DNA of 64,000 nt from Thermodesulfobacteriota bacterium (GTDB lineage: Bacteria; Desulfobacterota_D; UBA1144; Nemesobacterales; UBA2774): the NCBI GenBank assembly GCA_040754335.1, contig JBFMCV010000008.1, forward strand, positions 62,001-126,000. Reading direction: 5' to 3'. Shown one piece after another: positions 1-64,000 of the stretch (the first letter of the stretch is position 1; every line of letters starts with the position of its first letter). The position numbers and the translations under genes are program-made. The notes beneath the pieces are model-generated. The model was not told the origin of the DNA. It made no database searches and was given only the letters and a program-made list of their open reading frames with translations.

Positions 1-164
1 GTACTTTTACGTACAATCATTTCCCCCTCCTGAGAGCCAAGTCCTGACTCATTCCGTAACAGTTAGTAATTACACGATATTATCACGCTTGCCTCGCTGG
101 CATGGGCATTGCAAATATGCATGCGCATAGACCGATTCAAACTCGCACTGGGAGGTGTAGAACG

Positions 165-686
165 ATGAAAAGGTTCTTGGTTTTTACGGCAGCGGGATTA
201 ATGCTCACAGGAGCAGGTCTCGGAGCTCTCCCGGGAACGGGAGCTAAGGCCCAGGAACATGGGAGTTACGAGGACTACCAGGCTCAGCCGCAATACAACG
301 TTCAGGATACGGGCGCTATGGAGAGTGAATTCGCGAACGAGATGAAGGGAGCGCGCGCCCAGCAGGACCCGAACGAGATGGAGCGGCGCCAGTACATTCC
401 GCGGTTCATGGAAGGGTCTTCGGGTACGGTGCTGGGGACCGTCACCCTCGTCGGGGATGACGAAATGAGAATAGTCGAGAGCGGCACGGGCATCGAGCAT
501 GAGATAAAGATCACGGAAGCCCAGCAGAAGCAGCTCACGACAGGTTTTAACATAAGCGCCGAGCTCGAGAACGGGAGGCTCGTGAGCTTCGTAGAAGAGG
601 GAGTGCCGCCCGACGTAGAGAAGATAGTTTACGACGCTGAAAATCTGCCGACGGATAATATACTCGAGCAGCGATCGGCGTTTTGA
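165..686 (+). CDS. Exported protein, first of a tandem paralogous pair
   Basis: 173 aa. The ATG at 165 is chosen because GGAGGTG lies 7 nt upstream; an in-frame ATG at 102 has no such site. Residues 1-30 (MKRFLVFTAAG... ending TGAKAQ) form a signal peptide, so the product should be periplasmic or surface-exposed. The C-terminal 80 residues (GTVTLVGDDEMRI to NILEQ) match the next gene (1099-1530) almost residue for residue, while the N-terminal spacers differ. That region has the pattern of a small beta-rich domain (GT-x-TLVG, GIEHEIKI, ENGRLVSF). I recognise no named family and propose no function. It is monocistronic, ending in a terminator at 818-853. Confidence 0.85.
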   Translation: MKRFLVFTAAGLMLTGAGLGALPGTGAKAQEHGSYEDYQAQPQYNVQDTGAMESEFANEMKGARAQQDPNEMERRQYIPRFMEGSSGTVLGTVTLVGDDEMRIVESGTGIEHEIKITEAQQKQLTTGFNISAELENGRLVSFVEEGVPPDVEKIVYDAENLPTDNILEQRSAF

Positions 687-1098
687 GAACGGGCCTGCGG
701 TCCGTCTTTCATCACGATGTAGAGCGTCGCGGGGTTCCTTACCCCGGGGGACCTGCGGCGCATATTAATTCGGGATAACAGGTTAACCGGAAATGGGACA
801 GGGAGCGCTTTGCAAAGAAAGCCCGTATCATTCCTGCGGAGGATGCGGGCTTTCATCTTTTCGCTCACGAGAAGATTTCCGCGGGCAAGATGCCTTTGTT
901 CGTACTGTTAAATTACCTACACATTAAACCGTCCGTATTCGTACAATTGACCTGCGTTCACTTCAGGAAATGAATTCGTATTCTCCTAAGCATCTGTAAT
1001 TACGTCCTGTTTCTCCCCGGTCTCATGCGGCATACGCCTTGCACTTATATCCGTAAAGAAGGTCATTGTTTTTATCTAAAAACAGGAGGTGAAAAAAA
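687..1098. other. Intergenic gap with terminator and 5' region of the second paralogue
   Basis: About 410 bp without a credible gene. It holds the hairpin terminator at 818-853. An AT-rich stretch follows (900-1075) and should carry the promoter of the 1099 gene. GGAGGTG at 1084-1090 is that gene's ribosome-binding site. No other structure was recognised. Confidence 0.6.
818..853 (+). terminator. Rho-independent terminator of the first tandem paralogue
   Basis: Stem AAAGCCCGTATC (818-829) pairs with GATGCGGGCTTT (842-853), with one T-G wobble. A T-rich stretch (CATCTTTT) follows. The second paralogue has the same hairpin at 1701-1736, where the wobble is replaced by a T-A pair. Confidence 0.8.
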
Positions 1099-1530
1099 AT
1101 GAGAAAGATAATGACCATGTTTTTCAGCGTAATGCTTTTCACTTTCGTGGGGTTGGGCGTTATGGGTAATGCGGCTGAAGATCCGAGCGGTGCCGAAAGC
1201 ATGCAGCAAAGCTCTCAGTACATGCAGGAACAGCAGCCGATGACCACCGAGGGTGCACAAAGCATACGTGGGACCATCACTCTCGTTGGTAATGACCAGA
1301 TAAATGTCAAGGAGACTGCTACCGGAATGGAGCATCAGATCCGCGTAAACGAGACCCAGGAAGCAGAGCTCACGACAGGATACGACATTACCGCACTGGT
1401 GGAGAACGGGAAGCTCGTCTCCTATACGCTTGAGGGTGTTCCGCCGAATGTGAAGGAGATAGTCTACACGGCTAGGAACCTTCCGGACGAGAACATTCTG
1501 GAGCAGCAGCCGCAGCCGAGAATGTTCTGA
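1099..1530 (+). CDS. Exported protein, second of the tandem paralogous pair
   Basis: 143 aa with a strong ribosome-binding site (GGAGGTG, 8 nt before the ATG). Residues 1-25 (MRKIMTMFFSVMLFTFVGLGVMGNA) are a signal peptide. A short Gln/Met-rich spacer is followed by the domain shared with the upstream gene: GTITLVGNDQINV, GMEHQIRV, LTTGYDITA, VENGKLVSY, EGVPPNVKEIVY, NILEQ. The duplicated unit includes the terminator. The differing spacer suggests the two copies have diverged in reach or partner while keeping the same C-terminal fold. Function unknown. Confidence 0.85.
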   Translation: MRKIMTMFFSVMLFTFVGLGVMGNAAEDPSGAESMQQSSQYMQEQQPMTTEGAQSIRGTITLVGNDQINVKETATGMEHQIRVNETQEAELTTGYDITALVENGKLVSYTLEGVPPNVKEIVYTARNLPDENILEQQPQPRMF

Positions 1531-1700
1531 GTCCCTGTTAAGGGAACGCCGGCAAGTCGGCTCTTATGTATGAATTTGCTCGTTGGATGACACGGCGGGG
1601 TTGCCGCTTTGGAGAACAAAGAGCGGCACCGCAGTGCATATTAAACGGGCGCAGCATTGAAAAGTTATATCGGAAGCGGGACAGGGAGCGCTTTTCGAGG

Positions 1701-1744
1701 GAAGCCCGTATCATTCCTGCGGAGGATACGGGCTTCGTATTTTT
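1701..1744 (+). terminator. Rho-independent terminator of the second tandem paralogue
   Basis: Perfect 12-bp stem GAAGCCCGTATC (1701-1712) / GATACGGGCTTC (1725-1736), then GTATTTTTG. The loop (ATTCCTGCGGAG) is the same as in the terminator at 818-853, so the terminator was duplicated with the gene. Confidence 0.85.
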
Positions 1745-1800
1745 GTTCTGGCTATATGCTGCCGTGCGAGGCTGCTTTTCCTTCTGACATTGCAGAATTG

Positions 1801-2530
1801 GCGGCGGATCAGAAACGCAAATAAATTTCCTACCCCTTGAGGGACGATTGCAAGCAACAGTTCTGAGCAGGCGTAAGAACTGGTCACTTCCGGCTGATTA
1901 CTATTTAGGGTCTGTTTATGGTAATTGGGATATTAATATGAATTGCGCAATCGGTCGCCTCGTAACAAAGGCACAGAAGCACATTAACTACCTGCTCAAT
2001 GTTGCATAAGACAAAACAGGATTAAGGTGGTGGTTACACCTCTCATTCCTCCATCAAAGATAACCCGTTCCCCCTTCCTTATAATTCCTTCCCCCTTGAG
2101 GGGGGAAGGGTAGGATGGGGGTGATAAAACCAGTTCGTGCTGCTTGCGGCACGTCGCCCGAAGGCTATGAGCCGTAGGGGGATGAGCCGCATGGTGATTA
2201 GCGAAGCAGGGTAGCGCAGACAGACTTGTCCCGGCGTAGCCGTCGGCGAAGCCGGAAACGACTGCGGCAATCTCATCTTATACTTGTCATTTCGACCACT
2301 GCTTCGAGCGAGCGAGAAGTAGGACGACCTCGGTTAATTACGAATTTGCCGCTTCCACACCGCTTCTCAGCCGCAGAAATCAAAAAGGGAGAAATCTGTT
2401 TGTTGCGTTTAATTCCCCCTTTGAAAAAGGGGGATTAAGGGGGATTTAATTTGCTCTTCTTTTACTGTCACCCCGAACTCGTTTCAGGGTCTAAGTTTTT
2501 GTCTTTCCGAAATTCCTGACCTGGGGTCCT
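1801..2530. repeat. Intergenic block of nested palindromic repeats
   Basis: There is no credible gene between 1531 and 2561. A hairpin repeat of the CCCCTTGAGGGG type begins near 1826 and resumes at about 2022 (AGGATTAAGGTGG). Inserted in it is an element with arms CGATTGC (1845-1851) / GCAATCG (1947-1953). Inside that lies a second one with arms CAGTTCT (1858-1864) / AGAACTG (1876-1882). Both copies are followed by GGTC. An undisturbed copy of the outer repeat is at 2080-2130. A further CCCCCTTT/AAAGGGGG hairpin lies at 2410-2448. TCATTTCGA and GTTTCAGG motifs of other families are also present. Confidence 0.75.
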
Positions 2531-2561
2531 GAAACGATTCCAATTGTGGAGAAACCAATCC

Positions 2562-3119
2562 CTACTCGATCTCCGACACGTACGGAATATAGGGGTAGGC
2601 GGGGTCCAGGGGGCCTGTCCTCGGGTTAGTCAGGTGGTTGATGAACGAGAACTCGGCCACGGGCTTGTTTTCTTCACCTCGCGTGAAGCCGAGGGTGATT
2701 TTGGTTAGGCCGTGAAAGTCCTCAGTCGTGATGTGCACCGTGTCGCCCGGCTTGAGCGCGCCCTCGTGCTCGCTCACGTCCCTTATCTCGCCCTCGAGCC
2801 TCCCGAGCTTCTTCTTGAGCACCTCGGGGTCTATGTTCGTCGCCTCGAAAACGATGTACGTGCGGGCCTTGCTTATGGGCTTCGTGATAATGAGCACGTT
2901 GTAGTCCTCAGGGCCTATGGCTCCGGGCGGGCTGTACCAGCCGTACCTGCCCGTGACCACGTCCCCGTTCCCCACGTTAAACCTGTGATGCCCGGGCTGC
3001 GACGGCCAGTGCACATCCACGACGACGCCGTATCCCTCCGGCATCGGGGCGTCCGCCCCGTAAGAGTAAGCGGTGAAAACCAGCATGAGCGCAATAACCG
3101 GAAGGATCGGGCGTGTCAT
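2562..3119 (-). CDS. Exported hypothetical protein
   Basis: 185 aa, preceded by GGAGGATGTTC before the ATG. Residues 1-21 (MTRPILPVIALMLVFTAYSYG) are a signal peptide. The mature part is mixed alpha/beta with a PEGYGVVVDVHW start, several Tyr/Pro-rich stretches and a conserved-looking PLDPAYPYIPYV near the C-terminus. There are no cysteines or obvious catalytic motifs. I do not recognise the family. It stands alone between two repeat-filled gaps. Confidence 0.8.
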   Translation of the reverse strand: MTRPILPVIALMLVFTAYSYGADAPMPEGYGVVVDVHWPSQPGHHRFNVGNGDVVTGRYGWYSPPGAIGPEDYNVLIITKPISKARTYIVFEATNIDPEVLKKKLGRLEGEIRDVSEHEGALKPGDTVHITTEDFHGLTKITLGFTRGEENKPVAEFSFINHLTNPRTGPLDPAYPYIPYVSEIE

Positions 3120-3294
3120 GGAACATCCTCCTTTAAATTATCCCAAATTATAACCTGTTTTCACGCAAATGTTAATACTCTATTTTAAGTATTTTAATTG
3201 AAAGCTTTAAATTCCGAGGCTTTCCTTGGAAATCGGGAGGGGTTTAATCTAAATATCAAGTTTTCACGGTGTATTCTGTCAATCCACCATAATA

Positions 3295-3382
3295 ATCGCG
3301 GCAAGCCTGTCCCGGGCTTGACCCGGGAACCCGCTCCTACGAAATTACCCCTGAACCTCGTAGGAACGGCTTCCAGCCGCGA
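3295..3382. repeat. REP doublet (REPIN-like), with a palindrome nested in one REP
   Basis: Two REPs face each other. The left one (3295-3341) is ATCGCGGC...CCGCTCCTACG. Its loop holds a second palindrome, CCCGGG-CTTGA-CCCGGG, preceded by CCTGT. The right one (3360-3382) is GTAGGAACGGC TTCC AGCCGCGA. The same arrangement occurs at 10185-10277 and 58933-59028. A further hairpin element (TTCTGAGC...AGAACCGGTCG) lies at 3422-3452, inside a TCATTTCGA repeat. Confidence 0.75.
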
Positions 3383-3670
3383 CCATCACTGCATCAACCC
3401 TACCTCGTCATTTCGAACAACAGTTCTGAGCGTGCGCAAGAACCGGTCGCTGTTGGCTGATAACAAATAACTCACATCGACATCGTATATAATCTGCACA
3501 AACCAAAACGGGAAATCTATAATTGTCATTCTGAACCATGTCCCGGACGTGATCCGGGATCTATTCACGATCTCGTTTTTAAATCCCTGGTTTTAAGCTA
3601 ACAGAACGAGTCACTTCGACCCGAAAGCGTTTCAAAAAGCTTAATGGCCGGCGTTCTCCCCTTGATTCCA

Positions 3671-3722
3671 CATTATTTTAATCCCGGGCTATTTCATTTC
3701 TTCAGAAATTCGATTAAGATTA
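3671..3722 (+). promoter_or_regulatory. Conserved upstream leader shared with the 7275 gene
   Basis: About 51 bp from CATTATTTTAATCCCG to TTCGATTAA match 7194-7245 with about five differences. The distance to the start codon is nearly the same, and both genes encode similar IPTL-CTERM proteins. This could be a shared promoter or 5' leader, or simply the edge of the duplication. I see no clear -35/-10 pair. Confidence 0.5.
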
Positions 3723-3751
3723 GCACAAGTAAGCCCCGGGAGGATGATCAG

Positions 3752-4498
3752 ATGCGCATATTCCATCTTATATCATTAATGTTTTTCCTCGTATTCTCTT
3801 TATCATTTTCTGGTACCGGCGCTCAGGCTCAAGTTGATCCCTTCGTGAACGGCAGCTTCGAGACCGGGAATTTCACCGGATGGACAGTAGTTCAGGAGCC
3901 GGGCAGCGCGGGCAGCTGGTTTGTTTATAGCGGGGATGTTGCTCCTATTTCGCCCCACTTTGTTTTGCCTCCGCCTGTAGGCGTATTCGCCGCTATCTCC
4001 GACCAGCTGGAGTCGAGCTCTCAGGTCCTTTATCAGGATATAGACGTGCCGGCGGGATTATCGAGCGAGTGTTCCGTGATAATTTATTATGAAAATTTTG
4101 CGGAAGAATTCGTTACTGCCCCCGATCTGTCATATACGACGCAACCCAATCAACAGGCCAGAATTGATATAATGGACCCTTCGGCGGGGGATTTCGACGT
4201 GGGCGCGGGGGTGTTATTGAACATCTTCCAGACGAACCCGGGCGATCCGATATCGTTAGGTTATACCACAATAAATTTCGACCTGTCGCAGTTTGCGGGA
4301 ACGAATGTCAGGTTCAGGGTCGCCGAGGTGGATACGCTAAATTATTTTCTTTTCGCGATCGACTACGTAAGATGCGGTACCCGTGATGTAACAAGACCGA
4401 TCCCCACGCTCGGCGAGTGGGGCATGATCGCCATGGCGGGTGCGCTCGGCCTCGCGGGCCTCATTTTCGCCCGCCGCAGGCGGGTACGCGCAGCGTAG
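3752..4498 (+). CDS. IPTL-CTERM surface protein
   Basis: 248 aa from the ATG at 3752, which GGGAGGATGATCAG precedes; the longer reading frame runs into the leader. Residues 1-26 (MRIFHLISLMFFLVFSLSFSGTGAQA) are the signal peptide. The middle is a carbohydrate-binding-like beta-sandwich pattern (NGSFETGNFTGWTV at the start, VLYQDIDVP, DYVRCG at the end). The C-terminus is a sorting signal: IPTLGEWGMIAMAG, a hydrophobic span, and the basic tail ARRRRVRAA. IPTL-CTERM tails belong to the PEP-CTERM-like class, thought to be cut by a membrane-embedded sorting protease. None is in this window. Close paralogue of 7275-8018. Confidence 0.9.
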   Translation: MRIFHLISLMFFLVFSLSFSGTGAQAQVDPFVNGSFETGNFTGWTVVQEPGSAGSWFVYSGDVAPISPHFVLPPPVGVFAAISDQLESSSQVLYQDIDVPAGLSSECSVIIYYENFAEEFVTAPDLSYTTQPNQQARIDIMDPSAGDFDVGAGVLLNIFQTNPGDPISLGYTTINFDLSQFAGTNVRFRVAEVDTLNYFLFAIDYVRCGTRDVTRPIPTLGEWGMIAMAGALGLAGLIFARRRRVRAA

Positions 4499-4561
4499 CG
4501 ATTCTCCAGGCCTTTAATTCGGTTGTGAAACGCGGGTTTTAATAGGGAATCCTGCCCCCCC

Positions 4562-6697
4562 TCACAGGTAACTTACGTTATCGCGGCCGGCGTCCTCATT
4601 TTCCGCGATTCCGTACTTTCTGATTTCCTCGCATACCGCAATGACCACCCTGTCTCTCCCTTCCTCTTTCGCCCTGTACAGCGCTTGATCGGCCACGTTC
4701 AGGAGGCTGGAAGGCGATGCGGCGCTTTCCGGGTATACCGCCACTCCGATCGACAGCGTGATATTCTCGAGCATTCTGCCCGCGTGGAAGATCTGAATAT
4801 TCTTAACGTTGTTTCTCAGCCTCTCGGCCCTCTTGACCGCTTCTTCGAGCGATATCTTCGGCAGTATCAGTAAGAACTCTTCGCCTCCGTAGCGGCAAGC
4901 GACGTCTCCTGAGCGCACGTTATCCTGCAGCAGCTTCGCCAGGGTGGTAAGCACGGTGTCGCCCGCCTCGTGCCCGTGCCGATCGTTGTATTTCTTGAAA
5001 TGATCGACGTCCAGCAGCATGACTGCGACCGCGTCGTTTGCGCGTTTTGCGTATGCTATCTCCCGGCCGAGCGTCTCTACCATGTAGCCCCGGTTGTAGA
5101 GGCCTGTCAACGGGTCGCGTATCGATCTCTGCCGCAGCTTGTCCTGGAGCTTTATGTTCCTGAGCGCGAGTGAGGCGTATTCGGCTACCGATTTCGCCAG
5201 GCGCGCCTTGTTCTTAAAGCCTTTCTCCGTGAGATAGTTTACGCTGTCGGCGTACGCGCTTATGAACAGGACGCCCAGCGTGTTCGTCTGCGAAATGAGC
5301 GGGATGCAGAGGTAATCGTACGGCCGCGAGTCTTCGAGGTGGCCGCACCTGAGCTCGGTCTCGCAGTATTTCACGATATGCGTGGCACCCCGTCTGAGTC
5401 CCCAGCAATCGTCGATGGCGAATGCCTGTTTGGAAAGTCCCTGCTTGCCCCAGGCGGATACCTCCTCCACGAGGTCCCCTGAATCGTTTATCAGGCAGAT
5501 TGCCCCCGAATCTGTAGGGAAGAGCTTGCTTGCGTAAAGCGATATAGTCTTGCACGCTTCTTCCACGCTCAGACAGGACTGTACCACTTCGCTCATATCG
5601 TTGAGTATTTCGATTTGCTCGTTACGCCGCTCGAGCTCGTGCACCCTGCTGGACAGGCTCTGGTTCGTCGCGTTGAGCGTTTTCTCCATATGTTTGTACT
5701 GGTCTATATTCATGAAATTCCCGAGAGTCGCTCTCTCCCCGTTGAATTCCACAGGCGCTACGGTCTCCATTATCCATTTCACTTCGCCGTCCTTGGTCTT
5801 GACCCTGTACTCGTAGGGCTTCGTGCGCTCGCCTTTGAGCATCTTTATTGCATTCTCCCTCACAAGCTCCCTGTCTTCCTCGTAAACAAGGTCTATGCAT
5901 CTCGTTTTTTCGAGCAGCTCTTCCTCGCTGTAGCCCGTATATTTCTGGAACTGGGGGTTGACGAAATTGAAACCCCCTCCCTGGGCTATGTAGATTCCTA
6001 TCGGTGAATTTTTGAAGAGGTTGATGTAAAATTCCTCGGACTTCCTGTGCTCGGTCAGGTCGTGGACAATGAGGGTATAATGCTGATTGTTATGCGAGGT
6101 GTAACCGCTCACGGCGAGCTCGATCGGAATGCACGATCCGTCGGTGCGGATCCCGGTGGCTTCTATTATCTTATCACCTTCGCTCGTCTCGCCCGTCGCC
6201 AATAGCTTCCGGAGGACGTTCCCATTTTTCCCGTGACCGTCGCTTATTATCATTTTGATATTTTGTCCGATGAGCTCTTTCGGCGGGTATCCGAACATCT
6301 TTTCGGCCGCCTTGTTGAGCGATTGTATTATCCCGTGTCCGTCGATTGCGAGTATGCCGTCAGCGGCGTTGTCCATGATCCCACTCGTGAGCTTGGTGTT
6401 CTCTTTAACCTCTGAAAATAATGGTCTCAAGTAGAGCAGATAAATCAGGGGAGCGCAAAGCAGGCTGAATACGGCGACTTCGATGAGTATGTGGGTGTAG
6501 TCGAACGGATATTGGTGGAAATGGTAATCCAGAACCTCCGCTATCACCTTCGTGACTATCAGTATCCCCATTATCTGGACGATCGCCACGATCGGACTGC
6601 TGATTACAGAGTTATGCCTTTTGCTCCACCATTTATGGACGATGTACGCAATGCACGACATCGTTATGATTAAGAGTATAAGATCTAGTTTGTTCAT
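4562..6697 (-). CDS. Membrane sensor diguanylate cyclase (PAS-PAS-GAF-GGDEF)
   Basis: 711 aa from the ATG at 6697; a TTG at 6748 could extend it by 17 aa. The order is: N-terminal membrane helices within the first 110 residues, PAS (about 120-230, GIMDNAADGILAIDGHG), second PAS/PAC (about 235-350), a coiled-coil stretch, GAF-like (about 380-520), and GGDEF (about 540-700). The cyclase site is intact (RYGGEEFLLILP), with DPLTGLYNR and LDVDHFKKYND before it. An RxxD inhibitory site (RSGD) sits five residues before GGEEF. It should make c-di-GMP with product inhibition. It sits alone, convergent to the upstream IPTL-CTERM gene. Confidence 0.92.
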   Translation of the reverse strand: MNKLDLILLIITMSCIAYIVHKWWSKRHNSVISSPIVAIVQIMGILIVTKVIAEVLDYHFHQYPFDYTHILIEVAVFSLLCAPLIYLLYLRPLFSEVKENTKLTSGIMDNAADGILAIDGHGIIQSLNKAAEKMFGYPPKELIGQNIKMIISDGHGKNGNVLRKLLATGETSEGDKIIEATGIRTDGSCIPIELAVSGYTSHNNQHYTLIVHDLTEHRKSEEFYINLFKNSPIGIYIAQGGGFNFVNPQFQKYTGYSEEELLEKTRCIDLVYEEDRELVRENAIKMLKGERTKPYEYRVKTKDGEVKWIMETVAPVEFNGERATLGNFMNIDQYKHMEKTLNATNQSLSSRVHELERRNEQIEILNDMSEVVQSCLSVEEACKTISLYASKLFPTDSGAICLINDSGDLVEEVSAWGKQGLSKQAFAIDDCWGLRRGATHIVKYCETELRCGHLEDSRPYDYLCIPLISQTNTLGVLFISAYADSVNYLTEKGFKNKARLAKSVAEYASLALRNIKLQDKLRQRSIRDPLTGLYNRGYMVETLGREIAYAKRANDAVAVMLLDVDHFKKYNDRHGHEAGDTVLTTLAKLLQDNVRSGDVACRYGGEEFLLILPKISLEEAVKRAERLRNNVKNIQIFHAGRMLENITLSIGVAVYPESAASPSSLLNVADQALYRAKEEGRDRVVIAVCEEIRKYGIAENEDAGRDNVSYL

Positions 6698-6779
6698 CGT
6701 AGCGCCTCTTGCTCTCTTAGTAATTTTGTAAAGCAAATCATATGCCAATTATTTGTTGAAAATTCCGCGACTTCCTTAG

Positions 6780-7190
6780 ACATAACTCATATCAATCATG
6801 CACTATTTTCTTATTTTCCCCACAGACCTGCGACCTCAGGGGCGGCGCAAAGGACAAATATTGTCACTCTCTCCGCGATTTGGCAATTTTCATGCCCATC
6901 GTCTATTGTTGTTTATCTCTGCTCTATTCCATTCATTGACATTCCGCTCGGGGGATTCCTTAATATTCCTGTCATTTCGAACCGAAGCGTGAGAAATCTG
7001 TCTTTTACCTTTTCTTCTACTTCCTTCCCCCTCACAGGGGGAAGGTGAGGATGGGGGTAATAATCCCGTTCGCCTCTCCGTCCGTCGAAGCCCGAAGGGC
7101 GAAGTCGGATGTTTGCCTGGCGAAGTCCCGACAATACTGGGGAGTTGGAAACTTGGTGAAGGGCAAAGGACCGACTAATCCTTCCTTACT
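6780..7190. repeat. Intergenic repeats upstream of the second IPTL-CTERM gene
   Basis: No credible gene. A TCATTTCGA...GAGAAATCT repeat lies at 6973-7000, and a CCCCCTCACAGGGGG hairpin followed by AGGATGGGGGTAATAA lies at 7028-7064. The first 150 bp are AT-rich and may hold the promoter of the divergent cyclase gene. Confidence 0.55.
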
Positions 7191-7193
7191 TTC

Positions 7194-7245
7194 ACATTAT
7201 TTTAATCCCGTGCTGTTTCATTCCATCAGAAATTCGATTAAAATT
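7194..7245 (+). promoter_or_regulatory. Conserved upstream leader, copy 2
   Basis: Matches 3671-3722 with about five differences over 51 bp. It ends about 30 bp before the start codon of the IPTL-CTERM gene at 7275. See the first copy. Confidence 0.5.
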
Positions 7246-7274
7246 CATATGAGCAATTTCAAGGAGGATGATTC

Positions 7275-8018
7275 ATGAAACGATATTTCGCTTTTTCTAT
7301 TATTTTATCACTTTTATTACTTTCCTCGTTCCTGTCTATGAAAGCCCACGCTCAGTTGGAGCTTATCGAGAACGGGAGCTTCGAAACGGGTGACTTCACC
7401 GGCTGGACCGTGATTCAGGAGCCCGGGAGCGGAGGCGACTGGTTCGTTTACAGCGGGATTCTGACTCCGGCAAGCTCCCACACTGTACTGCCGCCGCCCG
7501 TTGGTGAATTCGCCGCCGTTACCGACCAGGGCGATCCGGGCTCCCAGGTGCTTTATCAGGATTTGGACATACCGGCTGGCGGCGGGGCTGAGTGCTCCGT
7601 CATAGTCTATTATGAGAATCCTGCCGAAGAGTTTGTTACCGCGTCAGATTTATCCTACCAGACCACTCCCAACCAGCAGGCGAGGATAGACATAATGGAT
7701 CCTGCGGCCGACCCGTTTGACGTTGGGGCGGGTGTTTTGTTGAATCTCTTCCAAACGAATCCGGGCGATCCGTTTTCACTAGGCTACACTACTCTGAACT
7801 TCGATCTGTCTCAGTTCGCGGGTACGACTGTCAGATTCAGGGCGGCCGAGGTGGATAATGAGGGGTTTTTTAATTTCTCGATCGACGATGTGACATGTGT
7901 GGCGCAAGTTTCCGAGAACATCCCCACGCTCGGCGAGTGGGGGATGATCGCTATGGCAGGCCTGCTCGGTCTCGCGGGGCTTATATACGCCCGCCGCAGG
8001 CGGAGTCTCACAGCGTAG
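7275..8018 (+). CDS. IPTL-CTERM surface protein, paralogue of 3752-4498
   Basis: 247 aa; AAGGAGGATGATTC precedes the ATG. Residues 1-27 are the signal peptide (ending MKAHAQ). The body repeats the 3752 protein along its length: NGSFETGDFTGWTVIQEPGSGGDWFVYSG, VLYQDLDIP, ECSVIVYYENPAEEFVTASDLSYQTT, DVGAGVLLN, NFDLSQFAGT. A beta-sandwich is expected. The C-terminal sorting signal is IPTLGEWGMIAMAGLLG followed by YARRRRSLTA. An intervening cyclase gene on the other strand separates the pair. Confidence 0.9.
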   Translation: MKRYFAFSIILSLLLLSSFLSMKAHAQLELIENGSFETGDFTGWTVIQEPGSGGDWFVYSGILTPASSHTVLPPPVGEFAAVTDQGDPGSQVLYQDLDIPAGGGAECSVIVYYENPAEEFVTASDLSYQTTPNQQARIDIMDPAADPFDVGAGVLLNLFQTNPGDPFSLGYTTLNFDLSQFAGTTVRFRAAEVDNEGFFNFSIDDVTCVAQVSENIPTLGEWGMIAMAGLLGLAGLIYARRRRSLTA

Positions 8019-8059
8019 GCGGTTCATCACTCCTGTTGATTCGAGGATTGTTTTTCTCT

Positions 8060-8100
8060 TTAATTCCCTCCTTTTGTAAAGGAGGGTCAGGGAGGATTTT
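8060..8100. repeat. CCCTCCTTT hairpin repeat
   Basis: CCCTCCTTTT-GT-AAAGGAGGG followed by TCAGGGAGGATTTT. This is an intact, empty copy of a repeat family that elsewhere (9172, 24478, 27320, 63018) carries other elements in its middle. Confidence 0.7.
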
Positions 8101-8161
8101 CATTTAGTTGCGTCATCCCCATATTTGCATTTACCCGCCCCCCGCGCATACTAACTAATGC

Positions 8162-8533
8162 ATGATCAACACCGTAGACGAGTTCATGGACGAGTTCGTG
8201 AAGCACAAGGACAAGGTCGAATGGTACCTCCACCAGCCGACCCCGTTCGCGAACTTCACCGACATAAGGGGGAGGGGCGTCCTCTGCAGTCCCGTGACCG
8301 TCATGTGCGACCCGCCCGTGCACTACCACCTCGACTTCATCGAGCTCGATGTGGACATACACCATTCCTTCGAGCTCGTCGTCAAGAACGCCTCCGAGTT
8401 CAGCCTCGCCTCGCTCCTGGAAGCGGTCGAGAAGTACCCGCCCGAGAAATTCCCCCGGAGCCGCGCCAGGGAAGCTTACGAGCTCCGGAAGAGACTCCTC
8501 GACGTGCTGGGACTAACCGAGCCGGAATCTTAG
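8162..8533 (+). CDS. Small acidic hypothetical protein
   Basis: 123 aa. Chosen over the overlapping frames because the protein has ordinary composition and alternating hydrophobic pattern (HLDFIELDVDIHHSFELVVKNASEF), and GC bias at third positions fits its neighbours. No good ribosome-binding site is visible. It is cytoplasmic by sequence, with a helical C-terminus (SLLEAVEKYPPEKF...YELRKRLLDVLG). Family not recognised. Confidence 0.6.
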   Translation: MINTVDEFMDEFVKHKDKVEWYLHQPTPFANFTDIRGRGVLCSPVTVMCDPPVHYHLDFIELDVDIHHSFELVVKNASEFSLASLLEAVEKYPPEKFPRSRAREAYELRKRLLDVLGLTEPES

Positions 8534-8719
8534 GCCGGACATTTTTGAACCCGGCAAGCCCGCAGACGGCGTAAGAAAATCTGACATACTACACAGGCCC
8601 CCTCTCTCTTTTCCCGGAAGTTCTGCAGAACGCACGGTTATCACTAAATTTATAAGTGCAGTCTTTACGGCACGCTGCGTGCATATATAATAATTAAAAA
8701 AGCGTTAGGGAGGGGCAAT

Positions 8720-9136
8720 ATGAAAAAGCGTGTTGCAGGACTCAAAGTTGTCGGCGTGGAAGAAAAGGTGAAGGAGAAGACTGAAGCCGCGAAAGAGCAG
8801 TATCTAGGTTTGATGGAGTTAAACAAGAATTTCCTTAAGGAAGCCCTTAAAGCCATGGATATGCAGCTCGAGCTGTGGCTCGCCATGCAGCTGGGAGTGC
8901 TCGATTTCATGAAGAACGTATTCGAAGTCCATCCGATGGTGAAACCCTTTGAGCATCACCTGAGCCCCTATTCCGAGCATATCCGGAACCTGAGCGAGTT
9001 CAACAGGGAAATCATCGAGTTGAAGAAAAGTAAAGCCGAGAAAATCGCGAGGAACTTGCAGAAGTACCACAGGAAGACAATCGAGAGCACGATCTCGGCG
9101 TTCGACAAGTACTGCGATCAGCTGAGCACGGTGTGA
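8720..9136 (+). CDS. All-helical, phasin-like protein
   Basis: 138 aa, with GGGAGGGGCAAT before the ATG. The N-terminal 35 residues are lysine-rich with heptad-like spacing (VEEKVKEKTEAAKEQYLGLMELNKNFLKEALK). An amphipathic helix (LELWLAMQLGVLDFMKN) and a second charged coiled coil (LSEFNREIIELKKSKAEKIARNLQKYHRKTIE) follow. The length and helical pattern resemble phasins, which coat polyester granules, but I see no PHA synthase nearby, so the name is only a structural comparison. It could equally be another helical scaffold protein. Confidence 0.7.
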   Translation: MKKRVAGLKVVGVEEKVKEKTEAAKEQYLGLMELNKNFLKEALKAMDMQLELWLAMQLGVLDFMKNVFEVHPMVKPFEHHLSPYSEHIRNLSEFNREIIELKKSKAEKIARNLQKYHRKTIESTISAFDKYCDQLSTV

Positions 9137-9171
9137 GTGGTGCCGGCTTCTAGATTCTCTCTTTGTTTTCA

Positions 9172-9297
9172 TTCCCTCCTTTAGTAAAGGAGGACGATTG
9201 CAAGCAAGCGCGCAATCGGACGCCATTTGCTGATTACTGCCGGGTTGTATTACTCGACACATGTGTAAGATAAGCCAAATGAGGGAGGATTTTTCTT
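9172..9297. repeat. CCTCCTTT hairpin repeat with nested CGATTGC element
   Basis: The outer repeat is CCCTCCTTTAGTAAAGGAGG (9173 onward) and resumes at AGGGAGGATTTTT (9284-9296). Between them is an element with 7-bp arms CGATTGC (9195-9201) / GCAATCG (9212-9218), followed by GGACGCC. Confidence 0.7.
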
Positions 9298-9307
9298 GAG
9301 CAATCCC

Positions 9308-10108
9308 TCACTTCCCCCACCTCGCGGAGATAAATTCGACCGCTTCGGGTATGTTGAGCGCGCGCGTGCTCATCCCCGTGCGGAGATAGAACTTCATGTC
9401 GTTCCCCTCTTTCAGGTAAACGGGCCTCGCTGAAGGGCTCGTTATTATCCTGCATATATCCTTACCCGAGACGGAGTGAAACACCAGGTGCACCAGCCGG
9501 CACGCGTCAGCGCCGAGCTTCTCCGAGACCGCGTTCATCACCTCCTGCGCGAAGCCGTCCCTGTCCTTCCTCTTGAGTATGCCGTAGTCGCGATCTAGCC
9601 CCGTCACCTCCCCCGCGTCGGACACCCCTACGATGAGCGTCCCGCCCTCGGCGTTCATAAACCCCGCGAGAGACTTGAGCGCGGCGTCCTCGACGAGCCT
9701 GCTCGCCCTCGATTCCCTGATGTCCCATTTGAACGTGGCCTTGAACTCGATGGTCTCTCCCTCGCCGTGCGCGATCAGCGCAAGCACGTCCTTCTCGAGC
9801 TCCCCGGAGAGCTTCCGAATATGGAGCGCGCTCCTGTATAACGCGCTGTAAAGGAATGCGGACACGAGCCCGAGGAAAGCGCCCACGCACGCGTAAAAGA
9901 GCGTCTTAAGAGGCATGCCGCCCGCGAGAGCCGCCGTAAGCTCGTGCATGGCGTAATCGATTGCCGAGCCCACAACGGGCCTGTGCTCGAAATAAAAGAC
10001 GAGCGCGTTCACCGGGATCAGGAACAGCACCCCTACGGCCGCCCCTATGAGCACGGGTATGAGGTATAGCAGAAAAGCGCGTGTCGTGAATATCCCGCCG
10101 CCGTTCAT
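9308..10108 (-). CDS. Membrane-anchored Schlafen/AlbA-type ATP-binding domain protein
   Basis: 266 aa from the ATG at 10108; an in-frame TTG lies at 10120. Two hydrophobic helices (about 12-35 and 60-90) form an N-terminal anchor. From about residue 105 comes the AlbA_2/Schlafen core: ETIEFKATFKWD, LAGFMNAEGGTLIVGVSDAGEVTGLDRDYGIL, and the closing FYLRTGMSTRALNIPEAVEFI. The Glu and the EGGTLIVGV strand are the usual family hallmarks. AlbA_2 domains are often found in defence or regulatory proteins; fusion to a membrane anchor suggests action at the inner membrane. Its substrate cannot be told from sequence, and neighbours give no clue. Confidence 0.85.
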   Translation of the reverse strand: MNGGGIFTTRAFLLYLIPVLIGAAVGVLFLIPVNALVFYFEHRPVVGSAIDYAMHELTAALAGGMPLKTLFYACVGAFLGLVSAFLYSALYRSALHIRKLSGELEKDVLALIAHGEGETIEFKATFKWDIRESRASRLVEDAALKSLAGFMNAEGGTLIVGVSDAGEVTGLDRDYGILKRKDRDGFAQEVMNAVSEKLGADACRLVHLVFHSVSGKDICRIITSPSARPVYLKEGNDMKFYLRTGMSTRALNIPEAVEFISARWGK

Positions 10109-10184
10109 TGGTCTGTTCAACCGCCTCTGGCTGAATATTATAAAGCAGTGCTTGCGGTTTAAACAGCGGTGTGTATTTGAATGT

Positions 10185-10277
10185 ATCGCGGCTGGAAGCC
10201 GCTCCTACGATTCAGATAGCGTATCATTATTGTAGGAGCGAGTTCCCGGGTCAAGCCCGGGACAGGCTTGGCGCGAT
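10185..10277. repeat. REP doublet (REPIN-like)
   Basis: Left REP 10185-10208 is ATCGCGGCTGGAAGCCGC plus TCCTAC. The inverted right REP 10232-10277 begins GTAGGAGCG and ends GGCGCGAT. The CCCGGG-TCAAG-CCCGGG palindrome and CAGG are inserted in its loop. Same design as 3295-3382, read from the other strand. Confidence 0.75.
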
Positions 10278-10393
10278 TCCTTTCATACATACTCCCAAAC
10301 AGGTTCAGGATAAATTTCAAGCTGTGGATTTTTTATATTAAAATAGCTAAACATCCAATTCTGTCGGTGATACCAATTTCATAGTGAGTCCCC

Positions 10394-10747
10394 ATGCACG
10401 ACCCCGCTAACTTATTCGCCAGGCTGAAGAAATCCCCCTTCCGCTCCCGCTTCACCCTCCGGGGGAAGGAACTTATCTACCTTAGACATAAGGGAATAGA
10501 CACTATAATGGATCACGCACGCGCCTTTATCGACGAACGCCTCGCCCCCGCCGACCCCCCTAAGGACGGCAAACAGACACCCATGCGGAACCACCCCGTC
10601 TTTATCGCCCAGCACGCTACGGCCACATGCTGCAGGAAGTGCCTCATGAAGTGGCACGGAATACCCGCCCGCGCCCACGCGCTCACCGGTGAAGAAAAGG
10701 AATACGTCCTCTCGATTCTCAGAAAGTGGATGGAGAAATATTTGTAG
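10394..10747 (+). CDS. DUF4186 family protein
   Basis: 117 aa. The motif HPVFIAQHATATCCRKCLMKWHGI (about residues 67-90) is the hallmark of DUF4186, with a CCxxC cysteine cluster and flanking histidines that look like a metal site. The N-terminal part (KKSPFRSRFTLRGKELIYLRHKGIDTIMDHARAFI) is also typical. The function of the family is not known to me. Length is normal for the family. It is monocistronic, with no clear ribosome-binding site. Confidence 0.85.
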   Translation: MHDPANLFARLKKSPFRSRFTLRGKELIYLRHKGIDTIMDHARAFIDERLAPADPPKDGKQTPMRNHPVFIAQHATATCCRKCLMKWHGIPARAHALTGEEKEYVLSILRKWMEKYL

Positions 10748-11038
10748 TTGACACTGTATCCGGCTCGATTAATAATGAACTATCGTCCCGGACACCGATC
10801 CGGGAATCTTATCTTACGCCTGCAGGAGCGGCTTTCCTGAATAGATTCTGAAACAAGTTCAGGACATGGTTCAGGACGGGGCCCGCGATATAAAGAGGTG
10901 TCACAACCAAACCAGGTGGTTGAACTAATAGAGCTTATTTAGCGCGGCACCAGTTTGATCGTCGTGGCTCTCGCCTCAGGGACTACCATTGGACTGACGT
11001 ACTATGCTCCGTAACGGCAAATGCTTTCTCGCACCCCC
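10748..11038. repeat. Intergenic gap with a disrupted REP
   Basis: A REP-type sequence starts at 10822 (GCAGGAGCGGCTTTCC) and ends near 10889 (GCCCGCGAT). CTGAAACAAGTTCAGGACA palindromes are inserted in its loop. The remaining 140 bp show nothing I recognise. Confidence 0.55.
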
Positions 11039-12067
11039 CTATTTCAGATTTTCGGTGAAAAAGGACGTGAGCTCGTCAAAGGGTATATAATTCACACGGT
11101 CGTACAGGTCCACGTGCCCGGCACCCGGAACGATGTAGAGCTCCTTCGGTTCGGCCGCCAGCTTGTAGGCGTCTTCGCTGAACTCTCTGGAATGAGCGTT
11201 CTCACCCGTGATGAAAAGCATGGGACGAGGAGAAATCGTCTCTATGTCTGCGAACGGATAAAAATTCATGAACTTGACGTTGCTGGTCAACGTTGGGTGC
11301 GTCGTGAGTTTGGGAGACGAGCCCTTGGGGGTATATTCGCCTCGCGGAGTGCGGTAGAAATCATAAAACTCACGCTGAATGGGGTCAGTGTTTTCATTCA
11401 GCTCATGCACTGTCCCACTGGTGTATTTGGTTTCACCTCCGGTGAACTCCACATAGCGTTGCTCGGCTGCCTCTTTGATGATCTGCTTTCTCTGATCCAA
11501 GGTCAAAGAATGTCTGAGCGCGTTACGGTTAGCAGCGCCCATGTCGTACATGCTGACGGTCGCGATGGCTTTCATGCGCGGGTCGATCTTGGCTGCGCTG
11601 ATGACAAAGCTCCCGCTGCCGCAAATCCCGAGAACACCTATCCGATCCCTGTCAACAAACGGCCGGGTGCCCAGGAAATCCACCGCAGCGCTGAAATCCT
11701 CGGCATAGATATCAGGCGAAACAGCGTTGCGGGGCTGGCCATCACTCTCTCCCCAGAAAGATAAATCCAGGGACAAAGTAACGAATCCCTGTTCAGCCAT
11801 TTTCGTGGCATACAGATTCGCACTTTGTTCTTTTACTGCGCCCATAGGATGCCCGACAATGATTGCGGGATTTTTGGTGTTCTGCTTCAGACCTTTGGGA
11901 ATAAAAAGATTCCCCACGACATTCATGTTGTATTGATTTTTATACGTAACCTTTTGCATGGTTACCTTGTCGCTCTTGTAAAAGTTATCTGCTCCTTTGG
12001 ACATATCCTGAGCCTCCACTGAGATTGCACCAATAATAAGTGCTGATAATATGATTAGTTTTTTCAT
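11039..12067 (-). CDS. Exported alpha/beta hydrolase (dienelactone-hydrolase-like)
   Basis: 342 aa; GGAGGTCAA precedes the ATG. A signal peptide (MKKLIILSALIIGAISVEA) sends it out of the cytoplasm. The hydrolase core shows NPAIIVGHPMGAVKEQS near the oxyanion loop, the nucleophile elbow RIGVLGICGSG with Cys in the nucleophile position (as in dienelactone hydrolases), RPMLFITGENAHS before the acid, and PGAGHVDLYD with the late histidine. The start overlaps the stop of the upstream cyclophilin-like gene by 4 bp (ATGA), so they form one operon with the aldo/keto reductase. Codon use is poorer in AGG/ATA than in neighbouring genes, which suggests acquisition. Substrate unknown. Confidence 0.85.
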   Translation of the reverse strand: MKKLIILSALIIGAISVEAQDMSKGADNFYKSDKVTMQKVTYKNQYNMNVVGNLFIPKGLKQNTKNPAIIVGHPMGAVKEQSANLYATKMAEQGFVTLSLDLSFWGESDGQPRNAVSPDIYAEDFSAAVDFLGTRPFVDRDRIGVLGICGSGSFVISAAKIDPRMKAIATVSMYDMGAANRNALRHSLTLDQRKQIIKEAAEQRYVEFTGGETKYTSGTVHELNENTDPIQREFYDFYRTPRGEYTPKGSSPKLTTHPTLTSNVKFMNFYPFADIETISPRPMLFITGENAHSREFSEDAYKLAAEPKELYIVPGAGHVDLYDRVNYIPFDELTSFFTENLK

Positions 12068-12579
12068 TTGACCTCCTGTTCTTTATCGAGCTCTATCGTT
12101 GCCTTTAGCGAACCGGGCACATTAAAAATCTCCTTGTTGCTGTCTATCTTTCCAAGAATGATGAGCCCATTGCCAGAGCTGGGCACAACTTTGTAAAAAA
12201 TTGCCAAATTTCCCCACGGCGCGTAATAAGCAATATCACTGTCAGGATTGTTGGCAGAGCCTTCGATCGTTAGCTTTCGCGGGAGATAACCGATCTTTTC
12301 GGTTTTTACGTAATCTTCCAAATCAAGAGTCAGCGGCAGGAGAGATGCAAAATCGCGCGCCGCCGGACTGTCATTAAGAGTCCCTATCGCTTCCTTGTCT
12401 CCAACTTTTATTCTTATCTTCATACCTTTTCCCGATTCATTAGTTACTTCGGCTGGTTTAACGGAAGGAGCCGTAACCGCGCTCCCTCCATCGGCGCCGC
12501 AGGTGGAGTGGCTAAACATCATTACCGCCGCGAGAACCAAAAACATGCATTCCCTTGTTCTACTAAAACTGCGTTTCAT
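12064..12579 (-). CDS. Cyclophilin-like fold exported protein
   Basis: 171 aa; CGGAGGTGGAGCT precedes the ATG. The signal sequence ends near residue 29 (FSHSTCGADG). The Cys there has a Ser-Thr before it, so lipoprotein processing is possible but not typical. The domain from about 50 matches the cyclophilin-like family (COG2164-type): MKIRIKVGDKEAIGTLNDSPAARDFASLLPLTLDLEDY, then YLPRKLTIEG, DIAYYAPWGNLAIFYK and LIILGKID. This family commonly travels with aldo/keto reductases and alpha/beta hydrolases, as it does here. Middle gene of the three-gene operon. Confidence 0.85.
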   Translation of the reverse strand: MKRSFSRTRECMFLVLAAVMMFSHSTCGADGGSAVTAPSVKPAEVTNESGKGMKIRIKVGDKEAIGTLNDSPAARDFASLLPLTLDLEDYVKTEKIGYLPRKLTIEGSANNPDSDIAYYAPWGNLAIFYKVVPSSGNGLIILGKIDSNKEIFNVPGSLKATIELDKEQEVK

Positions 12580-12600
12580 AGCTCCACCTCCGTAAGTGCA

Positions 12601-13942
<1,342 letters not shown>

Positions 13943-14863
13943 ATGAGTGAGGCAAACAGCATGGAAGATATGCGGAAGGTGTTTGCAAGCAGCATCGCCC
14001 GTTTGACCTTTACCGGTGACCAGCTTGAGACCGCAATTCCAACCTTGTCTTTTTATCGCCTGTTCGGACCCATGGAGCTTAAGAGCCATATATATGAGCC
14101 ATGCGTTTGTTTGATAGCACAGGGAGCCAAACGCGTACTGCTAGGAGCAGACACGTATGTGTATGACTCGCGCAATTTTTTGATATCGTCCCTTCATCTA
14201 CCAACATCTGTGCAGATTATCAAGGCGAGCCGGGAAAAGCCCTACATGGGGCTCATGTTGAAACTTGATCTGCGAGAGATTTCACGACTAATGGCAGAGT
14301 GTGATTTTCCACCGTCGCGTTTGCAGCAACCAAGCCGTGGACTGGTAGTCGGTGAAGTCACGTTGCCATTGCTCAACGCCTTTCAACGGTTGATCGACTT
14401 GCTTTCAGAGCCGATGGATATCCCGATTCTTGCACCGATCATCCAGCGGGAAATTATATACCGTCTACTTGTGAGTGATCAGGGGGCTCGTTTGCGCCAT
14501 ATCGTGTCTGAGGAAAGCCGGAGTCGCGAGATATCACAGGCTATCGATTGGCTGAGGAATAACTTCACTCAACAATTGCATATAGATGATCTAGCAGCTC
14601 AAGTCCATATGAGTACATCTACATTCCATCATCACTTCAAAGCGCTTACGGCTATTAGCCCACTTCAATTTCAAAAACGATTACGTTTAAACGAAGCGAG
14701 GCGGCTAATGCTCGCAGAGCGTATAGATTCAGGGACCGCGGCTTTTCGGGTTGGTTATGAGAGCCAATCCCAGTTCAGCCGCGAGTACAGTCGTTTGTTT
14801 GGCGAACCACCATTACGCGATATCACAAAATTACGCCGAATGGCGGATCCTGTAAGATTATAG
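13943..14863 (+). CDS. AraC-family transcriptional regulator
   Basis: 306 aa from the ATG at 13943; a GTG at 13919 would add 8 aa, and neither start has a good ribosome-binding site. The N-terminal half matches the AraC_N domain (LSFYRLFGPMELKSHIYEPCVCLIAQGAKRVLLGADTYVYD), a small-molecule cupin. The C-terminal third holds two helix-turn-helix units (IDDLAAQVHMSTSTFHHHFKALTAISPLQFQKRLRLNEARRLM and AAFRVGYESQSQFSREYSRLFGEPP). Regulators of this subfamily often sit next to aldo/keto reductase or alcohol dehydrogenase genes, as here on both sides. Codon use differs from native genes. Confidence 0.9.
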   Translation: MSEANSMEDMRKVFASSIARLTFTGDQLETAIPTLSFYRLFGPMELKSHIYEPCVCLIAQGAKRVLLGADTYVYDSRNFLISSLHLPTSVQIIKASREKPYMGLMLKLDLREISRLMAECDFPPSRLQQPSRGLVVGEVTLPLLNAFQRLIDLLSEPMDIPILAPIIQREIIYRLLVSDQGARLRHIVSEESRSREISQAIDWLRNNFTQQLHIDDLAAQVHMSTSTFHHHFKALTAISPLQFQKRLRLNEARRLMLAERIDSGTAAFRVGYESQSQFSREYSRLFGEPPLRDITKLRRMADPVRL

Positions 14864-14891
14864 ATTAGAGTATCGGAGCACCAACACACGA

Positions 14892-14907
14892 CTCAACTGG
14901 AGTTGAG
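14892..14907. promoter_or_regulatory. Short perfect palindrome between AraC and alcohol dehydrogenase genes
   Basis: CTCAACT-GG-AGTTGAG, 7-bp arms, about 28 bp after the AraC stop and 105 bp before the dehydrogenase start. AATTTCTTTTC follows, so it may be a weak terminator of the AraC gene or an operator. Confidence 0.4.
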
Positions 14908-15012
14908 AATTTCTTTTCTATATCCATGCCGAGGTGGAGTCGCTAATGATTCATAATAGTGGCAAACTCGTTCAGGATTAATTAATATCATAGAAACTAC
15001 GGAGGACTTCAC

Positions 15013-16059
15013 ATGAAAGCAACAGTCTACCACGGAGCGAGAGACGTAAGGGTCGAGACGGCCCCCGACCCGGTCATGAAATCGGACAACGACGTAATAC
15101 TCAGGATAACAAAGAGCGCCATTTGCGGCTCAGACCTGCATTTCTACAGGGGCGGCATCCCGCTCGACGACGGCTTCATCGTCGGCCACGAGTTCATGGG
15201 AGTAGTTGAGGAAGTCGGAAAGGGGGTCAAGTATTTCAAAAAGGGCGATAAGGTCGTGGCTCCTTTCTGGGTGAGCTGCGGGCACTGCGTCAACTGCCTT
15301 AACGGCTACCCGACATCGTGCAGGGGAGGGGGAGGGTGCTTCGGGTTCGGCGAGGCGCTCGGAGGTTTCTGGGGAGGACAGGCCGAGTACGTGAGGGTGC
15401 CTTTCGCCGACACTACTCTCGAAAAGGTTCCCGTAAGCCTCGCCGACGAGAGGGTGCTCTTTTTGGGCGATATATTCTCGACAGCGTATTTCTGCGCCGA
15501 GTGGGGGAAGATAAATCCCGGTAACACGGTCGCCGTATTCGGCGACGGGCCTCTCGGGCTTCTCGCGACCGCCTCCGCAAAGCTGTTCGGGCCTTCGAAA
15601 TTGATTACCGTCGGCCGTCACGATTACAGGCTCGATATAGCCAAGAAGATGGGAGCGGATGCGGTAATTAACTCGAAGAACGAAAGCGCCGTGGACAAGA
15701 TACTGGGGCTCACGAACGGGGAAGGGGTCGATGTCGCTCTCGAATGCATCGGGTCCAACCAGGCCGTGCTCGACGCGATAAAGATCGCAAGGCCCGGAGG
15801 CACCATATCGTTCATCGGGTTCATGTTCCAGGAGCTCCCCATTCCCATGCTCGATTTCTACCTCAAGGACCTCACGTTCAGGGGCGGAGTATGCCCGGCG
15901 AAGAACTATATAAGGAAGCTCCTGCCGCTCATAGAGACCGGCAAGATCGATCCGACGGCGGTCATCACGCACGACCTCCCGCTCACCGAAGCGCCCAGGG
16001 GGTACGAGCTCATGGACTCCAAGGCCGAGAACGCCATAAAGGTCGTCCTCACTCCGTGA
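15013..16059 (+). CDS. Zinc-dependent alcohol dehydrogenase (MDR family)
   Basis: 348 aa, with ACGGAGGACTTCAC before the ATG. The catalytic zinc ligands are visible (ICGSDLHFY with Cys, GHEFMG with His-Glu). So is the structural-zinc lobe with four cysteines (SCGHCVNCLNGYPTSC). The Rossmann motif is AVFGDGPLGLLA, and the late GGTISFIGFM is typical. It resembles the threonine/formaldehyde dehydrogenase-like branch. The substrate cannot be fixed; NAD(P)H production is expected. AGG/ATA-rich codon use looks native, unlike the AraC island just upstream. Confidence 0.9.
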   Translation: MKATVYHGARDVRVETAPDPVMKSDNDVILRITKSAICGSDLHFYRGGIPLDDGFIVGHEFMGVVEEVGKGVKYFKKGDKVVAPFWVSCGHCVNCLNGYPTSCRGGGGCFGFGEALGGFWGGQAEYVRVPFADTTLEKVPVSLADERVLFLGDIFSTAYFCAEWGKINPGNTVAVFGDGPLGLLATASAKLFGPSKLITVGRHDYRLDIAKKMGADAVINSKNESAVDKILGLTNGEGVDVALECIGSNQAVLDAIKIARPGGTISFIGFMFQELPIPMLDFYLKDLTFRGGVCPAKNYIRKLLPLIETGKIDPTAVITHDLPLTEAPRGYELMDSKAENAIKVVLTP

Positions 16060-16588
16060 CTTAGGCTGCAATTAAACACGAATCTTCCCGAATAAGACGC
16101 TGAAATGCTGAATCAGAAAATTTCCCTCTCCCTTGAGGGAACGGTTCCGAGCGTGCGCAGGAACCGGTCGGACTTACAACGAAGCTTATGTAGCTAATCA
16201 GCTTCAGGCTCAATGCCGCTTTAACCAAATCAGGTGAAGGGTGAGGGTGTACCTTAATCTTCCTGTCATTCCCATTTTTAAATTTGATTATATCGCGGCT
16301 GGCCTGTCCAGAATACTGAATCAAGTTCAGCACAGGCCTGTTTCAGGAAAGCCGCTCCTACATTTATGATCACAAGCCCCCCCAAAGTCCGGTACGGAAA
16401 TCTCGTCACTTCCCGATAACCCCGCCGTTACCGTGGCACTGCGCTCCCTCCTTAATTAATACTTTACAAAGCCGATAATAATGTTAATAATGTTCTTGTC
16501 CTTGTACTCACATGCAACAGTCGGCGAGTGGTGCTTCCGTGACGGGGACGAAGAATCTCAAACTTTTAATTCGTAACGAGGGTGATGA
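16060..16588. repeat. Intergenic repeats with nested hairpins
   Basis: About 530 bp with no gene. A CCCTCTCCCTTGAGGG repeat (16120-16140) resumes at GTGAAGGGTGAGGGTG (16232-16247). Inside is an element with arms GGTTCC (16143-16148) / GGAACC (16160-16165), followed by GGTCGG. A REP at 16292-16361 (ATCGCGGCT...AGCCGCTCCTAC, with its loop filled by CTGAATCAAGTTCAG palindromes) follows. The last 150 bp are AT-rich and probably promoter. Confidence 0.65.
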
Positions 16589-17149
16589 ATGCTCATAAAC
16601 TGGGATAGTCTCGGTATATCCGGCGAAAGCAGCTTCCTCCAGCTCTTCTACGATCCCCATTCGGAGACCCTGCTCGCGCATTTCTTCAGGGGCATCGGGA
16701 ACGGTTACGGGCTCAAGAGCCTCTGGGCGCGCCGCATCCCGAACGACATGTATGTGAGGCTCACCCCTTCGGACGATCGCCTCAGCTTCGAGGACCCGGT
16801 GCTGTGCCCTTCCTCCCCGCACGTATTCGCTAACGTGATGCGCGTCGGCATGAAGGAGGGCGGTTTCGACGGGTACGAGTGGCACTCAATTCAGCGCATA
16901 GATCTCAGGTCGGGGGATGCGGACGTAATCGCCGCGAGCGGAGGGGCGGGAGTAAACGGAGGGCCCGAGAAAATATGGATAAGCACCCTACACGGCTCGA
17001 GCGCCGACGGGAGCGAGCTCTACTGCTCGGCGGCTTTCCAGAAGAGAGGAGAGGGCGCCGTCTCCCCGACCGAATACTACCTGTCGCGGCTGAACGTAAG
17101 CGAAGGGAGGATCGAGCGGATAACCAGGCTCCCGGCGACGTTTCTATAG
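16589..17149 (+). CDS. Hypothetical cytoplasmic protein
   Basis: 186 aa; GAGGGTGATGA precedes the ATG. There is no signal peptide. The sequence is rich in short beta-strands broken by Gly/Ser turns (FLQLFYDPHSETLLAHFFRG, MYVRLTPSDDRLSF, WISTLHGSSADGSELYCSAAF, YYLSRLNVSEGRIERITRLP), a pattern reminiscent of WD40/TolB-like propeller blades. It is too short for a whole propeller, so it may be a fragment or a partial blade array. No firm family. Confidence 0.65.
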   Translation: MLINWDSLGISGESSFLQLFYDPHSETLLAHFFRGIGNGYGLKSLWARRIPNDMYVRLTPSDDRLSFEDPVLCPSSPHVFANVMRVGMKEGGFDGYEWHSIQRIDLRSGDADVIAASGGAGVNGGPEKIWISTLHGSSADGSELYCSAAFQKRGEGAVSPTEYYLSRLNVSEGRIERITRLPATFL

Positions 17150-17277
17150 TCCGGAAGGGCGAAGTCCTTCCCATGACAGTCGCGGGATCGTCACCGCCGC
17201 CGGATAAAATATCTGACGAAAACCGTCCCGGTTTAGGTTAAACTATACCGGCATACCACATAACGGAGGTAGTTTTA

Positions 17278-17859
17278 ATGAGACCGGCAGTACTTTCTTT
17301 AATTATCGCACTACTTACGGCGGGGGCTTCTTACGCCCAGGATAATAACCGTCAGCAGATGAACATAACCAGCCGCAGTTATTCCCTGAAGTCGAGCTCT
17401 TACATGATGGGCAGGTACGCGGGGATACTGAGCGACATGATTTCGGGCGCGCTGAAGATGGATATCAGCGACGACCAGAAGGCAAAAGTATCGAAGCTCC
17501 GCGATGATTACATGTACCCCATGTCCAGGGACGAGAGTGATCTGCGCAAGGCCGATATGAAAGTCATGAAGATGCTCGGAGACCCGTCCTTCGACCCTGC
17601 CAAGGTGAAGGAAGAGATCGCGAAATCGGACGCGCTCGACAAAAAGGTCTCGGATATGTACGTCGACGCGCTCGTCTCTCTCAGGGACGCGATAGGCAAG
17701 GAAAATTATGTGGAGTTAAACAAGTCTGTTACCAGATACCGGGACAGCCTCGTCCAGATGAGGAAGAATAGACAGCCGCGTTCGATGACGCGCACCATGA
17801 TGAAGAGCGAGCCCGAGAAGACGGGCACGCCTTCCCCGGCCCCGGATAGTAAAAATTAA
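17278..17859 (+). CDS. Periplasmic CpxP/Spy-like helical protein
   Basis: 193 aa; ACGGAGGTAGTTTTA precedes the ATG. A signal peptide ends at residue 20 (ASYAQ). The mature protein is helical: DMISGALKMDISDDQKAKVSKLRDDYMYPMSRDESDLRKADMKVMKMLGDPSFDPAKVKEEIAKSDALDKKVSDMYVDALVSLRDAI. The layout of two long helices, a DPAKV turn, then a helix matches the LTxxQ/heavy-metal-resistance or Spy group of periplasmic chaperone-like proteins. The C-terminal 30 residues are basic then Pro-rich. It lies just upstream of a lipoprotein gene and may be co-transcribed with it. Confidence 0.8.
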   Translation: MRPAVLSLIIALLTAGASYAQDNNRQQMNITSRSYSLKSSSYMMGRYAGILSDMISGALKMDISDDQKAKVSKLRDDYMYPMSRDESDLRKADMKVMKMLGDPSFDPAKVKEEIAKSDALDKKVSDMYVDALVSLRDAIGKENYVELNKSVTRYRDSLVQMRKNRQPRSMTRTMMKSEPEKTGTPSPAPDSKN

Positions 17860-17957
17860 GCGACCCGATGGAGATCGTACCGGAGGGACGACCGGGCAGG
17901 GACGCTCAGGCCCCGGCCCCTGCCGTTACACCAATCTGCCGTGCGAGGATTATCCAG

Positions 17958-18644
17958 ATGAACATGCCCCTTACGCTGATCAGGAACCTGTTTCACAAAA
18001 TCACGGAGCGCATCCCGTCATATAGAGAGCTCAAGCCCAATCCGCTCATTATGGTCTTCCTGACGGCTGCCGCTATCGTCTCGTGCGCCGCCAGGGAATC
18101 AGCTGAGCCTGCGGTCAATACGGACGCAGTAACCCCGGGGGCCTCCGCCGCCGAGGGCGGGCGAGATTCCAGGTCCGCGGCGCCTGAGGACGCCGAGGCT
18201 CACGGTCTGATGCCGCCGGGCTCGCACGTGGCGGCGGCATCCCGCGACGACGACTCATGGCGCCTCGTGACCGACGTGAACTCGGAGAGGGAGTTCGAAG
18301 TCTACGTCGACACTTCCACGATCCAGACGATAGACGGCGAGGTGTATTCGTGGAGCAAGCTCGTATTCGATGAAGACCAGAGGGACTCCGACGGGCTCGT
18401 CTACAGGGAGGTCGTTATCTCGTCCGCGATAGACTGCGCGAAAAATACCTATTCGTACAAGTCCTCCAAGTTCTACGACGCCCTCGGGCGCATGGTGTTC
18501 ATGGAGAACATCGCCACGAACACGAGCGAGATACCCGCGAAGTCGGTCAGCAGGCACATTGCGGATTTCGTCTGCGGTTACGACCCGGCCGCGGCGAAGA
18601 AGGCGGCGCCTCCTATAGCGAATCCCCCGCAGAAATCAAAATAG
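17958..18644 (+). CDS. Putative lipoprotein with surface-adhesin E-like domain
   Basis: 228 aa from the ATG at 17958, chosen for GAGGA 8 nt upstream; the reading frame is open from 17868. A hydrophobic stretch LIMVFLTAAAIVSC ends in a possible lipobox Cys at about residue 44, unusually far from the start. An Ala/Glu-rich linker follows. Residues about 115-210 (WRLVTDVNSEREFEVYVDTSTIQTIDGEVYSWSKLVFDE to YDALGRMVFMEN) match the adhesin-E-like domain, including the conserved SAIDCAKNTY segment. It converges on the DUF488 gene, and the last 9 bp overlap. Confidence 0.75.
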   Translation: MNMPLTLIRNLFHKITERIPSYRELKPNPLIMVFLTAAAIVSCAARESAEPAVNTDAVTPGASAAEGGRDSRSAAPEDAEAHGLMPPGSHVAAASRDDDSWRLVTDVNSEREFEVYVDTSTIQTIDGEVYSWSKLVFDEDQRDSDGLVYREVVISSAIDCAKNTYSYKSSKFYDALGRMVFMENIATNTSEIPAKSVSRHIADFVCGYDPAAAKKAAPPIANPPQKSK

Positions 18645-19082
18645 GCCCGAATGTGTCTCGGACTCCTTTGCGTCGTATATGTGAACGACGTCCCACCCGC
18701 GCAAGTGGAGCGCATGAGAGATGAAGCTTCTGTGGCATCTTCTCCAGTCTAGCTCTGCGCACATGAAGGCCGTACTTTTCCCCGACGCAAGCGCTTCGAG
18801 AGTGTTTAGACCGTATTCGAACCCGGGCGTGCCCATGTACCCCTCGTATCCCCACTCCTTGAGCCCGCCGAGCTCGTTTATCCATACGTACTCTATGCCG
18901 TGCGCGGGGAGCTCTTTCTCAAGCACCTCCCTGTCGAAATGCGGGTTCCGCCTCGAGCGCGGATAGCTCCTTATGTCGGCCAGCGCCTCTATGCCGTAAC
19001 GCTTCAGGATTCCGAGGAATTCATCGAGCGCCCTGTTCGAGTGGCCGATGGAGAAGATTTGCTTCTTTGCGTTGGAGTTCAA
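18636..19082 (-). CDS. DUF488 family protein
   Basis: 148 aa from a TTG at 19082; no in-frame ATG exists before the conserved part. Family signature: IFSIGHSNRALDEFLGILKRYGIEALADIRSYPRSRRNPHFD, then LGGLKEWGYEGYMGTPGFEYGL, and CAELDWRRCHRSFISHAL. DUF488 proteins have conserved Cys, Arg and His in the AELDWRRCHR segment, which suggests an enzyme, but their reaction is not established to me. It begins 12 bp after the HepT stop, so it is the third gene of the mntA-hepT operon. Confidence 0.88.
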   Translation of the reverse strand: MNSNAKKQIFSIGHSNRALDEFLGILKRYGIEALADIRSYPRSRRNPHFDREVLEKELPAHGIEYVWINELGGLKEWGYEGYMGTPGFEYGLNTLEALASGKSTAFMCAELDWRRCHRSFISHALHLRGWDVVHIYDAKESETHSGLF

Positions 19083-19094
19083 AGTTTCGGGATG

Positions 19095-19442
19095 CTATTC
19101 ACTTTTAAGGTCATCGAGAATTTTTGTAATATCTTTGATGAGCTGCGGGATATTGTTAGTAATGGTTTGCCATACGAGATCATAATCAATGCCGAAATAA
19201 GCATGCGTTAAATTATCTCTCATACCCGCCATGTCTTTCCAGGGAACATTTCTATATTTTAATTTTATATCATCCGGAACACGTTTTGCCGCCTCGCCGA
19301 TAATCTCAAGTTTTCTTATGACAGCGCTCGATGTTTTTTCATCTATATTGAAGTCTTCTAAATTATGTTCTTTTATGAATTCCACGATGTGATTGCAGGA
19401 TTCTAAGATATCGTGGAGAAAGAGCGTTGAGTCCCTGCTCAT
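19095..19442 (-). CDS. hepT: HepT-type RNase toxin (HEPN/DUF86)
   Basis: 115 aa, all helical, normal family length. The catalytic RX4HXY motif is intact (RDNLTHAY, about residues 82-89), which is the RNase active site and the place where the partner attaches AMP. The start codon overlaps the stop of the antitoxin gene by 4 bp (ATGA), so translation is coupled. Established for the MntA-HepT family: HepT cleaves RNA and MntA neutralises it by adding AMP to the motif tyrosine. Lower GC than neighbours fits a mobile toxin-antitoxin module. Confidence 0.9.
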   Translation of the reverse strand: MSRDSTLFLHDILESCNHIVEFIKEHNLEDFNIDEKTSSAVIRKLEIIGEAAKRVPDDIKLKYRNVPWKDMAGMRDNLTHAYFGIDYDLVWQTITNNIPQLIKDITKILDDLKSE

Positions 19443-19729
19443 AAATAAACAGTATCGGACAGTATCTTGTCCCTGATCTCGCTGCGGATGGCTTTTTCGG
19501 AAAGGACATCTACCTTGATATTCAGTTTTTCTTCCAGATATTCAGTCAATCCGGACAGTTCGAATAAGGAGGCCCCTTTTTTGAACCTGACAAGCACGTC
19601 GAGGTCGCTTCCCGCACGGTGATCGTCTCTAGCATATGAGCCGAAGATTCCCAGGATCTCAGCCTTGTAATTCCTGGACGCTTCTTCCCTGAGGTTCCTT
19701 AGATTGTCGATAATTTCACGTCTGGTCAT
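19439..19729 (-). CDS. mntA: MntA-type nucleotidyltransferase antitoxin
   Basis: 96 aa from the ATG at 19729. An upstream ATG at 19750 adds 7 aa but would lie before the -10 box, so it is unlikely to be used. The GSX10DXD motif is intact (GSYARDDHRAGSDLD), giving an active minimal nucleotidyltransferase. The rest (LFELSGLTEYLEEKLNIKVDVLSE) is typical. It is the first gene of the mntA-hepT-DUF488 operon. The putative -10 is so close that the mRNA would be leaderless. Confidence 0.9.
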   Translation of the reverse strand: MTRREIIDNLRNLREEASRNYKAEILGIFGSYARDDHRAGSDLDVLVRFKKGASLFELSGLTEYLEEKLNIKVDVLSEKAIRSEIRDKILSDTVYL

Positions 19730-19735
19730 GCGGTA

Positions 19736-19766
19736 ATTATACCATTTCAAACCCGTTATTCGTCAA
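19736..19766 (-). promoter_or_regulatory. Putative promoter of the mntA-hepT operon
   Basis: On the minus strand TTGACG (19766-19761) is followed after 19 bp by TATAAT (19741-19736), a perfect -10. Only 6 nt separate it from the ATG at 19729. Transcription would therefore start at or next to the start codon, and no ribosome-binding site is visible. Confidence 0.6.
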
Positions 19767-19877
19767 TCCCATGCGTCCAATCATTTCAAACCCTTTCCCC
19801 TTCCTCCACTTTTCTCTCCCTTCCATGTATATTAATCCCCCAAATCAGCCGGATAAAAGAGAAGGAGTATCGAGCTC

Positions 19878-20882
19878 ATGTCTAAGGGTAAACCGATTCT
19901 GGTCACGGGGGACAGGCCCACAGGGAGGCTCCACCTGGGGCACCTGGTAGGCTCTCTCTTGAACCGCATAAAGTTCCAGGACGACTACGACTGCTATTTC
20001 CTCGTGGCCGACCTCCACATGCTCACGACCCATTACGACAGGGTAGGCGAGGTCGAGCGCAACACGATAGAGATGGTCACGGACTGGCTTTCGGTCGGGA
20101 TGGACCCGGCGAAGTCCACGTTCTACATACAGTCGCAGATACCCTACATCGCCGAGCTCTACGCCATACTCGCCATGTTCTGCGGCGTCCCCCGCGCCGA
20201 GAGGATACCAACTCTCAAGGAAAAGGTGCAAGACATGGGGGTCGGCGAAAACTACTCCGTAGGCCTGCTCGGATACCCCGTCCTCATGGCGGCCGACATA
20301 CTCATGTTCAAGGCCGAGAAGGTCCCCGTGGGCGAGGACCAGCTTAGCCACGTCGAGCTCACGCGCGAGTTGGCCAGGCGTTTCAACTTCCTCTACGGCG
20401 AGTTCTTCAAGGAGCCCGAGCCCGTCATAAGCGAGACTTCGCGCCTCGTGGGGACCGACGGCAACAGGAAGATGTCGAAGAGCCTCGACAACTGCATATA
20501 CCTCTCCGACAGCCCGAAAGAGGTCGAGGCCCGCGTGAGGAGCATGTACACCGACCCCAAGCGCATACGCGCCGACATCCCCGGCACCGTAGAGGGCAAT
20601 CCCGTCTTCATATACCACGACGCGTTCAACACGAACAAGGAAGAGGTTGAGGACCTCAAGCAGAGGTACAGGACCGGAAGCGTCGGCGACGTCGAGGTGA
20701 AGAAGAAGCTCTCGCGCGCGATAAACGAGCTCCTCGAGCCGATACGCGAGAGGAGGCGGGAGTTCGAGAACAGGCCCGATTACGTGAGGGACGTGCTAAG
20801 GGAAGGGACGAAGAGGGCTTACGAGACCGCACACGGGAACATGGACGATATAATCACGAAGATGGGGTTGTATAAACCCTAG
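19878..20882 (+). CDS. trpS: Tryptophan--tRNA ligase
   Basis: 334 aa, full family length, preceded by GAAGGAGTATCGAGCTC. A class I aminoacyl-tRNA synthetase: it joins tryptophan to tRNA-Trp using ATP. The HIGH-type motif is in TGDRPTGRLHLGHLVGSLL (about residues 10-28). The KMSKS loop is intact (GNRKMSKSLDN, about residues 195-204). AMFCGVPRAERIPTLKEKVQ and GYPVLMAADILMFKAEKVPVGEDQ are conserved substrate-pocket segments. It stands alone and is probably constitutive. Confidence 0.97.
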   Translation: MSKGKPILVTGDRPTGRLHLGHLVGSLLNRIKFQDDYDCYFLVADLHMLTTHYDRVGEVERNTIEMVTDWLSVGMDPAKSTFYIQSQIPYIAELYAILAMFCGVPRAERIPTLKEKVQDMGVGENYSVGLLGYPVLMAADILMFKAEKVPVGEDQLSHVELTRELARRFNFLYGEFFKEPEPVISETSRLVGTDGNRKMSKSLDNCIYLSDSPKEVEARVRSMYTDPKRIRADIPGTVEGNPVFIYHDAFNTNKEEVEDLKQRYRTGSVGDVEVKKKLSRAINELLEPIRERRREFENRPDYVRDVLREGTKRAYETAHGNMDDIITKMGLYKP

Positions 20883-20903
20883 ACCGCCCGATTCCATCTA
20901 GGT

Positions 20904-21059
20904 TTACACGGGCCCCGAGGCTGAATCCTTATCCTCTCCGTCAGGCTCGTCAGGGCCGTGATTCTCCCTGCCATTCCCGTCATCCTTGTAATATCTGTCG
21001 AGCCAGAAGAGCGCCCCGAACGAGGCGAGTATGCCGAGCGCGACGAGGAGCGTTGTCAT
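20904..21059 (-). CDS. Small single-span membrane protein (51 aa)
   Basis: The N-terminus MTTLLVALGILASFGALFWLDRYY is one membrane helix. The C-terminal 27 residues are strongly charged and acidic (DDGNGRENHGPDEPDGEDKDSASGPV). The ATG overlaps the stop of the upstream lipoprotein gene (TGATG), so the two are translationally coupled and probably work together. Short length is compensated by the coupled start and the clear hydrophobic/charged split. Confidence 0.7.
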   Translation of the reverse strand: MTTLLVALGILASFGALFWLDRYYKDDGNGRENHGPDEPDGEDKDSASGPV

Positions 21060-21676
21060 CACCTGCTCATCGCCACGGGCTTTCCGCCGATGATGTCCTT
21101 CATGTGGTCGAGGATGATGGACTCGATGTAGCCGTTCGACATCACCTCGTACCCTATGGTCCCCGCAAGCGTGTAAGGCCTTATCGAATAATCTATCTTG
21201 ACCCCGGTGACGCTGTCGGACACTTTGGTCACCTTGATCTTGAGGTTCTCCTGTGTGAATATCGTATCGGCTGTGCCCGGCGTGTATTTGGCTACCTTTT
21301 CCAGGTAATAGTTTACGTTGGAGTTGCTCGTATCCGACCTCGAAGGGTATGTGTACGACCTGAACAGCTTTCCGCCCTTTTTGTAAACATACGCTTCCTG
21401 GAGGCGTATCGAGCCGTCCTGCTGCTCGACGAACGCGACCGGCCACTTGAGGAACTGTACGCTCTCCACGGCCGCGCTGAATACCCTGTCGTAGGGGGCG
21501 TTGAAATTCGTCTCCTGATCCGTCTCGCCGGACGTTACTATCGCCCCTTCCTTATCGTCTTTCCCCGTCTCCGACGAGTCGGCCTTCTTTGTCCTGTATG
21601 ATTTTGGAATATATACGCTCTTCTGGCCGCACCCTGCCAGTATAAGGAACGGAATTATAAAGAATATCTTTCTCAT
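21059..21676 (-). CDS. Outer-membrane or periplasmic lipoprotein
   Basis: 205 aa from the ATG at 21676 (GGGGAGA upstream; ATG 21679 is equally possible). MRKIFFIIPFLILAGCGQ is a lipoprotein signal with lipobox LAGC. The mature protein, after a Lys/Ser/Asp-rich linker, has a domain that begins APYDRVFSAAVESVQFLKWPV and has strands VEQQDGSIRLQEAYVY and ITKVTKVSDSVTGVKIDY-like segments. This pattern is common in START/SRPBCC-like lipoproteins that sense or bind small molecules, but I cannot name the family. It is coupled to the 51-aa membrane protein. Confidence 0.8.
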   Translation of the reverse strand: MRKIFFIIPFLILAGCGQKSVYIPKSYRTKKADSSETGKDDKEGAIVTSGETDQETNFNAPYDRVFSAAVESVQFLKWPVAFVEQQDGSIRLQEAYVYKKGGKLFRSYTYPSRSDTSNSNVNYYLEKVAKYTPGTADTIFTQENLKIKVTKVSDSVTGVKIDYSIRPYTLAGTIGYEVMSNGYIESIILDHMKDIIGGKPVAMSR

Positions 21677-21691
21677 CATTCTCCCCTGCAC

Positions 21692-22207
21692 TCTAAAAAT
21701 GTAACATATTATTCCATAATTTCCCTCAAAATTTTAGCACACAAAGTGTGTGTTCTACGATTCTTCCCAACCTTCCCGGCTCGAACCGGCAACGAAATCC
21801 AACCCGTCCGCACTGAGGTGCGGAATCTGCGCTCATATACGTTTCTTCCGTCTCTTCTCCATACGGCCGACAAAACCCGTTCGTCCTGACGAGGGTAAAC
21901 CCTGCGCGCAATTCTCCCCTTCCTGTCATTGCGAGGAGCGAAGAGACGCGGCAATCTCCAGAAAATGATAGATCGCCACGGCCTGGATCCTGAAACAATC
22001 CTGAAACTGGCTCAGGACAGGGTTCGGGACAGGCAGCCTCGCGATGACTGAAAAAAAGGGTTGTCAGCTCATATGTACGGATTTGTTCTCATCCGGATGA
22101 TTTATGCAACCCGGCGGCCACTGCTTGATGTAAAAGCAGGACCGTGTATAGCGTAGGGAAGGGGCCCCGCACGAGCAAGGCCCCGCTTTATCTTGTCCGT
22201 TTGAACT
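21692..22207. repeat. Intergenic repeats
   Basis: No credible gene. Two copies of a palindrome family: GCACACA-AAG-TGTGTG (21739-21753) and GTGCGGAATCTGCGCTCATATACG (21814-21837). A TCATTGCGAGGAGCGAAGAGACGCGGCAATCTC repeat lies at 21928-21960. CTGAAAC/GTTCAGG palindromes lie at 21991-22032. The rest (22040-22205) shows nothing recognisable apart from being downstream of the RTX-like gene. Confidence 0.6.
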
Positions 22208-23206
22208 CTACTCTTCCAGATCCTGCTGAAAGTCCATTATCGATCCCGACCCGCTGTCATCGCTCTCGCTCCGGAGCTCATCGGTCAGGTCTTCGGCGAC
22301 GACCGCCGCGGCATCTATGAGAGCAGAGGTCATGTCGTCAGTCGAAGGCGCCTCCCCTTTGACGGCCGTAGTGCTCAGGAAAACTATATCCGAGCACTCC
22401 CCAGTTATATTGAACCCGAGCGGCTCGCCCGCCACGACGACGTTGTCAACGAAAATCACGGTCCTGTTGACTACCAGGTCGCAGATTCCAGAGGCGTTGA
22501 ATATCAACTCGTCAAGGAGGCTCCCGTCGAAGTCCGTGTCGAAGACCCCGAAATCCACTATGCAGTGAGTGGAGGACGTGGCGAAAGCGCCTAACCCTAG
22601 TATCGCGCCGTTGAACGGGATGTCCGTAAGCACCAACGATACGTCGAACCCGTTCGAGGTGAGGCCGACGAGTATCGCGTTGAACGGGTCGACGAAGAAC
22701 ACGCCGATGTTGCTGAAGTTCGTGGTGAGGGGCGGGCTCTGGCATACGAATCCGTTCTCGCAGTTGTTTATGTTATTTACGCCCGCGCCGCCGTCGCAGT
22801 CGTCGGTTCCGCCTGCTCCGTTCAAGGTATCGTTGCCGTTATTGCCTCTCAGAGTGTCGTTGCCGAGGCCGCCCAGGATGAAGTCGTGCCCGGCCTGGCC
22901 GAATAACGTATCGTTCCCGCCTTGCCCGAATACCTGGTCGTGGCCTGCACCGCCTCTTATCGTGTCGTGGCCGGCTCCTCCGCATATTACGTCGTTACTC
23001 CCGAGGCCGTATATCTCGTCGTTCCCGCCCAGCCCGTGGATCACGTCCGGGCCCGGGGTGCCGAATATGACGTCGCCGAATGGCGAGCCGACGATCGTAA
23101 CGAAAAACCCGTTGCACCTTAACTGTGCAAAGGCATCTGCTGAATACAAAGCGCTTGCGGACGCAAGCAATAAGACGTACGAAAAGGCTATGAATACGCG
23201 TCTCAT
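22208..23206 (-). CDS. Exported RTX-like calcium-binding repeat protein
   Basis: 332 aa from the ATG at 23206 (GAGGGGGTATTCGCC upstream). It has an ordinary Sec signal peptide (MRRVFIAFSYVLLLASASALYSADAFA), unlike true RTX toxins, which lack one. Residues about 41-140 carry about ten nonapeptides of the GGxGNDxLx type (GLGGNDEIY, GGAGHDTIR, GQGGNDTLF, GNNGNDTLN), which form a calcium-loaded parallel beta-roll. A Cys-containing cap (DDCDGG, NNCENG) closes the roll. The C-terminal 190 residues are a separate beta-rich domain ending in an acidic tail. Likely an outer-surface or extracellular structural protein. Confidence 0.85.
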   Translation of the reverse strand: MRRVFIAFSYVLLLASASALYSADAFAQLRCNGFFVTIVGSPFGDVIFGTPGPDVIHGLGGNDEIYGLGSNDVICGGAGHDTIRGGAGHDQVFGQGGNDTLFGQAGHDFILGGLGNDTLRGNNGNDTLNGAGGTDDCDGGAGVNNINNCENGFVCQSPPLTTNFSNIGVFFVDPFNAILVGLTSNGFDVSLVLTDIPFNGAILGLGAFATSSTHCIVDFGVFDTDFDGSLLDELIFNASGICDLVVNRTVIFVDNVVVAGEPLGFNITGECSDIVFLSTTAVKGEAPSTDDMTSALIDAAAVVAEDLTDELRSESDDSGSGSIMDFQQDLEE

Positions 23207-23364
23207 GGCGAATACCCCCTCTAAGGTTTTTACAATTTGTAAAACCCACCGCCTCCATCCACATGATAGCAAAACGTAATAGTGTTGTAAATACATTAAA
23301 CATTGAGAGCGGCGGCGTTCGGTATTATCAAGTGTTTACAGCGGATAGAGGACGGGACTGGGGC

Positions 23365-24333
23365 TCAGAAATCTCTCCCGTTGCCCGAATCCGGGAGCTC
23401 CGTGAGGGCCCGCGGGTAAGGCTCGAAAAAGGTCTGGCGTCCCATGTATTCCTGCTCGTATTTTATCACCCAGGACTCGAGCACGGCGAGGACAGCCGAA
23501 AGCGGTATCCTCTCCTCCCTGTACGCAGCGAGGAGGTCAAGGAAATGGGCCTTTTCCCTCCCGGTGAGCCTGTCGGAGAAATATCCGAGGGCGTGCATGA
23601 GGACGTTTATCGATGACGGCCGCTTCCGGGGCGATGCGAGCGCGTGCCCGAGCCTCTCCCCGTACGCCGCGATAGCCTCTCCGGGCGGCTTCTCATCGGA
23701 ATTAGCTGTTATTCTTCCGAGCGTCCTCAGCTCTTTCCGGCTGTACGACATGAGGAGGAGCTTGTTCTCGGTGTGGAAGTTTATGAGGGCGCTCGCCGTG
23801 CCCGCATTTTTCACTCCCCTGAAGCGGGCAAGCGTGTAGAGCTTGGTCAGGAAATGCTCCCTGATGCGGAAATTCCTGAGCCGCCCCTCGTCCTCGACGG
23901 CAAGCCCCGGGAACCTCTCCAGCACGGCCCCTGCGAAGAAACCCGCCCCCTTGCCCGACGCTACCTCGCCGTAGGGGCCGGGGAATTCCTTCGCGTCGCT
24001 TAACCCGCACGAAGGCGAGCGGCTCTTGAGTATGAACCCGTCCGCTTCCGTCAGCCCGCCCAGGAACCTCGCGGAGAACCCGCGCATGAGCGCCGTGAGG
24101 TCCCTCCCTGTCGCGGGCTGAATGAGCCTCCTCTCGCCGCCCTTGCTCACGATCCTCACGGGGTCGCGGGGTACGCCGAGGCCTATTTCCAGCTCCGGGC
24201 ATACGGGCCTGAACTCCACCCAGCGTTTCAGGGCCCCGACGAAGTTATCGGGGATAGTCTGTCCGTTGTACCTGCAAGCGTCGAACTCGAAACACCTGCT
24301 CGCGACGACTACGGGTTTGGGAAAGGTTCTCAT
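23365..24333 (-). CDS. DUF523-DUF1722 fusion (TudS-like plus YbgA)
   Basis: 322 aa. The N-terminal half is DUF523: SRCFEFDACRYNGQ, EFRPVCPELEIGLGVPRDP, LIQPATGRDLTA, FILKSRSPSCGL. The cysteines in these three segments are where 2-thiouracil desulfurases (TudS) hold a [4Fe-4S] cluster. The C-terminal half is DUF1722 (YbgA): KNAGTASALINFHTENKLLLMSYSRKELRTLGRI and the conserved EREKIPLS-type YREERIPLSAVLAVLESW. Fused forms are common, and YbgA often neighbours DNA photolyase (ybgA-phr in E. coli). A photolyase lies 1.1 kb upstream on the same strand here. A link to thiolated or UV-damaged bases is inference. Confidence 0.9.
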   Translation of the reverse strand: MRTFPKPVVVASRCFEFDACRYNGQTIPDNFVGALKRWVEFRPVCPELEIGLGVPRDPVRIVSKGGERRLIQPATGRDLTALMRGFSARFLGGLTEADGFILKSRSPSCGLSDAKEFPGPYGEVASGKGAGFFAGAVLERFPGLAVEDEGRLRNFRIREHFLTKLYTLARFRGVKNAGTASALINFHTENKLLLMSYSRKELRTLGRITANSDEKPPGEAIAAYGERLGHALASPRKRPSSINVLMHALGYFSDRLTGREKAHFLDLLAAYREERIPLSAVLAVLESWVIKYEQEYMGRQTFFEPYPRALTELPDSGNGRDF

Positions 24334-24584
24334 TTTACATTATGCGGTGTTCTGCTGATGACGACTCTTATAAATCTTACAGTAAAGCTCTCGGATGCGC
24401 ACGGCTTTTCTATCCTTCAATACTTCAATAAACTCAGGACGGGCTCCTGCCCGGGATGGACGAACCGGTTGTATTTTATTCCCTCCGCTTGTCCTGAACC
24501 ATGTCCTGAACAGGTTTCAGTATTGTTTCAGTAACTAAAGGAGGGATAGGGAGGATTTAGCTTTATAATCTCTTTTCGAATCTA
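24334..24584. repeat. Hairpin repeat with inserted palindromes
   Basis: ATTCCCTCC (24478) and AAAGGAGGGATAGGGAGGATTTAG (24537-24560) are the two halves of the CCCTCCTTT repeat. Between them sit CTTGTCCTGAACCATGTCC and GTTTCAG palindromes of another family. No gene. Confidence 0.65.
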
Positions 24585-25370
24585 CTACTGAAGCGTCGTC
24601 GGCCTCTTCTCATCCTCAGGGGCAAGCGAGCGGTTTATCGCCTCCCACCTGGAGAGCAGCATCGCGAGCACCTTCTCGGCGTCCTCGGCGCTCCCCTCCC
24701 TGGCGAGCGTCAGCACGAGCCATAGCTCCGAGACCGAGTCCTCGGTCCTTATCTGCTCAGGCTCTATGCGCGATGTTATCTCTCCGTAATTGAGGAGCAC
24801 GAAGCTCTCCGGGTCGAATCCCGAAAGCCAGTGCCTCAGGTTGCCGGCCCCCGAGCCGAGGTCGCTCAATATGCCCGAGAGCGTAGGGCTGCCCGCGGCG
24901 CCCGGCGAGGCGAGGAAGGCGTCTATGTCGTTCACGGCCGCGTTCAGCCTCCCGAGCGCGGTCCCCACCCTGGTCTTGTAATAGATGGCGTCCTGCCTGA
25001 CGGCCCCGAACCCCGTGTGCGTGAAAAAGTACTTCTTCTCCGTTCCGTCGTACATGAGGAACCATTCGAGCGGAATGAAATTCTCGGCGCTGAATATATT
25101 GGGGTTCGCCTTTGAGCCCACGGGCGTGAGATAGTACTTCCCCTCTTCGTCCTTCATGAAGAAGCAGTCCTCTATCATGTCCTTGTCGATGCCGAGCTCC
25201 TTCGAGAGAGACTCCCTGAACGCGCTGTACTCGCTCCCGTACCACGCCGTATTGGGCGTAGCCGGGCCGTCCTTGAACCTCTCGTAAAAGGAGATGTAGC
25301 TCCGCCAGTAATCGTATTTTTCCCCCGTCTTGTCGAGGGGCTCGTATGTCATGAGCACTGACAGGGCCAT
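24585..25370 (-). CDS. Hypothetical cytoplasmic protein in the photolyase cluster
   Basis: 261 aa with no signal peptide and no clear ribosome-binding site. It contains KYDYWRSYISFYERFKDGP, DKDMIEDCFFMKDEEGKYYLTP, FIPLEWFLMYD, KYFFTHTGFGAVRQDAIYYKTRVGTALGRL, then a helical C-terminus (LWLVLTLAREGSAEDAEKVLAMLLSRWEAINRSL). I do not recognise the family. It lies between the photolyase and DUF523-DUF1722 genes on the same strand, 104 bp after the photolyase stop, so it could share their regulation. Confidence 0.75.
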   Translation of the reverse strand: MALSVLMTYEPLDKTGEKYDYWRSYISFYERFKDGPATPNTAWYGSEYSAFRESLSKELGIDKDMIEDCFFMKDEEGKYYLTPVGSKANPNIFSAENFIPLEWFLMYDGTEKKYFFTHTGFGAVRQDAIYYKTRVGTALGRLNAAVNDIDAFLASPGAAGSPTLSGILSDLGSGAGNLRHWLSGFDPESFVLLNYGEITSRIEPEQIRTEDSVSELWLVLTLAREGSAEDAEKVLAMLLSRWEAINRSLAPEDEKRPTTLQ

Positions 25371-25474
25371 GGCTTATTTCTTAGTTTAGCAAATTGTCCT
25401 GGAAATCCCTAGCGGCCGGTCTGCCCGAGAGGGGAGGGGAGAAGAGGGGAGAGGAGCCGAACAGGCATGCGGGG

Positions 25475-26848
25475 TCAGGGGAGCCCCGTGTCCTTCTTGA
25501 TCTGCGAGATGTAATCGTCGTCTATGCGCCCCCCGGAATACGCCTCGTGCGCGAGGTTCCTCATCTCGTAGTGGTTCACGATGGGCCTCGGGTAGGGGAG
25601 CTTGTACGTGAGCGGGTTGTGGATCTTTTCCGGTTCCACCGAGGCGAGGTCGGGTATGTATTTTTTTATGTAGAGGCACTCCGGGTCGTAGTTCTCCGAC
25701 TGGAGTATCGGGTTAAAAATGCGGAACGGCTTGGGGTCGGCCCCGCAGGACGCCGACCACTGCCAGTTGCCTATGTCCACTGTCTCGTCGTAGTCGACCA
25801 GGTGCTCGAAGAAGTGCCTGTCCCCCCACCTCCAGTCGGTGATGAGGTCCTTCGTCAGGAACGACGCCACTATCATCCGGAGCCGGTTATGCATCCAGCC
25901 CTCTTCCCTGAGCTGCCTCATTCCCGCGTCCACGATAGGGTAACCCGTGCGGCCCTCGCGCCAGGCGTCGTACCACTTCTCGCTGTTAATCCACTTTATG
26001 TTCCGCCTCTTTTCCTGGAACTCGAGGCTCCTCGTCTCGGGGAAGTTGTGCATGATGTGGTACCAGAACTCCCTCCACGCGAGCTCCGATACGTATGGGT
26101 TCGGGTCGGTCGCGGCCGAGACTGCCGCCTCGTAGACCCTCCTCACTGATACTATGCCGAACCTCAGATACGGCGAGAGTCTGGACGTCCCGTCCAAGTA
26201 AGGGAAGTCCCTCGTCACGCCGTAGTCGCCGAAATTGAAGTCCCTGAGCCTGGTGACCGCAAAATCGGGAGGCCAGTGCCTGTTCTCAGCCCCGGGGAGG
26301 TCACGGAGCATGTTTTCAGCGGGGGCGGACGGTATGGGAGGCGAGCTTATCTTCTGGGGCGCGTCCGCAGCAGCGTTCTTTTGCTTGCCCTGCCATATGC
26401 CGTAGAAGGCGTTAAACACCTTTCTCTGGTCTATCTCGTGAGGGGGGACGAGGAACGTGTCGTCGTACTTCCTGAACACGGTCCCGTGGAGTCTGCACTG
26501 GTGTTCGACCCCGAGGTCGCGCTTTACTCCCGAGAAGCCGTACGCCCTGTTCGTGTACACCGCCTCGGCTTTCTGAGTATTGATGAGCGCGGGGATTATC
26601 TCCTCGGCCTTTCCCCTGAGCACGAGCAGGTAAGATCCGAGCCGCCTGAGCTCGGCGTCTAAGCTCAGGAGCGCGTCCGAGAAAAGCGCGAGCCTCTTGC
26701 TCCCTTCAGCGTATTTTCCGAGGATCGAGTCCTCGAGGACGTAGAGGGGTATGACCTCCCTGCTGTCCCTCACCGCGTTCAGAAGCCCGGTATTGTCGTC
26801 CGTCCTGAGATCGCGCTTGAACCAGAAAATAGACCTGCCGTGTATCAT
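25475..26848 (-). CDS. phrB: Deoxyribodipyrimidine photolyase
   Basis: 457 aa, full length for the CPD photolyase/cryptochrome family. The N-terminal antenna Rossmann domain begins SIFWFKRDLRTDDNTGLL. The FAD-binding catalytic half has RLSPYLRFGIVSVR, LAWREFWYHIMHNFPE, the conserved YPIVDAGMRQLREEGWMHNRLRMIVASFLTKDL, WRWGDRHFFEHLVDYD, NWQWSA, and the C-terminal YPRPIVNHYEMRNLA. It uses blue light to split pyrimidine dimers in DNA. AGGACGG stands before the ATG. A sigma factor and a CarH-type light regulator lie 0.8-2.3 kb upstream. Confidence 0.95.
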   Translation of the reverse strand: MIHGRSIFWFKRDLRTDDNTGLLNAVRDSREVIPLYVLEDSILGKYAEGSKRLALFSDALLSLDAELRRLGSYLLVLRGKAEEIIPALINTQKAEAVYTNRAYGFSGVKRDLGVEHQCRLHGTVFRKYDDTFLVPPHEIDQRKVFNAFYGIWQGKQKNAAADAPQKISSPPIPSAPAENMLRDLPGAENRHWPPDFAVTRLRDFNFGDYGVTRDFPYLDGTSRLSPYLRFGIVSVRRVYEAAVSAATDPNPYVSELAWREFWYHIMHNFPETRSLEFQEKRRNIKWINSEKWYDAWREGRTGYPIVDAGMRQLREEGWMHNRLRMIVASFLTKDLITDWRWGDRHFFEHLVDYDETVDIGNWQWSASCGADPKPFRIFNPILQSENYDPECLYIKKYIPDLASVEPEKIHNPLTYKLPYPRPIVNHYEMRNLAHEAYSGGRIDDDYISQIKKDTGLP

Positions 26849-27637
26849 CCGTCCTGTCCCATGCCTCCTCGAATAAATGTCGATCCAAATGGCGCACGCT
26901 CTCTTCGCGCGCCGGAATCCGTCCCCTGAGCCGGTTGTGCGGAATATCCCCTGTGACAGGCCGGGGGTGACCTTCGCGTAATGCCTGTCCCTTCAATTCT
27001 ACTCTGTAACTTCGGCGGATTCTACAAAAAAATACGACGGGCACACAATGTGCGGTGCGTATCGATTTACACTCTGCACGGAGCGCTATTTTTATTTCCC
27101 TTCCCCTCATAGGAGGGGGGAGGGCATGCCCTGAACCATGTCCCGGACACCGGTCCGGGATCGTTTCAGGGTCAGGGTGGGGGTGACACCATTCACTCAT
27201 CCAATCAACAAAACCCGTTCATCCTGAGCCTGTCGAAGGATGTATTACTTTTTCTGTTATTGCGAGGCAGCGTGTGCAGACTTGGCAACAAGTGAGAAAT
27301 CTATTCTTTCATCTTCAATTCCCTCCTTAGAAAAAGGAGGACAATTCCGAGCAAACGAGGAATTGGTCGGTACTGATAAATGGCAATAAAATGCCTTAAT
27401 CGGCGTAACGTGGGTAGTAAATTCAAATTAGGGAGGATTTAGTTTTCCATTTTTAAATCCCCCTTTACAAAGGGGGAAATAAACATCTCTTGCTGGAATC
27501 TCGTCTTTTCGGTATAACCCAATCGCGGCTGGCCTGTCCTGAACCATGTCCCGGACTAGTTTATGGATCGCGACCGTGGCAATCTCGCTTTTTTCATGAG
27601 ATTGCTTCGCTTTGCTCGCAATGACAGACTGTAAACC
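26849..27637. repeat. Repeat-rich intergenic region
   Basis: 790 bp without a gene. Palindrome GGCACACAATGTGCGGTGCG lies at 27036-27055. A CCCTTCCCCTCATAGGAGGGG repeat (27101 onward) resumes at GTCAGGGTGGGGGTGACACC and has CCTGAACCATGTCCCGGAC palindromes in the middle. Next is CCCGTTCATCCTGAGCCTGTCGAAGGAT (27208-27241). At 27320-27440 a CCTCCTT/AAGGAGG repeat carries a CAATTCC/GGAATTG element. A CCCCCTTT repeat lies at 27462-27480 and a degenerate REP at 27522-27578. Confidence 0.7.
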
Positions 27638-28756
27638 TCACAAATACCCCTTGAGCATCTCGCCGAGCCCCGATTTCGATATCTTCTCGAGGGCAGCCTT
27701 CTCTATCTGCCTTATCCTCTCGCGGGTGACGCCGAACTTGCTCCCTATCTCGTCGAGCGTGTATATCTTCCCTTCCCCGAGCCCGTATCTCATCCTGACG
27801 ATCTCCTCTTCCTTGGGCGTGAGGGACGAAAGGGACTCGTCGAGGAGCGTCTTTATCCTTATGTCGGATACGGCGGACTCCTGTCCCTCCCCGAGGTCGG
27901 GCATCAGGTCGACGTAGGTCTTTTCGTTGTCGTCGGTCACAGGCTTGTCGAGCGATAAGACGTTATCGGTGCCGTCGAGCACGGCCTGGACCACCTCCCT
28001 CGAAAGGCCGGCTTTCTCGGCGATCTCTTCGGGGTAGGGCTTCCTTCCGAGCTCATCTTCGAGAGCGTACTTCGCCCTGAATACCTTTCCCGACTGCTCG
28101 AGCACGTATACGGGCACCTTTATGGTCCTCGTCTTCTCGGCGATCGCCCTCGAAAGCGCCTGCTGAATCCACCATGCGGCGTAAGTCGAGAACTTGAAGC
28201 CCTTCCTGTGGTCGAACTTCTCGACCGCCCTTATGAGCCCGAGGTTCCCCTCCTGGACGAGGTCCGTGAGCGGAAGCCCTCTCCCGAGGTGCCTCTTTGC
28301 AATGCTCACTACGAGCCGCAGGTTCGATCTTATAAACCTGGACTTCAGCTCCTGCGCCTTATACGAATAAACCTTCATCGTGGCGTCGAGCCTGTTTTTG
28401 TCTATCTCGGGCTTCGTTTTGAGCTTGCCGCCCGCGAGGCGCTCCAGGTCCTTCTGAATCTTCCTGGCTTTCTTTTCGCACTCCTTTATCTTGGCCCCTA
28501 GCTCTTTCTCGTCGTCGGGCGTAAGAAGCGGCTCGGTCAGCAAGTCGCGGAAATAGACCTGCAATACCCTTTCCTCCTCGTATTTGGTCCACTTCCTTTC
28601 CTTCTCCCTGCGTTTTTTGGCGGGGGAAGCTGCCTCTGCTTCCTCCTGCTCCCTGAATGTATCGTAGGCGTTTTCAAGCCTGCCGCGCTGGATGAAAAAA
28701 TCCTCGTCCGAGTAATCCCCGGAGGAGAAATATCCCCTGTCGAATTCGTTGTCCAT
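27638..28756 (-). CDS. Sigma-70 family RNA polymerase sigma factor (group 1/2 type)
   Basis: 372 aa with an acidic N-terminus. Region 1.2 is VLQVYFRDLLTEPLLTPDDEKELG. Region 2 is complete (RFIRSNLRLVVSIAKRHLGRGLPLTDLVQEGNLGLIRAVEKFDHRKGFKFSTYAAWWIQQALSRAIAE). Region 3 starts KVPVYVLEQ. Region 4 carries the helix-turn-helix YTLDEIGSKFGVTRERIRQIEKAALEKI. It has all regions of a primary-type sigma but is short and lacks a long region 1.1, so it is either a compact housekeeping factor or a group 2 relative such as RpoS. It is divergent from a CarH-like regulator. The 5' UTR of about 147 nt carries extra TTAGACA sites. Confidence 0.92.
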   Translation of the reverse strand: MDNEFDRGYFSSGDYSDEDFFIQRGRLENAYDTFREQEEAEAASPAKKRREKERKWTKYEEERVLQVYFRDLLTEPLLTPDDEKELGAKIKECEKKARKIQKDLERLAGGKLKTKPEIDKNRLDATMKVYSYKAQELKSRFIRSNLRLVVSIAKRHLGRGLPLTDLVQEGNLGLIRAVEKFDHRKGFKFSTYAAWWIQQALSRAIAEKTRTIKVPVYVLEQSGKVFRAKYALEDELGRKPYPEEIAEKAGLSREVVQAVLDGTDNVLSLDKPVTDDNEKTYVDLMPDLGEGQESAVSDIRIKTLLDESLSSLTPKEEEIVRMRYGLGEGKIYTLDEIGSKFGVTRERIRQIEKAALEKISKSGLGEMLKGYL

Positions 28757-28890
28757 TATTTTAATACCCCCCTGCTTCTCTCTATATACTTTATATATTC
28801 CTTTAGACTCGATTTACAAGGGCCGGGATTCATCCGGCCCCGAAATTAAATGCAATTAAATAATGGCCGGATCAGGTCTCAACGGTACGG

Positions 28891-28930
28891 TGTCTAATGG
28901 CTGTCTAATATATTATATAGATGTCTAATA
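28891..28930. promoter_or_regulatory. TGTCTAAT direct repeats, putative CarH-type operator
   Basis: TGTCTAAT occurs at 28891, 28902 and 28922, spaced 11 and 20 bp (one and about two helical turns). CarH operators are reported as tandem 11-bp direct repeats. The third copy sits between the -35 and -10 boxes of the sigma-factor promoter; the other two are just downstream. An inverted copy lies in the promoter of the regulator gene (29108-29114). Confidence 0.65.
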
Positions 28931-28938
28931 TATGTCAA
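28912..28938 (-). promoter_or_regulatory. Putative promoter of the sigma-factor gene
   Basis: Minus strand: TTGACA (28938-28933), N4, TTAGACA, N4, TATAAT (28917-28912), a 15-bp spacer. A -10 shifted by 2 bp (TAATAT) would give 17 bp. The layout copies the divergent promoter at 29098-29124, and the flanking ATGTCAAGCAT at 28932-28942 is the exact reverse complement of 29094-29104. Confidence 0.65.
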
Positions 28939-29097
28939 GCATCACAGGTGAGACCGAATTGTCGGAACAGGTCTCCTGAAACTGCATTTACGGCTCTACA
29001 ATCATAATTATCATACAAAAGACAGGCAGGTTACAATACATTATTAATCAACTTATCGAATATAATGCAAGCCTGACATGAAATATTCTACATATGC

Positions 29098-29124
29098 TTG
29101 ACATACCTTAGACAAGTGTATAAC
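29098..29124 (+). promoter_or_regulatory. Putative promoter of the CarH-like regulator gene
   Basis: TTGACA (29098-29103), TACC, TTAGACA (29108-29114), AGTG, TATAAC (29119-29124). The putative operator half-site lies inside the spacer, which suggests self-repression. The ATG at 29134 is only 9 nt after the -10, so the message would have almost no leader; no ribosome-binding site is present. Confidence 0.65.
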
Positions 29125-29133
29125 ATTACCACC

Positions 29134-30120
29134 ATGCAGGGCAGCCGTGAGGATTCGACCAGGAAATTTTCCATGAAGGCGGCCTCCAGGATGACGGGGC
29201 TCACTCCCCACGCTATACGGGCATGGGAGAGGCGTTACGGAGTAGTCACGCCTGGAAGGGACTCCAACAACAGGAGGTTCTACAGGGAGAGCGACATTGA
29301 GAGGCTCGCCCTCCTCCAAAAGGCTACCGGCGCGGGGCACCCGATAAGCCAGGTGGCGGGGTATTCGAAAGAGGAGCTCCAGGAGATAGTGGGCGCGATG
29401 AACGTCATCGATATGCCGTCCAGAAAACCCGTAGAAACCTTCAGGCAGGCTCCCGCCGCGGGAGACCTTTCGATCGTCAGGGATTTCGAATCGTACATGG
29501 ACGGTATCCTTGCAGCAGTCGAGAGGATGGACAGGAAATCGCTAGAGGAGATCCTGATAGCGGTCGAGACCGAGGTCGGGAGGAACGCGCTCCTCGAGAG
29601 GGTCGTCGTGCCCATCATGGAGAGGATAGGCGACCTCTGGAGGAAAGGGGAGTTAAGGATTTCGCACGAGCACCTTGCGACGCAGGCGGTGAGGACTTTC
29701 CTCGGCGGCCTCCTCGCCCTGCAGAAGACATTCCCCGGCGCGCCGCACGTAGTGGTCACCACTCCTTCCGACCAGGTCCACGAGTTAGGAGCGCTTTCGG
29801 CGGCGGTCGCGGCAGCGAGCGAGGGGTGGAACGTCACTTACCTCGGGCCGAGCCTGCCTTCCGAGGAAATAGCCGGGGCCGTGGCGTATAACGGCTCGAA
29901 GGCCCTCGTCCTGAGCCTCATATACCCCGAGAGCGACCCTCTCGTAGCGCGCGAGCTCCGTAAGCTCAGGCGCTACCTGCCGGGCCTCCCCATCATAGTC
30001 GGCGGGAGGGCGAGGCAGAGCTACTCGCAGGTGCTCGGGGAGATAGACGCCGTCGTCGTTAACGACCTCTACGGCGTCCGCACAGTGTTGGAATCCATCC
30101 GCACTAACGGCGTCGCCTGA
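29134..30120 (+). CDS. MerR-type regulator with B12-binding light-sensor domain (CarH/LitR-like)
   Basis: 328 aa from the ATG at 29134; a TTG at 29098 is the -35 box, not a start. N-terminal MerR winged helix: FSMKAASRMTGLTPHAIRAWERRYGVVTPGRDSNNRRFYRESDIERLALL. A four-helix bundle (about 115-205) follows, carrying W169-x9-EH (WRKGELRISHEH), the motif linked to adenosylcobalamin photosensing in CarH. The B12 Rossmann domain has the axial-ligand-type segment DQVHELG (His 216) and YLGPSLPSEEI. Known CarH proteins bind DNA as tetramers in the dark and release it when light breaks the Co-C bond. Binding to the TTAGACA sites here is inference. Confidence 0.92.
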   Translation: MQGSREDSTRKFSMKAASRMTGLTPHAIRAWERRYGVVTPGRDSNNRRFYRESDIERLALLQKATGAGHPISQVAGYSKEELQEIVGAMNVIDMPSRKPVETFRQAPAAGDLSIVRDFESYMDGILAAVERMDRKSLEEILIAVETEVGRNALLERVVVPIMERIGDLWRKGELRISHEHLATQAVRTFLGGLLALQKTFPGAPHVVVTTPSDQVHELGALSAAVAAASEGWNVTYLGPSLPSEEIAGAVAYNGSKALVLSLIYPESDPLVARELRKLRRYLPGLPIIVGGRARQSYSQVLGEIDAVVVNDLYGVRTVLESIRTNGVA

Positions 30121-30130
30121 TCTTTCTTCT

Positions 30131-30310
30131 ATAGGGGCGCCATTCCCGTATCAAGTTCCTGAATCAAGTTCAGGACAGGCCGGGACAGGCCTGGCGCGAT
30201 CTATTCTCTGCCAGTCTTTGCGAGCGTAGAGCGGCAATCTCATGAATAATGCGAGATACTGAATAGATCCCGTATCCAGTACGGGACATGGTTCAAGGTC
30301 GGGAATGACA
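30131..30310. repeat. REP with inserted palindromes and TGCGAG/CAATCTC repeat
   Basis: A REP of the GGCGCC...GGCGCGAT variant (30135-30200) contains CCTGAATCAAGTTCAGG and CCCGTATCAAG inserts. It is followed by CTTTGCGAGCGTAGAGCGGCAATCTCATGAA (30215-30245) and another CCCGTATCCAGTACGGG palindrome near 30268-30284. Confidence 0.6.
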
Positions 30311-30374
30311 ACAAAGAGAGATGCGAAATTGTGCTTGAAAAGATTTGCTGCGAGCTGTGATCCTCAAACGCGGC

Positions 30375-31214
30375 CTACACTCTCGCAGCCCTTCTCCTCC
30401 TCACCGCAAAGAACACGCCTACCAGCATCAATCCCGCCGCTGCCGCGAGCATCCCCCATTCCGACAGCGTCGGGATATTGGTCGGGGCCATCCTGAGCGC
30501 TATGGTGCACGCTCTCCAGTCGGCGGGAACACTACCTACAATAAGATCTCCGGTGGGTCCGCCTTCCAGAAAAAGAAAGCTCTCGCCGATCGTTAGCACA
30601 AATTCACCGGACTGACTATTTATTCCTAGAGCGGTGAATACCCCCTCAAAGACTTGATCGGGCTCGACAACAGGGTTCTGGAAAACATTAAAGCCCAGTG
30701 TAATCACTCTGATCACGGCGGAGCGCGACTCGGTGATGACCGAGGGAGCGGTGATCAATTCATTCGGCCCGCCTGTATTGCACGCGACGTCGATTACCGG
30801 GTTGTCAGGGTCTACTCCCCTATACCTGAAGGCCCCGGCGGCGAATGCGTCAGTAGGGTCAGTCCAGCTGCAGGTGATATCCGTGGAGTCGGGGGAGCCG
30901 TCGAACCTGCCGTATATACCGAGTATGCATTGTTCGTTTCCTCCGCATTCCCCCTCATCGAGCGTCGACCAGCTGTCGGGGACCGGATCGAGGAACGTAT
31001 TATTACCGTCGGAGTACGTGGAGCACATTAACAGCTCGAAATCCCCCGGGAATCCCGAGCCTGTTGCGATAACCCCCTGCGTAACATCGACGTCGATGTC
31101 TATTCTCGTTCCCGTGGATTCGATGTCGACTAATTGGACGACCGCGTGGGAAGCGGTTACGGAAAGCAGTAATAAAGGAACCGCATAAAGAAATGTCTTT
31201 AAATTTTTCAACAT
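30375..31214 (-). CDS. IPTL-CTERM surface protein, tandem cluster member 4
   Basis: 279 aa from the third Met (ATG at 31214), which is 6 nt after GGAGG; the ATG at 31220 overlaps the ribosome-binding site. The signal peptide ends near ASHA. The mature part carries a Cys-rich core shared by the cluster: LMCSTYSDGNNTF, STLDEGECGGNEQCILGIYGRFDGSPDSTDITCSWTDPTDAF, FRYRGVDPDNPVIDVACNTG. The cysteines probably form disulfides. A tail of IPTLSEWGMLAAAAGLM, a hydrophobic span and VRRRRAARV is the sorting signal. Last of four genes read on the minus strand. Confidence 0.9.
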   Translation of the reverse strand: MLKNLKTFLYAVPLLLLSVTASHAVVQLVDIESTGTRIDIDVDVTQGVIATGSGFPGDFELLMCSTYSDGNNTFLDPVPDSWSTLDEGECGGNEQCILGIYGRFDGSPDSTDITCSWTDPTDAFAAGAFRYRGVDPDNPVIDVACNTGGPNELITAPSVITESRSAVIRVITLGFNVFQNPVVEPDQVFEGVFTALGINSQSGEFVLTIGESFLFLEGGPTGDLIVGSVPADWRACTIALRMAPTNIPTLSEWGMLAAAAGLMLVGVFFAVRRRRAARV

Positions 31215-31299
31215 CACCATCCTCCTTCAATTCGTTTTATTTTATGCGGATTCCTCCCCGGCGATAGCCGGCCTGGGCGGAACCCGGTTAATTCCTATA

Positions 31300-32145
31300 T
31301 TAGGTTCTGACTGCCCTTCTCCTCCTCACCGCAAAGTACACGCCCGTAATCATCAATCCCGCGGCAGCCGCGAGCATCCCCCATTCGGAAAGCGTGGGTA
31401 TCGTCGTCGGCGCGGCCCTTAATACGACAGCGCAGGTCCTCCAGTCATAATCACCAGGGGGGAAAATACCTATTTGGGGAATGGACCCGCCGCTCGGGAA
31501 TAAAGCGCTGAACCCTATTGTGGCTGATTGCTCGCCGAATTCGCTGCCTCCTATTGCAAAGAACTCTCCCTGAAAGATCGGAACTGCCTGGGGCGATACG
31601 GAAAACATACCAACATCCAGATTTCCGATCTGAGCGACTATGATAACGGCTGAGCCGGGATCCGCTTCAAACGGTGGCGTGGTGACCGCTGTTTGCGGGC
31701 CGCCCGTGATGCATGATACGTCTATAACCGGGTCGAACTGGTCGACCCCGTGATACCTGAAAGAGCCGGCCGAAAAAGCGTCCGTCGGATCGGTCCAGCT
31801 GCATGTGATGTCCGTGGAATCGGGCGAGCCGTCGAACCTCCCGTAAATGCCGAGTATACATTGCTCGCTTCCTCCGCATTCCCCGGTATCAAGAGTGGTC
31901 CACCCGTCGGGAGCGGGGGGGAGGAACGAGTTGTTTCCGTCAGAGAACGTACCGCACATTATGACCTCGAAATCGTCCTCGAAGCCCGAGCCTGTCGCGA
32001 TAATACCGCTCGTGATGTTGTTGTCGATATCGAGCCTGAAGCCGCTCGACTCCGTGTCGACAAGCTGAACGACCGCGGGAGAAGCGGTTACGGAAAGAAG
32101 AAATAAAGGGAAAGTATAAAGAATAGACTTAAGAATCTTCTGCAT
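31300..32145 (-). CDS. IPTL-CTERM surface protein, tandem cluster member 3
   Basis: 281 aa from the ATG at 32145 (GGAGGATGGCG upstream). Signal peptide to about residue 23 (ASPAV). It shares with member 4 long near-identical stretches, e.g. GECGGSEQCILGIYGRFDGSPDSTDITCSWTDPTDAFSAGSFRYHGVD, so these two are the most recent duplicates. The middle (GGPQTAVTTPPFEADPGSAVIIVAQIG) has drifted most. C-terminal signal IPTLSEWGMLAAAAGLMITGVYFAVRRRR. Ligand or role unknown; a surface-displayed disulfide-stabilised beta domain is likely. Confidence 0.9.
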   Translation of the reverse strand: MQKILKSILYTFPLFLLSVTASPAVVQLVDTESSGFRLDIDNNITSGIIATGSGFEDDFEVIMCGTFSDGNNSFLPPAPDGWTTLDTGECGGSEQCILGIYGRFDGSPDSTDITCSWTDPTDAFSAGSFRYHGVDQFDPVIDVSCITGGPQTAVTTPPFEADPGSAVIIVAQIGNLDVGMFSVSPQAVPIFQGEFFAIGGSEFGEQSATIGFSALFPSGGSIPQIGIFPPGDYDWRTCAVVLRAAPTTIPTLSEWGMLAAAAGLMITGVYFAVRRRRAVRT

Positions 32146-32306
32146 CGCCATCCTCCGTTAATCGGAATTTTTTATACCGATTGTATACTTAATATGAATC
32201 ACTTGCTGCTTATTCGTATATTAAACCAAAATATTCAGCATCCCTTAATTCAACCCGCTCATCCTTCGACGAGCTCAGGACGAACGGGTTGAAAATTCAT
32301 CGTGGG

Positions 32307-33122
32307 TCATGCATCCTGGATCTTTCTTTTCCTAATAGCAAAGAACACGCCTACCAGCATCAATCCCGCCGCAGCCGCAAGCAGGCCCCATTCGGAAAGT
32401 GTGGGGATATTTGTCTGAAACGCCCTGAGCGCGATCGTGCAGGCCCTCCAGTTGTCTGACTCGGTCCCAAGCTGGAATTCTTCTTCCCCGGTAGGCCCCG
32501 ACTCTTCAAACGTCGATGAGGCGGCGAAGAGCTCGATTGTCTGGGTGCCGGAAGAGGACGTAGTCTCAAACAATGCGTTTTCGGCTTGTGCGGTAACTTT
32601 CGGGATCAGGTTATACCTGAGCAGAGATACGATCCAGACGACCTCGGAGCCCGGTTGCGTATTTATAGAGGGAGCCGTGGCGACCAGTCCAACCCCTGTC
32701 TCGCATCCGACGTCTACAATCGGGTTGTTTATGTCCACCCCCGAGTACCTTAAAGCCCCTGCGGCGAAAACGTTCGTGTTGAGGTCCCAGTTACAGAAAA
32801 TCTGGGATGCGCCCGCCGATTCGTCGAGTCTCGTCCAGATAGCAAGCTCGCAACTGTCCACTCCGCCGCAGCCGCCCGAATCGAGCAGTGAAAACACTCC
32901 CGGCGTGGGGTCGAAAAAGGCGTTGGTTTCATACGCGGTCGTGCACGTAATGATCTCGAAATCGCCCTGTTTGCCTGAAGGTATATTTACGGGTGCCTGA
33001 TTGAAGAGGCCTTCCTGGTGATTGGAACTGACCCCGTCTAAAATTATCTCGGCATTCGACGGGGATAATGAAGTAAGGAGCATAAATGCCGTAACACCAA
33101 TTATTTTGATGTAGGTAAGCAT
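32307..33122 (-). CDS. IPTL-CTERM surface protein, tandem cluster member 2
   Basis: 271 aa from the ATG at 33122 (AAAGGAGTATGGCG upstream). Signal peptide to about residue 24 (SLSPSNA). The core keeps the cluster pattern but is more diverged: ITCTTAYETNAFFDPTPGVFSLLDSGGCGGVDSCELAIWTRLDESAGASQIFCNWDLNTNVFAAGALRYSGVDINNPIVDVGCETG. The sorting tail is IPTLSEWGLLAAAAGLMLVGVFFAIRKRKIQDA, with Lys replacing some Arg. The DNA of the tail (32338-32385) is almost identical to that of member 4 (30404-30450), which suggests gene conversion. Confidence 0.9.
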   Translation of the reverse strand: MLTYIKIIGVTAFMLLTSLSPSNAEIILDGVSSNHQEGLFNQAPVNIPSGKQGDFEIITCTTAYETNAFFDPTPGVFSLLDSGGCGGVDSCELAIWTRLDESAGASQIFCNWDLNTNVFAAGALRYSGVDINNPIVDVGCETGVGLVATAPSINTQPGSEVVWIVSLLRYNLIPKVTAQAENALFETTSSSGTQTIELFAASSTFEESGPTGEEEFQLGTESDNWRACTIALRAFQTNIPTLSEWGLLAAAAGLMLVGVFFAIRKRKIQDA

Positions 33123-33549
33123 CGCCATACTCCTTTAATCATATTTACACAACAATATCACAAAAGAGAGTGTTTTAGAAGGATCTTATGATTTTCCGGG
33201 TGTCCGGACGGGTCAGGAACCGGGGGAATTTATAGCCTGAAGTTCCGACTCAGACGCTCCGCCCGTCGGCAGGTCGCTTTAGGACTGCCTCGCGATAACG
33301 GAAAAATGAAAAATAGGGTGAGGAGGTACAATAATTCTATAAATCGAATGAAACCCGTTCGCCCTGAGGCGCAGAATCTGCGCTCATATATGATTGCTCC
33401 GTCACTCCTCATCTTTCGCTAAATATAGGAGCGAGGATAATACTGACCTGCGAGCCTGTCCTGAACGGAGTCGAAGGGTCGAAGGACGAGAGAATATTCA
33501 TCGCGGCTGGAAGCCGCTCCTACAGATGACGTGTGCCGGGGTATTCGAC
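33123..33549. repeat. Repeats between IPTL-CTERM genes
   Basis: The first 110 bp are the AT-rich upstream region of the 33122 gene, similar in part to 34384-34500. Then come a CCCGTTCGCCCTGAGGCGCAGAATCTGCGCTCATATATGATT palindrome (33357-33393), a CCTGTCCTGAACGGAGTCGAAGG motif (33451-33487) and a single REP (33500-33523). Confidence 0.6.
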
Positions 33550-34374
33550 CTAAGCCCTCGCCTCCCTTCTCCTCCTCGCCGCAAACCACACTCCCGCAAT
33601 CATCAATCCCGCCGCCGCCGCGATCATCCCCCACTCGGAAAGCGTGGGTATCGGGCGGCTGATATCGATTTCAGGTCCGAAAGCGATCGTGCAGGCGCGC
33701 CAGTCTCCCTCGACAAATGTGTCGAATTCGTATTCTCCGGTCGGGACGGTATCTTCAAACGCGAAACTATCTCCACTTCCGACGATAAATTGGCCAAGCG
33801 AACTGCCGCCGAACCCAAAGTTTCCTTCCTCCACCTGGTTTGAGCCGACAATTTGCGTCTCTAATATACCGCCGTATGCAAACGTCCTGACGACTGCCGA
33901 GCCTGCGCTAGTCAGTATCGACGGAGCGGTGGGGACGCCGAAGCTGCCTGTGTTACATTCGACGTCGATAAAAAAATCAGCCGGATCGACACCGCTGTAT
34001 CTGAACGAGCCGCCTCCGTAGATGGTCGTGGGATCGGCCCAATGGCACGTGCTCAGTGAAGAGTCGGGGGAGTCGTCGGTCCTGTAAAATATTCCCAGAA
34101 TACATCCTCCGCTTCCCCCGCAGCTTCCGCTGTCGAGCGTCGTCCACCCCGGCGTGGCATTGTTAAAAGCGTTTGTGCTGTCTGAAGGCGTCGCGCATAT
34201 CAATATCTCGAACTGCCCTGACTCTCCTCCGGGGATCGGTATCGTGCCCTGGTTCAAATTCGGGATTGAGTTTACATCCACGTCGACCCCTACTAGCTCT
34301 ACAACCGCATTGGAAGCCGTTGCGTGGAAAATAAGGATTAAATACGCTATTACAGCTATGGAGATCCTGCTCAT
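33550..34374 (-). CDS. IPTL-CTERM surface protein, tandem cluster member 1
   Basis: 274 aa from the ATG at 34374 (AAAGGAGGATGGTTGCC upstream; an earlier ATG at 34383 overlaps the ribosome-binding site). Signal peptide MSRISIAVIAYLILIFHATASNA. The Cys core follows: ILICATPSDSTNAF, TLDSGSCGGSGGCILGIFYRTDDSPDSSLSTCHWADPTTIYGGGSFRYSGVDPADFFIDVECNTG. The tail is IPTLSEWGMIAAAAGLMIAGVWFAARRRREARA. It is the first of the four-gene series, transcribed away from the MFS gene's 3' end on the same strand. Confidence 0.9.
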   Translation of the reverse strand: MSRISIAVIAYLILIFHATASNAVVELVGVDVDVNSIPNLNQGTIPIPGGESGQFEILICATPSDSTNAFNNATPGWTTLDSGSCGGSGGCILGIFYRTDDSPDSSLSTCHWADPTTIYGGGSFRYSGVDPADFFIDVECNTGSFGVPTAPSILTSAGSAVVRTFAYGGILETQIVGSNQVEEGNFGFGGSSLGQFIVGSGDSFAFEDTVPTGEYEFDTFVEGDWRACTIAFGPEIDISRPIPTLSEWGMIAAAAGLMIAGVWFAARRRREARA

Positions 34375-34504
34375 GGCAACCATCCTCCTTTAGTCGTACT
34401 TACTCAACAATATCATAAATTAGCCTGTTTTTGAAGGATTACCCGATATATCCTGTGGCTCGACGGGTCAGGAACCGGGGGAATTTATAGCCTGAAGTTC
34501 CGGC

Positions 34505-35671
34505 TCAGACGCTCCGCCCGTCGGCAGGCGGCTCGGGCAGGCCCGTGAGCCCCCATGCGATTATGAGTATGAACCCCGCAATGAGCGGGAGCGCGGGGTT
34601 TATCTGGTAAAGATACCCCGACATCATGCCCCCAATCGAAGCCCCGAAGAAGGAGAGTAGGTTGTATATCCCAGTGGCGGAGCCCCTCTTTTCCTGCCCC
34701 ACTCTCTGGGTGAGGAAAGCGGGGAGTAGGGACTGCATTATAGTGTGCCCGGCGAAATACGCCATGCCCGTCCCGTAGAGCACCCACCTGAGCCCCGAGC
34801 CCGCGGGATAGACGAAGAACGCGAGCGCGATGAGCGCCCATCCGGCCTTGGCAGCGGTCCCGAGGCCGCCCGACCTTTCGGCCCGCCTCACGTACGGGAA
34901 TATGAAGAGCGCGCTCGGGATGAGCGTGATGAGATATACGAGCCACAAGTGGTCGTCGCCAACGCCGAGCGCCGTCCAGGATAGGGGATACACGAAGACG
35001 AACAGGTTCACCAGCAGCGACGTGACGAGCGAGGCCGTGAACAGCGTCCTCATCCCGGGCGCAAGCGCGATCCTCCATACCGCCGTCTTATCCGCCGAGG
35101 GCTCCTCCTTGTTGATCGCGGGGAAGAAGAAGAGCGTGATAAGGAGCGACAGCGCCCCGAGGCCGGCGAGTATGTAGAAGAGGCTCGAGAACCCTATCCG
35201 CGCCGCGAGGTAAGGCCCCGCGACTATGGCCATCAGGAACGCGACGCCTATGGAAACCCCTACGATGGTGAACGACTGCGCCCTCACTCCGGGCCGCGTG
35301 ATATCGCCCAGGGACGCAAGCGCGACCGAGCTCACCGCTCCGCTACCCTGTATGACGCGGGCTATGATGAGCTCCCATATCGTATCCGCCATGCCGCAGT
35401 AGACGCTGCCCGCGGTAAATAGCAGTATCCCCGCTACGAGAACTGGCTTCCTGCCGAGCCTGTCGCTCGCCCACCCGAACGGGAGCTGGAGTATGCTCTG
35501 CGCGAGCGCGTAAATGCCGAAAGCGACGCCCGCGAGGGCGAGGTCCGACCCCGGGTACTTCTCTGTGTAAACGCTGAAGACGGGCAGTATGAGGAAAATG
35601 CCGAGGAGCCTCGTGGCCATGATAAGGGCCACCGTAGATACGGCCTTGTATTCGCTCGTATTCAGGTTCAT
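34505..35671 (-). CDS. MFS transporter
   Basis: 388 aa from the ATG at 35671; a GTG at 35695 could add 8 aa. Twelve membrane helices are expected. The MFS signature between helices 2 and 3 is present (GWASDRLGRKPVLVAG), with ARVIQGSGAVSSVALASLGDITRPGVRAQ in helix 4-5, the pattern of the drug:proton antiporter (DHA1/YajR-like) group. Length is at the short end, with no C-terminal extra domain. It may export a small hydrophobic compound with proton import; substrate unknown. No regulator lies beside it. Confidence 0.9.
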   Translation of the reverse strand: MNLNTSEYKAVSTVALIMATRLLGIFLILPVFSVYTEKYPGSDLALAGVAFGIYALAQSILQLPFGWASDRLGRKPVLVAGILLFTAGSVYCGMADTIWELIIARVIQGSGAVSSVALASLGDITRPGVRAQSFTIVGVSIGVAFLMAIVAGPYLAARIGFSSLFYILAGLGALSLLITLFFFPAINKEEPSADKTAVWRIALAPGMRTLFTASLVTSLLVNLFVFVYPLSWTALGVGDDHLWLVYLITLIPSALFIFPYVRRAERSGGLGTAAKAGWALIALAFFVYPAGSGLRWVLYGTGMAYFAGHTIMQSLLPAFLTQRVGQEKRGSATGIYNLLSFFGASIGGMMSGYLYQINPALPLIAGFILIIAWGLTGLPEPPADGRSV

Positions 35672-35766
35672 TTGTCCTAGTTCAGCGCGTGTCACGGAAG
35701 GGTTTTTTATTTTAACACGGCTTTCCGAAATTGATACACCGGGGCGCGCGTGTTAGTTTTACCTCT

Positions 35767-37353
35767 ATGAAGCGGGGGCCAACGTATAAAAAGACCGGGC
35801 GGACGGGGGAGAAGCGGGCGCTTTCGTCAGTGAATATAGAGACCGACTCCTACGACAGAGAGCTATTCTCGGAGTTGGAATCGGACTCCGAAGGGCTCAG
35901 GGAGCTCATAGAAAGGGGTCAGGCCCTTCTCCCGTCGTGGAGATCGCTCATGCTCGACCTCTTCGCCGCCTTCTACAAGCACAACGTCGTATTCCTCCCC
36001 GGGGAGGACATAAGGAAGAGCTCGCTCCTGCCCCGGAAGATACTCCTCGGCGTGCAGAAAGACCCCGACTACCCGGCGCTCCGCGAGGAGACCGTCCTAG
36101 ACGCGTTCCGGTCGACGCTCGCCGCCATGCAGATGGGCGCGATGGTGCTCGAATGGCTCAGGTCCGAGGACGGACCCGGAGAAAAGGGCCTCGTCAGGGA
36201 ATGGGAGGCCGACAGGGCCGAGAGGGACCTCGAGGAGTTGTCTCAAGAAAGCGAGACGATGGACGAGATAGCGGGTGAAGAAAGAGAGGGAGAGGAAGGC
36301 GGGATGAGCGAGGCGTTCGAGAAGGTGAGGCGCGGGAAGAAGGCTGAGCTCGATAAAGAGAAGAAGGCCTTCGGGAAGCTCGCTGAGGAGCTTGAAAAGG
36401 GGCACGGGAAAATGGATGTCAGGATAAAGGGCCTCGTGAAGTCTTCGATGAAGGAGACATCCGAAAGCGTGGAGACCTCCGAGGAGGAGCTATCTTCGTG
36501 GAGCGCGTCAATGGGCGCGCCCGGTGAAAGATCAGCCGCGGAGAAGCTCGACCTCGCGGCGAAGCTCTATTCGAACGAGAAGCTGAGGCGGCTCTCCCGC
36601 ATAGTGGGCAGCCTCAGGGAGGAGATGCTCCGCGGGAGGAGGAAGTCCTGGGCGCGGAGGGGGAGCGAGGTCTTCGACGTCTCAACGGGGAGCGATATAG
36701 GGAGGCTCGTTGCCTCCGAGCTCGCGGGGCTTGCGAACCCGAGGCTCCGTACCGATTTCAAGAAGAGGCTCCTTGAAGGGAAGCTGCTGCAGTACTCGCT
36801 CAAAGACGAGCAGGGGAGGGGGCCCATGGTGATATGCCTCGACGGCAGCTCGTCCATGGAGGGGAAGAAGGAGCTCTGGTCGAAGGGCGTATGCCTCACG
36901 CTGCTTGACATAGCGAAGAGGGAGAGACGGAAATTCAGCGTCGTCGTTTTCTCTTCGGGCGGCGAGCCCGTGCGGGTATTCGAATCGAGCCCCGGCGAAG
37001 GCAGGGGCGGGTGGGGGATGAAGGAGAAGGACGTGTTCGAGCTCGCGGGCTATTTCCCGGGCGGGGGCACCAATTTCGAGGAGCCGCTCGACAGGGCGCT
37101 CGGTATCTTGCGCGGCTCCAAGTTCAGGCGGGGGGACATCGTGTTCATAACGGACGGCGAGGCGGGGATAGGGGATGCGTGGTTGGAAGGCTTCAAGCGC
37201 GAGCAGCGGAGGCTCGGGTTCAAGGTCTATTCGGTGCTGATCGACCTCACGGGAAGGGAATCGTGGGAGACGCTGTCATTATTCAGCGACAAGGTCACTT
37301 CAGTCTCCAGGCTCACGTCGGACGCGGCTAAGGGGCTGTTTCTTGATTTGTGA
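35767..37353 (+). CDS. VWA domain protein (ViaA/CoxE-like)
   Basis: 528 aa from the ATG at 35767; an in-frame TTG lies at 35731, and neither has a clear ribosome-binding site. The first 340 residues are helical and highly charged (many EEE/KKE runs near 160-250). The von Willebrand A domain is C-terminal with a complete MIDAS: DGSSSM (DxSxS), GGGTNF (Thr), ITDGEA (Asp). ViaA/CoxE-type proteins normally work with a MoxR-type AAA ATPase (RavA for ViaA) to load metals or remodel enzymes. No such ATPase lies in this window, so its partner must be elsewhere. Confidence 0.85.
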   Translation: MKRGPTYKKTGRTGEKRALSSVNIETDSYDRELFSELESDSEGLRELIERGQALLPSWRSLMLDLFAAFYKHNVVFLPGEDIRKSSLLPRKILLGVQKDPDYPALREETVLDAFRSTLAAMQMGAMVLEWLRSEDGPGEKGLVREWEADRAERDLEELSQESETMDEIAGEEREGEEGGMSEAFEKVRRGKKAELDKEKKAFGKLAEELEKGHGKMDVRIKGLVKSSMKETSESVETSEEELSSWSASMGAPGERSAAEKLDLAAKLYSNEKLRRLSRIVGSLREEMLRGRRKSWARRGSEVFDVSTGSDIGRLVASELAGLANPRLRTDFKKRLLEGKLLQYSLKDEQGRGPMVICLDGSSSMEGKKELWSKGVCLTLLDIAKRERRKFSVVVFSSGGEPVRVFESSPGEGRGGWGMKEKDVFELAGYFPGGGTNFEEPLDRALGILRGSKFRRGDIVFITDGEAGIGDAWLEGFKREQRRLGFKVYSVLIDLTGRESWETLSLFSDKVTSVSRLTSDAAKGLFLDL

Positions 37354-37383
37354 AGGCACACAATGTGTGCTCATATACGATTT
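37354..37383. repeat. GGCACACA palindrome directly after a stop codon
   Basis: GCACACAATGTGTGC followed by TCATATACGATTT, beginning 3 nt after the VWA stop. The same family sits right after the stops at 40137 (minus strand) and 47665. It might act as a terminator. Confidence 0.6.
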
Positions 37384-37422
37384 CTTATTACCTCCTCTGC
37401 AGGTATCACCCGCGTACTTACA

Positions 37423-37451
37423 TCCCTGTAGGAGCGGCTTCCAGCCGCGAT
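37423..37451. repeat. REP, left flank of the RAYT gene
   Basis: 29 bp: TCCCTGTAGGAGC followed by the hairpin GCGGCT-TCC-AGCCGC and GAT. It pairs as an inverted flank with 37993-38021. Confidence 0.85.
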
Positions 37452-37499
37452 TTTTTGTTATCTGTTTCATGTCTTATAAAATATGTCGTACAATCTCTG

Positions 37500-37976
37500 A
37501 TGATTAAGAAAATGCCCGAAATTGAGCCACGTCATAAATCTCTGCGTCAAGGACGCTATAACGGAGTGGGGTTCTATTATTTTCTTACGACGGTTACGAA
37601 AGACAGAAAACCTCTATTTGTAGAGCGACCTCCCGCAATGATCGTGCTTAATTCCTTGAAATGGCTAGATCATAACGACAAGATGAAACTGATTACGGCA
37701 GTAGTGATGCCTGATCACATTCACTTTATAGCACAATTGGAAAACACATCGCTTTCTGGATTAATGCATTCTTTGAAAAGTTACACTGCGAACGAAATCA
37801 ATAAAGTGCTCGGACGGAGAGGGCATGTCTGGGAAAAGCAGTATTACGAACGAGGAATAAAGGGAGAGAATGCATTGAATGAATTGATCGCATATTGTCT
37901 TGAAAATCCCGTGCGTAAAGGTTTGGTGAGCAATTTTAAGCAGTACGAATATTGGTATTGTGCATATGAACTTTAG
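37500..37976 (+). CDS. REP-associated tyrosine transposase (Y1/HUH family)
   Basis: 158 aa from the ATG at 37500 (another at 37512). Family pattern complete: N-terminal RQGRYNGVGFYYFLTTVTKDRKPLF; the HUH motif in MPDHIHFIAQL with the two metal-binding histidines; LSGLMHSLKSYTANEINKVLGRRGHVWEKQYYERGI; and the catalytic-tyrosine helix LNELIAYCLENPVRKGLV, ending YEYWYCAYEL. These enzymes cut single-stranded DNA at REP hairpins. Codon use is more AT-rich than its neighbours. Flanked by REPs in inverted orientation. Confidence 0.93.
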   Translation: MIKKMPEIEPRHKSLRQGRYNGVGFYYFLTTVTKDRKPLFVERPPAMIVLNSLKWLDHNDKMKLITAVVMPDHIHFIAQLENTSLSGLMHSLKSYTANEINKVLGRRGHVWEKQYYERGIKGENALNELIAYCLENPVRKGLVSNFKQYEYWYCAYEL

Positions 37977-37992
37977 ATTTTAGTAGAGGAAT

Positions 37993-38021
37993 ATCGCGCC
38001 AGGATGGCGCTCCTGCAGGGA
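37993..38021. repeat. REP, right flank of the RAYT gene
   Basis: 29 bp, inverted relative to 37423-37451. Its hairpin is GCGCCA-GGA-TGGCGC as written. Compared with the left REP two stem pairs are swapped and both remain paired, so the hairpin is conserved by compensatory change. Confidence 0.85.
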
Positions 38022-38150
38022 TAACATTTCCAACCGCGGCTAAAAAACTCTCCGCGACCTCCGAGCGGCAGCACCCTACGCCGGGAGCGCTGCCGCTTAG
38101 GTGGCCGTCTCGTTAAATACTCTGTATATTGCGCTTGAATACCGCCGGGT

Positions 38151-38414
38151 TTATGCCCCCTGGCCGCCCATCATGGCCGCCATTCCGCCGAAGAAGACGG
38201 CGATTATTATCGCGAGCACGATGATTATGGCCGCGATCACGAGGGACGCGAGGCAGTAGTTCCTCCTGTTTATGTTCCCGGTCGAGCTGACGATCCAGTA
38301 TATGAGCATTATTATGCCCACGACCGGTATGGCGAGCAGTATCATCGTTATGATCCAGTCCCCTACCGACATGGGCGAGGTGTCGTAACCCTTCGCTGCA
38401 GGCGTTCCGTTCAT
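38151..38414 (-). CDS. Small two-helix membrane protein
   Basis: 87 aa; ACGGAGGATAATGGC precedes the ATG. Two hydrophobic helices (WIITMILLAIPVVGIIMLIYWIV, about 19-41, and LASLVIAAIIIVLAIIIAVFF, about 55-75) are joined by a polar hairpin SSTGNINRRNYC. A Gly/Met-rich C-terminus (GGMAAMMGGQGA) follows. The pattern resembles small inner-membrane proteins with a conserved N-R-x-N-Y/W loop. Function unknown. Confidence 0.82.
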   Translation of the reverse strand: MNGTPAAKGYDTSPMSVGDWIITMILLAIPVVGIIMLIYWIVSSTGNINRRNYCLASLVIAAIIIVLAIIIAVFFGGMAAMMGGQGA

Positions 38415-38439
38415 GCCATTATCCTCCGTAAAGATAAGT

Positions 38440-39060
38440 GATAAATAATGACTAATTATAGTACGGCATGGGAAATTATGGTAGGAGGATTTTTTTATTC
38501 TTTTCCTCTTTAATTCCCTCCTTTGTAAAGGAGGGGTAGGGTGGATTTAAGTTTTATCCGTAAATGAATATAATCATCCGCCATCCGACACATCCCCACG
38601 GTATATGCTCCGCGCGTCTGTCGGATCTGTCGGATGCAGTCAGTGCATGATGAAAGATTTAAGGTACACCCCCACCCAAACCCTCCCCCCTCCTTTTATG
38701 AGGGGGAGGGGGGAATAAAAAAGACGAGATTGCCGCGCTGCATTTCATAATTTGTTTTTTGTGACTTCGGTACGGTGATGAATGTACTTATTTGCAGTCG
38801 GCCAAGGGCGTCCGATTCCTCCCTCGGTCGAAATCGTTGCTCGCAAAGACAGGAAAGGGCGGGATTGCCGCGGTCGCGATCCTGAAACAAGTTCAGGACA
38901 GGCGCTCCCTCGCAAAGACAAATTATAGCATCCGCCATGCGACACATGCGACAGACGCGCAGGGTATATACTCCGCGGATGTGTCGCATCTGTCGGATTC
39001 ACCCGCAGCGCGCATTTCATTGACATAACTACCCAATATGAAATATAATCATCAAAACGC
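38440..39060. repeat. Repeat-rich intergenic region upstream of the seventh IPTL-CTERM gene
   Basis: CCCTCCTTTGTAAAGGAGGGG lies at 38514-38545. Large inverted repeats of the CATCCGACA...TGTCGGATG family lie at 38575-38636 and 38930-38999, each with GGTATAT(A/G)CTCCG in the centre. A reversed CCCCCACCC...CCTCCCCC repeat lies at 38669-38715. A GATTTCGACC/GGAATCGGACGCC element (reverse orientation, 38803-38865) is nested in a TTGCGAGCAA repeat. No gene. Confidence 0.65.
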
Positions 39061-39081
39061 GGCATTAATAAAGGAGGATGT

Positions 39082-39750
39082 ATGATGAGAAACGGATTCA
39101 ATATCCTGCTTTTGATTATTACCCTCTGCATGTCAATTGCCCTTTTCAGCCGTGAATCGAACGCCCTTGATTACCTGCCCTCCGGGCCGCAGACGAACGT
39201 TCCCGTGGAGGTGGTAACCGAAGGCGGATGGACCGAGTGTTTCCGGAATCTCTATGCCGACAATTGGGACATTAACGAATTACTGGCGAACTGCCCCGGT
39301 ACTCGATTGATGCTGGCGTGCCGGCCTACCGGAAGCTCCACCCTTACGCTGCTTGCCCAGGGCGCCCGGGAGGACGTAACTTTCGATACCGGCATTAATG
39401 AAACCGTGCTGCACATAGCGAACGGCGTCGGCTGGTATTTTAACAATAATTACTCATGGGGATTCGTCAGAGCGGGGGACAGCGTGATTAAAGACTCATG
39501 CGATGTTGATGAGTCCGGTGCGAACGACGAGAGGCTGTGCTGGCATTCGAATGAGGGGGGCTACAGATGCGGAGCTACACTTGAGCTGAATAGTTCTACG
39601 GACTTCGAACGCATTGTTTATACGTCCGACGCCGTCGCGAAGTTATCGCCCATCCCCACGCTTACCGAATGGGGATTGATCGCCATGGCGGGAGTATTAG
39701 GGATTGCCGGGTTATTAATCGTAATTCGCAAAAGGAAAGTGACTGCGTAA
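39082..39750 (+). CDS. IPTL-CTERM surface protein
   Basis: 222 aa; AAAGGAGGATGT precedes ATGATG. The signal peptide covers about residues 1-29 (ending SRESNA). The mature part differs from the other six IPTL proteins: DYLPSGPQTNVPVEVVTEGGWTECFRNLYADNW, ANCPGTRLMLACRPTGSSTLTLLAQGAREDVTFDTG, VGWYFNNNYSWGFVRAGD, DERLCWHSNEGGYRCGATLELN. It carries about seven cysteines, likely in disulfides. The same pattern occurs in secreted proteins of unknown function. Sorting tail IPTLTEWGLIAMAGVLGIAGLLIVIRKRKVTA. Followed by a strong terminator. Confidence 0.9.
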   Translation: MMRNGFNILLLIITLCMSIALFSRESNALDYLPSGPQTNVPVEVVTEGGWTECFRNLYADNWDINELLANCPGTRLMLACRPTGSSTLTLLAQGAREDVTFDTGINETVLHIANGVGWYFNNNYSWGFVRAGDSVIKDSCDVDESGANDERLCWHSNEGGYRCGATLELNSSTDFERIVYTSDAVAKLSPIPTLTEWGLIAMAGVLGIAGLLIVIRKRKVTA

Positions 39751-39777
39751 ATTCCGAAGGAATCACGGATCAATATC

Positions 39778-39803
39778 AAAAGGGAGCTTCGGCTCCCTTT
39801 TTT
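39778..39803 (+). terminator. Rho-independent terminator with UUCG loop
   Basis: AAAAGGGAGC-TTCG-GCTCCCTTTTTT: a 10-bp stem closed by a UUCG tetraloop and a U-tract, 28 bp after the IPTL-CTERM stop. Confidence 0.93.
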
Positions 39804-39825
39804 GTTTACCGGGGAGCTTATCATA

Positions 39826-40136
39826 CGCCATCCGGCACATCCGCAGGGTATATGCTCCGCGCGTCTGTTCTTATTCTGTCTTCGCGAGGCCGCCTGTCCT
39901 GAACTCGTTTCAGGATCTAGGTCGTGGCGATCTCGCTTTTTTGTTGTCATGCTGAACTTGTTTCAGCATCTCGCTTTATTTAAGAGATTGCCGCAGTCGC
40001 GATCCTGAAACGAGTTCAGGACAGGCGCTCCCTCGCAATGACAGACGGGGAGATAGCCTCGGTCTCGGCGTGTGAAGCGGAGGAGGTTCATTAGAATCGT
40101 ATATGTGCGCAGATTCTGCGCCACACATTGTGTGCC
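39826..40136. repeat. Intergenic repeats downstream of the hybrid kinase
   Basis: A truncated CATCCGGCACATCCGCAGGGTATATGCTCCG copy (39828-39868). Several CTGAACTCGTTTCAGG and TGAAACGAGTTCAGG palindromes (39898-40022). At 40107-40136, directly after the kinase stop on the minus strand, two palindromes in a row: GGCACACAATGTGTG and GCGCAGAATCTGCGC, then the usual ACATATACGATT tail. Confidence 0.6.
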
Positions 40137-43100
40137 TCAATTCATCACATCATTTAGCGTCTGAAGAAGCGTCTCTGCGTTAAACGGTTTAGGCAGGAAT
40201 GCGTCGACCTCGGCGTCTTTCAGGTCTACGAGCTCGTGCTCGCGCTGGTATCCGCTCGTGGCGATCACCTTGAGTGAAGGCCTCTCCCGTTTCAGTATCC
40301 GGATAGTGGCCTTCCCCCCCATGACGGGCATCATCATGTCGACTATAGCGGCGTATATCTCGTCCTTGTGCGTGTCGAATACCCTGGTCGCCTCCTCGCC
40401 GTTGTGCGCGACCAGCACCTTGTAGTCGTATTCTTCCAATATCGTCCTAGCCATGTCCGTAATCATGCTCTCGTCGTCGACGACGAGTATCACCTCCCCG
40501 TTCCCGGAAGGCGTGTTCGGATAGAGCTCATCGACCGTGAGCGCGGCGTCTTCAGAGTGAATTACCGGCAGATAGATCGTGAACGTCGTCCCTTTCCCGA
40601 CCTGGCTCTCGACGTTTATGTACCCGTCGTGGTCCTTGACTATGCCGTACACGGTCGAGAGGCCGAGGCCCGTCCCCTTGTCCTGCTCTTTCGTCGTGAA
40701 GAACGGGTCGAAGATCCTGTCCATGTACTCGCTGGGGATGCCCACGCCGTTGTCGGATATTTCGATGACGATGTACTGCCTGTAATCGGTTTTCAGGAAT
40801 ACGGGGGTCCGCTCTTCCCCGGCCGTTATGCTCTTGACGGCGATCCCGAGGTCGCCTCCCTCGGGCATCGCGTCCCTGGCGTTTACCAAGAGGTTCATCA
40901 GCACCTGGTTTAGCTGCGTGTAATCCCCGTAGACGGACGGCACGCTGTCCTCGATCTCCGTGTGCAGGGTGATGAACTTGGGGAACGTCTCGTCGACTAT
41001 CTTCTGCACGTCCTTGACGAGGTATTTCAAATCGAAGGGCTGCTTCTTCGATTCGAGCCCCCTCGCGAACGACAGTATCTGCCTGATGAGGTCTGCGCCC
41101 CTCTGGGCGCTCCGGTCGAGTATCTCGAGCCAGCTCCGGCTCTTCTCGTCCGTAATCCTCGTATTGAGGAGCTGTATGGACATGAGAATCGGCTGGAGTA
41201 TGTTGTTGAGGTCGTGCGCTATGCCGCCCGCGAGCTTGCCCACGCTCTCGAGCCTCTGCGACCTGAGGAGCTGCGTCTCGAGCGCCTTGCTCTCGGTAAC
41301 GTCCCTCGCGAGCATGGACACGGTCCCCGGCTCAGTGCCCGAGGCGAAGATCGGGTTCACGCGCGCCCTGAACGACCTCTCCCCGCCGTTGATGAACAGT
41401 TTATATTCGACGACCTCCGATTTGCGGTTTCCCAGCACGCGGCGGATCGCTTCGAGGAACATGCTGGTAAAGTCCTCGTCGAAAAAGTCGGAGATTCGCC
41501 TGCCCAGGAGCTCGCTCTTGGGTCTTATGAGCAGCTCCTCGTTCTCGGTCCAGATGCCCAGGTACGTGCCGTTCTCGTCCATTTCGAACACTATCTCGTC
41601 GACCGAGCCGACGAGAGCCTTGAGCCTCCTCTCGTTCGATTCGATCTCGGTGACGTATTTCGCGTTCAGGAGAGCTACGGCTATCTGCTCGGCCACTGAT
41701 TCGAGGAGCGAGAGCTCGTCGCGGTCAAACGCGTTCACGCTCTTAGATCCCAGCGTGACGCATCCGATCGTGTTCCCGACCGTCTTTATCGGCATCGAGA
41801 TATAGCTCTTGAGCCCCCACTGCCTCCCCGCCGGGCCTATCGCGTCGTCCTCAGACGTATCCGGCACGAACCGGGTCCTGCCCTCGATTATCGTCCTCCA
41901 CGTGAGCCCCCTCGGGTAGGGTATTTTTTCGATCTTCCTGATGAAGTTCTCGCCGTAGCCGTATTCGGCTTTCATCACCGCCTCGTTCCCCTCGACGAAG
42001 AAGACCGCGATGAAGTCCGCGTTCTTGATATTCTGCCTGAGGCTGTCGATCGTGAGCCGCAGCACCTCGTCGAAATCGACCGAGCTGTGGACCATGCCGG
42101 CGACCGTATAGATTATCCTTTCGTAGCTCTCCTTCTTTGAAAGCGTGTTTATCTTTTCCTCGAGCGCCTTCTCCGAGGCGATGAGGGATTCCGTGAACCT
42201 CGCGTTGTTTATCGCGATCTCTATCTGTCTCGATACTATGTCGAGGAGTCTCAACTCGTCCGCCCTGAAGGAGTTCTTCACGTCCGTGAATATGTTTATG
42301 ACGCCCACCACCTTCCCGTCGTTCTTGAGCGGTATGGAGACGTAGCTCCTTATGCCGAGCTCGAGTCCCGCCCGGCCGAGGTGCTCGCCCGCTTCCGTGT
42401 CGGGAACGTACTCCGTCTTCCCCTGTATTATCGTCCTCCACGTGGTCCCCGCCGGATACTGTATCCTCGCGACCCTCCCGGCGAACCACTCGGGAAGGCC
42501 CCTCTGCGCGTGGAGCACTGCCTCCGTGCCCTCGACGAGAAAAATTGCCACGTACTTCGCGACGTCCATGTTCTGGTAAATCGCCTGCACCGAGTTCTCG
42601 AGCACCGTTTTAAGGTTTACCGAGTTGTGCACAGTCCGCGTGACTATACCGATGACGGTCTCGTACCTGTTTATCTTCGAGAGCTGGCTGAGCGTCTCCT
42701 TTAGCCTCTCTTCTGTCCTGGTCCGCTTCGTTATGTCGAGTATAAGGGCGACTAGGACGGGGGCCTTGTTGAAAGTGGAGTTCTGCAGGTGGACTTCCAC
42801 CGGGTAAAGAGTCCCGTCTTTCCTCGCGTGGTAAGCCGTGTATTCGATCTTGTCCGTTTGTTCCCCGATCAGCGGCTCGGCCATTCTGGGGAGCTCCCCG
42901 TCGCCGAAATGCTTTTTCAGGTCGTGCACCGTAAGGCCCGCGAGCTCGCCCGCCGTATATCCGAGGTTCTCCCTCGCCTTCCTGTTCGCGTATATGAACC
43001 CGAGTGTCTTCCTGTCCAGCATGAATATCTCGAAAACGGAATCGTCGAGAATTGCGCCCAGGTGCTTCAGGCTCTCGAAATGTCTCTCCTTTTCCTCGAT

Positions 43101-43202
43101 CGCGGAATGGAGCTCGAAGTTGTGCCTGTAGAGGAGCTCTATCTGATCGACGAGCTCTTTCTTGGTCTTTTTCATTAACTCGGCGTAGTTCTGGTTCTTC
43201 AT
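40137..43202 (-). CDS. Cytoplasmic hybrid sensor histidine kinase (PAS-GAF-GAF-PAS-HK-REC)
   Basis: 1021 aa from the ATG at 43202; a TTG at 43277 could extend it. There are no membrane helices. Domain order: coiled coil, PAS/PAC (about 50-165, FEIFMLDRKTLGFIYANRKARENLGY), GAF (about 200-350), GAF (about 365-530), PAS (about 545-665), HisKA with H-box GGIAHDLNNILQPILMS, HATPase (NQVLMNLLVNARDAMPEGG; DNGVGIPSEYMDRIFDPFFTTKEQDKGTGLGLSTVYGIVKDH), and a C-terminal receiver with phospho-acceptor in YAAIVDMMMPVMGG. The two GAF domains are internal repeats. The 63217 gene is a paralogue in its kinase-receiver half. No output regulator is adjacent. Confidence 0.92.
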   Translation of the reverse strand: MKNQNYAELMKKTKKELVDQIELLYRHNFELHSAIEEKERHFESLKHLGAILDDSVFEIFMLDRKTLGFIYANRKARENLGYTAGELAGLTVHDLKKHFGDGELPRMAEPLIGEQTDKIEYTAYHARKDGTLYPVEVHLQNSTFNKAPVLVALILDITKRTRTEERLKETLSQLSKINRYETVIGIVTRTVHNSVNLKTVLENSVQAIYQNMDVAKYVAIFLVEGTEAVLHAQRGLPEWFAGRVARIQYPAGTTWRTIIQGKTEYVPDTEAGEHLGRAGLELGIRSYVSIPLKNDGKVVGVINIFTDVKNSFRADELRLLDIVSRQIEIAINNARFTESLIASEKALEEKINTLSKKESYERIIYTVAGMVHSSVDFDEVLRLTIDSLRQNIKNADFIAVFFVEGNEAVMKAEYGYGENFIRKIEKIPYPRGLTWRTIIEGRTRFVPDTSEDDAIGPAGRQWGLKSYISMPIKTVGNTIGCVTLGSKSVNAFDRDELSLLESVAEQIAVALLNAKYVTEIESNERRLKALVGSVDEIVFEMDENGTYLGIWTENEELLIRPKSELLGRRISDFFDEDFTSMFLEAIRRVLGNRKSEVVEYKLFINGGERSFRARVNPIFASGTEPGTVSMLARDVTESKALETQLLRSQRLESVGKLAGGIAHDLNNILQPILMSIQLLNTRITDEKSRSWLEILDRSAQRGADLIRQILSFARGLESKKQPFDLKYLVKDVQKIVDETFPKFITLHTEIEDSVPSVYGDYTQLNQVLMNLLVNARDAMPEGGDLGIAVKSITAGEERTPVFLKTDYRQYIVIEISDNGVGIPSEYMDRIFDPFFTTKEQDKGTGLGLSTVYGIVKDHDGYINVESQVGKGTTFTIYLPVIHSEDAALTVDELYPNTPSGNGEVILVVDDESMITDMARTILEEYDYKVLVAHNGEEATRVFDTHKDEIYAAIVDMMMPVMGGKATIRILKRERPSLKVIATSGYQREHELVDLKDAEVDAFLPKPFNAETLLQTLNDVMN

Positions 43203-43929
43203 TTGATGGTCGTCTGAGTTCGCGCCGGCGCGCTCCCGGTTTGCCGGGCTTCGCCTGGCCGGGGTACATATTCGCAAGTATCGAGCCGTTTCTAAAATAA
43301 GTCAATAATTTTTGAACGAGGAGTATCGTAAGATTCTTGTATGAACTCAGGGCGCGCATCCGGCTCAGGATGAACAGGTTTATCACCGCCATCCTAACTA
43401 TGGTATTTCCCCCTTAGAAAAAGAGCCTGTCCTGAGCTTAGCCTGTCCTGAGCTCGTCGAAGGGTCGAAGGAGGGATTCAGGGGGATTTAGATTTTGATA
43501 ATAAATGTAAAGAGCTAACGGAAAAGGATTAACAGAAAATCCTCCCTGATTTGGATTTACTATCCACGTTACTCCGATTAAGACATTTCTTTGCCATTTA
43601 TCAGCGCCGACAAATTCTTTTTGTTTCCTGAAGTTGCTGAGTGAATCATTTGCATTGTTGCATTCTTCCAAGGGCGTCCGAATTCTCTTATTCATCGAAT
43701 TCGTTGCTTGCTCGAAATTGTCCTCCTTTCGTAAAGGAGGGTAAGGGTGGATTTTAATTTTTTCCGCAATCGATGCTGGATCGATCCACGCATGGAAGAA
43801 CTTATTCCTGATGAGTATCGATGAAATAATATAGTTGAATTAACGGATACGCCCGGACAAGAAGAAAAAGAATTTCATCAATGCGGCATGCGCATCCAGC
43901 GGTGCGTATTGCGTCCGGGTCCCGCCCGT
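43203..43929. repeat. Repeat-rich intergenic region with triple nesting
   Basis: No gene. Minus-strand reading: the CCTCCTTTC/GAAAGGAGG repeat (43720-43745) and its far half GGGAGGATTTTC (43541-43552) enclose an element with arms CAATTTC/GAATTTG. That element encloses a third one with arms GAATTC (43690-43695 and 43671-43676), followed by GGACGCCC. A CTGTCCTGAGC...GTCGAAGGGTCGAAGG motif lies at 43426-43470. Confidence 0.65.
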
Positions 43930-44418
43930 TCAGCCGAGCTCTTTGGTTACGCTTACGACGTCCGTGAGCTCTTTCTGGATATTCTTCCAGCGCTCGCTTC
44001 CGAGCCCGCCGACGAGGCGTCCCTGAGCCATTTTCCAAAGCGGGAACGACTTCACGATCTTCTGCTCGCCCTTCTTCGTAAGGGTTATGAGCTTTTCCCT
44101 CCGGTTCTTTCCGGTCCTTACGCTTACGAGCTTCTGATTCTCGACAGTGGTGAGGTTCCGCGCGAGGGTGCTCTGGTCGATCCCTACGAACTCCGCCAGA
44201 GTCTTGAAATTGGGCGATTTGAGATACGCCACGGCCACCAGTATTATGAACTGGTTGCTCTTGAGGTCCGCGTCCCTGAGCGCCGTGTCATAATAGTTTA
44301 TGACGAAGCGCGCTGTCTTCCTGAATTCATAGCATACGCAGTCGAGGCATTCGGCGAGCTTGAGGTTCTCGAACTTCGCGTGTCCGTTCCCGTTCCTAGG
44401 TTCGGTCCTTTTCTTCAT
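43930..44418 (-). CDS. MarR-family regulator
   Basis: 162 aa. The winged-helix core is complete: FIILVAVAYLKSPNFKTLAEFVGIDQSTLARNLTTVENQKLVSVRTGKNRREKLITLTKKGEQKI, with the recognition helix at DQSTLARNLTTVE and the wing at RTGKNRREKLI. The N-terminal helix holds a CLDCVCYEF cysteine cluster, which could sense oxidants or thiol-reactive compounds (inference). No ribosome-binding site is seen. A TACATC/GATGTA inverted repeat lies just upstream and may be its own operator. The neighbours (MscS genes) are on the same strand but separate. Confidence 0.9.
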   Translation of the reverse strand: MKKRTEPRNGNGHAKFENLKLAECLDCVCYEFRKTARFVINYYDTALRDADLKSNQFIILVAVAYLKSPNFKTLAEFVGIDQSTLARNLTTVENQKLVSVRTGKNRREKLITLTKKGEQKIVKSFPLWKMAQGRLVGGLGSERWKNIQKELTDVVSVTKELG

Positions 44419-44432
44419 TGCGAATAATATAC

Positions 44433-44451
44433 TACATCCTGTATAGATGTA
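44433..44451. promoter_or_regulatory. Inverted repeat upstream of the MarR gene
   Basis: TACATC-CTGTATA-GATGTA, 6-bp arms with a 7-bp centre, 15-33 bp before the start codon. Size and place suit a MarR dimer site and suggest self-regulation. Confidence 0.55.
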
Positions 44452-44505
44452 AAACGTCGGGCGTTCTTTATATTTTAGTGTTGATCCGGGCCGCCGAGGG
44501 CCTGT

Positions 44506-45441
44506 TCACGCCCCCGCCGCGGCGTCCCCGCCGCCCCCCTCGATCCTCACTCCGAAGGTCCCGTCCCTCCTTCCCGGGAAGACGCTCACGTTCTGGTACG
44601 GTATCTCTATTCCCCTGTCGATGAGGCCGCTTATTATCCTCTTCCTGAGCTCCCTGCCTGCCCCCCACTGCTTCTGGGGAAGGGTCTTGAGCATGCACCT
44701 TACGACGACCTCCGATGGGCCGAAGCTGTCGACGCCGAGGACGTCCATAGGCTCGAGTATGAGGGATTCGTAATTCTTGTCCCCTGCGAGGCCCTTCCCG
44801 ATCTCTCTCAGTGTCCCGATTACGTAGTCGAGGTTCTCCCCGTATGCGACTCTCACGTCCACAATGTACCTCGACCAGTCCCTGCTCTGGTTGGATAACT
44901 GCGTGATAGAGCCGTTGGGGAATATGTGGAGCGTGCCGTCGAGGTCCCTGATGGCTATGGTCCTGAACTTTATCTCCTCGACCGTTCCCGGCTTCCCGTT
45001 TATCACCGCCGCGTCCCCGACCCTCACCTGGTCCTCGAATATGATGAAGAACCCGCTTATGATGTCCCGCACCAGGTTCTGGGCGCCGAAGCTCACGGCG
45101 AGGCCGAGTATGCCGGCCCCGGCTATAATGGGCGCTATGTCCATGCCGAGCTCCTTGAGCACCATGACGACAGCCACCCCGAGGACGAGCACGAAGACAA
45201 TGCTCCTGAGCAGAGCAGTGAGAGTCCTCACCCGCTTTTCCGTATCGACCGCGCTCGCGTATCCCGCGCGCCTTCCCGAGACGGCCTTCTCGAACCTTCC
45301 GATCGCTCCGTTTACTATCCTCATGAACACGTACGCTCCCGCGGCGATTATCAGTATCCTCGCCCCCGACGTGACGAGCCATCCGAATGCCTTTTCGGCG
45401 AAAGCGGGGTCGTAGAACTTATCGATAATGTTTGAGAACAT
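44506..45441 (-). CDS. MscS-family mechanosensitive channel
   Basis: 311 aa; CCGGAGGTGACCC precedes the ATG. Membrane helices lie near 20-45, 70-95 and 100-130. The pore-lining helix and beta domain carry the family signature IIAGAGILGLAVSFGAQNLVRDIISGFFIIFEDQVRVGD, with the Gly/Ala packing face, then GTVEEIKFRTIAIRDLDGTLHIFPNGSITQLSN. The C-terminal cytoplasmic vestibule domain follows, and the protein ends in GGGGDAAAGA. It would open under membrane tension to release solutes in hypo-osmotic shock. Paralogue of 45783-46721. Confidence 0.92.
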   Translation of the reverse strand: MFSNIIDKFYDPAFAEKAFGWLVTSGARILIIAAGAYVFMRIVNGAIGRFEKAVSGRRAGYASAVDTEKRVRTLTALLRSIVFVLVLGVAVVMVLKELGMDIAPIIAGAGILGLAVSFGAQNLVRDIISGFFIIFEDQVRVGDAAVINGKPGTVEEIKFRTIAIRDLDGTLHIFPNGSITQLSNQSRDWSRYIVDVRVAYGENLDYVIGTLREIGKGLAGDKNYESLILEPMDVLGVDSFGPSEVVVRCMLKTLPQKQWGAGRELRKRIISGLIDRGIEIPYQNVSVFPGRRDGTFGVRIEGGGGDAAAGA

Positions 45442-45782
45442 GGGTCACCTCCGGAAATAATTTTTTGATCGACGGCGCCGCCCGCGCTTCCTGTCGCATG
45501 GACGGCATGAATAGTTATAAAAGAAATTTAACGGAACTACTATATCACAAGGGGTGAATGGGACTGTACGACCTCGCATCCCTTCCTGTGATTGTGAACT
45601 GTAGTAATTCCCTCCCCCTCAGAAGGAGGGGGGAGGGCATGTCCCCCGAAGCCTCGGCGAAGGGGGATAGGGTGGGGGCGTACCTTACATCTTTCATCAC
45701 AATCCAGCCGCATCCGACGGATCAGACAGATGCGTGGAACACATTCCTCCGCGGAAGTGTCGGATGCCGAAGGACGCCCGAA
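45442..45782. repeat. Intergenic repeats between the two MscS genes
   Basis: CCCTCCCCCTCAGAAGGAGGGGGGAGGGC (45608-45636) resumes at AGGGTGGGGGCGTACC with a GCCTCGGCGAAGG insert. A diverged CATCCGACGGATC...GTGTCGGATG inverted repeat lies at 45712-45768. No gene. Confidence 0.6.
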
Positions 45783-46721
45783 TCAGTGCCCTTCCTCCTC
45801 ACCACGCCGGGACCGCGCTTTCTTCCCCCCGTCGGCATCCGGAGGGGCATCCCCTGCATATCCGACTGCGGTAAGGGGCGTAGGCATCCTTATGCCCGCC
45901 TCTTCGAATTTATTTTTGATCCTTTTCCTGAGCTCCCTTCCCACCTCCCACTGCTTGAGCGGGTGTGTCTTTACCATGCACTTGATTATAACCTCCATCG
46001 GCCCGAAGTTGTCCACGCCGAGCACCTCGAGCGGCTCGAGTATGTAAGTGCCGTAGTACTCGTCTTTGGACAGGTCCTGGCCTATCTTCTCGAGAACGTC
46101 GATAACGCGGTCTATGTTTTCCCTGTACGACACCCCGACGTCCACGACGTACCGGGACCAGCCCTTGCTCATGTTTGACATCTGCGTGATCGTCCCGTTG
46201 GGGAATATGTGGACCGTTCCCTCGATGTCCCTTATGACTATTGTCCTGAGATTGATCTCCTCGACGGCGCCGCCTTTGCCGTTGATCACCGCCACGTCTC
46301 CTACGCGTATCTGGTCCTCGACGATGATGAAGAACCCGCTTATGATGTCGCGCACCAGGTTCTGCGCGCCGAAGCTCACGGCGAGGCCGAGTATACCGGC
46401 ACCCGCGATGATCGGCGCTATGTCCATGCCGAGCTCTTTCAGCACCATCATCAGCGCGACCCCGAAGAGCGTGATGAATATCACGTGCCTGAGGAGGCCG
46501 GTCAGCGTCTTCATCCGCCTCTCCCTCTCGAGCGCGCTCATGTACGCGCCCCGGCGCTTCGAGAACGCGGTCTCGATCCTGCTTATGACGCTGTTCAGTA
46601 CCTTGAGCAGAACATATGCGCCTATCAGTATCAGGAGAATGCGGAGTCCCGACGTTATGAACCACTCGAAGAGCTTTTCCGCATAAGCCGGGTCGAAGAT
46701 TTGAGACAAGAATTCTCTCAT
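45783..46721 (-). CDS. MscS-family mechanosensitive channel, paralogue
   Basis: 312 aa; CCGGAGGAAAGCGCG precedes the ATG. It has the same architecture as 44506-45441 and near-identical core residues (IIAGAGILGLAVSFGAQNLVRDIISGFFIIVEDQIRVGDVAVINGKGGAVEEINLRTIVIRDIEGTVHIFPNGTITQMSN). It differs in the N-terminal helices and in an acidic/basic C-terminal tail (DGGKKARSRRGEEEGH). Tandem copies may form channels with different tension thresholds or mixed heptamers (inference). Confidence 0.92.
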   Translation of the reverse strand: MREFLSQIFDPAYAEKLFEWFITSGLRILLILIGAYVLLKVLNSVISRIETAFSKRRGAYMSALERERRMKTLTGLLRHVIFITLFGVALMMVLKELGMDIAPIIAGAGILGLAVSFGAQNLVRDIISGFFIIVEDQIRVGDVAVINGKGGAVEEINLRTIVIRDIEGTVHIFPNGTITQMSNMSKGWSRYVVDVGVSYRENIDRVIDVLEKIGQDLSKDEYYGTYILEPLEVLGVDNFGPMEVIIKCMVKTHPLKQWEVGRELRKRIKNKFEEAGIRMPTPLTAVGYAGDAPPDADGGKKARSRRGEEEGH

Positions 46722-47128
46722 CGCGCTTTCCTCCGGTTGTATTCGAATATCCCCTGACTCGGAGTCGCCGCGCTATGGACTGTCCTCCGTGACGGTCCCG
46801 TGCGCGCAGTCGTGGAATGAGCGGGTCCCTCGAATTACGAGTATGAACGAATCAGTCTTGATTCGGGCATTTTACGGAGAAGCGTGCGTCTAACCGTCCG
46901 CTCACCCCGATGGCGAATGTGAATTCCCGCCGATTTAAGGAATGGGAGAGAAACACATCCGATTTCAGTTTTTAAACTAAACTCCTACGTAAAACTATAA
47001 CATACGAGGGCACGCATTTCCTTATTTTTTTGCGGGATTTGACCGGCGGCGAAATTTATTAAAGAATCTATTGCAGTTGAATACAACTGCGGGAATCATT
47101 GGGGAATCAAAGGAGGTAAGGAGACAAT
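46722..47128. other. Intergenic region without dispersed repeats
   Basis: About 400 bp between a minus-strand and a plus-strand gene, so it holds both promoters. No gene and none of the dispersed repeat families are seen. The only marked structure is the palindrome at 47073-47090. Confidence 0.5.
47073..47090. promoter_or_regulatory. Perfect palindrome upstream of an exported-protein gene
   Basis: GCAGTTG-AATA-CAACTGC, 7-bp arms, 39 bp before the start codon of the 47129 gene. Possible operator; no regulator is assigned. Confidence 0.5.
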
Positions 47129-47665
47129 ATGAGAATGATGATCTTATGCGCGGCGCTTGTTTTTGGTTTATCGGCTCTTTCCTATGCCGGAGACACTCCG
47201 CAGAGCACCGTGACCGGACTCTACGACACGTACATAAAGCTCAAGACTAGGGGCATCCCCACGGCAAAGGATCTCGCCGAGTATAAGCCATACATTACGC
47301 CCGAGCTCGCCGCTCTCCTCAAATCAGCCGACGACGCGGAGATAAAGTACAAGGCCGCGACGAAAGGGGAGGTGCCGCCGCTGGTCGAAGGGGACATATT
47401 CACGTCCCTCTTCGAGGGCGCGGATTCTTTCAAGGTGATTTCATGCGACGAGAAGGGAGAGAAGGCCTCCTGCGCTCTCGAGTTCAAAAACACGAACCCC
47501 GGGGACGGGAAGACCTTCACGTGGAAGGACGGTGTTACGCTCGTAAAGGACAAATCCGGCTGGCTCGTGAGCGACATCGAATACAAGGGAGAATGGGACT
47601 TCGCCGTCAAGGGCAGCCTCACGGGCCTCCTCAATAGCGTGATCAAGGAAGGCTCCGGCGGGTGA
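47129..47665 (+). CDS. Exported DUF3828-like protein
   Basis: 178 aa; AAAGGAGGTAAGGAGACAAT precedes the ATG. Signal peptide 1-20 (MRMMILCAALVFGLSALSYA). The mature sequence (TVTGLYDTYIKLKTRGIPTAKDLAEYKPYITPELAALLKSADDAEIKYKA, then FEGADSFKVISCDEKGEKASCALEFKN, then GVTLVKDKSGWLVSDIEY) follows the NTF2-like pattern of DUF3828 periplasmic proteins. The two cysteines may form a disulfide. No catalytic residues can be assigned. Likely periplasmic, function unknown. Confidence 0.82.
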   Translation: MRMMILCAALVFGLSALSYAGDTPQSTVTGLYDTYIKLKTRGIPTAKDLAEYKPYITPELAALLKSADDAEIKYKAATKGEVPPLVEGDIFTSLFEGADSFKVISCDEKGEKASCALEFKNTNPGDGKTFTWKDGVTLVKDKSGWLVSDIEYKGEWDFAVKGSLTGLLNSVIKEGSGG

Positions 47666-47667
47666 GC

Positions 47668-47690
47668 GGCACACATAGTGTGTTTTTATG
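47668..47690 (+). terminator. Palindromic repeat acting as probable terminator
   Basis: GCACACATAGTGTG followed by TTTTTATG, starting 3 nt after the stop of the 47129 gene. It belongs to the GGCACACA repeat family. The stem is short, so strength is uncertain. Confidence 0.5.
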
Positions 47691-48020
47691 ATTGCTTCCA
47701 ACTCCTCCGCTCGATACGGCAACTCGCCAATATTCCTGTCATTGCGAGGAGCGTAGCGACGCGGCAATCTCATCTTTTTCTTCTTCCCGACATTACAGAA
47801 TTGGCGGCACACAATGTGTGCTCATATATGATTCTTCCAAGGCTCAAATGCCTTGCCAACATAGCACTCCACCCGTTCGCCCTGAGGCGCAGAACCTGCG
47901 CTGGTAAATGATCTTTATGTCGCATTTCAGCTCCGGCCAAATAATTGTGCCAGCCCTGAACTGCGAGCCTGACCTGAGCGAAGTCGAAGGATCGAAGGGT
48001 TGAACGGGTATCATTAGTAA
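47691..48020. repeat. Intergenic repeats
   Basis: TCATTGCGAGGAGCGTAGCGACGCGGCAATCTC (47739-47771), GGCACACAATGTGTGCTCATATATGATT (47805-47832), GAGGCGCAGAACCTGCGCTGGTAAATGAT (47883-47911) and GCCTGACCTGAGCGAAGTCGAAGG (47967-47990). No gene. Confidence 0.65.
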
Positions 48021-48032
48021 AGGGGGCTAACG

Positions 48033-48647
48033 ATGAAAGAGATCCTTCCCGGCGTATTCCACTGGACAACCTTCCACGAAGGCATAGGGCAGGACGTGCA
48101 TTCATATTACGTCTCCGCGGCGGACCCCGCATATCTCATCGATCCGAGAATTCCGAGAGACGGGATAGGCTGGTTTAAAAAGTATAATCCCCCTGAAAAC
48201 ATATACCTCACGAACCGCCTCCACTACCGCCACAGCAGTCGTTTCGCAAGATACTACGGTGCAAGAGTCTGGTGTCACAAGGCGGGCCTCCATGCTTTCA
48301 GGAGGGGGAAGAAGGTGAGCGGGTTCGATCACGGTGACGAGCTTCCGGGAGGAGTGCTCGCATTGGAGGTAGGAGTGCTCTGCCCCGAGGAGACGGCTCT
48401 ATACGTCCCGCTCGGGAAGGGGATACTCTCGATCGGCGACGCCATAATAAGGGAAGACGGTGAGCTGTGCTTCGTCCCCGATTACCTCATGGGAGACGAC
48501 CCGGAAGGGGTGAAGAGGGGATTGAAAAAGGTCTTCGCGGCTCATCTCAAAAGAAAATTCGACTCCGTCCTCTTCGCCCACGGCGAGCCGATAGTCAAGG
48601 GCGCCAGGAAAGAGCTGCGCAGGTTTTTGAAGGGGCTTCAGGTTTGA
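48033..48647 (+). CDS. Degenerate metallo-beta-lactamase-fold protein
   Basis: 204 aa; AAAGGGGGCTAACG precedes the ATG. The opening EILPGVFHWTTFHEGIGQDVHSYYV and YLIDPRIP, the central NIYLTNRLHYRHSSRFARYYGARVWCHKAGL, and the late GKGILSIGDAIIRED plus SVLFAHGEPIVKGARKEL follow the MBL fold. The metal motif HxHxDH is replaced by NRLHYRHS, so two of its usual ligands are missing, though GD and AHG are kept. It may be catalytically altered or non-hydrolytic. The next gene is a ferredoxin; no tight operon link. Confidence 0.8.
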   Translation: MKEILPGVFHWTTFHEGIGQDVHSYYVSAADPAYLIDPRIPRDGIGWFKKYNPPENIYLTNRLHYRHSSRFARYYGARVWCHKAGLHAFRRGKKVSGFDHGDELPGGVLALEVGVLCPEETALYVPLGKGILSIGDAIIREDGELCFVPDYLMGDDPEGVKRGLKKVFAAHLKRKFDSVLFAHGEPIVKGARKELRRFLKGLQV

Positions 48648-48784
48648 TTCGCAGATGAAAATAGTCACGTATTTATGAGAGGCCGGGGATAATCAGTGCC
48701 GGATATTTTATTCCGTATAGACTTCCACATTCAAATATTCCATAATAATATCAAGAGTAGAGATCGAGCAAAAAGGAGGGCAGC

Positions 48785-48988
48785 ATGAGTTACTTCATCG
48801 TTCCCGAGAAATGCATAATGTGCGATGCGTGTCGTCCGGTTTGTCCCCGTAATGCCATAAGCGCAGCCGAGGTGGAGAAGACCTATATTATCGACTCCGG
48901 CCTCTGCAACGATTGTCAGAACGTTTCTCACGTCCGCTGTGTTCCGCAATGCCCCGTGGATGCGATTGTGGGGCCGCGAGCATCCTGA
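48785..48988 (+). CDS. 2[4Fe-4S] ferredoxin
   Basis: 67 aa; AAAAGGAGGGCAGC precedes the ATG. Two cluster motifs: [12 protein letters not shown] (CxxCxxCxxxCP) and a second with [17 protein letters not shown], which has an insertion between its second and third cysteines as in Alvin-type ferredoxins. Small soluble electron carrier. The nearest partner candidates (MBL-like protein, DUF3793) do not reveal its redox pathway. Confidence 0.92.
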
Positions 48989-49033
48989 CTTGACCGGTAC
49001 GGTACTGGGAATAGTTGGGGTTGGGTAACAGTA

Positions 49034-49639
49034 TCACGCCGCCAGGAAAGCCATAGCGCCCTGTTTGGCGCGGGTATACATCCTGCATTTATGGAGAGAC
49101 GAAGCAGGGTCTCCGTAGATGCGCCAGCCGCATATGCCGTTGCATTCGAGCGGCAGGAGACCCATATAACCGAGCACGTCCTTGACCGGGTAGCCTAGCG
49201 CGACGCCTATCTCGTGCGGTATCCCGCCCGTCGTCTTCCAGCGGAGGCTGATCTCCCTGAGGAACTCTTCAGGCTCTATGCCTGCCATGTAATTCAAGTC
49301 CCCTTCGAGTATGCAGGGCGGAATTTCGGACAAAGCCTTCCTTACTCCGCTCTCTTTATAGAAGATCACCTTCGCTGAGTCCGAATTTTTATAGAGGAGC
49401 AGATAGGAGTATGCCCATTTGCCCGAAAGCGTGTCGATAACTTCGAGCTGCCGGTCAAAAGGGAGCCCGCACTGGACGGAGGAGAGGGTCAGGAGCTCGC
49501 CCGCCTTTCCGCCGAAGAGGACGCCAGCAATATGAATGAAGAGCCATTTCTGGAATTCCGGTTCCGAGCCGGGAAGCTCATTGACCTCATTTTTCCAGTT
49601 ATGGAACTTTCGGGAAATCCTGTTTACTAACTCAAGCAT
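49034..49639 (-). CDS. DUF3793 family protein
   Basis: 201 aa. It contains the family features: FIHIAGVLFGGKAGELLTLSS, SYLLLYKNSDSAKVIFYKESGVRKAL, FLREISLRWKTTGGIPHEIGVALGYPVKDVLGYMGLLPLECNGICGWRIYGDP, and a C-terminal CRMYTRAK. The GYPVKDVxGYMG and GWRxYG segments are the best-known parts. DUF3793 proteins often occur in anaerobes with iron/heme-related genes, but their role is not established to me. It converges on the ferredoxin gene. Confidence 0.85.
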   Translation of the reverse strand: MLELVNRISRKFHNWKNEVNELPGSEPEFQKWLFIHIAGVLFGGKAGELLTLSSVQCGLPFDRQLEVIDTLSGKWAYSYLLLYKNSDSAKVIFYKESGVRKALSEIPPCILEGDLNYMAGIEPEEFLREISLRWKTTGGIPHEIGVALGYPVKDVLGYMGLLPLECNGICGWRIYGDPASSLHKCRMYTRAKQGAMAFLAA

Positions 49640-50057
49640 TTCGATTCTATGCTATAGAGTCAAATCCGGCAGCAAGGCTGCAAGAAATTGACATTCATTA
49701 TCAATAATTAATACCTTTTGATATTGCAGGTGTCAAGTACGACTATAATAGCTGATAATAGAACCCGTTCGCCCTGCCCGCGGCACGTCGCCTGTAGGCT
49801 ATGAGCCGCAGGGGGATCGAAGGGTTGAACGGGTGTAACGTGTCTGCGGCAACCCGTCGTCCTCTACATTCTTTCATTCAATTCCCTCCCCCTTTAAAAA
49901 AGGGGGAGGGCGTGGGTGGGGGTTTACCTTACACAAGTCTTGTCATTCCCGAAAGTCTTTATCGGGAATCCAGTCTTTCTATCCAAATCAATCGCGTTTT
50001 TATTATATCGCTCACAACATCTGTCCCCGGCACCATACTTCATGTTATGATGTCCCT
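49640..50057. repeat. Intergenic repeats
   Basis: CCCGTTCGCCCTGCCCGCGGCACGTCGCC...GATCGAAGGGTTGAACGGG forms a long inverted pair at 49763-49830. CCCTCCCCCTTTAAAAAAGGGGGAGGGC lies at 49883-49910, and its GTGGGTGGGGGTTTACC tail follows. The first 100 bp are AT-rich upstream sequence of the DUF3793 gene. Confidence 0.6.
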
Positions 50058-50519
50058 ATGGCAAAGAATATTTCACGGACCGGAACCCGTTATCGGTACT
50101 CGGCTTTTATATTGACAGCGCTCTTAACAGTCTCGGTCCTCTCATGCACTGACTCTGCAGGGAACCTGAGGGGGACAGTCCAGCCCTTCTACGGCCAGCC
50201 CTACGTGCAGACTATCCTGGTGTTCGGGCTGTCCAGGCCCGGCGGAACGATATCCGAAGAAGAGTGGATAAACTTCGTCGACACCTACGTTACGCCGGAA
50301 TTCAAGGAAGGGCTTACGATCATCGATTCCGACGGCCAGTGGATGATGGAGTCGGGAGAGGTGATAAAGGAGGATTCTAAGATATTGATCCTGCTTTACG
50401 AAAACGAATCGAGCGCCGGGGTCGACGACGCCATAGAGGAGATAAAGGAGACGTACAAAAAGCTTTTCAATCAGGAAGCCGTGCTCCGCATAACGTCCGC
50501 CGCGGGGGTGTCGTTCTAG
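50058..50519 (+). CDS. DUF3574 lipoprotein
   Basis: 153 aa. Signal with lipobox-like LTVSVLSC (Cys at about residue 30). The mature part matches DUF3574: TILVFGLSRPGGTISEEEWINFVDTYVTPEFKEGLTIIDSDGQWMMESGEVIKEDSKILILLYEN, ending with a helix DAIEEIKETYKKLFNQEAVLRI. No ribosome-binding site is obvious. Location: membrane-anchored on the periplasmic side. Function unknown. Confidence 0.87.
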   Translation: MAKNISRTGTRYRYSAFILTALLTVSVLSCTDSAGNLRGTVQPFYGQPYVQTILVFGLSRPGGTISEEEWINFVDTYVTPEFKEGLTIIDSDGQWMMESGEVIKEDSKILILLYENESSAGVDDAIEEIKETYKKLFNQEAVLRITSAAGVSF

Positions 50520-50598
50520 TTCCCGCGCGTGCGGATGAGAAGCGGCGCATGTCATGCCGTGAGGGTCGGACATAAAAATCCAAGGGGAGGGTCACCAA

Positions 50599-50913
50599 AT
50601 GTTCATAGCAAGATGGCAGATCGAAGCCAGGTTCGGCTACAAGCAGGCCGCGCTGGATTCGATGAAGATGTGGCTCGAAGAAGTAGGCTCGAAGATAGGC
50701 TGGAAGCCCGATAAGGTGAGACTCATCACCGGGTCGATCGGCGCAAACGAGTCCACTATCGAGACCGAGATTGTGATAAATGAGCTCCGGGAGCTCGACG
50801 AGGCCTGGGCGAAGCTCGCAAAGCTGAAGACGCACAGGAAGTGGGGGAAGGAGTTCGAGAAGTACATAGTCTCGGGCACCGCCCGGTGGACGATATTCAG
50901 GGTTGTGAGCTAG
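50599..50913 (+). CDS. NIPSNAP/ABM-like small protein
   Basis: 104 aa; GGGGAGGGTCACCAA precedes the ATG. The pattern IARWQIEARFGYKQAALDSMKMWLEEVGSKIGW, RLITGSIGANESTIETEIVINELRELDEAWAKL, HRKWGKEFEKYIVSGTARWTIFRVV fits a dimeric alpha/beta-barrel (ferredoxin-like) fold with its conserved GSIGA turn. Cytoplasmic. It lies between the DUF3574 lipoprotein and the hydrolase on the same strand with short gaps, so all three may be one transcript. Confidence 0.75.
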   Translation: MFIARWQIEARFGYKQAALDSMKMWLEEVGSKIGWKPDKVRLITGSIGANESTIETEIVINELRELDEAWAKLAKLKTHRKWGKEFEKYIVSGTARWTIFRVVS

Positions 50914-50973
50914 CGGGCGCTTACCTTCCTCGATACCCGTAATTCGATATAACCTCGTAACGGAGGGTTATAT

Positions 50974-52287
50974 ATGCCTTTACCTTACCCCGTCGTAGTA
51001 GTGCCCGGCATTACCGCGACTTATTTAAAGGACGAGTACGACCTCCCGCCCGAATACGTCTGGACGGTGATGACGAAGAAATACGAGCGCGTCGCTCTCC
51101 ACCCGAACGACCTCCGCTACGAGGCTCAGGAGCCCGCGCGTCTCAGGCCGGACCAGATCTACGAGATCGCGTACAAGGAATTGATCGAAGAGCTCCGCTA
51201 CAACCTCCGCTCTGAGGAGGACAAGAAGGTGCCCGTCTTTCCATTCGGCTACGACTGGCGCATGAGGCTCGATGACATACAGGCGGAGCTCGACTCTTTC
51301 ATTCAGGAAGTGATCGACAGGACGAAGCTCCTCAAGCACTACCACAGGGCCGGCTATCAGGACGACCCTAAAGTGAACCTCGTCGGGCACTCGATGGGCG
51401 GTCTGATTATAGCGGGATACCTGAAAAGCAAGGGCCGTCAGGCCCCGGTGCACAAGGTCGCGACCATAGCGACGCCATATCAGGGCTCTTTCGAGGCGGT
51501 GATTAAGGTGACGACGGGCACTGCCAATCTGGGGACGTCCCCTCCCAGCTCGCGCGAGAGGGAAGCCGCCCGCGTCACTCCCGCGCTCTATTACCTCGTC
51601 CCGAGCTTCAGCGGCGGTCTCGAAGTGCCCGAGGGCGTGCCCCGCTCGCTCTTCGACCCCGCCGCGTGGCAGCCGAGCATAGTGCAGTCTATAAAGGAGT
51701 GGATAAGGCTCAAGGGCCTTCCGACCCCCGATCAGGAATTGGTAGCGAAGAGGATATTTTCGGCCATGCTCAAGTCGGGCAAAGACCACCGCGCGAATAT
51801 GGACGCGTTCAGATTATCCGACGCAGGCATGAGCGCCGACAGGTGGCTCGCGGTAGTCGGCGTGGATTCCGTAACGAGGGTGCGGCTCAGGATCGTGAAG
51901 AACGGCAGGTTCCCCGAATTCGATTTCAAGACCTCGGACAGGGACAACAAGTGGTTCCCGGCGAGGATCACAGACCCGGAGTGCAGGCTCACGGGCGACG
52001 GCACCGTGCCGTTCGAGGGAGCAGTGCCTAAATTCCTCGCCCCTGAGAACCTCGTCTGCGTCACGCCGGGAGATTTCGGGTACTGGGAAATAGGAGACCA
52101 GATACTCACCAGTGTGGGCGGATTCCACGGAATACTGCCCAAGATGAACATGCTCCACAGGCTGCTGGTAAGATTCTTCACCGACGCTCCCGACAAGCGC
52201 GACAACACATGGGGCCGCCGCGCCCCCAGCGTCGCCGAAGGGACATGGAGGCCGCCTCTCGCGCTCAAGGACAAAACCCTCGGCTAG
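50974..52287 (+). CDS. LCAT/lipase-like alpha/beta hydrolase
   Basis: 437 aa; ACGGAGGGTTATAT precedes the ATG. There is no signal peptide. The core begins PVVVVPGITATYLKDEY and has FPFGYDWR, the nucleophile elbow NLVGHSMGGLIIAGYL (Ser in GHSMG), ATIATPYQGSFEAV, the acid region LTGDGTVPFEGAVP and the late His in GGFHGILPKMNML. This is the pattern of bacterial LCAT-type lipases/acyltransferases. A cytoplasmic esterase or lipase of unknown substrate. Confidence 0.88.
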   Translation: MPLPYPVVVVPGITATYLKDEYDLPPEYVWTVMTKKYERVALHPNDLRYEAQEPARLRPDQIYEIAYKELIEELRYNLRSEEDKKVPVFPFGYDWRMRLDDIQAELDSFIQEVIDRTKLLKHYHRAGYQDDPKVNLVGHSMGGLIIAGYLKSKGRQAPVHKVATIATPYQGSFEAVIKVTTGTANLGTSPPSSREREAARVTPALYYLVPSFSGGLEVPEGVPRSLFDPAAWQPSIVQSIKEWIRLKGLPTPDQELVAKRIFSAMLKSGKDHRANMDAFRLSDAGMSADRWLAVVGVDSVTRVRLRIVKNGRFPEFDFKTSDRDNKWFPARITDPECRLTGDGTVPFEGAVPKFLAPENLVCVTPGDFGYWEIGDQILTSVGGFHGILPKMNMLHRLLVRFFTDAPDKRDNTWGRRAPSVAEGTWRPPLALKDKTLG

Positions 52288-52329
52288 GAAGGGTGTGATA
52301 GCTCGACTGATCCCTGCCTCTCCAGCTGG

Positions 52330-53052
52330 CTAAAACGATATAAGCTCCGCGAATTCGTCTATCGCGAGCCCTATTCCGTCCACGTATACCTTCAAGTCGG
52401 TTGCTCCGTCCTCAAGCGGGTTACAGTCCTCCGTCGTAAGCGTGTCGCTGAACATTCCCGCGGGCACGTCTATCTCCTCGCCGAACGCGAGTATCTCTGC
52501 CTGGTCCTCCGCTATCCCCGGCGCGAACTCCTGCTGGAATACCATGCCGATTTCGGGCTCTCCGGGCATCATTATCCCCGGCAGGTTCCCGTCCTCCCCC
52601 GCGCGCCATTCCCCTTCATGCGACACGATCTCGCCGTCCTCGAATATGTCAACGTCCTCGCCGAAGTAGCAGACAGTCCCGTCAGGGGCCTGGGCGAAGA
52701 AGTTTCTGGAAACTTCGATCAGCTCGCCGTCCTCGAATTCCGTCTCCACGAGGACACGAGTCGTGACCCCTGCTACGACTTCCGTCTCGTCCGGCACTGT
52801 TATTTCCACCCTTACTACTACGCCTTCGTCGTCCTCTCCCTCGAGAACCATCTCACTGCCGACGACGACGGGGAAGAACCCGTTATCGATCACGAGCGAG
52901 AAGGGCCCGCCGGTTTCGGGGTCGCAGACCTCTATGCCCGTATTCAGCTCCGGGCATACTCCCCCTCCGCCCCCGCCTCCTCCGTTACATCCGCCGATCG
53001 TGAAAAACGATAGACTCAGCACAAGGAACGCTAACGCCGCTCTTTTAATCAT
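52330..53052 (-). CDS. Lipoprotein with poly-Gly linker
   Basis: 240 aa from the ATG at 53052 (GAGAGGAGGTATTGCC upstream). Lipobox FTIGGC is followed immediately by eight glycines. The mature protein is acidic and beta-rich: LVIDNGFFPVVVGSEMVLEGEDDEGVVVRVEITVPDETEVVAGVTTRVLVETEFEDGELIEVSRNFFAQAPDGTVCYFGEDVDIFEDGEIVSHEGEWRAGEDG, then MPGEPEIGMVFQQEFAPGIAEDQAEI. Repeated E/D-rich beta-hairpins resemble secreted proteins found beside exported Ig-like domain proteins. Function unknown; possibly surface-exposed. It shares strand with 53402-54235. Confidence 0.82.
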   Translation of the reverse strand: MIKRAALAFLVLSLSFFTIGGCNGGGGGGGGVCPELNTGIEVCDPETGGPFSLVIDNGFFPVVVGSEMVLEGEDDEGVVVRVEITVPDETEVVAGVTTRVLVETEFEDGELIEVSRNFFAQAPDGTVCYFGEDVDIFEDGEIVSHEGEWRAGEDGNLPGIMMPGEPEIGMVFQQEFAPGIAEDQAEILAFGEEIDVPAGMFSDTLTTEDCNPLEDGATDLKVYVDGIGLAIDEFAELISF

Positions 53053-53401
53053 GGCAATACCTCCTCTCTTGACATATTTACTCACATGATAGAGGAGGAA
53101 TCTTGCCCCTCCATTTCCGAAAGATTACAAGTTCGTAAGGTTTCGCTACTGGTATAAAAAACCCCCGTTCGTCCTGAGCTTGTCGAAGGATTGAACGGGT
53201 TGTACTCCTGAATGTCAGTAACTCCGACCATGACCGAGATAACCCGCCCCGTTCTCCAGTATTCTTTCGAAACAGGGCGGGTGCAGGTAATGAGGGATGA
53301 GTCATGTAATTGAATGAAAGGTCGGGACTCCCCCCGCATTCCTCATAGCAGCTGCGGCTACGCCGGGGGGAATCCCGTAAATACACCGGAGGTTTGCGGC
53401 G
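53053..53401. repeat. Intergenic gap with a long inverted repeat
   Basis: CCCGTTCGTCCTGAGCTTGTCGAAGGATTGAACGGG (53164-53199) has 7-bp arms CCCGTTC/GAACGGG. The rest holds GC-rich sequence with no recognisable element or gene. Confidence 0.6.
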
Positions 53402-54235
53402 CTAATTCGAGGTCATGAAGATTCCCTCGGTGATGGTCTGGTTCCCGCTCGCTTCTATCGCCAGCACCTCGAACTTGTACTCTCCGCCCGGCACTATAAG
53501 CTCCGCTGGGACGGTAACCTGCGTCGCGTCGGCGGGAAGGAAAATATCTAATTTCTGCGGAGGCTCCGCTCCCTCAAGTTCAACTATTACTTCATATGCG
53601 ATAATCTCGATGTCGGCCGAATCGCTGCACTCCCCCGTAGCCGAAGCCGTGTCGAGCTTACTCGTGACGGGCTCCCATTCGATGACGACGGGAGCATTCG
53701 GGTTGAGCGTATCGCCGTCTCCGGGCGAAGTTACTTCAGGCCCGCAGGGTAGAACATGCGTGAGCTCCGCCTCGCCTTCGAGCTCTTCTCCTTCAACGGT
53801 TGTGCCCTCAAAGTCATACACACCCGCAGGCAGGAGCTTCAGTATAGCGGGGAGGGACATGTCTTCCTGGAAATCGGGCTCGTTGCTCTCCATGAAGAGC
53901 TCCGTGCTTCCGAGCCTCCTCAGCTTGCCGAAGTTGTCCACCTCGAAGACGAGCCTGCCGTTCGGGTCTTCTATCCTGATCTGCTTCCAGGCCTCTCCGT
54001 CGAGGAAGATCTGGAGTCCCGCGTCCCCGTCGGTGGCATTCACCTCTATCCGTATCTGCGCATCACTGAACGGGATCTCCTGCCCCTCGATCTCTCGATC
54101 GTTGTGGCTGTCCCGCGCGCCTGCCGTAAAACTGAACCCGAGCGCCGAGAGGAGAATCAGAGCAGCGTAGACAAACCTGCTCCCCGCTCCGCCGCAACTT
54201 CTTAATACCGCTTTTAATGCTCTTGTGCTACTCAT
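53402..54235 (-). CDS. Exported Ig/Fn3-like protein
   Basis: 277 aa; TCAGGAGGTGCGTT precedes the ATG. The signal peptide is long (about 37 residues, ending TAGA). The N-terminal domain has IRIEVNATDGDAGLQIFLDGEAWKQIRIEDPNGRLVFEV and a PAGVYDFEGTTVEGEELEGEAELTHVLPC ending. The C-terminal domain, starting GPEVTSPGDGDTLNPNAPVVIEWEPVTSKLD, is Fn3-like (PGGEYKFEVLAIEASGNQTITEGIF). Acidic overall, two or three Cys. No enzyme motif; an extracellular binding or adhesion role is plausible. Confidence 0.85.
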   Translation of the reverse strand: MSSTRALKAVLRSCGGAGSRFVYAALILLSALGFSFTAGARDSHNDREIEGQEIPFSDAQIRIEVNATDGDAGLQIFLDGEAWKQIRIEDPNGRLVFEVDNFGKLRRLGSTELFMESNEPDFQEDMSLPAILKLLPAGVYDFEGTTVEGEELEGEAELTHVLPCGPEVTSPGDGDTLNPNAPVVIEWEPVTSKLDTASATGECSDSADIEIIAYEVIVELEGAEPPQKLDIFLPADATQVTVPAELIVPGGEYKFEVLAIEASGNQTITEGIFMTSN

Positions 54236-54848
54236 AACGCACCTCCTGAATCTGGATTTATCTCCATGATAAAGGAAGGCGATTGCCGGAATATTTCATG
54301 AACATTACATCGCGGAAATGGTTATGATAAAGTCTCTTATCCCGTTTTTTTCATACTGTCATTCCCCAAACGATTGCGAGCAACAGTTCCGAGCAAGCGT
54401 AAGAACTGGTCGCCGCCGGCTGATTACTAATGCGTAATTATACTTGGCAAGATGCATATCAATACAAATCGGCAATCGGTCACTATTGACTGATTGCTAA
54501 GATGTCCATTATCTAGGAAACATAGTAAAATAAACTAAATCTTTATCGGGAATCTAAAACCCCGTTCGTCCTGAGCCTGTCGAAGGACAACAAAATTTCC
54601 CCTCTCCCCAGCGTGGGACGGTTCTGAGAGTGCGTAAGAACCGGTCGGACCTACAACGAAGATGATGCAGCCAATCAACTATGGGCTCAATGCCGCTTAA
54701 GCCAAATCAAGGACAGGATGGGGGTGTTACCAACTACCTATAAGAATCAGTCACCCTGAACTCGTTTCAGGGTCTCATTATTCTTCCTTTTATTAAAACT
54801 TCCCCGGAAGGAAAAGAGATACGTTCGCTTCGTTATGCGGATGAAAAA
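54236..54848. repeat. Intergenic nested repeats
   Basis: No gene. Element with arms CGATTGC (54371-54377) / GCAATCG (54472-54478), with a second element CAGTTC (54384-54389) / GAACTG (54403-54408) inside its left end. CCCGTTCGTCCTGAGCCTGTCGAAGGAC lies at 54563-54590. CCCCTCTCC...GGACAGGATGGGGGTG lies at 54599-54728, containing GGTTC (54620-54624) / GAACC (54638-54642), then GGTCGG. CTGAACTCGTTTCAGG lies at 54754-54770. Confidence 0.7.
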
Positions 54849-56231
54849 TCAAGCAGGGAGATGCACTGAGAATACCGATCCCGCTCCCGGCTTGCTCGAT
54901 ACCTCGACGTATCCCCTGTGCGCGCCGACTATGGCCTTCACGAGGCTGAGTCCCAGCCCGAGCCCCCTCTGCGAGCGGCTCTTGTCTCCCCTGTAGAGGC
55001 GGTCCCAGATGTTGTCTAGCTCGTCTTCCGAGATGCCGATGCCCGTGTCTTTGACCGTGATCTCTACCTCCTTCTCTCTGCGGCTCGCTTCTATGTCTAT
55101 CCTTCCGCCCGATGGGGTGTATTTGATGGCGTTATCGAGCAGGTTGGCGAGCACCTGCCGTATCCTGCTCCTGTCCGCCGTGAGGTAGAGTTCCCCTGGG
55201 AAACCCGCGTGTACCGAGACGCCTTTCTCCTCGGCGACGTACCCGTAGAGGTCCACGACGTCGTCTATCAGCGGTGCGACGTTCATCTCTTCGAGATTGA
55301 GCTTCATCGCCCCCGTTTCCGCTTCTGACACGTCCATGAGCGTGTTCAGCATTATGAGTATCCGCTCCGATTCCTCTATGCAGTCGGAGAGGGCCTCACT
55401 CAGAGCCTCGCCGTCGGTTGAGGACTGGAGCGCCATTTCCGCAGTCCCGCGGAGCCTCGTCATCGGCGTGCGCAGGTCGTGGGCGACGTTGTCGAGCACG
55501 CTCCTCATCCCGTTCACGAGGGCCTCTATCCTGTCGAGCATCGTGTTGAAGAGAGAGATGAGCTCGTCGTTGAGCTTATCCTCGTTGCGCACGGGAACCC
55601 TCATGTCTATCTTTGCCTTCGCAACGATGGAATTGAGCGTATTTATCAACTGTCTTATCGGGTTGAGCGCGCGGTCTGCTGCGAAAAGACCGCCCAGGTA
55701 CGCGATGATTATCACGGGAATAATAGCGAAGAGGTAGACGTTCCGTATCCTCCTCAAAAGGTCTTCTCTCCCGGCGATGGTCTGGCCCATCGTCAGTACC
55801 GAGCCGTCCTCGAGCGTGAGCGAGGTAATTTCGTACGCGTCTTCCTCGCCCTCCCTGACGAATGCCCATTCGTTATTTCCCGATCCCGCACCTGCGCCGA
55901 GCTCCTCTTCGTCGAATTCATCCCAGCCTTTGGGGACCCTCAGAATATCGGCGTCGCGCTCTCCTCCGAAAAGCCGCACGAGGAACGGGTCTTCCTCGTC
56001 CTCGAATATTTCGAGCTTGAACGCATCCATGCCTTCGTCCTGATAAATTCCGGCGAGGTCGTTCAGGTCCTCTTCGATCTCGCTCCTGCTCTGCTCGTAT
56101 ATGTAGTCGGAAATGACCGAGTAGATGTAGAGGTTAATTACGAGCGAGCTCAGGACGAAAAGCACAGTGTACAGCGTGATGAGCCTGAAGCTGCTCGACT
56201 TGAAAAGGAGTTTAGGATTCTTTAAGAACAT
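54849..56231 (-). CDS. Sensor histidine kinase (HAMP-HisKA-HATPase)
   Basis: 460 aa from the ATG at 56231 (a GTG at 56240 adds 3 aa). Two membrane helices (about 15-37 and 168-190) bracket an acidic periplasmic sensor domain of about 130 residues (QDEGMDAFKLEIFEDEEDPFLVRLFGG). HAMP follows (DRALNPIRQLINTLNSIVAKAK), then HisKA with H-box NVAHDLRTPMTRLRG, and HATPase (QVLANLLDNAIKYTPSGG; DTGIGISEDELDNIWDRLYRGDKSRSQRGLGLGLSL). The start overlaps the end of the response-regulator gene. The acidic sensor suggests cation or peptide sensing (inference). Confidence 0.93.
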   Translation of the reverse strand: MFLKNPKLLFKSSSFRLITLYTVLFVLSSLVINLYIYSVISDYIYEQSRSEIEEDLNDLAGIYQDEGMDAFKLEIFEDEEDPFLVRLFGGERDADILRVPKGWDEFDEEELGAGAGSGNNEWAFVREGEEDAYEITSLTLEDGSVLTMGQTIAGREDLLRRIRNVYLFAIIPVIIIAYLGGLFAADRALNPIRQLINTLNSIVAKAKIDMRVPVRNEDKLNDELISLFNTMLDRIEALVNGMRSVLDNVAHDLRTPMTRLRGTAEMALQSSTDGEALSEALSDCIEESERILIMLNTLMDVSEAETGAMKLNLEEMNVAPLIDDVVDLYGYVAEEKGVSVHAGFPGELYLTADRSRIRQVLANLLDNAIKYTPSGGRIDIEASRREKEVEITVKDTGIGISEDELDNIWDRLYRGDKSRSQRGLGLGLSLVKAIVGAHRGYVEVSSKPGAGSVFSVHLPA

Positions 56232-56886
56232 AGCCCACACCCCTTATCGTCTGTATCATCTTCGTATCGAAGTCCTTGTCGAGCTTGTTCCTGAGCCTGC
56301 ACACGAGCACGTCGACCACGTTCGTCTGCGGGTCGAAGCTGTAGTCGTAGATGTGCTCCATTATGAGCGTCTTCGAGAGAGCCCTGCCCTGGTTCCTCAT
56401 GAAGTACTCCAGAAGCGAGAACTCCTTCGGCTGGAGCTCTATCTCTTCGCCCGACCGGACGACCCTTCTCGTAAGGAGGTCCATCGTGAGCTCCCCAGCC
56501 TTGAGATAGGTGGCCGCCGTCGAGCCTGTAGAGCGCCTTATGAGCGCCTGCACGCGCGCGAGGAGCTCGGAGAACGCGAAGGGCTTGGTCAGGTAATCGT
56601 CCCCTCCGGCTTCTAACCCCTTCACCCTGTCGTCGACCGTGCGTCTCGCGCTAAGTATGAGGACGGGAGTCATTACGCCGCTCCGCCTGAGCTCGTCGAT
56701 CAGGCCGAGGCCGTCCAGCTTCGGGAGCATGATATCTATCACTGCCGCGTCGTAGGATTCGTGGAGGGCGAGATGGAGCCCCTCCTCGCCGTCTGACGCA
56801 TGGTCTACGGCGAACCCGGCCTGCCTTAGCCCGTTCATCACGAAGGCTGCGATCTTCTTATCGTCCTCGACCACGAGCACGCGCAT
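56212..56886 (-). CDS. OmpR/PhoB-type response regulator
   Basis: 224 aa. Receiver domain with acidic pocket (VVEDDKK), phospho-acceptor Asp in YDAAVIDIMLPKLDG, Thr/Ser in VLILSARRT and Lys in DDYLTKPFAF. C-terminal winged helix (trans_reg_C) with LTMDLLTRRVVRSGEEIELQPKEFSLLEYFMRNQGRALSKTLIMEHIYDYSFDPQTNVVDVLVCRLRNKLD, ending TIRGVGYVLKES. It overlaps the kinase gene by about 20 bp, so the two are co-translated partners. An outer-membrane barrel gene follows the pair upstream-to-downstream order and may be a target. Confidence 0.95.
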   Translation of the reverse strand: MRVLVVEDDKKIAAFVMNGLRQAGFAVDHASDGEEGLHLALHESYDAAVIDIMLPKLDGLGLIDELRRSGVMTPVLILSARRTVDDRVKGLEAGGDDYLTKPFAFSELLARVQALIRRSTGSTAATYLKAGELTMDLLTRRVVRSGEEIELQPKEFSLLEYFMRNQGRALSKTLIMEHIYDYSFDPQTNVVDVLVCRLRNKLDKDFDTKMIQTIRGVGYVLKES

Positions 56887-56926
56887 GTTTAACCGTCCCT
56901 TCCTGTCCTGTATAAATTATAATCCA

Positions 56927-58240
56927 TCACTCATCCCTTTCCCCCCTCGGCTGGAACCTGTACTCGAGCGTTAGGTTCGCAAGGAAGCTGTCCTCGGCAT
57001 CGCCGGGGAACGCGCTTCCGGGTATGAAATAGCCGAGCACGAGGGCTGTAGCGAAACCGTTCTCCTCGCCTTCGTATCCGAGCACGAGGTCGATCTCGCT
57101 CCCGAGGCTCTTGCTCCGCCCGTCGGGGTCGGCGTCTATACCCGAGTCCGCGAGGCTGTCCCTGGCGTCGGTCTGGAGATAGTAGTGATAGACGAGGTCT
57201 ATCGAGGACGTTTCCTCCGTCGGGTTAAGTCCCACTCCGGCTGTAAATATGGACATGTTGCTCAACTCGGGGTCGAAGAGCTGGCCGTAATAGAGGAAGT
57301 CGGCTGCCCCGTTGAAATCGCTCTCGTTCCCCTGGAGCCCCGTCTGCATGAAATTTTTCCCGCCGAATGCGTAGGCGAGAGTGACCGAAGGCTCGGGAGT
57401 CACATCGAATGCGTAAGTGGAGCCGACGTCGAATCCTACGCCTCCGATATCGCTCCCGTCGCGGGTGCCGAATACGTACGCGAGCTCGAGCCAGTATCCG
57501 AGGCTCTCCGTAAAGTCCCCGTCCGAGTGGGCTCCGAAAGTGATCGCGCTCTCTTCCTCGTCCTTTGTGTTGTCGCGGAAGACGAAATAGGCGGCGGCGT
57601 TCGTGTCTTCTGAAAAATTATATGTCCAGTATGTAATGTAATTATTCGTCTTGTCCCCCGCGTCCCTGTTGAGGAGATCGACGTCCACGATGCCGCCCCG
57701 GGTTACCGAGAATGCGGCGTCGATGCCGTAGAAGTAGAGGAACGCCCTCGCGCCGTCGAGCTCCGCGTCGAAGAGCCACTGGCGCTCGTCCTCGAACCTC
57801 TGCCGCCCTATCTGGAAGGCAAGCCTGTCGCCCCAGAATTCCTTGAGCAGTATATAGGCGAGCTCGACTTCCAGCACGGCCCTGTCTTTCGTCGTCCGGC
57901 CGTCTGTGAACTCGAACTCGCCCGCGAGCTTCATGTCTATGTACGCCTGGAAGTATTTGACAGGGTCGAAGGAGAGCGCAAGGACGAGGGCGGGCTCCAT
58001 GGTGGTAAAGTCCTCGTCGTCAGTCGTGTCGAGGTCTCTGTTCCTCTGGTACTCGTATTCGAATTCGAGCTGCGCTCCGAAGGACAGATAGGGGAGGAGC
58101 TTTATATTGGCCTCGGGCGGGTCGTCCGGGTTGAAGCCCCCTCTCACGAATTCCTGCGCCCTCGATTCTGGGGCTGTGCACATAAGGGAGATCAGCACCG
58201 TTATTACGGATACTAGCCTCCCGTCCACCCTGATATTCAT
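56927..58240 (-). CDS. Outer-membrane beta-barrel protein (alginate-export/porin type)
   Basis: 437 aa from the ATG at 58240 (GTGATAAC upstream; earlier in-frame starts at 58264 and 58312). Signal peptide MNIRVDGRLVSVITVLISLMCTAPESRA. The rest alternates aromatic and polar residues in strand-length units (FGAQLEFEYEYQRNR, YFQAYIDMKLAGEFEF, LAFQIGRQRFEDERQWLFD, ITYWTYNFSEDTNAAAYFVFRD), with GRQRFEDERQWLFD typical of the alginate-export-like family. It ends in LTLEYRFQPRGERDE, an OmpA/porin-style C-terminal strand with tail. About 16-18 strands. It lies just upstream of the two-component genes in transcription order (40 bp gap), which may share its promoter. Confidence 0.85.
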   Translation of the reverse strand: MNIRVDGRLVSVITVLISLMCTAPESRAQEFVRGGFNPDDPPEANIKLLPYLSFGAQLEFEYEYQRNRDLDTTDDEDFTTMEPALVLALSFDPVKYFQAYIDMKLAGEFEFTDGRTTKDRAVLEVELAYILLKEFWGDRLAFQIGRQRFEDERQWLFDAELDGARAFLYFYGIDAAFSVTRGGIVDVDLLNRDAGDKTNNYITYWTYNFSEDTNAAAYFVFRDNTKDEEESAITFGAHSDGDFTESLGYWLELAYVFGTRDGSDIGGVGFDVGSTYAFDVTPEPSVTLAYAFGGKNFMQTGLQGNESDFNGAADFLYYGQLFDPELSNMSIFTAGVGLNPTEETSSIDLVYHYYLQTDARDSLADSGIDADPDGRSKSLGSEIDLVLGYEGEENGFATALVLGYFIPGSAFPGDAEDSFLANLTLEYRFQPRGERDE

Positions 58241-59191
58241 GTTATCACCGGGCCTTGGCATGTTATGCCCCAATCCGGACTCAGTTAGATCATCCCGGAT
58301 TCCTCTCGCCATGATTCTACTTCATTAATAATCCTCAATCTATCGGCTGCATGGTTAAAAGCCGATTATTACAAAATTGTAATCTTTGCGCAAGGGTTAT
58401 GTAACGTATTTCAATTGTCAGGGCGAGGGTGTGTCTTATCGTTCCTGTCATTGCGAGCCCTTCGACTATACTCAGGATAGGCAATCTCATGAATAAGGCG
58501 AGATCGCCACGGTCACTCCGTTCCCTCGCGAAGACATAAAAGAGAGCTGTCTTTGCGAGCTGCGAAGCAGCGCGGCAATCTCGTTTTTTTATCTGTCATT
58601 CCCGACTATGATCGGGAATCTCATCTTTTTCCTTTCTTTCATTCATTACCTTCCCCCTTGAGGGGGGAAGGGTAGGATGGGGGTGATATCCCCCCCCAGA
58701 ACCCTCATCCGACAGATGCGACACATCCGCAGGGTATATACTCCGTGCGTCTGTCGCATCTGTCGGATGGTTTGAATCTGTCATTACGAGCCCTTCGACT
58801 ATACTCAGGATAGGCAATCTCATGAATAAAGCGAGATCGCCACGGTCACTCCGTTCCCTCGCGAAGACATAAAAGAGAGCTGTCTTTGCGAGCTGCGAAG
58901 CAGCGCGGCAATCTCGTTTTTGATTTAAAAAAATCGCGCCAGGCCTGTCCCGTACTTGATACGGGAATGGCGCTCCTACGGACAATAGCTTCCAACTCTA
59001 CCCCGTAGGAGCGGCTTCCAGCCGCGATGCCTTTATTTCCCTCTCCCCTATGTGGGAGAGGGTAAGGGTGAGGGGGTACATTAATTTTCCTTTCTTCCCC
59101 ATAACGAATCCGCTCCGGCCTACACGACATCTGTTATGGTCTCCCGTTCATATTTGATATATGATTAATGTGCCTTACGGGAGCACCAATC
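58241..59191. repeat. Longest repeat block of the window
   Basis: No gene in about 950 bp. A roughly 100-bp unit (GAGCCCTTCGACTATACTCAGGATAGG...TGCGAAGCAGCGCGGCAATCTCG) occurs twice, at 58466-58589 and 58788-58918, almost identical. Between the copies: a CCCCCTTGAGGGGGGAAGGG repeat (58651-58684) and the 18-bp-arm palindrome at 58706-58769. Then a REP pair at 58933-58981 and 59005-59028, and CCCTCTCCCCTATGTGGGAGAGGG (59040-59070). Confidence 0.75.
58706..58769. repeat. Large inverted repeat with 18-bp perfect arms
   Basis: CATCCGACAGATGCGACA (58706-58723) and its exact reverse complement (58752-58769) enclose CATCCGCAGGGTATATACTCCG. Diverged copies lie at 38575, 38930, 39828 (truncated) and 45712. 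Confidence 0.85.
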
Positions 59192-61990
59192 ATGGCACAT
59201 CAGAAAGCTAAGACCAGAGTGACGCCTAAACCACCCAAGACCGACAGGGAAAAGCCGCTCCGGAACGACGTCCGCTTCCTTGGCAACATACTGGGCATGG
59301 TGATCAAGGAGCAGGAGGGGGTGGAGATATTCGACATAGAGGAGAAGATACGGGCGCTCACCAAGGAGATGAGGAGCCGCTACCAGAAGAGCCAGAAGGA
59401 CGAGCTCGTCGCCACTATCAGGAGCCTATCCGATAATGACCTCTACAAGGTCACCCGCGCGTTCACCGTCTATTTCAAGCTCGTCAACATCGCGGAGCAG
59501 ATACACAGGATAAGGAGGAGGCGGGAGTACAAGTACATCTCGGACGTCAAGGACTCGAGCGAGGGCTCGATAGAAAACATGTTCCAGACGCTCGCCGAGA
59601 AGGGCGTCTCATGGGACGAGTTCAAAGACCTCCTCGACAGGATGTCGATAGAGCTCGTCCTCACCGCGCACCCGACGGAAGTCAACCGGCACATAGTGCT
59701 CGAGAAGTTCAGGCGCATATCGTCTCTGCTCGTTGATTACGACAGCCCGATCCTCAGCGCCGACGAGAAGAAGGCCGTCGAGGACGAGATACACGCCGAG
59801 CTCGACGGTCTATGGCAGACAGAAGAGGTGCCTCCCTACAAGCTCACCCCCCTCGACGAGGCCCGCAACATACACTATTACTTCAGGGAGATAATATTCG
59901 GCGCGCTCGTCAGGATATACGACAGGTTCGAAAGGAAGATCGAGGAGAATTACGGCGTCCCGGGCATAAAAGTCCCGCCCTTTCTCAGGTTCGGCTCATG
60001 GGTCGGAGGGGACAGGGACGGGAACCCTTTCATAACGCACCGTATAACGAGGGAAGTCCTCCGGTCGCAGAAGGCGCTCGCCCTGGAAAAACACATCGAA
60101 AAGATGGAGCGCCTCAAAAGGCAGCTCAGCTCCTCCGTGAAGTTAGTCCCCGTGAGCGCCGAGCTTTCGGCTGCCGTAACGAACGATGTCAGGGCGGCGG
60201 CCGAGGCCCGCGGCATACACAACCCGGGCGAGTATTACAGGGTGTATCTCGAATACATGGACATGAGGCTCCGCGCCGCACTCGACGAAATCGAAGGCGG
60301 AGGCGGAGGCGATGTCCCCCCTTACGGAGATAAGGACGAGCTGCTCCGCGACCTCCGTATCGTGGATACGAGCCTCAGGGAGAATAAAGGCGGGCACATC
60401 GCGGACTCCATGCTCAAAAAGTTCATAAGGCAGGTCGAGGTCTTCGGGTTCCACATGGCGAAGCTCGACATCAGGCAGAACAGCTCCGTCCACAGGAGCG
60501 CGGTCACGGAGATAACGGAGCGCCTCGGGCTCCCCTCGTACGGCAGCATGAACGAAGTACAAAAGCTCGCCTGGCTCACGGGAGAGATAAAGAACCCCCG
60601 GCCCCTCGTCCCCGAATGGCTCACGCTGTCCGAAGAAACGAAAGAGCTCCTCCTGACTTTCGCGGCTATCAGGGACAGCCTCTCGCAAATAAGCCCCGAC
60701 TGCATAGACACCTACGTCATAAGCATGACGCAGAGCGCTGCGAACGTGCTCGAAGTGCTGCTCCTCGCAAAAGAGGCGGGCCTCTACCAGAGGGACGGCG
60801 GCTCTGTCACGAGCCGCCTCAACATCGTACCCCTCTTCGAGACGATAGAGGACTTCCGTCACGCGCCGGATATTATGCGCACGCTTTTCTCGAACCCAGT
60901 CTACAGGGAGCACGTAAGCGCGAGGGGGGACATATCGGAGATAATGATCGGGTACTCGGACAGCGGCAAGGACGGCGGCATACTATCGGCAGGATGGGAG
61001 ATACACAAGGCGCAGACGGCGCTCAAGCGCGTGTCGGACGAGTTCGGGATAAGGAACAAGTTCTTCCACGGGAGGGGCGGCACCGTGAGCAGAGGAGGGG
61101 GGCCGACGAACCAGGCGATACTCGCCAGGCCCGCGGGAACGGTCGAAGGCGCGATAAAGATAACGGAGCAGGGCGAGGTCATATACAGCAACTACTCTCA
61201 CCCTGAGATAGCGGAGGACAACCTCGAGCTCGTGCTCACCTCGGTCGTGTTAACCAGCCTCACGGGCGAGGACGTCAGGCCCGAGTGGGAAGAGGCGATG
61301 GAAGAGATTGCGTCAGACGCGAGGACACACTGGAGGTCGCTCGTCTACGACGACCCGGATTTCTACGCGTACTTCGAGATGTCGACGCCCATCTCCGTCA
61401 TACAGCAGATGGGAATCGGCTCCAGGCCGGCCCGGAGAAAAAGGACGCGCCGCATAGAGGACCTCCGCGCGATACCCTGGGTCTTCAGCTGGACGCAGAA
61501 CCGCCACCTCATCACCGGGTTCTATTCGGTAGGCTCGGCGCTCGATTCATTCATACGCAAGAACCCGCGGAGGAACCTCGCGCTGCTGCGCGAGATGTAC
61601 TCGGGGTGGAGGTTCTTCAGGTCTCATGTGGACAACATACAGATGACCCTCAGCAGGGCCGACATGTGGATCGCGCTCGAATACTCCTTCCTCGTAAACC
61701 CGCGGGACGTGGGCAAGAGGGTATTCGGCAGGATAAGGGATGAATACGACCTTACCTCGGAGATCGTGCTCAAGATCACCCGGCAGAAGCGGATACTCGA
61801 CAACAACCCCTTCCTCCAGAAGTCGATCGAGCTCCGGAACCCGTACATCGATTCGCTGAGCTACATACAGGTTGGGCTGCTGCGCAGACTATACAAGGGC
61901 GACTTCACCCCCGAGGAAAAGACGGCCATGCTGGACAACATCAAGCTCAGCATTAACGGCATCTCGGCCGGTTTGAAGAATACCGGCTGA
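59192..61990 (+). CDS. ppc: Phosphoenolpyruvate carboxylase
   Basis: 932 aa from the ATG at 59192 (GGGAGCACCAATC upstream; a first Met at 59168 lies in the same frame). It adds bicarbonate to phosphoenolpyruvate to form oxaloacetate. Catalytic motifs intact: VLTAHPTEVNR (His about 160), GSWVGGDRDGNPF, MTQSAANVLEVLLLAKEAGLY, MIGYSDSGKDGG, FHGRGGTVSRGGGPT, and the C-terminal SINGISAGLKNTG typical of the active-site end. Its anaplerotic role feeds the TCA cycle. Next gene, GNAT, starts 27 bp downstream and may be co-transcribed. Confidence 0.97.
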   Translation: MAHQKAKTRVTPKPPKTDREKPLRNDVRFLGNILGMVIKEQEGVEIFDIEEKIRALTKEMRSRYQKSQKDELVATIRSLSDNDLYKVTRAFTVYFKLVNIAEQIHRIRRRREYKYISDVKDSSEGSIENMFQTLAEKGVSWDEFKDLLDRMSIELVLTAHPTEVNRHIVLEKFRRISSLLVDYDSPILSADEKKAVEDEIHAELDGLWQTEEVPPYKLTPLDEARNIHYYFREIIFGALVRIYDRFERKIEENYGVPGIKVPPFLRFGSWVGGDRDGNPFITHRITREVLRSQKALALEKHIEKMERLKRQLSSSVKLVPVSAELSAAVTNDVRAAAEARGIHNPGEYYRVYLEYMDMRLRAALDEIEGGGGGDVPPYGDKDELLRDLRIVDTSLRENKGGHIADSMLKKFIRQVEVFGFHMAKLDIRQNSSVHRSAVTEITERLGLPSYGSMNEVQKLAWLTGEIKNPRPLVPEWLTLSEETKELLLTFAAIRDSLSQISPDCIDTYVISMTQSAANVLEVLLLAKEAGLYQRDGGSVTSRLNIVPLFETIEDFRHAPDIMRTLFSNPVYREHVSARGDISEIMIGYSDSGKDGGILSAGWEIHKAQTALKRVSDEFGIRNKFFHGRGGTVSRGGGPTNQAILARPAGTVEGAIKITEQGEVIYSNYSHPEIAEDNLELVLTSVVLTSLTGEDVRPEWEEAMEEIASDARTHWRSLVYDDPDFYAYFEMSTPISVIQQMGIGSRPARRKRTRRIEDLRAIPWVFSWTQNRHLITGFYSVGSALDSFIRKNPRRNLALLREMYSGWRFFRSHVDNIQMTLSRADMWIALEYSFLVNPRDVGKRVFGRIRDEYDLTSEIVLKITRQKRILDNNPFLQKSIELRNPYIDSLSYIQVGLLRRLYKGDFTPEEKTAMLDNIKLSINGISAGLKNTG

Positions 61991-62017
61991 CATTAATAAG
62001 GAAAGGAGAGTTAGACA

Positions 62018-62920
62018 ATGACAGAAAAAAAAGCGGACACGGAACAGCGTAAGGGTTCGTCGGGACCCGTTCTCGTTCCTCCAGGACCCGAGCACATAGA
62101 GGAGCTCGGGAGGATATGCTTCGAGGCTTTTAAGGGAATCCACGACCGTCATAACTTCCCCAGGGATTTCCCGACGCAGGAGTTGGCGGTTGACGTAATC
62201 GGGTTATTCGTAAGCCGTGACGATATATATGGAGTTGCAGCTCTCGTCGACGGCAGGCCCGTAGGATCGAATTTTCTTTCACTCTCTGATCCGGTTGCGG
62301 GTGTGGGTCCGATTACGATCGATCCTTCCACGCAGGCGCGCGGCGTGGGCAGGGCATTGATGGAGGATGTCATCGAATATGCGGAGAGAAACGGTATTAA
62401 GCAGGTGAGGCTTCTTCAGGATTCGTTCAACATGTCTTCCCTATCTCTTTACTCTTCCCTTGGATTCGATGTGAGGGCCGGTGTGGCGCTGATGGATGCT
62501 TCACCGGGTCGTAAAATCTCGCAGGGTGACGTGCGCCCGGCTGCGGAATCGGATATAGAAGCTATGGACGATCTATGCCGGAGCATTTACAAGGTAAGCA
62601 GGCGTAATGAAGTTGCTGCCGCAATGAAATACGGATTCCCGCCGGTGGTGATAGAGCGCAACGGTAGGATGACGGGATACCTCGTACCGGGGTTCCTCGG
62701 GCACGGAGTAGCCCGGACGGAGGAAGATGCTTTCGCTCTAATCGACGAGGTATCGCGCACTTTACCTCATTTTGCTAAATTTTTCTGTCCGCTGAGCGAA
62801 GCCCGTTTCTACCGCGAATCGCTTAAGCGCGGGTACAGGGCGGTGAAGGTAATGAACCTCATGTCCATGGGGCACTACGACCCGCCAGACGAAATCTGGA
62901 TGCCGTCGGTATTGTACTGA
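62018..62920 (+). CDS. Double-GNAT acetyltransferase
   Basis: 300 aa; AAAGGAGAGTTAGACA precedes the ATG. The N-terminal GNAT unit (about 20-155) has EHIEELGRICFEAFKGIHDRHNFPRDFPT, GSNFLSLSDPVAGVGPITIDPSTQARGVGRALMEDVIEYAERNGIKQVRLLQDSFNMSSLSLYSSLGF, with the acetyl-CoA loop QARGVGRAL. A second, poorer GNAT-like unit follows (GDVRPAAESDIEAMDDLCRSIYKVSR...GRMTGYLVPGFLGHGVARTEEDAFALI). Fused double GNATs often act on small amines or proteins. Substrate unknown. Confidence 0.87.
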   Translation: MTEKKADTEQRKGSSGPVLVPPGPEHIEELGRICFEAFKGIHDRHNFPRDFPTQELAVDVIGLFVSRDDIYGVAALVDGRPVGSNFLSLSDPVAGVGPITIDPSTQARGVGRALMEDVIEYAERNGIKQVRLLQDSFNMSSLSLYSSLGFDVRAGVALMDASPGRKISQGDVRPAAESDIEAMDDLCRSIYKVSRRNEVAAAMKYGFPPVVIERNGRMTGYLVPGFLGHGVARTEEDAFALIDEVSRTLPHFAKFFCPLSEARFYRESLKRGYRAVKVMNLMSMGHYDPPDEIWMPSVLY

Positions 62921-62982
62921 GTTGATGTACGGAATCACAACCGTAATCCTGCATCGCGTAACTTGCATTATGCATCCTGTCC

Positions 62983-63180
62983 GTAGGAGCGGCTTCCAGC
63001 CGCGATTCCTTGAAATTCCCTCCTTTGGAAAAGGAGGACAATTCCGAGTAAATGAGGAATTGGTCGGTACTGATAAATGGCAATGAAATGCCTTGATCGG
63101 AGTGATGCGGGTAACAAATTCATATTAAGGAGGATTTAATTTTTAACCCGTTCATCCTGAGCGTGTCGAAGGATGCATAC
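62983..63180. repeat. REP plus nested CCTCCTTT/CAATTCC repeat
   Basis: REP 62983-63006. The CCCTCCTTTGGAAAAGGAGG repeat (63018-63037) ends at AAGGAGGATTTAATTTTT (63127-63144). It contains an element with arms CAATTCC (63039-63045) / GGAATTG (63056-63062). The whole 125-bp block is nearly identical to 27320-27440. CCCGTTCATCCTGAGCGTGTCGAAGGATG follows. Confidence 0.75.
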
Positions 63181-63216
63181 AGTTATGGAAAGATGAGATC
63201 CTGAATACCGAAGCCC

Positions 63217-64000
63217 TCATCCCTCCTCCCCATGCAGCACCTCGTCCAGCGTCCGGAGCAGCGTCTCGGAGTTATACGGCTTGCTAAGGAACGCGTCAGC
63301 CGTGTTTTCTTCCATGGTTATGAGCTCGTGCTCCTTCTGGTAGCCGCTCGCGCATATGATCTTGAGCGCGGGTCGCATCTTCTTGAGCGAGCGTATAACG
63401 GTCTTCCCCCCGATCACGGGCATCATCATGTCCACGATCGCGGCGTCTATGCCTTTCTTCCTGTCCGATATCACGTCGAGCGCCTCGTGCCCGTTGTTGG
63501 CTGTCAGCACCTTGTATCCGAATTCCTCCAGAATGGCCCTAGTTATATCGAGCACCGCGGGCTCGTCGTCCACCACGAGCACCGTCTCCCCGGTCCCGGC
63601 CGCGGCGTCTGTGTCCTCGTATGCGTCGGATTCCTGCTGGGCTTTCACAGGGATGGCGGGCAGATATATGACGAACCTGCTGCCCCTTCCTGTCTCGCTT
63701 TCAGCGTATATATGGCCCCCGTGCTCCTTAATAATGCCGTATGCGGTCGAGAGCCCGAGGCCAGTCCCCTTGTCCTGCTCCTTCGTAGTGAAGAACGGGT
63801 CGAATATCTTGTCCATGACCTCAGGCGGTATGCCTGATCCCGTATCCGATATTGTTATCTCTACGTATTCTCCGGGCACGATGTCGATGTATTTCCCGGA
63901 GCCGTCTTCGCCCGCGCTAATGTTCCTCGTCGAGATCGAGAGCTCTCCCCCAGCCTGCATTGCGTCCCTCGCGTTCACGCAGATGTTGAGTATCACCTGG
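63217..64000 (-). CDS. Hybrid sensor histidine kinase, 3' part (cut by the window end)
   Basis: The visible 260 residues are the end of a kinase whose 5' part lies beyond 64000. They cover the HATPase domain (MILNICVNARDAMQAGGELSI; DTGSGIPPEVMDKIFDPFFTTKEQDKGTGLGLSTAYGIIKEHGG) and a receiver domain (DDEPAVLDITRAILEEFGYKVLTANNGHEAL; DAAIVDMMMPVIGGKTVIRSLKKMRPALKIICASGYQKEHEL). Paralogue of 40137-43202 across this part, with the same short receiver at the end. The sensor part is outside the window, so the signal is unknown. Confidence 0.92.
   Translation of the reverse strand, partial: QVILNICVNARDAMQAGGELSISTRNISAGEDGSGKYIDIVPGEYVEITISDTGSGIPPEVMDKIFDPFFTTKEQDKGTGLGLSTAYGIIKEHGGHIYAESETGRGSRFVIYLPAIPVKAQQESDAYEDTDAAAGTGETVLVVDDEPAVLDITRAILEEFGYKVLTANNGHEALDVISDRKKGIDAAIVDMMMPVIGGKTVIRSLKKMRPALKIICASGYQKEHELITMEENTADAFLSKPYNSETLLRTLDEVLHGEEG

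Follow-up and report, generated by a model that had tools for sequence, protein, structure and literature searches.

The known targets of CarH/LitR proteins are genes for pigments, repair or small regulators, and in Streptomyces coelicolor the ECF sigma factor LitS is located with a LitR-family light regulator. To our knowledge, the phylum Dadabacteria has no cultured member, and a search of the open literature found no described light regulation in it. The papers searched, mostly open-access ones, also contained no earlier description of a CarH/LitR protein associated with a group 2 sigma factor or occurring in Dadabacteria. CarH operators consist of three or four tandem 11-bp nnnnTnnACAn repeats, one of which contains the -35 element TTGACA, and imperfect repeats are allowed (PMC9304148). 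Here we describe a locus in a 64,000-nucleotide stretch of a Dadabacteria genome (the window) that, judged from its sequence, is probably a CarH-type photoswitch wired to a group 2 sigma factor, with repression by adenosylcobalamin (AdoCbl) in the dark and release in the light.

The divergent locus and its operators

The sigma gene (minus strand) and the regulator gene (plus strand) diverge from a 377-bp intergenic region, with the following features:

29134..30120, plus strand: CarH-like MerR/B12-binding regulator, 328 aa, ATG start, with W169, E179, H180, H216 and Arg170
29121..29126, plus strand: likely -10 of the regulator promoter, TAACAT, 17-bp spacer, 7 nt ahead of the ATG
29083..29126, plus strand: regulator-side operator, TCTACA at 29087, TTGACA (-35) at 29098 and TAGACA at 29109, in 11-bp steps
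28891..28942, minus strand: sigma-side operator, TnnACA starts at 28938 (the -35 TTGACA), 28927, 28907 and 28896, in steps of 11, 20 and 11 bp
28910..28915, minus strand: likely -10 of the sigma promoter, TAATAT, 17-bp spacer, with TAnnnT at the same spacing in 10/10 species
27638..28756, minus strand: group 2 RpoD-like sigma factor, 372 aa, regions 1.2-4 (Pfam regions 2, 3 and 4)

The first-pass annotation had read the repeats correctly in both letters and coordinates: TTAGACA lies on the minus strand at 28928-28922, 28908-28902 and 28897-28891 and on the plus strand at 29108-29114, and TTGACA at 28938-28933 (minus) and 29098-29103 (plus). As it had also reported, ATGCTTGACAT is identical at the sigma-side and regulator-side promoters, and two extra copies of TTAGACA, 20 and 11 bp apart, lie beyond the sigma promoter. 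The embedded TTAGACA is one half-site within a longer array, and the -35 TTGACA itself doubles as an operator half-site. At both promoters, tandem 11-bp nnnnTnnACAn repeats overlap the -35 and -10 elements, so that the CarH-type spacing proposed earlier matches the published code on both sides. The regulator-side array has an additional imperfect repeat, ATAACA at 29120, which covers the -10.

The -10 elements had originally been assigned as TATAAT and TATAAC at a 15-bp spacer. These letters are present but unconserved, whereas TAnnnT stands at a 17-bp spacer in all 10 compared species, so the likely -10 elements are 28915-28910 (minus) and 29121-29126 (plus). The conserved -10 lies two bases downstream of the earlier assignment, and this cross-species comparison ruled out the 15-bp spacer with TATAAT. 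On the regulator side, TAACAT followed by a gap of 6-7 nt to the ATG recurs in eight species, and a ninth has TAATTT with 7 nt. A transcript starting 6-7 nt past the -10 would begin at or beside the ATG in these nine species, which leads us to predict a leaderless regulator mRNA in the window (29121-29134, plus strand) and in the relatives.

The CarH-like regulator and the group 2 sigma factor

The regulator contains MerR_1 (E 3e-16), B12-binding_2 and B12-binding domains by Pfam, and its recognition helix, IRAWERRY, is of the R-x-WERRY type expected of CarH DNA-binding domains. By phmmer, its best PDB sequence match was T. thermophilus CarH (5c8d, E 1e-26), to which it is about 26-29% identical. 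Its AlphaFold model (pLDDT 83.5) has the MerR domain, helix bundle and Rossmann domain of CarH and matches 5c8d/5c8e; the top Foldseek matches were all CarH (5c8d E 1e-17; TMt of the cobalamin domain about 0.84). The Wx9EH motif that caps the adenosyl group is intact as W169-x9-E179-H180, and the W169-x9-EH and B12-binding His (H216) noted at first pass stand with the ATG at 29134. Among 94 relatives outside family f8, W is found in 90 and EH in 94, with W169, E179, H180 and H216 conserved in 90-94. The B12 motif reads QxHx2G-x41-SxI-GG against the reference D/ExHx2G-x41-SxT/V-x22-27-GG: His, Gly, Ser and the spacing agree, and two side positions deviate (D/E to Q, T/V to I). The Gln at -2, in place of Asp/Glu, is common among the relatives (89/94). 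The NCBIfam CarH equivalog NF052513 was the best match, at 113 bits against a cut-off of 400 and thus below threshold. Fold, Wx9EH and the cobalamin His support the earlier description of the regulator as CarH-like, and its sequence places it among CarH-type proteins but not within the named equivalog.

One residue bears on the signal that the regulator reads. In T. thermophilus CarH, His132 is the upper cobalamin ligand after illumination, and the H132A variant stays mostly tetrameric in light (PMC10442372). Arg170 replaces this His in the window regulator; among the relatives, the position is most often occupied by R or K (64/94), and H occurs in 8/94. Without the His132 ligand, light may dissociate the protein poorly, and the regulator could be an AdoCbl-dependent repressor that responds less to light than to the supply or oxidation state of cobalamin. 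We consider this unlikely: Wx9EH, the holder of the adenosyl group, is intact, the neighbouring photolyase and RudS genes are typical light genes, and an earlier report, to the extent that it is cited in PMC10442372, saw H132A disassemble in light. A survey of myxobacteria ascribes the His132-type residue to "many" CarH proteins rather than to every one, and the residue therefore does not strictly define the group. The window genome also encodes a PduO-type adenosyltransferase, which implies a capacity to convert imported cobalamin into AdoCbl.

In the sigma factor, regions 2, 3 and 4 scored above the Pfam cut-offs and region 1.2 was marginal. The first-pass annotation had called it a primary-type factor; instead, it is one of about ten group 2 RpoD-like paralogues, and the primary-like RpoD is encoded elsewhere. 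The window genome has 23 genes with sigma-70 region 4, of which 11 are long and RpoD-like, and group 2 sigma factors have multiplied strongly within the Dadabacteria lineage, with about ten non-primary ones in this genome. In the tree, a 535-aa protein (G000_C3_311) clusters with Escherichia coli RpoD, and the window sigma factor falls in a separate expansion of Dadabacteria paralogues, so the latter belongs to group 2, which is defined by RpoD-like regions 2-4 beside a distinct primary sigma factor. The CarH-adjacent sigma factors of families f1 and f7 form a single clade (support 100/98). Several family genomes lack the sigma gene, which would fit the dispensability of group 2 factors. The helix contacting the -35 element, VTRERIRQIE, is as in primary factors; the promoters that the factor recognizes are therefore expected to be RpoD-like.

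Two features lie close to the sigma start:

28820..28842, minus strand: GC-rich stem-loop in the leader of the sigma gene, located in relatives between the FAS1 (fasciclin) and sigma genes
28792..28819, minus strand: candidate P2, TTGTAnnTnnnnTCTAAnnGnATATATA, a promoter-like block conserved immediately ahead of the sigma start

The stem-loop recurs in eight related genomes with differing stem sequences and no U-run after it. The leader as a whole folded no better than shuffled sequences, and a riboswitch was discarded as a candidate, given no Rfam match and folding at shuffle level.

The P2 block occurs once each in five genomes (G000, G001, G002, G005 and G009), always at this place, and a control search returned none. 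P2 may allow sigma expression independent of CarH, and because it is retained in g3 relatives that have lost the CarH regulator, complete dark silence of the sigma gene is not assured. The uniqueness and conservation of P2, and its survival in g3 after the loss of both CarH and operator, could also mean that the sigma factor is expressed chiefly from P2, the CarH promoter providing a boost only and CarH mainly controlling itself (and FAS1 in relatives). We judge this slightly less likely still than a reading of cobalamin supply. Four conserved half-sites cover the upstream promoter in two g1 genomes in which the sigma gene comes first, and P2 was detected in genera g1 and g3 only, so elsewhere the sigma factor depends on the operator-controlled operon.

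Conservation of the operator and its gene neighbourhood

As a single word, TTAGACA is at most mildly overrepresented across the window (8 copies against 4.1 expected). The intergenic region contains four TnnACA pairs with a step of exactly 11 bp, where dinucleotide shuffling gave 0.018 such pairs on average; not one of the 5000 shuffles yielded four such pairs or two copies of TTGACA-N4-TTAGACA. A genome-wide search for TTAGACA promoters, suggested at first pass and run here as TTGACA-N4-TTAGACA, found two occurrences only in the 3.26-Mb genome, both at the promoters described above. Across 16 family genomes it gave 13 matches, 12 of them within this intergenic region, and the reversed control gave none. 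The pattern is confined to family genomes with a regulator ortholog; one further genome with an ortholog, G006, has a one-base variant. The layouts 0/11/31/42 (sigma side) and 0/11(/22) (regulator side) recur in 10 species of two families, and the set of operator, regulator and sigma gene is kept across the Dadabacteria family and one further family.

The thirteenth match, at L185 (G011:C92:3905), is a second CarH-type repeat pair, located between divergent genes for an SDR protein and a small membrane protein; it is probably an additional target of the regulator in that relative.

Upstream of 72 CarH-like genes of other lineages, the distances between TnnACA sites peak at 11 bp, with 87 pairs at this distance against 0-6 at other short distances and at least one pair in 59/72 loci, indicating an operator code common to the entire subfamily.

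A search of the window genome for other CarH targets, using three-repeat arrays, gave two further matches only, both of the TTAACA type (L052 1490-1520, at G000 C5:200155; L051 1500-1528, at C3:496139). The L052 array adjoins a porin gene and the gene of a Pho-type response regulator, neighbours that make Pho boxes with a spacing resembling CarH operators the likelier identity, and we set these arrays aside as further CarH targets. Such arrays, together with the MerR domain, are what could be cited for classical MerR activation through distortion of a long spacer, or for repeats belonging to another factor, e.g. a Pho-box-like 11-bp system. The former is ruled out by a spacer of 17 rather than 19 bp and by direct repeats without a palindrome; as to the latter, TTAGACA arrays occur only beside the regulator and vanish with it, and we hold the two together to be very improbable. 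A chance accumulation of AT-rich words resembling promoters, for which only the mild enrichment of TTAGACA in the window could speak, is refuted by conservation, with the layout in 10 species, no match to the control pattern and 0/5000 shuffles, and carries practically no weight.

Loss of the regulator was observed in genus g3, represented by two genomes (completeness 77 and 59%). Both keep the sigma gene at 68-70% identity, and the photolyase and, on the longer contig, an MFS gene remain in unchanged order. Neither has a regulator gene or an 11-bp pair upstream of the sigma gene; loss of the operator along with the regulator is expected if the regulator protein binds it. In four other family genomes, neither a regulator nor a close sigma ortholog was found. 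Family f8 (genomes of about 1 Mb, L092-L098) also has regulator and sigma genes head to head. All seven of its regulators have H180 replaced by Arg and H216 by Ala, and their upstream regions contain no 11-bp pair, the sites being spaced 7, 12, 14 and 21 bp. To judge from these replacements, the pairing of regulator and sigma factor in f8 has outlived the B12 chemistry. In a free tree the f8 sigma factor is separate from that of the window, and a joint clade was not rejected (p-AU 0.50), so the f8 pair may be either inherited or the product of a second coupling.

Downstream of the sigma gene, the window contains:

26996..27025, minus strand: promoter-like element GTAGA-N16-GAGTAnAnT ahead of the photolyase gene, candidate sigma target
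25475..26848, minus strand: photolyase/cryptochrome family gene (Pfam DNA_photolyase, FAD_binding_7), downstream of sigma in conserved order
24585..25370, minus strand: conserved 261-aa cluster protein without a Pfam match
23365..24333, minus strand: TudS (DUF523)-DUF1722 fusion, a RudS-type tRNA 4-thiouridine desulfidase (Pfam)

RudS-type genes are frequent in light-responsive operons (PMC11417400). The gene run downstream of the operator in the family is, with losses, FAS1, sigma, NAD(P)-binding/DUF2867 protein, membrane-like protein, photolyase, 261-aa protein and DUF523/DUF1722. In most relatives the sigma gene is second, behind FAS1 and under the same operator; in the window genome, which lacks FAS1 at the site, the sigma gene is first on the operator. 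CarH-like genes of other lineages adjoin FAS1, DUF2867 or RudS-type genes, and no sigma gene of any type was found within the flanks examined, which extended 5 kb at most, of 75 such loci, using a combined sigma/ECF profile that recovers all 20 of the sigma factors used to build it. This suggests that the sigma factor joined an already existing CarH regulon in Dadabacteria. These flanks and the searched literature, in neither of which a comparable sigma factor turned up, agree with the earlier remark that a full-length sigma factor is an unusual CarH target.

The element ahead of the photolyase gene is exact (12/12) in G000, G001, G002 and G007 and matches at 11/12 positions in the g3 genomes G005 and G009; it was not found in G012, where the photolyase gene overlaps the one before it in the sigma run. 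It is the sole candidate sigma target found and should be regarded as a lead. As a genome-wide marker of the sigma regulon it was discarded, its other matches sharing no genes and looking like chance.

On the other side of the locus, the interval from the regulator to the MFS gene contains four paralogues in tandem (30375-34383, minus strand) whose C-termini carry an IPTLSEWG-type tail (IPTL-CTERM sorting signal), and related genes recur at the same place in the family. A VWA protein weakly similar to ViaA (35731-37353, plus strand) is conserved beside the MFS gene.

Proposed photoswitch and comparison with known systems

In the dark, the AdoCbl-bound regulator would occupy both arrays, covering the -35, spacer, -10 and start region and excluding RNA polymerase, so that the group 2 sigma gene and the regulator's own gene would both be repressed, as the operator code and the protein family suggest. 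In the light, cleavage of the Co-C bond would release the regulator assembly from the DNA and permit transcription of both genes from their TTGACA-17-TAnnnT promoters. The joint control of regulator and full-length sigma factor proposed at first pass is thus supported, in terms of predicted sites, by CarH-code operators at both promoters. The sigma factor might then amplify the response, most plausibly on the photolyase and neighbouring photo-damage genes; a regulon of photolyase and stress genes is a guess.

Features in favour of the photoswitch are the match, uniqueness and conservation of the operator, its loss together with the regulator, the CarH fold and motifs, the adenosyltransferase, and the photolyase and RudS genes nearby. 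Arg170, the Gln at -2 of the B12 motif and the apparently CarH-independent P2 block near the sigma start weigh against it. If the switch operates, photolysis of a single cofactor could, through a full-length sigma factor under CarH, redirect much of the cell's transcription. More tentatively, and with somewhat less than an even chance in our estimation, light would release the group 2 sigma factor to form an RpoD-like holoenzyme serving a global photo-stress regulon, and in the streamlined f8 genomes of about 1 Mb a second, B12-free signal would drive the same wiring. The locus suits direct testing: operators occur at both promoters, regulator and operator have disappeared jointly in some relatives, and in a sister family the regulator has lost its B12 residues.

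Among known systems, the locus resembles the class I LitR/CarH proteins of T. thermophilus and Bacillus megaterium in its MerR domain, four-helix bundle and Rossmann B12 domain, Wx9EH and cobalamin His, and in its tandem 11-bp TnnACA repeats overlapping -35 and -10, its apparent autoregulation and its divergent target. It differs from them in that the target is a group 2 sigma factor rather than carotenoid genes, the sigma-side operator skips (11-20-11), and Arg replaces His132. As in S. coelicolor LitR-LitS, a light regulator of the CarH/LitR family stands beside a sigma gene; however, LitS is a short ECF factor for carotenoid genes, whereas here a full-length RpoD-like factor accompanies photolyase and RudS. 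Photolyase and RudS are also controlled by the class II LitR repressors of Pseudomonas putida and mendocina (PplR, PmlR2), but those have a partial B12 domain and work with a LOV protein and without a sigma target. Myxococcus xanthus likewise combines a sigma factor (CarQ, ECF) and CarH-type repressors (CarH/CarA) in a light pathway, although CarQ is controlled by the anti-sigma factor CarR and singlet oxygen, not by CarH. The photoreceptor and operator are therefore of a known kind; what is new is the group 2 sigma target and its evolutionary record.
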